DNA of 28,214 nt from a virus, in IMG/VR virus record IMGVR_UViG_3300037132_000160, positions 1 to 28,214 of that record, one strand, 5' to 3'. Each line of letters starts with the position of its first letter. The stretch's first letter is position 1. Positions 1-28,214 of this stretch are shown here, piece after piece. Position numbers and translations under genes: made by a program. The notes below the pieces were generated by a model. It was not told where the DNA came from. It did not search any database and was given only the letters and a program-made list of their open reading frames with translations.

Positions 1-2
1 CC

Positions 3-677
3 GATGTCTTTGCCGTGCAAGAGGAGACTACCCTCGAGCAGTTTCTGTATCTGCTGCGGGTGAACAACTTCTCCCGCGTCCCCGTTTATTCCAGTTCCCT
101 CGACAACGTCACCGGCATCGCCTTCGCCCACGACCTTTTGCAAATCTCCGACGAGGAGGCCCACACGCGCACTGTTGCCTCTATCAAGCGCCCGGCGGTC
201 TTCGTCCCTGAAACCAAGCGCGGCTACGAGCTGCTGCGCGAGATGCAGCGCGAAAAGCAGCACATGCGCATCGTCATCGACGAGTACGGCGCCGTCGCAG
301 GCCTGGTCACCATCGAAGACCTGCTCGAACAGATCGTGGGCAACATCCGCGACGAGCACGAGGTGGACGCACCCATTGAAGACCCGCAGCGCGAGCCCGG
401 CGGCGTCTGGCTGGTTCCCGGCAGCTTTCCCGTCGACCAGTTGCCCGACCTCTTCGGCGAGCAACCCGGACTGGCCGATCTCGACGAGGCCTACGAAGCC
501 ACCACGCTCGGCGGCTTGGTCAGCGAAATCGAAGGCCGTATCCCGCTGCCCGGCGAGTTAGTCCTCCTCGAATCAGCCGGCATGAAGATCGAGATCGTCT
601 CCTCCACCGGCCGCCGCGTCGAACGCCTCCGAGTCTTTCCACCGGCGGAAGAATCCGGACCAACACCGGCTTCTTAA
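3..677 (+). CDS. CorC/HlyC-family CBS-domain protein, C-terminal part (host gene)
   Basis: Partial at the window edge: the reading frame is open from base 3, so the GTG at 15 is probably not the true start. The visible 225 codons hold the end of a CBS-domain pair (motifs SRVPVY, near IDEYGAVAGLVTIEDLLE) followed by a CorC_HlyC C-terminal domain (region from GGVWLVPGSFPVDQL to the end). Members of this family usually have an N-terminal membrane domain (DUF21/CNNM) and are linked to Mg/Co efflux; that part lies outside the window. It reads towards the prophage and stops about 20 bases before the candidate phage end, so the insertion seems to leave the coding sequence intact. This is the only clear chromosomal gene here. 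Confidence 0.9.
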   Translation, partial: DVFAVQEETTLEQFLYLLRVNNFSRVPVYSSSLDNVTGIAFAHDLLQISDEEAHTRTVASIKRPAVFVPETKRGYELLREMQREKQHMRIVIDEYGAVAGLVTIEDLLEQIVGNIRDEHEVDAPIEDPQREPGGVWLVPGSFPVDQLPDLFGEQPGLADLDEAYEATTLGGLVSEIEGRIPLPGELVLLESAGMKIEIVSSTGRRVERLRVFPPAEESGPTPAS

Positions 678-703
678 CCGCCGCACAAACCGCGGGTGTG
701 AAT

Positions 704-729
704 ACAGAAATTGTATTGCACTGGCGGCG
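704..729 (+). repeat. Candidate transposase binding site, copy 1 (outermost)
   Basis: The 26 bases match 810-835 at 22 positions. The shared core is ATTGCACTGG followed by a GG-rich tail. It lies immediately inside the proposed phage end and is the copy nearest the host junction, the position of the L1 site in Mu. The role as a binding site is inferred from repetition and position. Confidence 0.55.
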
Positions 730-762
730 TATGGGCGAATGCGGCGGCGTTGGGCGGCGTTG
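723..762 (+). repeat. Helically phased GGCGGCGT boxes
   Basis: GGCGGCGT occurs at 723-730, 743-750 and 753-760. The last two lie in a perfect tandem 10-mer (GGCGGCGTTG, 743-762). Starts are 20 and 10 bases apart, that is whole helical turns, so all boxes face the same side of the DNA. They abut the outer candidate transposase site and may be part of an extended end-binding structure. Confidence 0.5.
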
Positions 763-809
763 ACGCGGGTGAAACACGCTTTTCCACAGCTCGACGACTG
801 GAATTAAAA

Positions 810-835
810 ACAGGAATTGAATTGCACTGGTGGGG
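810..835 (+). repeat. Candidate transposase binding site, copy 2
   Basis: Direct repeat of 704-729, 106 bases further in, same orientation, 22 of 26 bases identical with core ATTGCACTGG. Mu-type ends carry two or three such sites at irregular spacing, which this resembles. Confidence 0.55.
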
Positions 836-847
836 CGATTTCGCTTA

Positions 848-894
848 GATTTCTCTCGTAAGTTGTTGAAACATCGTCGCGCGTACGAGAAATC
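848..894. repeat. Imperfect inverted repeat
   Basis: GATTTCTCTCGTA at 848-860 faces TACGAGAAATC at 884-894; the arms pair fully apart from two extra bases in the left arm, with a 23-base loop. No T-run follows on either strand, so a terminator is unlikely. It may be a protein site in the phage end. Confidence 0.4.
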
Positions 895-978
895 CAACAG
901 AACCATCCCGCAATATGAAACTAGAGCAAAATGCCACTATGGCGGTATTGTGGAAAACGCCAAAACACCGCGCCAGAT

Positions 979-995
979 GCCGCCTGAAGTGCAAT
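979..995 (-). repeat. Candidate transposase binding site, inverted third copy
   Basis: Read on the minus strand, this stretch gives ATTGCACT, three extra bases, then GGCGGC, the same two blocks as in copy 1. A looser forward copy (GC, CACT, GGCGG in order) lies at 931-950. Mu ends also include sites in opposite orientation. The match is short, so chance cannot be excluded. Confidence 0.35.
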
Positions 996-1173
996 CCAGC
1001 CCCGACGCAACTCCCCAAAAACCTCGCCGAAAACCCGCCGCCGAGCGAAATCCAGCGGAACTATGAAAAATGGTAGACCAGCCGGAAAGGAGACGCGTCC
1101 TGGGGTCGAATCCGGGCGAAAAACTGGCCGGAAATGTCCGCTTTTTCTCCCACAAATGAGTAGGATTGCAAGT

Positions 1174-1200
1174 TCAAAAACAGAGTAACTCAATCTTACT
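1174..1200 (-). terminator. Weak terminator candidate for the early operon
   Basis: On the minus strand, AGTAA (1200-1196) and TTACT (1188-1184) form a five-pair stem with a seven-base loop, followed three bases later by five T residues. It lies about 35 bases beyond the stop of the last leftward gene, where an early-operon terminator would be expected. The stem is short and AT-rich, so support is weak. Confidence 0.25.
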
Positions 1201-1234
1201 GAACATATCAACCGTCTTAGACCCTGAGATACCT

Positions 1235-1480
1235 TCAAAACCGCTGGTTGAGCCCGTTGCTTTTGTGGATAACTTCAATGTGCGCCATCAGTGAGTCGTA
1301 GTTGATGCGCCAGGGGCTATTGAGCTTGTCGCGGACCTTGTAGGCCTTGAGCGTGCCGTCCTCTATCATACGCGTCACCGTTTGAACTGACACGTCGAGG
1401 ATCTCCGCAGTGCGCGCCGTGGAGATAGAAAAGCGTGGGCTCCAGGGGAGAAGCAACTGATCGGGAGAGCGGAAACTCAT
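1235..1480 (-). CDS. Small helix-turn-helix DNA-binding protein (excisionase/MerR-like HTH)
   Basis: 81 aa. Residues about 18-45 (SISTARTAEILDVSVQTVTR, then an acidic-Gly turn) form an HTH_17/excisionase-type domain, followed by a basic wing-like segment and a tryptophan. The ATG at 1480 overlaps the previous stop as ATGA and has GGAGG seven bases upstream; an upstream in-frame codon at 1501 is less likely. It is the last gene of the early operon and nearest to the phage end. In Mu the last early gene encodes the middle activator Mor; a similar regulatory role here is only a positional inference, since no Mor/C fold is seen. It could equally be an accessory DNA-bending or excision-type protein. 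Confidence 0.75.
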   Translation of the reverse strand: MSFRSPDQLLLPWSPRFSISTARTAEILDVSVQTVTRMIEDGTLKAYKVRDKLNSPWRINYDSLMAHIEVIHKSNGLNQRF

Positions 1481-2007
1481 GCTGGCCTCCTCTGTTCCCA
1501 CTTACCGGCGTGTTGAAGCATACCTTTGAGCGCCCAGCGCACGCGGTTGGCGTCGGCGACGGTGGCGATCGAAGGCGCCGCCTTATGCTTGAGCGGCGAG
1601 CGCGGCGAGCGCAGCCAGGCGTCGAACTGGGCGCGCTCCCAACCGAGACGCGCATAGTAACTCTCAATGGTGGCCAGGTCAGCCGCGGAGGCGATCTGTG
1701 GGGCGCTGGCGAACTCCTGGCCATCGTGGCGCCCGTCTTTGCCGGCTCTACGCGCCTGGTCGCGGTCGAGGCGTTTGCGGGGCTTGGCGGGGGCCTTCAC
1801 GCCGAGCTGCGTCTGTATCTGGTCGATCAGCCACCCAGCGTCGTCGGCGGTCAGGTCACTAAAGCTCGACACCTCCTTACGAAGCCGCAGGGAGGCCCAG
1901 GCTATCCGCTCCTCGCGACTTAGGCCCATGCCTATCTCGTGGCGCGCGAGCTGCGCGTAGAGTGTTTGCAGCCGGCCGAGTTGTGCCTTCGTGATCTGCA
2001 TATTCAT
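1477..2007 (-). CDS. Phage protein of the GemA/DUF1018-like small regulatory type (tentative)
   Basis: 176 aa. The N-terminal 65 residues (ITKAQLGRLQTLYAQLAR at the start, later SFSDLTADDAGWLIDQIQ) follow a pattern common in small phage early proteins: a helical stretch, a basic 'REER.AW' segment, then 'S-F-x-D-L-T' before a helix. GemA-type proteins of Mu-like phages have a similar layout, but the match is from pattern memory only. The middle is basic (KPRKRLDRDQARR) and the C-terminal third contains a second helical segment (TIESYYARLGWERAQFDAWL). Starts with ATG at 2007 overlapping the previous stop (ATGA) and ends in ATGA with the next gene. Probably DNA- or RNA-associated; function unknown. 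Confidence 0.6.
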   Translation of the reverse strand: MNMQITKAQLGRLQTLYAQLARHEIGMGLSREERIAWASLRLRKEVSSFSDLTADDAGWLIDQIQTQLGVKAPAKPRKRLDRDQARRAGKDGRHDGQEFASAPQIASAADLATIESYYARLGWERAQFDAWLRSPRSPLKHKAAPSIATVADANRVRWALKGMLQHAGKWEQRRPA

Positions 2008-2189
2008 TCCTTGTGACTCAGGGCCTTCCTACAAGCCGAGCAAAGTACCGGAGGCCGTAACTTCCGCATTTCGCGTCCGTCCGCCTGGCGGCAAGCATCC
2101 GAACAAAACTTCGCAGTCCGCCGCTTCGGATCAATCAGGTTCGTGCAGCCCATGTGTTGGCAATTTCTCTGATACCCGTGTTCTTGCAA
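2004..2189 (-). CDS. Small zinc-finger-like protein
   Basis: 61 aa. Cysteines 10, 15, 29 and 33 are arranged as C-x4-C then FCSDAC, followed by RQADGR, a compact zinc-knuckle pattern seen in short phage and toxin-antitoxin proteins; a further CSAC pair lies at 50-53. The start is a TTG at 2189 with AAGGAG eight bases upstream, which decides the start even though the frame overlaps the preceding gene by 59 bases. It ends in ATGA with the following gene. Zinc binding and nucleic-acid contact are inferred from the cysteines; the partner is unknown. Confidence 0.65.
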   Translation of the reverse strand: MQEHGYQRNCQHMGCTNLIDPKRRTAKFCSDACRQADGREMRKLRPPVLCSACRKALSHKE

Positions 2190-2328
2190 CTCTGTTCTCC
2201 TTTGTAGGTTGCGCTTTCTTCTGCTCTGCCGCTCGGATCAATTTGATTAGCCTCTGGCCAGCCGCACTCTTCAAGAAGGCTTTCGGGTTAGTTGCAGTGA
2301 TCGTGATCCTACAAACTTGCCGCGTCAT
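2131..2328 (-). CDS. Small hypothetical protein
   Basis: 65 aa, basic, with no recognised family. The N-terminal half reads as a short beta strand (QVCRITITATN) followed by a helix (PKAFLKSAAGQRLIKLIRAAEQKK); the C-terminal third is polar and may be disordered. The ATG at 2328 overlaps the stop of the ASCH gene as ATGA, which supports coupled translation. Its 3' end overlaps the next gene by 59 bases, more than any other junction in this operon, so one of the two starts could be misplaced. No function is offered. Confidence 0.5.
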   Translation of the reverse strand: MTRQVCRITITATNPKAFLKSAAGQRLIKLIRAAEQKKAQPTKENRVARTRVSEKLPTHGLHEPD

Positions 2329-2741
2329 TTTGGCCTTACCAGATCGTCTGGCACGCCGAAGAATCCCAACGCGCCTTTGTACGGAATCGGCTTGGCAAAG
2401 GTCACCGGGTTGCGCAACACAAAGCCGTAGTCACCCACAAACCAAGGGCTGTCGCTTTGGGGCACACAATCAACGATCTCCACCGAGCCAACGATGCAAC
2501 CGCGGCATTCGCAGCATTCCCGTATCTTCCGCCAATCCGGAAGTAGAAAGTTGGAGCCAGCTTTGGCGGCCATCTCTTCCGCGTCCCAATCGTCGCGAGC
2601 TATATCTTCCTTCACCCACCATTTGCTGGCGTGGATCAGTACGCGGCCGCGGACGCGCGTCGGCCAGTCCCGGTTCTCAATGTCTTTGCCAGCGTGCAGG
2701 ATGTACCACCACCAGGGCGCTCGTATGGTCAGGGCTTTCAC
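2325..2741 (-). CDS. ASCH-domain protein
   Basis: 138 aa. The start MKALTIRAPWWWYILHAGKD, the following ENRDWPTRVRG and VLIHASK are the hallmark blocks of the ASCH fold (PUA-like beta barrel), and FVGDYGFVL with a C-terminal G-F-F-G segment closes the domain. ASCH proteins bind RNA or modified nucleosides, and some are amidohydrolases acting on N4-acetylcytidine; phage versions are common but rarely characterised. A pair of cysteine motifs (ECCECRGC, residues 76-82) is inserted in the middle and could hold a metal. GTG at 2741 overlaps the preceding stop as GTGA; longer upstream frame is shadow of that gene. Family call is firm; substrate is unknown. Confidence 0.85.
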   Translation of the reverse strand: MKALTIRAPWWWYILHAGKDIENRDWPTRVRGRVLIHASKWWVKEDIARDDWDAEEMAAKAGSNFLLPDWRKIRECCECRGCIVGSVEIVDCVPQSDSPWFVGDYGFVLRNPVTFAKPIPYKGALGFFGVPDDLVRPK

Positions 2742-3175
2742 GCGAGCCTCCGATCTGCCATTGGCATCAAAGGCACGGACACGGCTAAAGGCCGCTTGCG
2801 AATCGAGCGCGGGCCGCGCTTGCGTGCCGTGAGCCGCTTCATCCATTCGAGCAGCGCAACCGAGGAACAACCGCCGCGCAGCAGCACTACGTCCGCATTG
2901 AGGCCCTCTGGCGACGCCGTGAGATTCGGGGCCAGCACCAAGGAGTGCATAGCGGAGTCGATTTTCCAGGCCCGGTCGAGTAGCAGGTCAATGCCTGGCA
3001 GAGTCCAATGGTCGCAGAACAGAAGATCGTAGGTTTGCGCGCGGAGCTGCTCGACCGCTTCTTCCGCACCAAGCACTTCCGTGACGGCGTAACCGTTGGT
3101 GTGGAGCATGAACTTCAGTATGGAGAGGCGGTCCTTCGACGCGCCCACCAACAGAATCTTCTTCTTTGGCCTCAT
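2738..3175 (-). CDS. Receiver-like protein (degenerate response-regulator fold)
   Basis: 145 aa. Residues about 4-115 follow the receiver-domain pattern: a first strand KKKILLVG, a helix, then AVTEVLGAEEAVEQL, the strand DLLFCDHWTLPG with D55 at the phospho-acceptor place, and the later strands SLVLAP and ADVVLLRGG. Key residues are altered: the paired acids after strand 1 are ASKD, the conserved Thr/Ser after strand 4 is Ala (LAPN), and the Lys of the usual K-P motif is Arg100-Gly. It is therefore probably a pseudo-receiver that does not undergo normal phosphorylation. The tail after 116 is basic. There is no output domain or neighbouring kinase. ATG at 3175 overlaps the preceding stop (ATGA). 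A decoy of a host signalling partner is possible but speculative. Confidence 0.7.
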   Translation of the reverse strand: MRPKKKILLVGASKDRLSILKFMLHTNGYAVTEVLGAEEAVEQLRAQTYDLLFCDHWTLPGIDLLLDRAWKIDSAMHSLVLAPNLTASPEGLNADVVLLRGGCSSVALLEWMKRLTARKRGPRSIRKRPLAVSVPLMPMADRRLA

Positions 3176-3414
3176 GCGGTCACCTCGACGATGCGGAAGA
3201 GGTTCGGCTTCGTCGCGTGCCAAACGATGGCTTCTCGCAGCTTCAGGTAGCGCAGCTCATCCTTGAGCGCGCTCCCGAGTGGGCCATCTAAATCTTCGGT
3301 GTCGATGTCACGCCATTCGATGCCGTCACTCTCGACAGTTAGCGTGCTGGATACAAGCACTTCTTTTGCGGCCTCCAGCGCCAGGGCGTTGGCCAACTTA
3401 TTCACTTCACTCAT
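3172..3414 (-). CDS. Small acidic hypothetical protein
   Basis: 80 aa, acidic in the middle (DGIEWRDIDTEDLDG). An N-terminal helix (NKLANALALEAAKEVLV) is followed by mixed strand and helix. The ATG at 3414 is chosen because AAGGAGG lies eight bases upstream. This ribosome site sits in the only true gap of the whole leftward operon (3415-3450), so this gene starts a freshly initiated translation block. It ends in ATGA with the receiver-like gene. No family recognised. Confidence 0.65.
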   Translation of the reverse strand: MSEVNKLANALALEAAKEVLVSSTLTVESDGIEWRDIDTEDLDGPLGSALKDELRYLKLREAIVWHATKPNLFRIVEVTA

Positions 3415-3450
3415 GGGTGATTCCTCCTTCAAAATGATTTTTCTGGGTAA

Positions 3451-3804
3451 CTATCCTTTCGCCTGTTCTGCGCGGAGATCCTCGCGTACCTGGTCGAGCT
3501 TCGCTTCGAGCGCGCTCATATCGATGCGGTGAAGTTTGCCGACGCAGATAAGCGCCGTGAGCCGTGCTGCCATGTAGGGCCGCAGGTTTTCTTTGCCGCC
3601 GAGCCACGCATTCAGCGCGCGAGAGACCTCGATGCGTACTTCGCCGGGCACTTCAAACCAGTGTGTCGGGCACATCAGTTTCCGGCGTTCGATTGCCACC
3701 GCGCAGCCGGGAATCTGGCAGACGACGATAGCCTCTGCGGGCCGCGTTGAGCTATTTGCGGGGCCGGGTTGTGCATCGACCTTATGTATCGATCTGACAA
3801 ACAT
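3451..3804 (-). CDS. Zinc-knuckle phage protein with CPTHW motif
   Basis: 117 aa. C29, C34, C45 and H48 form the likely metal site (C-x4-C, then MCPTHWFEVP). A short segment of this type, a cysteine pair followed by 'C-x2-HW-x2-VP' and then a helix with 'V..A' spacing, recurs in small proteins of many phages. The C-terminal half is helical and charged, ending in a predicted coiled segment (ALEAKLDQVREDLRAEQAKG). ATG at 3804 shares one base with the upstream stop (TGATG). Probably a small nucleic-acid-related early protein; the function is not known. Confidence 0.65.
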   Translation of the reverse strand: MFVRSIHKVDAQPGPANSSTRPAEAIVVCQIPGCAVAIERRKLMCPTHWFEVPGEVRIEVSRALNAWLGGKENLRPYMAARLTALICVGKLHRIDMSALEAKLDQVREDLRAEQAKG

Positions 3805-4271
3805 CAGCTCACCTCCAATTGAAGTTGGCCGAGCAATTCAAGCGCAGCTCGCGGGCCATCCACAGACTTGAGCACTTCCAACTCGGCGCGCACCTGGTCT
3901 AAGACCTGGTTGCGCAGAATGGAATGGTCTTCGTCGGTGAGCATGATGAAGTAGCCGCCGCTGCTGCCCTGTTTGCTGGAGCCGATAGGCAGGCGGAAGT
4001 TGATGCGCAAAGTTCTCACCGCCTTTTTGATCTCCCGATCTGTGAGGCGCTCACAGCCCGGCCGCCGCTGCATCTCGCGGATCGGATAAGCGTTTGCCGC
4101 GCCTCGGGAGTAACGGATGGCCGCCAGCACCGCCTTCTCGTCGTCGGAAAGCGTGAGGTTCAACGGACCGCCCGGCTTGCCGCAAAGCAGCCAGAGGATC
4201 TCCGCGTCGATGTTCTGAACGCGTTGCTCGATGGAAACATCCATATCCGGGAAGAGGGATTGTTCGGTCAT
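3804..4271 (-). CDS. Winged-helix phage protein
   Basis: 155 aa. The centre (residues about 50-125) has the layout of a winged helix used in many phage early proteins: a helix with acid residues (SDDEKAVLAAIRY), a recognition part (LTDREIKKAVRTLRINF), then LPIGSS and the wing GGYFIMLTDED. A C-terminal helix (RAELEVLKSVDGPRAALELL) may dimerise. ATG at 4271 overlaps the upstream stop as ATGA; the longer upstream frame to 4355 is shadow. Likely binds DNA as part of regulation or replication; the target cannot be read from the sequence. Confidence 0.65.
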   Translation of the reverse strand: MTEQSLFPDMDVSIEQRVQNIDAEILWLLCGKPGGPLNLTLSDDEKAVLAAIRYSRGAANAYPIREMQRRPGCERLTDREIKKAVRTLRINFRLPIGSSKQGSSGGYFIMLTDEDHSILRNQVLDQVRAELEVLKSVDGPRAALELLGQLQLEVS

Positions 4272-4507
4272 CGAACCGTTCCTTTCCGTGCTTCGATTAC
4301 CGCCTGGGCCTCGCAGCGCAAGAGCGCGATGGCGATGATAAGGTTCCCAGCGCAAAACTCAAGCGCATCGGCGAGGTGCAGGGACACTTCGGGATCATCC
4401 TCAGCATCAAGCTCTTCGCAAGAAGGAAATGATTCCAGAGTTGTGGCAAAGGACTCCATTTTGCGAAAGATGCTGCGATGCGCGGCGCTGAGAGCGGCGT
4501 TGCTCAC
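4268..4507 (-). CDS. Small helical hypothetical protein
   Basis: 79 aa, mostly helical, acidic in the centre (SCEELDAEDDPEVS), with a hydrophobic C-terminal helix (FCAGNLIIAIALLRCEAQAVIEA) that is amphipathic rather than clearly membrane-spanning. GTG at 4507 overlaps the upstream stop as GTGA, and its own stop overlaps the winged-helix gene as ATGA. No family recognised. Confidence 0.55.
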   Translation of the reverse strand: MSNAALSAAHRSIFRKMESFATTLESFPSCEELDAEDDPEVSLHLADALEFCAGNLIIAIALLRCEAQAVIEARKGTVR

Positions 4508-5121
4508 TGGACGCTCCCTTCCACGCGGATCACATAGTTGCTGGCGAAGATCGCGGCTTTATCGCCGAGCGTGAGGCCTTTCCACCAGCCGTCCACGATT
4601 TTTCCTGTGACCAGAAACGTGGCCTGGACTGAGTGCGCAAGAGCGTGGCCGGGACCGATGCGTGATGCACTGGCATCCTTCGCCTGCGCGGGCTTCTTGT
4701 TCGTCGCTTCCTTGCGGATCAGGTCGCGGTGATGCCAGCAGCTTTTCTCATTCATGCCGAGGCGCTTCGCAATTGAGGCGCACGATTCGCTCGCGGAGGC
4801 ATCGCGGATCGCCTGTTTCATTTCATCGGTGACTCTTTGCATCGGTTCCTCCTTGAAGGGTTGCGGGTTAGAAGGTTCAGAGGAGGTCGCCGCGCGCGCT
4901 ATTGATCCAGTAGGCGTTGCCTCCCCCTCCTTTTGAGCCGGACAGTTGGCCGAGTCCGACTCAAACTTGTTGTGCCGTTCAGGCAGCGCCGGGTGCGTGC
5001 CGTCGTCGCAGGCGCCGCAGAGAGCCTCGCCGTCGAAGACGATAATCGCGTCGCAGCAAAGGCACCGTGAGCAGCGCTTTCCGCGCGGGGCTAACGTGGT
5101 TGTCTCAGGCGGCGTAAGCAT
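4504..5121 (-). CDS. Zinc-ribbon plus helix-turn-helix protein
   Basis: 205 aa in two parts. Residues 17-38 form a zinc ribbon (C20-x2-C23 and C35-x2-C38). A polar linker follows. Residues about 100-135 hold an HTH (IRDASASESCASIAKRLGMN, then KSCWHHRDLIRK), and the C-terminus has a short hydrophobic region (VQATFLVTGKIVDGWW). An in-frame ATG at 4842 (residue 94) is preceded at five bases by AAGGAGG, so a 112-aa HTH-only product could be made from the same message. The gene start at 5121 overlaps the upstream stop by 17 bases and has AAGGAAGG upstream. Probably a DNA-binding early regulator; the target is unknown. Confidence 0.65.
   Translation of the reverse strand: MLTPPETTTLAPRGKRCSRCLCCDAIIVFDGEALCGACDDGTHPALPERHNKFESDSANCPAQKEGEATPTGSIARAATSSEPSNPQPFKEEPMQRVTDEMKQAIRDASASESCASIAKRLGMNEKSCWHHRDLIRKEATNKKPAQAKDASASRIGPGHALAHSVQATFLVTGKIVDGWWKGLTLGDKAAIFASNYVIRVEGSVQ
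4832..4856 (-). promoter_or_regulatory. Internal ribosome binding site and in-frame start
   Basis: On the minus strand AAGGAGG, five bases, then ATG at 4842, within the zinc-ribbon/HTH gene and in its frame. It is among the strongest Shine-Dalgarno matches in the early operon, which makes a separate HTH product of 112 aa (4504-4842) plausible. Confidence 0.5.
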
Positions 5122-5293
5122 CAGGGCCTTCCTTTCTGTCGCAGTAGACCGGCCGCTGCACCGTGGAGATCGCCGCCGCCACCTCCGCGGAGACTCCAGG
5201 GCACGTATTCCAGGGGTCGAGGGGCTGTCCGCAGTTGGGACATGTCGCCCGCATCTGGCGAGGCATCGGCGTGACGACGGCGGTGGCTTCCAT
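5105..5293 (-). CDS. Small zinc-ribbon-like protein
   Basis: 62 aa. C18-x2-C21 with Gly next to it (CPNCGQPLD), then C31 and C51, resembles half of a zinc ribbon with looser second ligands. The ATG at 5293 shares one base with the upstream stop; the frame upstream of it is shadow. The stop lies 17 bases inside the next gene. The function is not known; the fold suggests nucleic-acid contact or a structural metal site. Confidence 0.55.
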   Translation of the reverse strand: MEATAVVTPMPRQMRATCPNCGQPLDPWNTCPGVSAEVAAAISTVQRPVYCDRKEGPDAYAA

Positions 5294-5499
5294 CAGGCGG
5301 CCTCCTTTCTCAGAAACTCTTTGAAGGAATCCGCAGAGTCCTTCCACGCCGCCTTGGGTGAAGCGCAAATGCCGCTCAGCGGGCGCCCCTGGATTCCGCA
5401 GCGAATGAACCAGCAGGGTTTGCCCATGCGACGCATCACCTCGTAGTAATCGAGCATGGCCTTTGGTTCGGCGGTTAAGATCATCTTTTTGTTTGTCAC
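5293..5499 (-). CDS. Small basic hypothetical protein
   Basis: 68 aa, basic. It begins with a strand-like KKMILTAEPKAMLDYYEVMR and carries two isolated cysteines (PCWFIRCG and GICAS). GTG at 5499 overlaps the upstream stop as GTGA and the stop shares one base with the next ATG. No family recognised; the tight coupling on both sides is the main support for it being a gene. Confidence 0.55.
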   Translation of the reverse strand: MTNKKMILTAEPKAMLDYYEVMRRMGKPCWFIRCGIQGRPLSGICASPKAAWKDSADSFKEFLRKEAA

Positions 5500-6053
5500 T
5501 TCGCGCCGCCTTTCTTCGCGGCCTTGGCGGCTTTGCGCTCGGCCTTCGCGACGGCCTCAGCTTCTTTCTGGCGGAGCGCGGCGGCCAGCTCCACCGAGAG
5601 CGCCGGAGCCTTCGCGTTCACGTTGAAGCACGACGAAAAGAGCGAGAGCAAGCGGCTCTGAACTTTGGAATTGAAGCCGCCGACGGCCAGCTTCAGCGTG
5701 CCGGCCGCATCCTTGCGCAGCGTGTGCTTCACCTTGCGCTCGAAGAGTTCGGTGAAGACCTTGGGCAGCTTGAGGCGCGACAACTCGCTCTGCAACTCAC
5801 CAACCGGAGCCTCCATGATCTCGACGGTGGAGGCCACTGTGGCGTCGGCGATGTAGAGCGTGCCTTCCAGACGCGTGGTCTTTTCAGCGTTGGCGGGTGT
5901 GTAGCCGTAATCCTGCACGGCTTCCAGCAGCGCGCCTTTGGCGGTGGAGAATTTCTGCTGCGCACCCTCGACTGCAGCTCTCGCCGCATCGAAGTTCATG
6001 CAGAGACCGTCGATCACTTCGGGAGTGGGCGGTTGTTTCTTATTCGGAGTCAT
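5496..6053 (-). CDS. Hypothetical early protein with Lys/Ala-rich tail
   Basis: 185 aa. Mixed helical protein: an N-terminal coiled segment (FDAARAAVEGAQQKFSTAKG), then GTLYIADATVASTVEIMEA and a long basic segment up to LRKDAAGTLKLAVGGFN. The last 45 residues are a Lys/Ala/Glu helix ending in KAERKAAKAAKKGGAK, which suggests nucleic-acid association. The ATG at 6053 overlaps the preceding gene by 14 bases; upstream codons to 6275 are shadow. By size and position it could fill the role of a Mu Gam-type early protein, but the sequence blocks of Gam are not seen, so no such name is given. Confidence 0.6.
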   Translation of the reverse strand: MTPNKKQPPTPEVIDGLCMNFDAARAAVEGAQQKFSTAKGALLEAVQDYGYTPANAEKTTRLEGTLYIADATVASTVEIMEAPVGELQSELSRLKLPKVFTELFERKVKHTLRKDAAGTLKLAVGGFNSKVQSRLLSLFSSCFNVNAKAPALSVELAAALRQKEAEAVAKAERKAAKAAKKGGAK

Positions 6054-6318
6054 GGTCAGCCTCGCTTTTCTGAATTGCTTTGAAGGTTTCGTTGAGGTCG
6101 TCGAGATAGCGGGAGAGCCGCGTGTGGCAGCAGCCCTGGCCGCAGATTTCTTCGTAGGTGAAAAGTGGATTGCGGTCTGGGTCTGTGGCCTCGATCGGCT
6201 GAAAGAGAATACCTTCGAAGCCCGGCTTGACGATGGCGAAGATCCAGTGATTCGTGTTGAGCTTCGGAGCGCCACAGACTCGGCAGATAAACGGTGGAGC
6301 TTGCAGAGGAATGAGCAT
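6040..6318 (-). CDS. Small zinc-binding-like protein
   Basis: 92 aa. C12-x2-C15 followed by GAPKLNTNHW and a second cluster C59, C63, C64, H65 (CGQGCCHTR) make a probable zinc site with the ligand pairs far apart, as in split zinc ribbons. The C-terminus is helical (RLSRYLDDLNETFKAIQK). ATG at 6318 shares one base with the upstream stop, and its end overlaps the next gene by 14 bases. The pattern resembles small phage proteins of unknown function that handle nucleic acids. Confidence 0.6.
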   Translation of the reverse strand: MLIPLQAPPFICRVCGAPKLNTNHWIFAIVKPGFEGILFQPIEATDPDRNPLFTYEEICGQGCCHTRLSRYLDDLNETFKAIQKSEADHDSE

Positions 6319-6590
6319 CAGTTCACCACCTCAACTTTTGGCGAGCAGCGCATGGCCATGTCGATGGCGGCGTGTGCCGGCTCCATGTTGCGCAAGATGG
6401 CCTTGGCGACGGGCACCGGCACGCCGCCGAACTCATCAATGCAATCGAGCGCGAGCTGCATGTCGGCGCACAGCGTTTTGAGGCAATCGCCGAACTCGGA
6501 GGGAATGGCGGTCACAGCCTTGGCGCTTACGCATTGCGGCTTGCCGTGCTGGTCGATGTAGACCATGCGATTCTGAGGCTGGTTGCTCAA
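6318..6590 (-). CDS. Small hypothetical protein
   Basis: 90 aa. The start (RMVYIDQHGKPQCVSAKAV) suggests a short beta hairpin, and the rest is helical with scattered cysteines and methionines (CLKTLCADMQLALDCIDEFGG). A TTG at 6590 overlaps the upstream stop (TTGA). No family is recognised; the call rests on coupling to both neighbours and on the absence of any competing frame. Confidence 0.5.
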   Translation of the reverse strand: MSNQPQNRMVYIDQHGKPQCVSAKAVTAIPSEFGDCLKTLCADMQLALDCIDEFGGVPVPVAKAILRNMEPAHAAIDMAMRCSPKVEVVN

Positions 6591-6811
6591 TTCGCGCCTC
6601 CGATTTTGTCGAGTTCCAGCTTCGCCTTATCGAGGAAAGCGTTGATGGAACCGCTGATCCCGCGGGCTTTTCCAAGCTCATAAGCCACGCCGGGCACGGA
6701 ATTGCCGCCGTTCAAGTCCATGCGGATCAGCCGCTCGACCTGGGCTTGAAGCTCCTCGGTGCGAATCGCCGTTTGTCGCAGAAAGTTGTCGAGCGCTTTG
6801 GTGTCTCTCAC
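6587..6811 (-). CDS. Small helical protein
   Basis: 74 aa, two helices around a Gly/Asn-rich turn (LNGGNSVPGVAYELGKARG); the first (ALDNFLRQTAIRTEELQAQV) and last (SINAFLDKAKLELDK) helices could form a small bundle. The GTG at 6811 is chosen because it overlaps the upstream stop as GTGA and has GGAGGT eight bases before it; the longer frame back to 7015 is shadow of the neighbouring gene. Function not recognised. Confidence 0.6.
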   Translation of the reverse strand: MRDTKALDNFLRQTAIRTEELQAQVERLIRMDLNGGNSVPGVAYELGKARGISGSINAFLDKAKLELDKIGGAN

Positions 6812-7113
6812 CGGCCACCTCCTAGCACGCGCTCGACGGCGCCGCCGGGCAGAAAAGCCGCGCCGATCTCGACAGCGAAGTAAAGAGCGGCCGCGATCAC
6901 TGCCGCCTTCGTCCAGAGATCGCAGAGCTTGTGCAGGTGCGCCGAGGGTGTCCAGACTTCCCAGAAGGCTGCCCAGCGGCGCAGACAAGCCCAACGTGTA
7001 CGCCGACGCACGCATAGGATTCTGGCGAGCGGGTACTCACGCATGGAGACTTCCAAATCTTCCGCGGACTCGATGATGAGGTTTTTGCCGGTGCCGAAAA
7101 ATAGCCTTTTCAT
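6808..7113 (-). CDS. Small protein with one membrane segment
   Basis: 101 aa. It has a basic, Trp/Arg-rich middle (VRRRTRWACLRRWAAFW) and one hydrophobic helix at about 68-89 (KAAVIAAALYFAVEIGAAFL), so it is likely anchored in the inner membrane by its C-terminal half. It directly follows the transposition ATPase gene (ATGA overlap at 7110-7113). The function is unknown; its position would suit a membrane-acting early protein such as one against superinfection, but nothing in the sequence proves this. Confidence 0.55.
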   Translation of the reverse strand: MKRLFFGTGKNLIIESAEDLEVSMREYPLARILCVRRRTRWACLRRWAAFWEVWTPSAHLHKLCDLWTKAAVIAAALYFAVEIGAAFLPGGAVERVLGGGR

Positions 7114-8072
7114 GCCACTGCCTCAACTTTCTCGGCGCTGTCGATCTGGAGGGCCAGGCCTTGGCGGATCTCGCGGATGCCGGCCATGAGACGCCCAATG
7201 CTGATGTAGCGCTGGGTCTTGCGGTCCACGCGGACGCTGATGGAGGCCAGCTCAATCTGCCGGCGAATCTCCCCGGCATCGAGCGCCATGCCGGCGAGTT
7301 CGGATTTCAAAATTCCGGCAGCTTCGTCGGCAGTGACGGCGGGCAGAGTGATTTTGTCGGAGATGCGGCGCTCAAGCTGTTCGAGCCGCCCAGCAAAGTC
7401 CGCGAAAATGCGATCCAGCTCATGGCTGCCGGCGAAGCACAGCGAGAAGCGCGGCTCCTCGTCGAGCAGTTCGCGGACAACCTCCATGCAATCGATGGAG
7501 AGATGCTGCGCTTCATCGAAGTAGAGAACCACGCGCGCCCCGCGAAAATCCCAGCGCAGATTGTGAATGGCGCGGTCGATGGCCGTGTGCGCCTCGGTTC
7601 CACAGGCGGTGGCCACGCGCTTCATTAAATCTCTGGGACAGATGCGGGCCCTGCAGTAAACGCGAAAGATGTAGGTCTTCTCTTTGGCGACACGCTGCGC
7701 GTTGTGCTGCGCAATGAGGTAGCGTGCAATGTCCGTCTTGCCCGAACCCGGCGGCGCATAGCACATGAAGATCTGCGGCCGCTCCAGCAGGCGTGTAAAA
7801 ACTGAACGCATGATCTTGACCGCGCCGGTCTCGTAAAGATTGCCGGCCCAGGCATCGGACTCCAGCGGAAAGCGGTCAACAAAATTCAGGATGGCGGCGC
7901 AGATGTGGCTGGCGTCGGTGATGTGCGCATAGCGTCCGTTGCGGAACTGTGCGAAGGTGTTCGGCGAGTAGCCGATTCTGCGCGCGAAATCCTCCGGGCT
8001 CATGCCGGATTGCGTCAGGTAATCGATGGCCAGCTTCTGCACTCTTGCCGCGCCGTGGTCTTGATCGGTCAT
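7110..8072 (-). CDS. AAA+ ATPase, transposition protein of the MuB/TnpB type
   Basis: 320 aa. Residues 20-46 form a lambda-repressor-like HTH (GMSPEDFARRIGYSPNTFAQ), as in MuB. The AAA+ core follows with Walker A APPGSGKT (106-113), Walker B VVLYFDEAQH (181-190) and a sensor region near LCFAGSHELD. In Mu, MuB binds target DNA in an ATP-dependent manner, brings it to the transposase and gives target immunity. Start ATG at 8072 overlaps the transposase stop as ATGA, so the two are co-translated. BcepMu-type versions resemble ExeA/TniB-like ATPases, and this one looks more like that group than like MuB proper. The family call is firm. Confidence 0.93.
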   Translation of the reverse strand: MTDQDHGAARVQKLAIDYLTQSGMSPEDFARRIGYSPNTFAQFRNGRYAHITDASHICAAILNFVDRFPLESDAWAGNLYETGAVKIMRSVFTRLLERPQIFMCYAPPGSGKTDIARYLIAQHNAQRVAKEKTYIFRVYCRARICPRDLMKRVATACGTEAHTAIDRAIHNLRWDFRGARVVLYFDEAQHLSIDCMEVVRELLDEEPRFSLCFAGSHELDRIFADFAGRLEQLERRISDKITLPAVTADEAAGILKSELAGMALDAGEIRRQIELASISVRVDRKTQRYISIGRLMAGIREIRQGLALQIDSAEKVEAVA

Positions 8073-9928
8073 GCTTTCCTCTCCGAAAAAAAGATGCGTG
8101 CTGCCTCAGCCGGCGTCGGTGGCCGGTCTAAGGGGTGATTGTCGGGGGACAGTTTTGCGAGGTGGGGATTGCGCTGGGTAATTACGTCAGAAATATCGGT
8201 ATCGGCTGGGAGTTGCAGCCGCCGGGCCATTTGCTCAAGCGGCGAGAGCGCGCCGTTTTGCCGCGCAACCAGGCTGATTGTGCCCAGCGCTTCGCGCGTC
8301 TGCTTTTCGAGGTGGCGGCGCTGCCTCATGCTCTCGGAGATCAGCGACTGTGTGTGCGGGTCGCTGGGCGCGAAGCGCACGAGTTCCTCGCTTTGAAGGG
8401 CGCAGATAAAGTTGCCGTCGAGATCGAGCGCGGCGGCGTCTTCCGGCGCGCCTGGCTCGTAGGCGATCAAGATGTCGCATTGATTCAGATTGTGCAGCGC
8501 GGCGAAGCCGGCCTGGTCAGCGGGCACGTAGCGGCGATTATTCAAACGAACAGCACATTCCTGAACGATTCTGCGCTCGTGCTCCGCCATGAGCAGGGCC
8601 AGCGTGGCCGGATCGGGCGCGGGGCGCTGGTTGGGGTTGAGATTGTTTTCAAAAACTTGGCGTGGTGTGCCACCGTCCATGCCAATTCCCGTGTGGGGCG
8701 AATCTGAGTATTCCTCCATCCAGGCCAGGCAGGCGGCGATGAAGACTGAAGCCTTCGGATGCTTCGACTCGGCAACGCGGCCATGGCGGGCCAGCTTGCG
8801 GTGTTCCATCATCGCGAGTGAAGTTGAATCGGGACGCGTGAAGGGGCTGCCTGTGGTGTAAGTGTTCCAGCATTTATCGAAGTGCTCGTGGACGGTGCCC
8901 CAGAAGCGCTCTATGTGCTTTGCCTGCCCGTGATACGGCGCGCAATGCGTCAAGGCAGTTCCCACCCGCGCCAGAAAGCCGGTGGCCTCGATGGACTCAA
9001 GCTCAGCCTTCCGCCAATCCTGTGGGGCCAGCGGCGAGTCCATCATGTAGCCGGGCCGCGCTCCCTTTCCCACTTTGCGATAGTCTTTTCCGTTGTCAAC
9101 GTAGACGCATTCAGGAGGGCCGTACTTCGTGATGCCGCGGCGCATGGCTGCGGCGATGGAGCGGCTGCTCCCTTCCCAGCACCAGCTCGCGCCCATCGGC
9201 ATCCGTGAGCGATAGTCCAGCCATGCTGTGAGCCGTATGCGGACCGGCGAACCCCACTCGACATTAGCAAAGCAATCGTTCGCGCACTCGACGTCGTGGA
9301 TCATGTGATCCCCAACCCAGACGGCGTTGGCGTACACATCCGTGAAGCCGCGCGTCAGGTAGGGGCTCATGCGTTCCTGATATGCCTTTCGGCCTTCACG
9401 GGCGTAAACAACGAGCGACGGCGGCATGGATTTCAGCCATGCGCGCACGGTTTCGTACGAAGGCAACGCGTCGACAGGAATCTCGATCATCGCGTGATCG
9501 CGGACAATGGCTTCGTGGCAGACGCGGCAGGACATGCGCTGATCCAAAAAAAGGTAGGCTGAGAGCCAAGCTGCCTTCGGGTAGGATTCAAAAAAGCGGG
9601 AAGTATTCTTGTCGCGCCGAGGTTTATCCGCCAAAGCCGCGAAGCCGCCTGCCTTGTGCGCGCGCAGCCAGTTGTAGAGCGTGCCGCGGGAAATGCCGTT
9701 TGTCTCTGCGGCAAACTCGACCATCCTGGATGCGCTCGTGATCGGTGTCCCATCTCTCAATTGCAGACGGCCAAAACGCGCAGGATCGCGTTGGTATTCG
9801 AGAATCTGCTGAACTACGGAAAGCCGCTGGGAGGCTTGCTCCTGGTCTCGCGGCGAAGGCAGCAAGACACGCTGCGGAGCGGCCACGGGAAAAGGAATTG
9901 CCAAAGGGATCGCCAATTGAGTGCTCAC
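8069..9928 (-). CDS. DDE transposase, MuA role (Tn552/IS481-like integrase core)
   Basis: 619 aa. An HTH lies at about 75-100 (ISRGTLYNWLRAHKAGG). The RNase H-like core has D207 (WVGDHMIHD), D278 (VYVDNGKDYR) and E340 (GQAKHIERFWGTVHEHF), with 61 residues between the second Asp and the Glu; this is the catalytic triad for strand cutting and joining. After the core comes a MuA-like C-terminal beta-barrel (NNRRYVPADQAGF, DILIAYEPG) and a C-terminal helical tail that could contact the ATPase. GTG at 9928 overlaps the J-domain gene stop (GTGA). It carries out replicative transposition and integration of the phage and should recognise the repeats near 704-995. Confidence 0.95.
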   Translation of the reverse strand: MSTQLAIPLAIPFPVAAPQRVLLPSPRDQEQASQRLSVVQQILEYQRDPARFGRLQLRDGTPITSASRMVEFAAETNGISRGTLYNWLRAHKAGGFAALADKPRRDKNTSRFFESYPKAAWLSAYLFLDQRMSCRVCHEAIVRDHAMIEIPVDALPSYETVRAWLKSMPPSLVVYAREGRKAYQERMSPYLTRGFTDVYANAVWVGDHMIHDVECANDCFANVEWGSPVRIRLTAWLDYRSRMPMGASWCWEGSSRSIAAAMRRGITKYGPPECVYVDNGKDYRKVGKGARPGYMMDSPLAPQDWRKAELESIEATGFLARVGTALTHCAPYHGQAKHIERFWGTVHEHFDKCWNTYTTGSPFTRPDSTSLAMMEHRKLARHGRVAESKHPKASVFIAACLAWMEEYSDSPHTGIGMDGGTPRQVFENNLNPNQRPAPDPATLALLMAEHERRIVQECAVRLNNRRYVPADQAGFAALHNLNQCDILIAYEPGAPEDAAALDLDGNFICALQSEELVRFAPSDPHTQSLISESMRQRRHLEKQTREALGTISLVARQNGALSPLEQMARRLQLPADTDISDVITQRNPHLAKLSPDNHPLDRPPTPAEAARIFFSERKA

Positions 9929-10557
9929 TGGCTCACCTCGGCGAGAGCTTCTGTCCGAGCCCTGTTCAGCTCGCTCATGGCTTCATTGCTTCCGCCGCGA
10001 TCTGGGTGACGGTCATTGGCGAGCGAGCGGAAGTTAGCCTCGATCACCGCTCTGGATGCATCTCTCCGCACTCCAAGCACATCCCACCAATCGCGTTCGG
10101 TCTTGGCCGGCAACGCCGCAAAACCTCGGAAGGTGCGCTCCTGCACCTGTGCTCCGCCATGGCGCTCGATGGCGCGCATGGCCTCCAGGGTGGCCGCCAC
10201 GGCCGCCAGGTTGTCCGCAACAGATTTGTATATGTCGATAGCCATGCACTGCATTGGCGCGTTCTGGCTCTTGCGCCAGTAAACGGCGGCTCCAGGGTCG
10301 GATGGTTCTCGCTGGTCGGAGCGAGGCATACCGTCCAGGCGCGTCGGCACATTGGTGGAGATGAGCACATCGTCGCGGCTGATCTTCATGGAGGCAAGTT
10401 GCTGGAGGGTTCGCTGAATTCCATCCATAACCGAAACGCCGTGCCGGGCTGTCTTGAAGTGCCCATTTTTGCGGGTGTCGCTTGCAGCGCGTCCCCAGCC
10501 GTCAGGCCAGCAGAGCGGATAATTTGTCAATGAAAAACGGCGATTCTCAGTTTTCAA
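9925..10557 (-). CDS. Phage J-domain (DnaJ-like) protein
   Basis: 210 aa. The C-terminal residues 156-207 form a J domain: DWWDVLGVRRDASRAVIEA, with the HPD motif at 184-186 in RHPDRGGS, then a helix. The N-terminus has NYPLCWPDGW, a pattern seen at the start of similar phage J proteins, followed by a helical region of unknown role. A J domain recruits and stimulates DnaK, so the protein probably links the host Hsp70 system to a phage complex. It sits between a membrane enzyme gene and the transposase, and overlaps both by four bases. Transposase-DNA complexes of Mu are taken apart by the chaperone ClpX; use of DnaK for a similar step is only a hypothesis. Confidence 0.85.
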   Translation of the reverse strand: MKTENRRFSLTNYPLCWPDGWGRAASDTRKNGHFKTARHGVSVMDGIQRTLQQLASMKISRDDVLISTNVPTRLDGMPRSDQREPSDPGAAVYWRKSQNAPMQCMAIDIYKSVADNLAAVAATLEAMRAIERHGGAQVQERTFRGFAALPAKTERDWWDVLGVRRDASRAVIEANFRSLANDRHPDRGGSNEAMSELNRARTEALAEVSQ

Positions 10558-11366
10558 GCTGCCCCCACGAGCTGCTGGTCAAGAAAGGTTTCTGAGTGTT
10601 GGCTGGCCGCCGAGCGCGCCGCAAATCTATCCACAGCCCAAACCACCGCTGCGGTGTAAGGCACGGCGCAGAGCAGATCGAAAAGATAATGTTGTCCGCT
10701 GGCTAATGTGGAGAGAACGATCAGCGCGGCGTAGACGCCGCCGATGGCGCGGCCCCAGGGCCAACGCCGTAAAAACCAGAGGACCAGCAGAGCACTCGAC
10801 ATGTGAACGGAAGGCACTCCGTTGGGCGCCGCGGAGATGGCCAGCAGATGCGGAACAAGGCCCGCTAGCGGCAGAGCTGGAAACGATGGAAACGCGAATG
10901 CCGGACCGCAGACTGGGAAGAGGAGATAGATCGGCAGGGCGGCAAAGAGGTTCAGCAGGAAGGTCTGCGCCACGCGAATCGCTTCCCGCTCGGGGCGCAA
11001 AAGCAGCGTCGCCGCGAAGGCGCCGAGCATGGCCAAGGGCAGTAGGCCGTAACTCACACTGACCAGAATCTTGAGCCAGAGATGTGCGGCCGCGAGCTGA
11101 CCCAGGTGGAAGCTCGGCGAGCCGACGACCGCATCGATCCTGTAGATGAAGAGATCGAGTTTGAGCGGGCGTAGCTGCGAAAGCGAGTTGGCTGTCAACT
11201 GCGAGAGGATACCGGCGGGTTCGATCAGCAGCGCGGCAACGAAAAGCCATTCTGTCTGTTTGCGCGCGGCGGGAGAGAGAAACCAGCGCACGGCCAGCAG
11301 GGGAACGAGAAGAGCGACGAAGCCAAAGCCAGGAAAAGTAATCAGGAAGGCGACGAAAGGGCTCAT
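10554..11366 (-). CDS. PAP2-superfamily integral membrane enzyme (PAP2_3 / Aur1-like)
   Basis: 270 aa with about six hydrophobic segments. The two conserved blocks are GVPSVHMS (183-190, His188) and SGQHYLFD (223-230, His226 and Asp230), the catalytic motifs of PAP2-type phosphatases and inositol-phosphoryl transferases; the first lies before a membrane segment and the second after one, as expected. The active site would face the outer side of the inner membrane and act on a lipid phosphate or lipid-linked headgroup. Such an enzyme is unusual inside an early phage operon ahead of the transposase; it overlaps its neighbours as ATGA and TTGA. Lipid or receptor alteration in lysogen or infected cell is an inference. 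Substrate unknown. Confidence 0.83.
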   Translation of the reverse strand: MSPFVAFLITFPGFGFVALLVPLLAVRWFLSPAARKQTEWLFVAALLIEPAGILSQLTANSLSQLRPLKLDLFIYRIDAVVGSPSFHLGQLAAAHLWLKILVSVSYGLLPLAMLGAFAATLLLRPEREAIRVAQTFLLNLFAALPIYLLFPVCGPAFAFPSFPALPLAGLVPHLLAISAAPNGVPSVHMSSALLVLWFLRRWPWGRAIGGVYAALIVLSTLASGQHYLFDLLCAVPYTAAVVWAVDRFAARSAASQHSETFLDQQLVGAA

Positions 11367-11539
11367 ACTTTCGCCCCGATCTTTGCTGCGCGTTCGCGGC
11401 GCTGGATGGCTTTGAGTTCAGCCCTGATGGCGGACCATGTGCGCAAAACCTGCAGGTCAGATTGCACGGCGGCGATCAGAAATCGGCCGGGGCAACCGAA
11501 AAAGTGCCTGGTGATGCGGCGTGCAGAGAGGTTTTTCAT
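11363..11539 (-). CDS. Small basic protein (58 aa)
   Basis: Translating the minus strand from the ATG at 11539 gives 58 aa (MKNLSARRITRHFFG, ending in AKIGAKV), rich in Arg and Lys, with a helical segment WSAIRAELKAIQRRERAAK. It overlaps the HTH gene stop as ATGA and its own stop overlaps the PAP2 ATG as ATGA, so it is locked between two coupled genes. It is short and unrecognised; coupling on both sides is the support. It may bind nucleic acid by charge, though this is weak. Confidence 0.6.
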   Translation of the reverse strand: MKNLSARRITRHFFGCPGRFLIAAVQSDLQVLRTWSAIRAELKAIQRRERAAKIGAKV

Positions 11540-11760
11540 GCCGCCTTCTTATGGAGAACTTTTTCTATGAGTGAAATTTCCCGGCGGACGGCTTTGTGGA
11601 CTCTGGCCGAGATGGACTGCCCTTTAATCACGCGGCAGACGAAAGAGAGGCTCACCTGGAGCTTTCGGGCGACCCTGGTCGGCAAACCACGGTAAAAAAG
11701 CGCTCGTGCAATCGGCGCTGGCTTCGTGCTACGCTTCGACTGGTACACAGACTGAACCAT
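11536..11760 (-). CDS. Small HTH protein, Cro/Ner-like position
   Basis: 74 aa. Residues about 29-47 (RVARKLQVSLSFVCRVIKG) look like a helix-turn-helix, in a basic protein with a flexible N-terminus. It is the first gene of the leftward operon, transcribed from a promoter whose -10 lies only nine bases before the ATG, so the message would be nearly leaderless and no ribosome site is visible. In Mu the first early gene is ner, a small negative regulator that opposes the repressor; the same place and fold suggest a similar role here, but this is by position. The start could also lie further in at a GTG. Confidence 0.68.
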   Translation of the reverse strand: MVQSVYQSKRSTKPAPIARALFYRGLPTRVARKLQVSLSFVCRVIKGQSISARVHKAVRREISLIEKVLHKKAA

Positions 11761-11790
11761 ACAGCATAAGATATACAGCGCCGCTGTATA
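11759..11790. promoter_or_regulatory. Operator: perfect palindrome with an extra half-site
   Basis: TATACAGCG (11772-11780), a single C, and CGCTGTATA (11782-11790) form a perfect 9+1+9 palindrome. A further ATACAGC half-site lies at 11759-11765, fourteen bases from the matching part of the palindrome. The site sits between the divergent repressor and early genes, where a lysogeny repressor should bind. The binding protein is inferred to be the S24 repressor and/or the small HTH protein. Confidence 0.75.
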
Positions 11791-11798
11791 CGTGTCAA
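11770..11798 (-). promoter_or_regulatory. Early leftward promoter
   Basis: On the minus strand, TTGACA (11798-11793), a 17-base spacer and TATATC (11775-11770) make a near-consensus sigma-70 promoter. The palindromic operator fills the spacer and overlaps the -10 box, so repressor binding would block RNA polymerase directly. Transcription should begin around 11763. Confidence 0.7.
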
Positions 11799-11807
11799 GT
11801 CTTTTTT

Positions 11808-12497
11808 ATGACCACATCGACTCGCCTAGATTCCGAAGCTGCCGACCACATCACGAAGTGGAGGCAAACCCTTGGAATAAAGCGGCTTGAGGCCAGCAAG
11901 CTCCTCGGGGTGACAAAACAGGCAGTCTCAAATTGGGAACTAAGCGTTAATGAGCCCAGGAAGGAAATATATGCGCGCATGGCTGAACGGAGTTCAGGCA
12001 GCGAAAAGCAGTGGTTTCTTTCAAAAATAGGTCTCTCGATCAATGATGCAGAGGCACTCGCCGGAACCGCTGCCCCAATCGTTCCGGATGGAGAAGGCAT
12101 CGAAATCAAAGTATTTAAGTCTGCCGGTGCTGGGTCTTTTCGCTCGGTGGACGACATCCCCGATCACAGCGTAATTTTCCCGCGTCAGTGGTTGCCCACA
12201 ACTCAAAAGTTGGTTGGATTGGTGGTCGAAGGGGATTCGATGTCGCCGCTCATTGAGACGGGCTTCATCGTCATCGTGGACAGGACAAAGAAATCGAAGG
12301 CTGCTGCACTGAATCACATTGTCGCCGTGGGCGATGGAGATGGCGTAGCGATAAGATGGCTGCTGGAGATTGATGGTGATCTCTTGCTCCAACCGCATAA
12401 TAGGAATATCGAGAATCGAGCTGTCCCGGTAAGACCTGACACGCGGATCATCGGGGTTGTGATCAAGTGGATTGGCCAGCCGCCGGTCAGAAAGTGA
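11808..12497 (+). CDS. S24/LexA-type phage repressor
   Basis: 229 aa. The N-terminal XRE-type HTH covers about 13-50 (LEASKLLGVTKQAVSNWELS). The C-terminal S24 domain begins at SAGAGS (105-110), has GDSMSP with the nucleophile Ser144, and ends with IIGVVIKW. The Lys that normally pairs with the Ser is Arg183 here (VAIRWL, aligned with TFKKL of lambda CI), so self-cleavage may be lost or altered. The ATG at 11808 is used because upstream codons would run through the operator; no ribosome site is visible before it. It should bind the adjacent palindrome to keep the early operon off. Divergent placement supports this. Confidence 0.9.
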   Translation: MTTSTRLDSEAADHITKWRQTLGIKRLEASKLLGVTKQAVSNWELSVNEPRKEIYARMAERSSGSEKQWFLSKIGLSINDAEALAGTAAPIVPDGEGIEIKVFKSAGAGSFRSVDDIPDHSVIFPRQWLPTTQKLVGLVVEGDSMSPLIETGFIVIVDRTKKSKAAALNHIVAVGDGDGVAIRWLLEIDGDLLLQPHNRNIENRAVPVRPDTRIIGVVIKWIGQPPVRK

Positions 12498-12504
12498 GGA
12501 CGTG

Positions 12505-12750
12505 GTGGCGAATTGTAGATTTTGCGGCAAACCTGCTGGATGGCGGGTGGATTATCACAAGGACTGCTATGAGACTCAAGCGGCTGGACGCCCAGTGGAG
12601 GACGTGCGGGCCAGAGCAACGCTGGACATGCGGTCTGCGACTCCGCTCCCGCTGACAGCCAAGGGTGTATTCTGGGCGGTCTTCGGCGCGCTGTGGGCCT
12701 TTTCGTTCACTGCCGGCATCATCTACGCACTTCTTCGAGCCTTTTCCTGA
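12505..12750 (+). CDS. Small zinc-knuckle protein with C-terminal membrane helix
   Basis: 81 aa from the GTG at 12505, which has GAGG five bases upstream; a TTG at 12472 in the same frame would overlap the repressor end and is less likely. C4-x2-C7 (CRFCGKPAGW), then H18 and C21 (YHKDCYE) form a short zinc site, and the C-terminal 20 residues (VFWAVFGALWAFSFTAGII) are a clear membrane helix. The protein would show its zinc part in the cytoplasm, tethered to the inner membrane. It follows the repressor directly and is probably made in the lysogen, which fits an immunity or exclusion role, but this is inference only. Confidence 0.6.
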   Translation: MANCRFCGKPAGWRVDYHKDCYETQAAGRPVEDVRARATLDMRSATPLPLTAKGVFWAVFGALWAFSFTAGIIYALLRAFS

Positions 12751-12767
12751 GCGTCTAAGTCTTCGCC

Positions 12768-12796
12768 TTGTGTTCGCCTTTGTTTCGAGCTATGCT
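12768..12796 (+). promoter_or_regulatory. Promoter candidate before the methylase gene
   Basis: TTGTGT (12768-12773), a 17-base spacer and TATGCT (12791-12796) resemble a sigma-70 promoter. The ATG of the methylase follows eight bases after the -10 box, so the transcript would start within a base or two of the start codon. No ribosome site is seen, consistent with a leaderless message. Confidence 0.45.
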
Positions 12797-12803
12797 CGGA
12801 ACC

Positions 12804-13613
12804 ATGAATTCCCCCTTCGCGTGGCCCGGCGGAAAACGTGCGCTGCAAAAGACTCTCCTCAGCCTGATTCCTGAGCACAAGATTTATTCTGAGGTCTTCG
12901 CCGGATCGGCGAAGCTGCTCTTTGCCAAAGAGCCGGCCAACCTTGAGGTGATAAACGACCTCAACGGCGATCTCATCAATTTTTTCCGCGTGGCCAAGCA
13001 CCGGCCATCCGAGTTGGCCGAGCAGTTGCAATTGGATTGCATCCACGCCGCCCGCTTTCGAGAGTTGCGGGCAAACAAAGAAGTGGCTAACGAAATCGAT
13101 CGTGCGCTCCGCTTTGCTTACCTGGTCTGGTATTCCTTCGGGGCGAAAGGGCAGCACTTCGGCAGCCTCTCTGCGCGCGTTCCGAGAGCCAAACGTCCAT
13201 TAAGCCGGGTGCGCGATCTGCTCCAGGCTACCGCCGAGCGGCTTGCAGCCGTCCTAATCGAACAGCGAGATTTCGCAGAGATCCTTGAGCGCTATGATTC
13301 ACCGGAGACGTTCTTCTATCTCGATCCGCCTTATGTGGACTTCCAACCGAACGGCAGATACGAGCCACTCTCGAAAGAGCGCCGCGCGGAGATGTTCGCG
13401 CGGCTTGCCGGGATCAAAGGCAAATTCTTGATGAGCTTCAACGATTGCGCCGAGATTCGCCGCCTGGCGCGAGCGCACAATTTTAAGACGCGACGCGTGG
13501 GAGTGGTTTATACAATATGCGGCGCCGCCCGGCGCACGGCGTCTCCCGAACTGCTGATCGCCAACTACGCGATCAGGAACACGACGCGCATCGTTCCAGT
13601 TATCGCGCCTTAG
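12804..13613 (+). CDS. DNA adenine-N6 methyltransferase, D12 (Dam) class
   Basis: 269 aa. Motifs in order: FAWPGGK near the start (SAM site entry), SEVFAGSAKLLFAK (SAM-binding loop), VINDLNGDLINFF, and the catalytic DPPY at 174-177 in FYLDPPYVDF. This is the D12 class fold that transfers a methyl group from S-adenosylmethionine to adenine in DNA. The chosen ATG at 12804 leaves the usual short N-terminus; upstream codons to 12768 contain the promoter candidate. No restriction enzyme partner is seen nearby, so it is an orphan methylase, perhaps to hide phage DNA from host restriction or to control its own operons. The target sequence cannot be read here. Confidence 0.93.
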   Translation: MNSPFAWPGGKRALQKTLLSLIPEHKIYSEVFAGSAKLLFAKEPANLEVINDLNGDLINFFRVAKHRPSELAEQLQLDCIHAARFRELRANKEVANEIDRALRFAYLVWYSFGAKGQHFGSLSARVPRAKRPLSRVRDLLQATAERLAAVLIEQRDFAEILERYDSPETFFYLDPPYVDFQPNGRYEPLSKERRAEMFARLAGIKGKFLMSFNDCAEIRRLARAHNFKTRRVGVVYTICGAARRTASPELLIANYAIRNTTRIVPVIAP

Positions 13614-13789
13614 ACACCTCCTCCATCACGCAGCGAAGCCGCGTTCTATTCTGCACACTAACCTGAACGGCAAGCACCGCCAAATTCCGAAAGGAGATCG
13701 GCGGACAGCCAGAGCAGACGAGTGTCCGTGGGGTTGGAGGCAGTGCGGTAACACGCTCCAATCCCCGGCCTCCGACATGAGGGGCGACG

Positions 13790-14245
13790 ATGGAATTCAG
13801 CGCGGCGGGAATGGCGTTGCTCAAGCGGAGCGAAGGCTTCCAGGGAAGAGTGTACAAGGACACCTGCGGTCTTCCGACCATCGGCTGGGGCCACCGCCTG
13901 ACGCAGCTGACCAGCTTTGCCGACGGCGTGACTCCGGAGCTGGCCGAGCACATCCTGGCCTGCGACGTGAACGACGCCGAAGACGCAGTACACCGCCTGG
14001 TCAAAGTCCCGCTCACTCAGGGCCAGTTTGACGCGCTGGTTGATTTCGTCTTCAACCTGGGCTCGACGCGCCTCTGCAATTCCACACTGCTCAAAGACTT
14101 GAACGCCGGTCACTACGACGATGCAGCCGAGCAGCTGCTGTGCTGGGATCACGGCAAGGAAGAAGGCAAAGAAGTCGAGCTAGCCGATCTGAAAGCGCGG
14201 CGTAAGGAGGAAGTGGCGCTCTGGAAAGGCGGGGCAACGGTATGA
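13790..14245 (+). CDS. Endolysin, T4-type lysozyme (glycoside hydrolase 24)
   Basis: 151 aa. The active-site pattern E-8aa-D-5aa-T is exact: Glu15 (KRSEGF), Asp24 (YKDTCG) and Thr30 (LPTIGWGH). QGQFDALVDFVFNLG is the second conserved block. It cuts the glycan strands of peptidoglycan from the inside to release phage. There is no signal peptide or membrane anchor, so it needs a holin; two membrane proteins downstream (16849, 17292) are candidates. GAGGGG lies five bases before the ATG. It overlaps the next gene as ATGA, so it starts a coupled cassette. Confidence 0.93.
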   Translation: MEFSAAGMALLKRSEGFQGRVYKDTCGLPTIGWGHRLTQLTSFADGVTPELAEHILACDVNDAEDAVHRLVKVPLTQGQFDALVDFVFNLGSTRLCNSTLLKDLNAGHYDDAAEQLLCWDHGKEEGKEVELADLKARRKEEVALWKGGATV

Positions 14246-14616
14246 TGCGCACCTTGATTCTCATCTCGCTCTTGGTGGTTTTGGCGGCCGTGGGCCATGC
14301 GCAGGTTCCGCTGGCGCAGCAATCAACTGCGGCGCTCCAGGATCGCTACGAGGCGTTGCAGACTGCGTTCGAGCAGACATACGATCCGGTGAAAGGAGAC
14401 GCAATTCTTGCCGAGCAGGAACCAATCAGCGAGGAACTTACACGCCGCAACTTATCGCGGGTACACGCTACCTCGGCTTCTCTGGAGACTGGAATCGTCT
14501 TGTTCGCGCAGCACCAGGACGTAACTGACAAGGCCGCGGCCCGCGCGAAATGGTGCCATCAAACTCCATGGCGGTTGATCCGCAGGTATCACGAGCCGCA
14601 GTGGTGTCGGGAATGA
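14242..14616 (+). CDS. Exported or membrane-anchored small protein (unknown)
   Basis: 124 aa. The N-terminus is a clear signal peptide or anchor (MMRTLILISLLVVLAAVGHAQ, likely cut after HA). A helical segment follows (ALQDRYEALQTAFEQTY), then a polar region and a Trp/Arg-rich tail with two cysteines (KWCHQTPWRLIRR, PQWCRE). It directly follows the lysozyme with a four-base overlap, the place where spanins often lie, and an anchored helix facing the periplasm is the layout of an inner-membrane spanin. The tail is unusual for that class, so the spanin reading is only a possibility. Confidence 0.55.
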   Translation: MMRTLILISLLVVLAAVGHAQVPLAQQSTAALQDRYEALQTAFEQTYDPVKGDAILAEQEPISEELTRRNLSRVHATSASLETGIVLFAQHQDVTDKAAARAKWCHQTPWRLIRRYHEPQWCRE

Positions 14617-14795
14617 CGCGCTACAAGCTCATACCGCCATTTCCGCACGGTGGTGAGGCCTGGTGGCTGATCGCCGACACCGAATCGAAGCATGAACCAA
14701 ACTTTGCGGTGGTGCAGATATTCGAGTGGCTGCCCAACGCCAAGGACATCGCGACTAAGATCTGCGCCGCGCTCAACGCGGGGCAAAGCATTTAA
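14613..14795 (+). CDS. Small hypothetical protein
   Basis: 60 aa, starting at the ATG at 14613 that overlaps the preceding stop as ATGA; a longer frame back to 14550 would lie inside the preceding gene. It has a Trp-rich centre (GGEAWWLIADTES) and a short helix at the end (DIATKICAALNAG), like small phage proteins with a single alpha/beta unit. No function is recognised. Confidence 0.5.
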   Translation: MTRYKLIPPFPHGGEAWWLIADTESKHEPNFAVVQIFEWLPNAKDIATKICAALNAGQSI

Positions 14796-14823
14796 CCCGT
14801 CAACCTTTGAAGAGGAGAGATAT

Positions 14824-15483
14824 ATGCACAGCCCGCAATCGCAACTTCGCCGTTGGGCCGTAGTGATGCCCATGGCTCTGGCGACCATGATTCTGTCTGT
14901 AGCTGCTCTGAATACAGCCGGATGCACACAGCAGCAACGGGTCACCGTGGCTCAGGAGATCGTCAACTGGGCGCCGGTCTTCATCTCGACAGCCGATACC
15001 GTCAATGCGGCGGTGGAAGCTCTCGATCCGATCACCGTGGCAGTCCTTGGGCCAATGACCCTGGCTCTCAACACTTTCGGGCCGCAGTTTGAGCTGGCCG
15101 CGCAGAACTATCTTGCCAACCCGACCCAGACCGCGCTCCAGACGCTTCAGGCATTGGTTGTGCAGATTCAGCAGAATGCGAACGCGGCGCTGCTGGCAGC
15201 GGCCAAGATCACCAATTCCGCAAGCCAGGCCACGGCAACCAAGAACATCAACCTGCTCGCGACCATCGCCAACACTCTACTGGCACTCGTGCAGAGCATC
15301 AGCACCAAGGCGCAGGTGGCGGGTATGGCTACGCAGGTTCATGTGACGCTTGCGCAAGTGCGGCCATACATGGACGAGCCGGCAATGCAGCGGGCATCTC
15401 TGGGCGTTTCGCATGATCTGGCTCTCGCTACCGTTCCTACTCCGGCTGAGTTCTTTGCCGCCGAAGCGCAGCGAGGATTCTGA
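14824..15483 (+). CDS. Lipoprotein of unknown function
   Basis: 219 aa. After a basic start (SPQSQLRRW) comes a hydrophobic stretch (VVMPMALATMILSVAALNTAGC) ending in a lipobox-like LNTAGC with the acylated Cys about 34. The mature part is rich in Ala, Thr, Gln and Leu, and reads as long amphipathic helices (TALQTLQALVVQIQQNANAA, NLLATIANTLLALVQS). GAGGAGA lies six bases before the ATG at 14824, which decides the start. It would sit at the outer face of the inner membrane or in the outer membrane. A spanin or an exclusion lipoprotein is possible; it is longer than usual outer-membrane spanins. Confidence 0.65.
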   Translation: MHSPQSQLRRWAVVMPMALATMILSVAALNTAGCTQQQRVTVAQEIVNWAPVFISTADTVNAAVEALDPITVAVLGPMTLALNTFGPQFELAAQNYLANPTQTALQTLQALVVQIQQNANAALLAAAKITNSASQATATKNINLLATIANTLLALVQSISTKAQVAGMATQVHVTLAQVRPYMDEPAMQRASLGVSHDLALATVPTPAEFFAAEAQRGF

Positions 15484-15740
15484 TGAGCAACAAACCTCAA
15501 GTCTGGCCGGTTACTCCAGCACAGTACGCCGCGATGGAGGCCGAAGTCGCGGCGGCCGGCTACCCGATCTCCGGCAACAGCGGTACGACGCAGGTGAAAA
15601 AGGGACCTATTACGGCAACCATAGGCTGGCTCTTTGACGGCGCAAAACTGAGCATCACCGTCCTCTCCGCGACGGTTGGCTTCACCGGCATAGTTGAGGG
15701 CCAGATCGCGGCGGCGGTCAACCAGGCTCTAAAGAGTTGA
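15483..15740 (+). CDS. Small hypothetical protein, paralogue A
   Basis: 85 aa. The centre has GNSGTTQVKKGPITATIGW and a strand (KLSITVLSAT), then a helix at the end (EGQIAAAVNQAL). The layout Y-x(14-16)-GN-x-GT, then I-T, W, D, K-L, T and a C-terminal helix recurs in the gene at 15826, so the two look like distant duplicates. The ATG shares one base with the lipoprotein stop. No family is recognised; a small beta-rich fold is likely. Confidence 0.55.
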   Translation: MSNKPQVWPVTPAQYAAMEAEVAAAGYPISGNSGTTQVKKGPITATIGWLFDGAKLSITVLSATVGFTGIVEGQIAAAVNQALKS

Positions 15741-15768
15741 AGGCATCACACTCAGGGGAGCACCAATG

Positions 15769-15804
15769 ACCTGCCGCCGGGATCAACCAGTCCCGGCGGC
15801 AGGT
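15769..15804 (+). terminator. Strong hairpin, 14-bp perfect stem, no U-tract
   Basis: ACCTGCCGCCGGGA (15769-15782) and its exact complement (15791-15804) form a 14-pair GC-rich stem with an eight-base loop. The next bases are AGCGAAAAAG, so it lacks the T-run of a classical terminator on this strand. It lies between paralogues A and B. It may be a 3'-end protecting or pausing structure, or a Rho-type or processing site. Confidence 0.6.
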
Positions 15805-15825
15805 AGCGAAAAAGAGGCCACGCGG

Positions 15826-16077
15826 ATGGCGGTACGCGTCACATTCAGTTCGATCACGCTGATGAGATACCATGCGGTCCGCGCACGCATCCGGGCGCAA
15901 TCTGAGAAGACGAACTGTGTAGGCAATACGGGAACGGCGACGGGCGACGGAATCACCATCGCATGGACCTACGACGAAGACGCGCAGAAATTGGCGTTCA
16001 CCTGCCCAAAGCGGCCCTGGTACAAGACTGAGGGCTTTGTGGGCAGCAAGATTTTAGGTCTGATGGAGGCGTTATGA
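15826..16077 (+). CDS. Small hypothetical protein, paralogue B
   Basis: 83 aa from the ATG at 15826, which has GAGG eight bases upstream; a longer frame from 15766 would translate the hairpin at 15769-15804 and is not favoured. The shared layout with the preceding gene is GNTGTATGDGITIAW, then D-x4-KL and a C-terminal helix (FVGSKILGLMEAL). It overlaps the nuclease gene as ATGA. The N-terminus is basic (VRARIRAQ). The function is unknown; tandem duplication followed by divergence is the simplest reading of the pair. Confidence 0.5.
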   Translation: MAVRVTFSSITLMRYHAVRARIRAQSEKTNCVGNTGTATGDGITIAWTYDEDAQKLAFTCPKRPWYKTEGFVGSKILGLMEAL

Positions 16078-16661
16078 GGAATCAAATTCGCGGATGGGCT
16101 TTACTGGCGCTGGGGTTCGGCGTGGCCGTATGGATGGCAAGCTGCCTGGCCTATGCGCAGCAGCCGTTGCCGTCGGGCACTTACTACTCGCCGGAGACGA
16201 ATCTGGAAGCGCAGGATGCGGCCGCGCTCGGCTCGGCGCGGAAGACGATCGGCCTGGCGGCTTTCAGCCTAACGGACGAAGCGATTGTGAAAGTGCTGGC
16301 GGACCGGGCGGCGCATGGCGTCGAGGTGTTCATCTATCTCGACCGTGGCGAGCTGCAGGCCGAGTGCCGTGGCGACGCGAGCTGCGCGCGGATTCCGCTG
16401 CACACGCTGATCGGCCTGAAGAACGTCCAGATCCTCGTGAAGCATTCCAAAGTGCTGATGCACCTGAAGAGCTATTGCGTTGACTCGGGCCTGGTGCGGG
16501 ATGGGTCCGCCAATTTCTCGGAACAAGGGGAGGCGCGGCAGGACAATTCGGCGACGTTCGAGACCGGCGCGGGGGGTACCAAGGCGTTTGTGGCGAAGTT
16601 CGCCGCGATGTGGGCGAGGCCGGACAACCTGACCGTCGCCCAGGCGGTGGCTGGCACCTGA
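16074..16661 (+). CDS. Secreted phospholipase D-family nuclease (Nuc-like)
   Basis: 195 aa. Residues 1-28 are a signal peptide (LLALGFGVAVWMASCLAYA, cut near the QQ). The mature part is a single PLD domain with the catalytic H-x-K-x4-D at His130, Lys132 and Asp137 (MHLKSYCVD), followed by GSANFS (144-149), as in the periplasmic nuclease Nuc of Salmonella plasmids. Such enzymes form dimers and cut DNA without metal. Located in the periplasm or outside, it could degrade incoming phage or plasmid DNA, or host DNA at lysis. Its N-terminal ATG overlaps the preceding stop as ATGA. Confidence 0.88.
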   Translation: MRNQIRGWALLALGFGVAVWMASCLAYAQQPLPSGTYYSPETNLEAQDAAALGSARKTIGLAAFSLTDEAIVKVLADRAAHGVEVFIYLDRGELQAECRGDASCARIPLHTLIGLKNVQILVKHSKVLMHLKSYCVDSGLVRDGSANFSEQGEARQDNSATFETGAGGTKAFVAKFAAMWARPDNLTVAQAVAGT

Positions 16662-16848
16662 GACCGGGGTAAGGCAAAAACGCGCCAGGAGGCGCTAGGA
16701 CGCGCCGTGCGAATTTTTGGCGGGGGTAGTAGCTAAAAACGGAACGGACGCGACATCTTGGCGAATAGGTGCCTGTCGTACCCGTTCAGGCGGTTGGGCT
16801 GAACTTTCCAGGGCGGCAAATTGAGTTTTCGGGGTTCGAGGGGGTTTC

Positions 16849-17295
16849 ATGGGTAAGTTTTGGGCTGAGGTAGTGGTTTGGTGGCAGGGCAAGAAGACCA
16901 TCCTCGGGGGCGGCCTGGTGATGGCGGCGGCGGTGGCCGGGGTTTGGTTCGGGAAGCTCGACGGGGTAGACGGCCTGACGCTGCTCGGAGTGGGGCTCTC
17001 GATCGCCGGATTCAGCGCCAAGGCGAACCGGCACCAGGCGCAGTTGCTGACCGCGCTTGGGGGCGTGGCGCAGGCCGGGATAGATGCGCGGGCTGGAAGG
17101 CCGGCGCTGATTGTCCAGGACATGCTTCCGGGCTTGGCTGCGCTGGCGCCAGAAACTTTGGCCCCGGCAAGTCTGCATCTTTCGGCCAACTCGGTTCAGG
17201 AGCTAGCCACAGCGGTTCAGCACCTGGCCGGCAACAGCAATGGTCCTCCGCTGCCTGTAATTACAGGCTCGGCGGCTGCTGGAGCCGCCCAATGA
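16849..17295 (+). CDS. Membrane protein, holin candidate
   Basis: 148 aa. Two membrane helices lie at about 16-34 and 40-56, joined by a short charged turn (GKLDGVDG), and the rest is an Ala-rich soluble tail that would be cytoplasmic if both ends face inside. The small two-helix hairpin near the N-terminus, close to a lysozyme without a signal, suits a class II holin, though the tail is longer than usual and no known holin family is recognised. GAGGGGG lies before the ATG. It follows a 187-base gap (16662-16848) that has a short GCGCC/GGCGC hairpin (16682-16695) but no gene. Confidence 0.55.
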   Translation: MGKFWAEVVVWWQGKKTILGGGLVMAAAVAGVWFGKLDGVDGLTLLGVGLSIAGFSAKANRHQAQLLTALGGVAQAGIDARAGRPALIVQDMLPGLAALAPETLAPASLHLSANSVQELATAVQHLAGNSNGPPLPVITGSAAAGAAQ

Positions 17296-17855
17296 CGTTT
17301 CCAGGCCTGAGCGGACCTCCGAAGGCTGGGTTGGACATGGGCTTCCGCGTTGGCTGGCTCAAGCATGTGGGCTTGGCGGTCAGCGGAGCGAGCGGCGCGG
17401 CGATTGTGGTAGGCGCCTACGAGGTTCTGAAAGTGCAGCCGGAGCAATCCTTCAAGCTGCTGGAGAGCTGGGGACCGGCATTCCTGATCGCGATTGTGGC
17501 GCTGTTTGTGTTGGGGAGATTTCTTGAAGGCTTGAATGCGACGGTGCGTGAGAGTTTCAGCATGGTAGCCAACGGAGTGCAATCCAGCGCCGAGGCATCG
17601 AACCGGACGGCGGATGCGCTGACCCGGCTGGCCGACCTGGGCAACAAGCAAGCGGAAGAGGTGCGTATGTTGGCGGTCTACGCGGCCCAGGAGTTTCCGG
17701 GAATTTATGAGCGGTTTGACCGGCAGGACGCGACGCTGGAAAAGCAAACTGAGGCGTTGACTAATTTGACCACGTCGATGGGCGCATTAACTTCTCTTCG
17801 CGATCTCACTGACGCAATGAACGAACTGAGAGCAGGGAGAAAAAATGGCGACTGA
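17292..17855 (+). CDS. Membrane protein with coiled-coil tail
   Basis: 187 aa, start ATG at 17292 overlapping the preceding stop (ATGA). Two membrane segments lie at about 25-43 and 60-78, followed by a long polar helix region (NGVQSSAEASNRTADALTRL and on to residue 175) with a heptad-like pattern, so a coiled coil is likely. It may pair with the preceding membrane protein in lysis, as two-gene holin systems do, or be a Mu-type gp25/26-like protein of unknown role just ahead of the head genes. The evidence is limited to topology and position. Confidence 0.5.
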   Translation: MTFPGLSGPPKAGLDMGFRVGWLKHVGLAVSGASGAAIVVGAYEVLKVQPEQSFKLLESWGPAFLIAIVALFVLGRFLEGLNATVRESFSMVANGVQSSAEASNRTADALTRLADLGNKQAEEVRMLAVYAAQEFPGIYERFDRQDATLEKQTEALTNLTTSMGALTSLRDLTDAMNELRAGRKNGD

Positions 17856-18165
17856 ACAGGAATTGATCCAGACGAAGCGGCGCCGCGGGAACATGTTGAA
17901 GCTGATTCGCCAGAATCACGAACATCAGGCCGACCGCATGGACGACTTCGAGATGGCCAAGATGATGCAGAGCCTGGGCGCGCACATGAGCCAGCGCCAG
18001 GTGCTGACCATGCTCCAAGATCTCCAGATCTTTGGGTACGTCAGCTTTCAGCAGCGGTTCTGCGAGATCCGGGAGCGCACCATCGCGGAGGAAATCATGC
18101 TTACCGGGGCCGGCCTCGGAGTCGTGATCCGCCGCAAAGACACGGACGAGGTGCTATTCGACTGA
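17845..18165 (+). CDS. Winged-helix protein of the VpaChn25_0724 type
   Basis: 106 aa. It has the layout of a short phage family placed just before the DUF3486 gene in many Mu-like phages: an N-terminal RRGNMLKLIRQNHEH, a helix MAKMMQSLGAHMSQRQVLTMLQDLQIFGYV that is the recognition helix region, and a C-terminal strand (TIAEEIMLTGAGLGVVI) with an aspartate-rich end. Probably a winged-helix DNA-binding protein; some related entries are labelled as transcription or packaging factors, without proof. The ATG at 17845 has GGGAG upstream and overlaps the preceding gene by 11 bases. Confidence 0.75.
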   Translation: MATEQELIQTKRRRGNMLKLIRQNHEHQADRMDDFEMAKMMQSLGAHMSQRQVLTMLQDLQIFGYVSFQQRFCEIRERTIAEEIMLTGAGLGVVIRRKDTDEVLFD

Positions 18166-18869
18166 TGCTCAAGCCCAAGCCAAAAACCGGAGAGCCGCGG
18201 AAAACAAAGCAGCCGCTCAAGATCGACCGCCTGCCGCAGAGCGCGCAGGACGCGATCAAGCGGCTCTACGACCATGGGCGCACCTGGGTGGAGATCGCCG
18301 AGCAATCGGCGAAGCCTTACAGCTCGGAGTGGGAGAAAGACGGCGGCGGCTTTGTCGACTGGGTCGAGGTTGACCACGACGTGGTTGATCTCTTCCCCGG
18401 ACTGCGGCTGCCGGAGACTACTTTGCGCCGTTGGTTCGATCTGCGCGTCTCGCAGGTGCGCAAGCAAGTGCTGGTCGAGAGCGCCAAAGCGCGGGAGTGG
18501 GCGGCGGCCTTTGCCGGCAATGATCTGCCGGGAACGAACGCGGCGGTGATGAATGCCATGCGCGACCAGGTCTTCACGCTGATGCAGCAGGTAGGCCCCG
18601 GCGACCAGGCTAGTTTTCTCAAGGGGCTGAACGCGCTCTCGCTGACCCTGAGCCGCCTCCAACGTGTGGAGCTGCAGGCCAAGCGCGTGGAAGTGGACAC
18701 CCGCAAGATGAAGCTGCTCGAAGATCGGGAAAAGGCCGCGTGTGCGAGGGTTGACGAAGCTACCCAGTCCGCCGCGAAGAAAGGCACCGGACAGTTCTCC
18801 ATCGAGGACATCAACCTCCTCCGCGAGCGCACCTTTGGTTTGCCGCCACTGGTGATCGCTCATGGATAA
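18165..18869 (+). CDS. DUF3486 protein, Mu gp27-like (small terminase role)
   Basis: 234 aa. Motifs IDRLPQSAQDAIKRLYDHGRTW near the start and the later long helical part match DUF3486, the family placed before the large terminase in Mu-like phages and thought to be the DNA-recognition subunit for packaging. The N-terminal Lys/Pro-rich region may touch DNA; the C-terminus (LSRLQRVELQAKRVEVDTRK) is coiled. It shares one base with the preceding stop and overlaps the terminase start by eight bases. The small-terminase function is accepted for the group from position; it is not shown here. Confidence 0.85.
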   Translation: MLKPKPKTGEPRKTKQPLKIDRLPQSAQDAIKRLYDHGRTWVEIAEQSAKPYSSEWEKDGGGFVDWVEVDHDVVDLFPGLRLPETTLRRWFDLRVSQVRKQVLVESAKAREWAAAFAGNDLPGTNAAVMNAMRDQVFTLMQQVGPGDQASFLKGLNALSLTLSRLQRVELQAKRVEVDTRKMKLLEDREKAACARVDEATQSAAKKGTGQFSIEDINLLRERTFGLPPLVIAHG

Positions 18870-20289
18870 CAATGAGCACATAGCCAAGCCTCCCGCTGTG
18901 CTGCAGATGCGGCCGTATCAGCAGCGCTGGATCGACGACAATTCCCGCTTCAAATGCGCGGTGAAAGCCGCGCGCATCGGTTACTCCTTTGCCACCGCAT
19001 ACCGCCGCGTCGAAATGTCGATGCGCGTGCCGGGACGCACGACGACAGTGCTCTCCGCCTCGAAAGCCCAATCGATCGAATTCGTAGAGACATGCGCGAA
19101 GCTCTGCCAGCTCATGGGTGGCACGGCGCAGATGATCGCCAACGAAGATTTCGTCGATGCGCTTGGCCGCATCGATGCGATTCAAAGCCGGATAGCCTTT
19201 CCGAACGGGAGCCGCATCATTGCGCTGCCGGCCAACCCGCGCACGGCGCGCGGCTATCCCGGCGACGCGGTGCTTGATGAATTCGCGCATCACGCAGACA
19301 GCTACGCGATCTTTGCGGCCGTCTTCCGCCAGGTGGCGCTGGGCAACTCGCTTGAAGTGCTCTCTACGCCCAACGGCGAGCAGGGCAAGTTCTTCGACAT
19401 CGCTCGCAATCTGGGCTTGGAGATGGGCGTTGCCCCCACACAGTTCCCGATAAAGAAAGATGGATGGTCCGGTCATTGGGTTGATGTTTACAAGGCTGTG
19501 GCCGAGGGTTGCCCGATCAACATCGAAGAGATGCGCCGCGGCTTGAACGATGACGACACATGGAATCAGGAGTTCTGCTGCGTATTCCTCAAGAGCACCG
19601 GGGCCTGGCTGACTCTCGACCTGATTGCCGCCTGTGAAGATACCGGCGCCACCATCGACCTGCCGCCGGACTTCCATCCGCGCGGTTCGCTCTACAGCGG
19701 CATCGACGTGGGCCGCGATCACGACGCCACATGTCTGTGGCTCGATGAAAAGATCGGCGACGTGGCCTGGACCCGCGCCATCGTCAAGCTGCACGCCATG
19801 AGCTTTCCCGAGCAGTGCAAGAGACTGAATCCGCTTGTCCGCATGACTTCCCGGAGCGCCATCGACAAGACCGGCATGGGCGTGGGCCTCTTCGATCTTC
19901 TGAATCTGGAGAACGAAGGCCGGCTGATGGGCGTGAGCTTCGGCGGCTCCAACGATGACGGCGTGAAGATGAAGACCGATCTCGCCATCCGCATCAAGAA
20001 GCGCCTGGAGCAGCAGCGCAGCCGTATTCCCTACGATCCGCAGATCCGCGCCGAGCTGCAGGCGATCAAGCGCCAGGCCACGGCCAGCGGCGTCACCTTC
20101 GACGCGCCGCGCATCGAGGTGGACACGGCCGTCGCGGGCGGCGTCAAGAAAAAGCTCTTTGCCCACGCCGACGCCTTCTGGGCTAAAGCTCTGGCGGATC
20201 TGGCAGGCGACGGCGGCGCGTGCGTGCTGACCGGCGTCCAGACGCCGGAGACACCCACGACTTATTCGCAAATCAAGGGGTACCTGTGA
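18862..20289 (+). CDS. Large terminase subunit, Mu gp28-like
   Basis: 475 aa. ATPase part: a variant Walker A KAARIGYS (35-42) and Walker B AVLDEF (136-141) with catalytic Glu140. Nuclease part: an RNase H-like strand GIDVGRDHD with Asp282, then a conserved region around IDKTGMGVGLFDLL. The enzyme packages DNA into the head by a headful mechanism and cuts host-phage junctions outside the phage ends. In Walker A the Lys of the usual GKS is Tyr, a change known in terminases that use an upstream basic residue. It overlaps its neighbours by eight and one bases. Confidence 0.93.
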   Translation: MDNNEHIAKPPAVLQMRPYQQRWIDDNSRFKCAVKAARIGYSFATAYRRVEMSMRVPGRTTTVLSASKAQSIEFVETCAKLCQLMGGTAQMIANEDFVDALGRIDAIQSRIAFPNGSRIIALPANPRTARGYPGDAVLDEFAHHADSYAIFAAVFRQVALGNSLEVLSTPNGEQGKFFDIARNLGLEMGVAPTQFPIKKDGWSGHWVDVYKAVAEGCPINIEEMRRGLNDDDTWNQEFCCVFLKSTGAWLTLDLIAACEDTGATIDLPPDFHPRGSLYSGIDVGRDHDATCLWLDEKIGDVAWTRAIVKLHAMSFPEQCKRLNPLVRMTSRSAIDKTGMGVGLFDLLNLENEGRLMGVSFGGSNDDGVKMKTDLAIRIKKRLEQQRSRIPYDPQIRAELQAIKRQATASGVTFDAPRIEVDTAVAGGVKKKLFAHADAFWAKALADLAGDGGACVLTGVQTPETPTTYSQIKGYL

Positions 20290-21749
20290 TGGCCAACAAA
20301 AAGATTGCCGCCGTTCCGCCGCTGCCGCCCAAGGGCGAGATGATCTCGTCTACCAGCCTCTACATGCAGCAGATCTCGCTTTACCGCAATACGCTGGCCT
20401 ACGGCGGTACGCGCAACCCCACGTCGATCTGGGCCGCGATGACCTACAACCAGCCGGAGACTATGGCCTACTACCGTGAGCTGGAAGACAAAGACGAGGA
20501 TGTGGCCAACTGCCTGGATACGCTCAAGCTCTCGGTGCTCGAACGGGATCGCAGCGTGCTGCCCGCTCCGCGTGATGAATCATCTCTGGCCAAGGATGTA
20601 AAGGAGTTCGTCGAAACGCAGCTCGGCAAACTCGACTTCCACACTGTGCTGGATTGCGTTCTCGATGCTCCCGGCTACGGTTTCAGCGTACAGGAGATGA
20701 TCTTCGACACCTCGGAGGGCCAGGCGGAGCTGGTGGACATCAGCGATTGCCCACAGGAGCTTTTTCTCTTCGGCAATCGCTTTTACCCGCAGGTGGGCAA
20801 TCTGCAACTGCTCGCTAATCCCTGGGCCTCTCAAGGCGCAACGATGCCCGAGGAGAAGTTCCTGATCTTCAGCTATCGCAAGCGCAGCCGCAACCGCATG
20901 GGCCGGCCGCTGCTCAAGGCAGTCTTCTGGCCGAGCTGGTTTAAGCGCAACATCCAGCGGCTGTGGATGCAGTATGCGGAAAAGGGTCCGGGCACAGCCG
21001 TGGTGCATTACAACGATCCGGACAATGCGTCGGAGCGCCAGCAGGCCGTGGCTATTGCTGAGGCCATCAGAGACAACACGGCCGTCGCCGTTCCCAAGGG
21101 CTTCGAGTATGACCAGGAGCTGCTCAAGATCGCCCGCAGCCAAGATCCCAAGGTCTACGAAAACTTCTTTCAGGCAATGCAATACTCCATCGCGCGCCGG
21201 GTCATGGGCGAGACGTTGACCAGCTTCGGCAACGAGGGCGGCGGCGGATCGAAGGCCCAGGGCCAGACCCACGCCGACACGCTGGACAAGCGCAGCGTCG
21301 AGCTTTGCCGCAGTGTGCAATCGGTCATCAACGATCAGCTCGTCAAGCCGCTGGTGCTTTGGAACTTCGGGCCGACGGCGCCCATGCCGATCTGGCAATT
21401 CGATCTCGAAGAGGCTGAGGATCTCAATCTTGCCCTCACCGTGGACACCGGCCTGATGCGCATGGGTAAAAAGTTCAGTGTCGGCTACATCTCAGATCGC
21501 TACGACCGGCCGCTAACCACGACCGAAACAGACGATCAGGAGCTGATACCGAATGCGGCCGCGCCGTCTGTGGCGCTCACCGACCGCTCCAGCGCAACCT
21601 TCGCCGAGCGCCAGGCCGAGGCCGCTATGCGCGAGGAGATGGACCAATACGACAGGCTCTTCGCACAGTTGCAAGGCGAAGCCAAGGGCATCTTTGCGCG
21701 CCGCGTACGAGAGATCGTAGCCACGGCTGTGCCTCCAGGGGAGAAATAG
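20289..21749 (+). CDS. Portal protein, DUF935 / Mu gp29-like
   Basis: 486 aa. The ATG at 20289 shares one base with the terminase stop. The N-terminus (GTRNPTSIWAAMTYNQPETM) and the central YGFSVQEMIFD, FLIFSYRKRSRNRMGRPLL and YAEKGPGTAVVHY blocks match DUF935, the portal of Mu-like phages. It forms the dodecameric ring at the head vertex through which DNA enters and to which the tail joins. The C-terminal part after the wing domain is Ala/Glu-rich. Length is close to that of known members. Call is firm. Confidence 0.93.
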   Translation: MANKKIAAVPPLPPKGEMISSTSLYMQQISLYRNTLAYGGTRNPTSIWAAMTYNQPETMAYYRELEDKDEDVANCLDTLKLSVLERDRSVLPAPRDESSLAKDVKEFVETQLGKLDFHTVLDCVLDAPGYGFSVQEMIFDTSEGQAELVDISDCPQELFLFGNRFYPQVGNLQLLANPWASQGATMPEEKFLIFSYRKRSRNRMGRPLLKAVFWPSWFKRNIQRLWMQYAEKGPGTAVVHYNDPDNASERQQAVAIAEAIRDNTAVAVPKGFEYDQELLKIARSQDPKVYENFFQAMQYSIARRVMGETLTSFGNEGGGGSKAQGQTHADTLDKRSVELCRSVQSVINDQLVKPLVLWNFGPTAPMPIWQFDLEEAEDLNLALTVDTGLMRMGKKFSVGYISDRYDRPLTTTETDDQELIPNAAAPSVALTDRSSATFAERQAEAAMREEMDQYDRLFAQLQGEAKGIFARRVREIVATAVPPGEK

Positions 21750-21750
21750 C

Positions 21751-22578
21751 TTGGCACTTGACTCAATCCATCTCGTGCGCTCAGAGCAAACCAAGCTCGG
21801 CGATCTGCTGGCTCACCATCTGGCGGCGGCGAATCTGCTAGGCAGGCTGCATGTCGCCGGCGTCGGGCTCAAGAAGCTGCGCCGTCCCGTGCACCTGGCC
21901 ACCAGCTCGCGGCTCAAGAACTTTTCCGAAGATGATGCCCAGGGCGACACCCTCAATGTCGGCTTCAGCTTCGACGTGCCTCCAGAGGGCGCGGTCGAGT
22001 ACCTGCGCAACCTCACGCCGGTCACGCGGGATCTCTTCGACGGGCTGAGCAGCCAATACAAAAACGATGCCTTCACGGTGGCTGGGGTCAGCGACCAGCG
22101 GCTGATCGCGAAGATCCGCGATGCGCTGGAAGAGACCATGGCCAAGGGCGGAACGCGCGACGACTTCCACAAGGCCGTAGACGAGCTGACCTCGGACGCC
22201 GGCGTCGAGGATCTCGCGGCCTTCGAGCTGGACACCGTCTTCCAAACCAATGCGGGCAAAGCCTACAGCGCGGGCAGGCTTGAGCAGATGAAAGAGCCGG
22301 GCATGATGGATGCGCTGCCCTACTGGCAATACTGGACGGTCGGCGATCTGCGCGTGAGGCCGGCGCACGCGTCGCTGGATGGTTTTTGCGCGCGGGCTAT
22401 TGACCCAGTTTGGTTGAAGATTTATCCGCCCAGCGGCTTCAACTGCCGCTGCGCGGTCATCCCCGTGCTGCCCGAGGACGCGCCCGAGGGAAGCGATGAA
22501 GGCGGCATGGAAAGATTGCCCTTGCTGGCCCGGCTGGGAGTGCCCGAGCCTGGCTTCCACACGCTGTCTGGAGTGTAG
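21751..22578 (+). CDS. Phage head morphogenesis protein, Mu gp30 (F) / SPP1 gp7-like
   Basis: 275 aa, starting at a TTG at 21751 with GGGGAG ahead. The C-terminal domain shows the family blocks: FELDTVFQTNAGKAYSAG, then YWQYWTVGDLRVRPAHASLDG and PPSGFNCRCAVIPV with the conserved cysteines. The N-terminal part (NVGFSFDVPPEGAVEYLRNL) is typical of Mu gpF-like forms. It is a minor head protein thought to act in head assembly and DNA entry. It directly follows the portal, as in Mu. Reading between 22579 and 22646 shows no gene. Confidence 0.9.
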   Translation: MALDSIHLVRSEQTKLGDLLAHHLAAANLLGRLHVAGVGLKKLRRPVHLATSSRLKNFSEDDAQGDTLNVGFSFDVPPEGAVEYLRNLTPVTRDLFDGLSSQYKNDAFTVAGVSDQRLIAKIRDALEETMAKGGTRDDFHKAVDELTSDAGVEDLAAFELDTVFQTNAGKAYSAGRLEQMKEPGMMDALPYWQYWTVGDLRVRPAHASLDGFCARAIDPVWLKIYPPSGFNCRCAVIPVLPEDAPEGSDEGGMERLPLLARLGVPEPGFHTLSGV

Positions 22579-22646
22579 GTATTCCAGATAGCACAACTGT
22601 TTCAGCTACCGCACGGGCCGGCGTTACGGTCCGATAGGTTGGTTCC

Positions 22647-23972
22647 ATGGCGAAGACGAAGACTGTCGAAGGCATGGCGCTCACGGCGGACAAGTTCGCC
22701 TCGGCTGGCGATCCGGACAACACCGATACCTGGCATCTGCCGCTGGATACGCATAAGCACGTCAACTCCGCGCTGGATATGTACGCTCACACCGAGCTTG
22801 CCTCCAGCGAAAAGGCTCCTGCCGCGCGCAAGATAGTGGCCCGCGCCAAAGAAGAAGGCCTGGACACCACCGACTTCGTGAAGAATCACCTCGGCCAGAC
22901 GCACGGCGAAGCGCCGCGCCCTTGGATTGAGATCTTCCGCGCCGGCGATTATCGCGGCGCCAACAAAGGCCTCATCACCCGCGCCGATCTCGACCGCGTG
23001 GTGCGCAACTACGACCCCACTTATCACGAAGCGCCAGCTACGATCGGCCACCCGGCCGACGACAAGCCGGCTTATGGCTGGATCGAGAGCCTGGCCGTCG
23101 ATGGCGATAAGCTGCTGGCGCGCGAAAAGCAGGTCGATCCCAAGTTTGACGAGGCGCGCAAGGCGGGGCGCTTCAAGAAGCGTTCGGCCGCGTTCTATTG
23201 CGATGCGGACGGCAACATCACCGGCCTGCGGCATGTCGCCTACCTGGGCGCGCAGCCGCCCGAAGTCAAGGGTTTGCAGGACCTTGCATTCAACGATCAC
23301 GGATCGAAGTTCATCGAGGTGGACTTCGGGGAGGATGACGCAGTGGCAGATACAACGAAAACCGTAGCCGAACAGATCAAGGCCTACTTCGCCGAGTTGT
23401 TTAGCAGCTCCGCGCAACCGAAGACTTTCAGCGAAGACGATGCCAGGCGCATCGCTACCGATGCTGCAACCGCAGCCGCCGCGCCGTTACAGGCAAAAGT
23501 AACCGCGCTGGAGGCCGAGTTGAAAACGCAGTCCACCAAGTTTGCCGAGAGCGAAAAAGCCAAAGCCGGCGGCGAAGTAAAGCAGCGCGCCACGGCGGCC
23601 ATCACCAAGCTCAAGAGCGCAGGCAAGTGGATTCCAGCCTTCGAGAAGATGGGCCTCGGCCCGGTCTTCGAGGAGCTGGCCAAGTCCACCGCAACCGTCG
23701 AGTTCGGCGAGGGCGACGCGAAGAAGAATATCACCACGCTGGAAACGCTGGTGCTCTTCCTCGAAGGTCTGCCGAAGATTGTTCCCGGCGGCCGATTCGT
23801 GGAAGGCGCTCAGGCTGGACGCGGGCAGACCGCGAGCGGCGATCCGCTGACCAACGCGGCCAGGGCGCGCCAGAAGGAAAAGAAGATCAGCTTCAGCGAA
23901 GCGCTTTCGGAGGTCGCGGAAGAGCATCCCGAGTTGACGGTAGCCAGCGGCTCTTCGGCTGGCGCGGTCTAA
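22647..23972 (+). CDS. Prohead protease with scaffold tail, Mu gp32 (I)-like
   Basis: 441 aa. Residues 1-85 are a separate domain (GMALTADKFASAGDPDNTDT, LPLDTHKHVNSAL, ARKIVARAKEEG) seen on some phage proteases. The protease domain (about 90-215) has TIGHP with His135 and KRSAAFY with Ser180, the likely catalytic pair, as in Mu gpI. The rest is a coiled, charged scaffold region. A GTG at 23343 with a strong ribosome site is in frame and can give the scaffold alone, as gene Z does in Mu gene I. It processes head proteins during maturation. The ribosome site before the ATG at 22647 is weak. Confidence 0.85.
   Translation: MAKTKTVEGMALTADKFASAGDPDNTDTWHLPLDTHKHVNSALDMYAHTELASSEKAPAARKIVARAKEEGLDTTDFVKNHLGQTHGEAPRPWIEIFRAGDYRGANKGLITRADLDRVVRNYDPTYHEAPATIGHPADDKPAYGWIESLAVDGDKLLAREKQVDPKFDEARKAGRFKKRSAAFYCDADGNITGLRHVAYLGAQPPEVKGLQDLAFNDHGSKFIEVDFGEDDAVADTTKTVAEQIKAYFAELFSSSAQPKTFSEDDARRIATDAATAAAAPLQAKVTALEAELKTQSTKFAESEKAKAGGEVKQRATAAITKLKSAGKWIPAFEKMGLGPVFEELAKSTATVEFGEGDAKKNITTLETLVLFLEGLPKIVPGGRFVEGAQAGRGQTASGDPLTNAARARQKEKKISFSEALSEVAEEHPELTVASGSSAGAV
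23343..23972 (+). CDS. Nested scaffold protein (Mu gpZ role), in-frame internal start
   Basis: 209 aa from the GTG at 23343, same frame as the protease gene. GGGGAGG (23328-23334) lies eight bases before it, a far better ribosome site than the one for the full protein. The product would be the coiled scaffold part only, starting VADTTKTVAEQIKAYFAELF. In Mu the scaffold gene Z is nested in the protease gene I in the same way, so a free scaffold made in excess is expected. The existence of the product is inferred. Confidence 0.65.
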   Translation: MADTTKTVAEQIKAYFAELFSSSAQPKTFSEDDARRIATDAATAAAAPLQAKVTALEAELKTQSTKFAESEKAKAGGEVKQRATAAITKLKSAGKWIPAFEKMGLGPVFEELAKSTATVEFGEGDAKKNITTLETLVLFLEGLPKIVPGGRFVEGAQAGRGQTASGDPLTNAARARQKEKKISFSEALSEVAEEHPELTVASGSSAGAV

Positions 23973-23988
23973 CGAGATACACAAGCGA

Positions 23989-24019
23989 GGGCCGGAAAAA
24001 CCGAAAGCAAGACCGGCCC
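23989..24019 (+). other. Short hairpin between protease and decoration genes
   Basis: GGGCCGG (23989-23995) pairs with CCGGCCC (24013-24019) around a 17-base loop. It lies in the 86-base gap after the protease gene. Weaker than the hairpins further on, but at the same kind of position. Confidence 0.4.
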
Positions 24020-24058
24020 CGCATCCTCTGAAATTCACAGGCCCAAGGAGGGCAAGTC

Positions 24059-24475
24059 ATGACGAACATCAACACTGAAACCAAGGGTCCGAAGGGCGTA
24101 CAGATCAAGGAAAGCCTGATCCCCGGCGGCTCGTCCGGCTTTACCCGCGGCCTCGCCGTTGTCTATGGCACGGATGTCTATCATGCCGCCGTGGCCAGCG
24201 TGGCCAACTCGCCTTGCATCGGCATCATCGAGGAAGATGCGATCTCTACCACCGAAGCGATCTCTGTGATCGAGCACGGCCAAACGGTGGGCCAGGTTGG
24301 CGCAGCTATTCCGTCCGCGCCGCTAGCGCTCACCAACAACGCCGCCGGCCAGCTTGTGCCGGCGACCGCAGGACAACCGGTGGTGGCTATTGCGCTTGAG
24401 ACCACGCCGAACGCGGGAGATTACATCTGCGTTTTCGTGCCGGGGCTCTTCGGCCTGGTAGCGGCAATCGCCTAA
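24059..24475 (+). CDS. Capsid decoration protein, DUF2190-like
   Basis: 138 aa. The ATG at 24059 has AAGGAGG upstream. The pattern SGFTRGLAVVYGTDVYHAAV, IGIIEEDA, then EHGQTVGQVG and a C-terminal GLFGLVAAIA is that of small beta-rich decoration or head-stabilising proteins (DUF2190 type) that sit just before the major capsid gene in many phages. It would bind the outside of the head lattice. The family call is by pattern and position; homology is fairly likely. Confidence 0.7.
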   Translation: MTNINTETKGPKGVQIKESLIPGGSSGFTRGLAVVYGTDVYHAAVASVANSPCIGIIEEDAISTTEAISVIEHGQTVGQVGAAIPSAPLALTNNAAGQLVPATAGQPVVAIALETTPNAGDYICVFVPGLFGLVAAIA

Positions 24476-24481
24476 CTTTTT

Positions 24482-24518
24482 CCGCCAGGCGCTTAGTGAT
24501 GAGCCAAGCGCCTGGCGG
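24482..24518 (+). terminator. Strong hairpin between decoration and capsid genes, no U-tract
   Basis: CCGCCAGGCGCTT (24482-24494) and AAGCGCCTGGCGG (24506-24518) form a perfect 13-pair stem with an 11-base loop. It is preceded by a T-run and followed by CGCACTG, so it lacks the downstream T-run of a normal terminator on either strand. It may partly stop, pause or protect transcripts to tune the ratio of decoration and capsid mRNA. Confidence 0.6.
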
Positions 24519-24564
24519 CGCACTGAAACGGAAATCGACCCGCGCAAGCGGCAGGAGGATGTAA

Positions 24565-25620
24565 ATGGGCGGCTATGTTGGAACGATGCCGGCTGGGGCT
24601 CTGAATGTGGCGTTGTCGAACTTCGCCAAGGAGTTCCGCAACAATGCCTTCGTTGGCGAAACCTTTGCCCCGCGCGTGCCTGTGGCGCGGCAGTCTTTCC
24701 AGTACGTCGTGTGGAATCGCGACGACTTCAAGCTGCCGGGTACCACGCTCCGCGCCCCAGGCGACGAGCCGCAATCTGTGCGGCGCAGCTATTCGACCGC
24801 GCCGTACATGGCGCAGAGCCACGCGCTCCAGGGCGATGTGCCCTTCGAGAGTGAGAGCTACGGCCTCGGCCTGGGCTTCTCCACGCGTAAGCAGCTCACC
24901 CAGCAGCTCATCAAGCAAATCAATCTCGACCGCGAAGTCGCGATTGCCAGGCTGCTGCTGAGCGAGACCAACTTCCCCAACTACACCGACCTCAGCGCCG
25001 GGGCCAACAACCAATGGGACAAGTACCCGTCGGTCCCCGATGTGGGCACTGATGGCTCGCATCCCATCGTGCAGGTCGAGGCGCTCAAGGCAATTCTGCG
25101 CCAGGCTGGCATCCAGGATGCGGACATGAGCCTACTGCTCAGCGATCCAGTTGTGGTCGCGCTGCAGAACCATCCGGACATCATCAACCGCTTCAAGTAC
25201 ACCGTGGCCGGCTCGATCTCCCTGGATCAGCTCTCGTCGGTCTTCCGCGTGAAGTGCATCCAGGGCAGCGCCATCCTGCTCAACCGGCAGAACGTTGCCT
25301 CGTGGGTGTGGGGCAGCAACGCCTTCCTGGGCTACGCGCAAGCCGCGCCCACGCAAGACGATGTTTCCTGCGCCAAGACTTTCGTCTGGACCGGTGGAAC
25401 GGACGGCAACGGCGCTACGATTGCCGCGCCTCCCTCGACCGTGGACGGTTACGGCGTTCTCGAATGGATCGATCCGCACCTGGCCAAGAAGAAGTATTGG
25501 CAGAGCGTGGATTGGTACTACGACCTGCGCGCCACCGCGCAGGAGACGGGTATCCCCATTCTCAACGCGCTGAGCATCGCTCCCACCATGGGCACGATCC
25601 CCGGCGACATCGAGGGCTAA
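24565..25620 (+). CDS. Major capsid protein
   Basis: 351 aa. The start (ALNVALSNFAKEFRNNAFVG) followed by APRVPVARQSFQYVVWNRDDFK is a recurrent opening of capsid proteins in one tailed-phage group; SFSTRKQLT-like and DREVAIARLLLSE segments match a helix and spine of the HK97 fold. GIPILNAL and the Gly-rich end are also usual. The gene lies between the decoration protein and DUF1320, as the capsid gene does in Mu (T), and has AGGAGG just before the start. It would form the icosahedral shell after the protease step. The fold is inferred from sequence pattern. Confidence 0.85.
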   Translation: MGGYVGTMPAGALNVALSNFAKEFRNNAFVGETFAPRVPVARQSFQYVVWNRDDFKLPGTTLRAPGDEPQSVRRSYSTAPYMAQSHALQGDVPFESESYGLGLGFSTRKQLTQQLIKQINLDREVAIARLLLSETNFPNYTDLSAGANNQWDKYPSVPDVGTDGSHPIVQVEALKAILRQAGIQDADMSLLLSDPVVVALQNHPDIINRFKYTVAGSISLDQLSSVFRVKCIQGSAILLNRQNVASWVWGSNAFLGYAQAAPTQDDVSCAKTFVWTGGTDGNGATIAAPPSTVDGYGVLEWIDPHLAKKKYWQSVDWYYDLRATAQETGIPILNALSIAPTMGTIPGDIEG

Positions 25621-25626
25621 ACCATA

Positions 25627-25658
25627 TCAACGGGGAGGAGGAAACTCCTCCCCGTTGA
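25627..25658 (+). terminator. Strong hairpin after the capsid gene, GAAA loop, no U-tract
   Basis: TCAACGGGGAGGAG (25627-25640) and CTCCTCCCCGTTGA (25645-25658) are exact complements: a 14-pair stem with a GAAA tetraloop, starting six bases after the capsid stop. The next bases are GGTGAACG, so no T-run. A stable 3' end that protects the capsid mRNA, or a partial terminator, would fit the need for high capsid output. Confidence 0.7.
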
Positions 25659-25673
25659 GGTGAACGAACGATC

Positions 25674-25701
25674 CCGGCCGCGGTCTTTAATCCGCGCCCG
25701 G
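25674..25701 (+). repeat. Hairpin and direct repeat, copy 1
   Basis: CCGGCCGCGG (25674-25683) pairs with 25692-25701 at nine of ten positions around TCTTTAAT. Seventeen bases from 25675 match 25978-25994 at sixteen positions, so the sequence is repeated 303 bases apart on either side of the small gene at 25727. Confidence 0.55.
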
Positions 25702-25726
25702 AAAACGCCCCGAAGGAGGGTCAACG

Positions 25727-25957
25727 ATGACAGACAGCTCTCACACCGAGCAGACAACGGAAGTCCACGCCGACGCGAAGCCTACGACGGACACGAAGAC
25801 CACAGAGACTCACGACACATCGACGCGGGACGTCGAGAAGCCGAACCCGGAAGCGCCCAACGCGGCCAAGCCCGCGCCGTACGATGTTGGGAAGTCTCAC
25901 GAAGCCGAGGTCAAGACGGACACCCAAACCAAAACCGAAACCAAAACCGGAGCCTGA
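25727..25957 (+). CDS. Small disordered acidic/Thr-rich protein
   Basis: 76 aa of low complexity: Thr, Glu, Lys, Asp and Ala dominate (TDTKTTETHDTSTRD, VKTDTQTKTETKTGA), with no hydrophobic core, so it is likely unfolded. A ribosome site AAGGAGGG precedes the ATG at 25727. It sits between the capsid and gp36-like genes, the place of Mu gp35, but shows no family match. Perhaps a minor head-surface or assembly linker; that is a guess. Codon use agrees with the neighbours. Confidence 0.55.
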   Translation: MTDSSHTEQTTEVHADAKPTTDTKTTETHDTSTRDVEKPNPEAPNAAKPAPYDVGKSHEAEVKTDTQTKTETKTGA

Positions 25958-25977
25958 GCCGCCCCCAGGAATCGCAT

Positions 25978-26004
25978 CGGCCGCGGTCTTCAATGGCCGC
26001 GGCC
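25978..26004 (+). repeat. Hairpin and direct repeat, copy 2
   Basis: GGCCGCGG (25979-25986) and CCGCGGCC (25997-26004) form a perfect eight-pair stem around TCTTCAATGG. The first 17 bases from 25978 repeat 25675-25691 with one change. It lies between the two small Lys/Pro-rich genes. Confidence 0.55.
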
Positions 26005-26028
26005 AACGCAAATCAAGAGGAGAACGAA

Positions 26029-26235
26029 GTGGCGAAGCACGAGCCGGAAAACAAGTCCAACGCGGCGAAGCCTGAAGCGGCCAAGCCCAAGGCAACGAAA
26101 CCTTATAAGGTGCTGGCCAGCGTGCTGTTTGGCCACCGCATCGTGACCGTGGGATCTATCGTTCGTCTCACCGAAACCGAGGCCGCAATGCTGCTGGCTC
26201 GCGGAGTCGTCGAGGCGGATACAGAAGGCAAGTAA
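26029..26235 (+). CDS. Small protein with disordered N-terminus, Mu gp35-like place
   Basis: 68 aa from the GTG at 26029, with GAGGAG seven bases upstream; an in-frame ATG at 25993 lies inside a hairpin and has no ribosome site. The first 25 residues are Lys/Ala/Pro-rich (NAAKPEAAKPKATKPY), and the rest is a short compact domain: strand VLASVLFGHRIVTVGSIV, then TETEAAMLLARGVVE. The latter resembles small head-joining or gp35-type proteins in Mu-like phages, where a basic strand is followed by a short helix. Role not shown. Confidence 0.6.
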   Translation: MAKHEPENKSNAAKPEAAKPKATKPYKVLASVLFGHRIVTVGSIVRLTETEAAMLLARGVVEADTEGK

Positions 26236-26247
26236 CTCCGGAGCTGC

Positions 26248-26691
26248 ATGGCCTACGCGACCCAAGCCGATCTGATCCCTCTTCGCATGACGACGAAGGA
26301 CCTGACTGAGCTGACCGACGATGACAACACTGGTGAAATCAACACCACGACGGTCACGGCGGCGCTCGAAGAGGCTTCAGGTCGCGTAGAGAGCTACTGC
26401 CGGATGCGCTATGTCACTCCGCTGCAGCAGTCGGACGATGTGAAGGCGCTGACCCTGGACATTGCGGTCTATCTGCTTTTTTCCAGGCGGCGCGAGACCA
26501 CGATCGGCGAGACGGTGCAGCAGCGCTTTGACCAGGCGATCAGCTTTCTCAAGGACATTGCCGCGGCCAAGGCTTCGCTCGATCAACCCTCCACGGCTCT
26601 CCAGCCGCAGGTTTCGCTGGGGGGTCCGACGATCTCAAAGAAAGATCGCCATCTCCACTTTAGCGACAAGAACATCGAAGGTTTCGTATGA
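26248..26691 (+). CDS. DUF1320 protein, Mu gp36-like
   Basis: 147 aa. The start MAYATQADLIPLRMTTKDL, then LEEASGRVESYCRMRYVTPL and LDIAVYLLFSRRRETT match DUF1320, the head-tail connector-like family of Mu gp36. The protein is mostly helical and likely attaches below the portal. It overlaps the G gene start as ATGA. In Mu-like phages it comes just after the capsid region, as here. Confidence 0.9.
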   Translation: MAYATQADLIPLRMTTKDLTELTDDDNTGEINTTTVTAALEEASGRVESYCRMRYVTPLQQSDDVKALTLDIAVYLLFSRRRETTIGETVQQRFDQAISFLKDIAAAKASLDQPSTALQPQVSLGGPTISKKDRHLHFSDKNIEGFV

Positions 26692-27338
26692 GCGCGGAAG
26701 TCATCCAGGTCGATGATGCCAACGTGAAAGTCGCGTTGGGTAAGTTCCGCCTCTCGCTCCAAGCGAAGGGTGAGCTGATGCAGCAGATCGGCATGTCTAT
26801 GCTGGTGAGCATCCGGCGCACCTTCCGCGAGCAGGGTTCTCCGGCCAATTCCTGGATGCCCCTGGCGCCTTCGACCATCAAAAACGACCCTAAAAGATAC
26901 GGCTCCGGTCACAAGCTGCTCATCATGACAGGAACGCTTTTGAACTCGATAGGGATCGCGCAGACTTCTCCGGACCAGGTGATTCTCTCAACGAACGTGA
27001 AATATGCGGCCGTGCATCAGTTCGGCTCGCGCGATCGCGGCGGTGTTGGCTTCGGGCCGCGTACTTCAAAACAAGATGCCGCCACAGTCAACGTGAAAGA
27101 GCACAGCTACGCGCGGCTCTCCGCGGCTCTCGGCAAAGGAAAAATCGGGAATCGCTCGCTGAATATTCGCGGGCCGCGCAACCAGGTGCGCATCCACGTC
27201 CCCGGCCATACACGCCACCAGAACATTCCCGCGCGGCCCTACCTGGTCTTCCGCCCCGAAGATCCTCAGCGCATCCAGAGCCTGGTCAACGGCTACATCC
27301 GGCGGGCGCGGTCCGCTGCCGGCCTGGGAGGCCAGTGA
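26688..27338 (+). CDS. Phage virion morphogenesis protein, Mu gpG-like
   Basis: 216 aa. It contains the family blocks MLVSIRRTFREQGSP, SWMPLAPSTI, LIMTGTLLNSIG, VKYAAVHQFGS and PARPYLVF, the last followed by a helical end. The family (PF05069 type) joins tail or head completion in Mu (G). In Mu the G gene stands directly after the head morphogenesis gene; here it is five genes later, after DUF1320, as in BcepMu-like orders. It overlaps both neighbours by four and one bases. Its ends are well fixed. Confidence 0.9.
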   Translation: MSAEVIQVDDANVKVALGKFRLSLQAKGELMQQIGMSMLVSIRRTFREQGSPANSWMPLAPSTIKNDPKRYGSGHKLLIMTGTLLNSIGIAQTSPDQVILSTNVKYAAVHQFGSRDRGGVGFGPRTSKQDAATVNVKEHSYARLSAALGKGKIGNRSLNIRGPRNQVRIHVPGHTRHQNIPARPYLVFRPEDPQRIQSLVNGYIRRARSAAGLGGQ

Positions 27339-27856
27339 TGGGCGCTCCCTCGCAATTTCGCATTGATTACGTCGAGGCTGCTCTGATCGCGCTGCTCAAG
27401 AGCGCGATGCCCGCGGCTTATGGCACCGTCGATGCTCCCGTGTCGGTCGATGTGAATTCGGTCAACAGCAAGGATTTCAACGCCCAGGGCCAGCTCGCGC
27501 TCAAGCCGCCGTCGATGCGCGTCCAGTTCGGCGATTCCGATTACAGTAACCTGCGCGATAATCAGCGGCTTACCTATCAGGCTGGGCTGCTCTTCGACGT
27601 GCTCTGCTTTGAATCCAGCCTGCGCTCCAAGGCCGACGAACGGCTGCAATCTCTGGGCCTGGTCGCGGTTGCGCTCAATCAGCTCGCCGGCGCGCGCCTG
27701 GCTCTGGCCGATGGCACCAGGTCGATGCCTCTGGAGATCAAGCGCGTTTCTCTTGTGATTCCCGACGATGGCGGTCCGGTAGATCAGCTCTTCGCCATCA
27801 CCGTGCTTATCAGCGGCATCGCGCAATTCGACGGCCCTAACGGAGGAAAAGTATGA
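27338..27856 (+). CDS. DUF1834 protein, Mu gp37-like
   Basis: 172 aa from the ATG at 27338, which shares one base with the G stop (TGATG); the GTG at 27335 is less likely. YVEAALIALLKSAMP, then the beta part FNAQGQLALKPPSMRVQFG and YQAGLLFDVLCFE match DUF1834, a tail-completion-like group next to the sheath gene in Mu-like phages. It overlaps the next gene as ATGA. The role in tail joining is from family position. Confidence 0.82.
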   Translation: MGAPSQFRIDYVEAALIALLKSAMPAAYGTVDAPVSVDVNSVNSKDFNAQGQLALKPPSMRVQFGDSDYSNLRDNQRLTYQAGLLFDVLCFESSLRSKADERLQSLGLVAVALNQLAGARLALADGTRSMPLEIKRVSLVIPDDGGPVDQLFAITVLISGIAQFDGPNGGKV

Positions 27857-28185
27857 ACCCTTCTGACTTTGTTCAAGTGCAGTTGTCTCCGGCGGGTATC
27901 GCCCTTTCAGAAAGCACCTCAGTGCGCATCAGCAACGCGCACTTTAACTACTGTTTCACGCCTGGGCAGCCGGTGAAGGTGCTCAGCAGCGAGTGGCGGC
28001 GCACACTCTCTCTTAAAACCTATCAGGGATCTCAAATTCTGGTCCTGGCTCCGGTCGCAGATCCAGCAGCTCCCCAGAAGCCCACTTCCGCGCCGGGACG
28101 TTTCATCTCTCCCGCTGCAAGCCACACCGATGCGCCACAGCCTACGGCCGTGAAGGCCGCTGAATCTCAAGTCGAGGTGAAGTAA
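27853..28185 (+). CDS. Small protein in the Mu gp38 (DUF2635) place
   Basis: 110 aa. The first 70 residues (SVRISNAHFNYCFTPGQPVK, then EWRRTLSLKTYQGSQILVLA) form a beta-rich core with a PGQPV turn and a Trp; the last 40 are Pro/Ala/Thr-rich and probably unfolded. Its place between DUF1834 and the next gene is that of Mu gp38, and the PG-x-PV with a following W resembles DUF2635, but the match is short. It shares a base with the next ATG (TAATG). Confidence 0.6.
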   Translation: MNPSDFVQVQLSPAGIALSESTSVRISNAHFNYCFTPGQPVKVLSSEWRRTLSLKTYQGSQILVLAPVADPAAPQKPTSAPGRFISPAASHTDAPQPTAVKAAESQVEVK

Positions 28186-28214
28186 TGCCCGGTCCATTCA
28201 ACTTTCTTTCGCAA
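28185..28214 (+). CDS. Start of next gene, cut by window end
   Basis: Ten codons (MPGPFNFLSQ) follow an ATG that overlaps the preceding TAA. In Mu-like phages the tail sheath gene (L) comes here, but ten residues cannot confirm it. Confidence 0.4.
   Translation, partial: MPGPFNFLSQ

Follow-up and report, generated by a model that had tools for sequence, protein, structure and literature searches.

Phage Mu and its relatives are known for ends that run from TG to CA, for several transposase sites at each end and for duplicating 5 bp of the target (PMC3362531, PMC4378225, PMC8705779). The D3112-type phages carry three 22-bp sites at each end and TGT termini (PMC4378225), the B3 and Tn552-like phages are associated with a 6-bp duplication and, in some cases, TA ends (PMC8705779), and phage KS10 was described with 15-nt sites, no TG..CA ends and no reported duplication (PMC2628397). 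The left end of Mu has an HU site, and its operator/enhancer has an IHF site (PMC3820752). A literature search of open-access papers returned no transposable phages of Acidobacteria.

The window analysed here, an entire IMG/VR record of 28,214 bases, stops within the phage and is therefore without a right end, so that the right terminus had to be taken from related phages. The top homologues of its host-flank gene [Table 1] are found in genomes of the class of an Acidobacteriales metagenome-assembled genome (MAG), and soil Acidobacteria are the most likely host. These homologues are just 74-81% identical in protein, as a result of which the intergenic join could not be aligned for an empty-site comparison. 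Taken as a whole, the explanation in which we place high confidence, based on sequence comparisons, is that the left end of a Mu-like transposable prophage begins with base 697, that the prophage is inserted directly 3' of the host CorC/HlyC-type gene, and that L1 and L2 are binding sites of its own transposase.

Table 1. Features of the left end, host flank and relevant phage genes, in window coordinates; binding sites are predicted
Feature	Position	Strand	Basis or remark
Host flank, 3' part of CorC/HlyC-type CBS-domain gene	15..677	+	Pfam CBS, CorC_HlyC
Predicted left copy of the 5-bp target duplication, GCGGG	692..696	.	Extrapolated from 15 related insertions
Left terminus TGTG with site L1 (TGTGAATACAGAAATTGTATTGCACTGG)	697..724	+	L008/L019 similarity begins at 696/697; layout same as R1
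L1 core (ATTGCACT), core base 3 at 717	715..722	+	Varies between phages in step with transposase residue 86
L1-L2 spacer, G-rich blocks	726..769	+	Relatives have GGG at 10-bp intervals (+30/40/50/60/71); window version degenerate
Conserved element CGCGGGT-N-TTTTCCACA	766..788	+	TTTTCCACA itself at 780-788, +84
Site L2 (ATTAAAAACAGGAATTGAATTGCACTGG), 106 bp from L1	803..830	+	Spacing of 106 in 15/24 left ends
Putative IHF-like site TAAGTTGTTGAAA	859..871	+	+163; single mismatch to YAANNNNTTGATW
Second repeat family, copy 1 (GAAATCCAACAGAACCAT)	889..906	+	Repeat comparison
Inverted TTTTCCACA element	949..957	-	Most relatives have it at about +235 to +253
Second repeat family, copy 2 (GAAATCCAGCGGAACTAT)	1047..1064	+	Repeat comparison
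Small HTH_17 protein, last gene of leftward operon	1235..1501	-	Excisionase/Cox-like match
MuB-like AAA ATPase (DNA transposition protein)	7110..8072	-	AAA_22, phrog_296; adjoins transposase gene
DDE transposase, 619 aa, D207/D278/E340	8069..9928	-	Domain/PHROG matches; fold match
Helix-turn-helix, residues 66-99	9632..9733	-	N86 coded at 9671-9673
S24 repressor	11706-12497		

The original prediction had set the left end at or near the TG at 697 and drawn attention to two 26-base direct repeats, and both proposals were upheld. The repeats (704-729 and 810-835) are identical at 22 of 26 positions, the optimal repeat unit being 27 nt in length (701-727 and 807-833, offset 106 bp). A degenerate 21-mer consensus matched just these two places in the window and had no match in 100 shuffles; ATTGCACTGG likewise occurs exactly twice within the window. 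Querying viral contigs with the transposase yielded 25 loci; three scans of such contigs, each with a single protein, contributed few new phages or none. Two relatives, L008 and L019, encode transposases that are 92% identical to that of the window in different surrounding DNA; their similarity to the window extends from 696/697 inward with none outside, and no contradicting junction was encountered. Both retain L1 and L2, with much of the intervening spacer divergent. The wider array of sites that had been proposed stood only as far as these two repeats, further copies at 979-995 and 931-950 falling below the cut-off of the site profile. The former does contain ATTGCACT and GGCGGC inverted as letters, yet its match is limited to the 8-base core, and the closest relative has GAAGCGCTATCC in its place; both copies probably arose by chance or are left over from a different repeat family. 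No Mu-style L3 was found in the window.

The 5'-TG...CA-3' termini are formed by the left end in the window and the right end in relatives, and the sites are inverted between the two ends (L1 and L2 in the window; R1, R2 and R3 in relatives). A right end is present in G003 (the record of L005), whose transposase is also 92% identical to that of the window and which runs out into host sequence. In the inward direction, this end consists of CCGTGC followed by TGTGGCTGCAGCCGTTTGATTGCACTG and then AATACAGGAATTAGATTGCACTGG. The right end of L008's phage reads TGTGGCTGCAGCCGTTTGATTGCACTG|AATACAGGAATTAGATTGCACTGG and has two copies of the site, inverted and in tandem, the outer one at the same distance from the terminus as L1. 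At R1, the distance from TGTG to ATTGCACTG equals that in L1, R2 follows 23 bp further in, and R3 is inverted, standing head to head with R2 in several relatives. Inverted copies of the motif thus lie near the right terminus, within 60 bp of it in the closest relatives, as anticipated for ATTGCACTGG as a site core. The ends of G001, G404, G145 and about a dozen further viral records were not found. We note that in L040, a close relative of the window, some 170 bp are duplicated (14580-14770 and 15765-15935) in the cargo region adjoining the right end.

The 5-base target duplication that was also anticipated is present for 15 insertions of relatives, to which come one weak case (G398) and one exception (G034). 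The total is made up of six in-record pairs, G063, the assembly pairs G006/G003 and G019/G018, and six prophages from genomes of the Acidobacteriales MAG's class, in whose selection the 5-mer itself was a criterion. The in-record pairs were identified among 33 records, which were screened automatically for two termini flanked by a 5-bp duplication; swapping records as a control gave 28 matches in 1056 pairs (0.03 per pair), or about 0.9 expected against the six found. In the six firm prophages, the chosen pair of termini scored 41-50 and the runner-up 31-36. The length of the duplication was exactly 5 in all eight pairs checked. The left flank of G006 ends in GCACG immediately before TGTG and the right flank of G003 begins with GCACG immediately after CACA, a 5-bp duplication indicating that both records show the same insertion. 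Flanks and duplicated 5-mers vary between relatives, showing insertion at many unrelated places, and the left flank of the window predicts GCGGG as the duplicated target of its own insertion. The exception, G034 (L159 / L158), has clear sites at both ends and flanks (GAGGC and GGCAG) that form no 5-bp duplication, perhaps as a result of chimeric assembly or later rearrangement. G398 (L233 / L262-L263), the weakest inferred insertion, has Gln at residue 86 and apparent TGGG rather than TGTG termini.

The transposase of the window matches Mu-transpos_C above and rve below the cut-off, as well as the transposase family phrog_310, and D207, D278 and E340 are invariant. The Mu transpososome (4fcy) is the top match to its predicted fold (model pLDDT 69.8), and a search of the PDB by sequence gave no matches. 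Head genes of the phage are of the Mu type (Portal_Mu, minor head protein, major head protein). Directly upstream of the transposase gene lies a small gene (9925-10557) with a J-domain match.

That this transposase would be the protein reading the sites, as originally proposed, is supported by the co-variation of the site core with residue 86 of its helix-turn-helix. The core differs among phages (TTGCACT, TTACAGT, TGAGAGT, TGTCACT and others), and core distances track the helix-turn-helix segment best (residues 60-105; Mantel r 0.57 versus 0.44 for the catalytic segment). In a scan of all protein columns, N86, located within the recognition helix (81-99 in the structure model), came first for core position 3 (U=1.0, z=12.3), as it did for position 2. 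Among 31 phages, Arg86 is accompanied by G at core base 3 in 16 of 16 cases; where residue 86 is not Arg (n=15), the base is T in 13 phages, C in one and G in one (Ser), and thus not G in 14 of 15 (Fisher p 6e-8, a value that assumes independent phages, which they are not). Eight cases examined after the rule was written, bearing Arg, Asn or Leu, all fit it (L105, L084, L181, L186, L229, L230, L231 and L232), the site of L105 being already known at the time of prediction. Through this tracking of core base 3 by residue 86, the motif is linked to the transposase encoded at 8069-9928.

Measured from the TG, elements of the left end keep constant positions, with GGG blocks from +30 to +71, TTTTCCACA at +84, L2 at +107 and the IHF-like site at about +163. 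In the left ends of relatives, GGG at 10-bp spacing was counted 44 times versus 10.5 in shuffles; the phasing is a strict 10 bp in the L1-L2 spacer of most relatives, and Mu and B3 have a partial version of it. TTTTCCACA is present in this stretch in 15 of 24 left ends and was absent from shuffles, and the TTTTCCACA pair of G019 forms a perfect 27-bp inverted repeat (arms +68-94 and +236-262). By letter, TTTTCCACA resembles a DnaA box, an identity that gained no support from the Acidobacteriales MAG, in which the 3.5 kb around dnaA contain no TTWTNCACA, although its origin could be located at another place. An exact IHF consensus near +163 occurs in 11 of 24 related left ends as opposed to 0.0004 times per shuffle. 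The variable half of the second repeat family (AATCCAACGGAACT type) differs from phage to phage, and in relatives a 12-14-bp inverted pair of this family flanks the IHF-like site, such that these repeats are possible enhancer or operator sites of some protein. Conservation of the left-end elements is partly due to shared descent. In light of the HU and IHF sites of Mu, the natural reading would be a spacer that bends between the two L sites and a putative enhancer adjacent to L2. The combined proposal that residue 86 sets core base 3 (Arg specifying G; Asn, Leu and others specifying T), with several lineages switching both, and that the left-end assembly is an enhancer by L2 is one that we consider possible and put forward tentatively.

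The location of L1 and L2 could alternatively reflect operators of a phage regulator that merely happen to lie near the end. The window does encode such regulators, the S24 repressor and the HTH_17 protein, and the second repeat family at the left end could itself represent operators. We nonetheless regard this reading of L1 and L2 as very improbable: L1 and R1 are flush with the two termini, inverted and at constant distances, with R2 in tandem; core sequences change together with the helix-turn-helix of the transposase; and the remainder of the window, including the early promoter region, has no match to the consensus. We attach equally little credence to a terminus two bases further inward, at the TG at 699 (TGAATACAG); whereas a TG does start there and R2 reads TGAATACAGG, R1 has TGTG at the L1 distance, right ends read TGTGGC and the duplications fit solely with TGTG as the end. 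As to a chance or host-derived duplication giving rise to the two repeats with no phage end involved, the G-rich surroundings and nothing further would speak for it, and the absence of matches in 100 shuffles, the recurrence of the repeats at the same place in relatives with other surroundings and their inversion at the right end render it scarcely credible.

Shared ancestry, rather than contact, could also account for the link between residue 86 and core base 3. Each of the two changes four times on the tree, and the resulting three to four independent pairs leave the test underpowered (p 0.25, not significant alone), which agrees with such a scenario. Every independent pair is concordant, however, the N86 column emerged from an unbiased scan and falls in the recognition helix, and T-type cores recur with Asn or Leu in separate clades, so that we consider ancestry an unlikely explanation. 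With independent pairs too few for significance, a direct contact of residue 86 with core base 3 is likely rather than demonstrated.

If L1 and L2 are indeed sites of the phage's own DDE transposase, this enzyme would bind them as well as the inverted R1 and R2 (and R3). Bending of the spacer would probably bring L1 close to L2, whereas R1 and R2 lie in tandem. The transposase would then nick each strand 3' of the terminal CA, and the ends would be joined to the target with a 5-bp stagger with the assistance of the MuB-like ATPase. Growth of the phage would presumably be replicative.

Compared with described transposable phages, the D3112-type Pseudomonas phages (DMS3, MP29, PaMx73) have a transposase about 22% identical to that of the window, and their inverted site is R1 as opposed to R3 here. 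The left end of D3112 has no ATTGCACT motif, no TTTTCCACA and no IHF consensus, and none of the left ends of D3112, BalMu-1 and B3 contains the site motif. The B3 and Tn552-like phages, including Leptospira prophages, are likewise transposable, with flanking duplications and TG-CA ends, and B3 shares GGG blocks about 10 bp apart; the eight pairs checked here have duplications of exactly 5 bp, unlike the 6 bp of this branch. Burkholderia phage KS10 has a Mu-like transposase (24% identical) and two proposed sites per end.

The likeness to Mu includes the TG-CA termini, several sites per end, the MuA fold, Mu-type head genes and the 5-bp stagger (PMC3362531). Applying the MuA consensus to the Mu sequence placed L1 at 4, L2 at 109, R1 at 4 and R2 at 26, with R3 inverted, which equates to an L1-L2 distance of 105 (106 here) and an R1-R2 distance of 22 (23 in most right ends here); R3 is inverted in both systems. 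In contrast to Mu, the early operon here is transcribed leftward as far as the left end, the repressor gene lying 11 kb inside, and IHF-like and operator-like elements are found right beside L2; the Mu enhancer, which is bound by the N-terminus of the transposase, lies about 1 kb inside from the end. The site sequence is also unrelated to that of Mu. Mu-like transposition itself is known; to our knowledge of the open-access literature, neither the motif and its turnover nor the residue-86 rule has been described before. An apparently uncharacterised branch of Mu-like transposases thereby gains a terminus, a predicted binding motif and a rule, open to testing, that relates residue to base, and the motif may be used for calling prophage ends in Acidobacteria genomes and metagenomes. 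This branch retains the end geometry of Mu, with an L1-L2 distance of about 105 bp, tandem R1 and R2 and an inverted R3, while the recognition sequence turns over.
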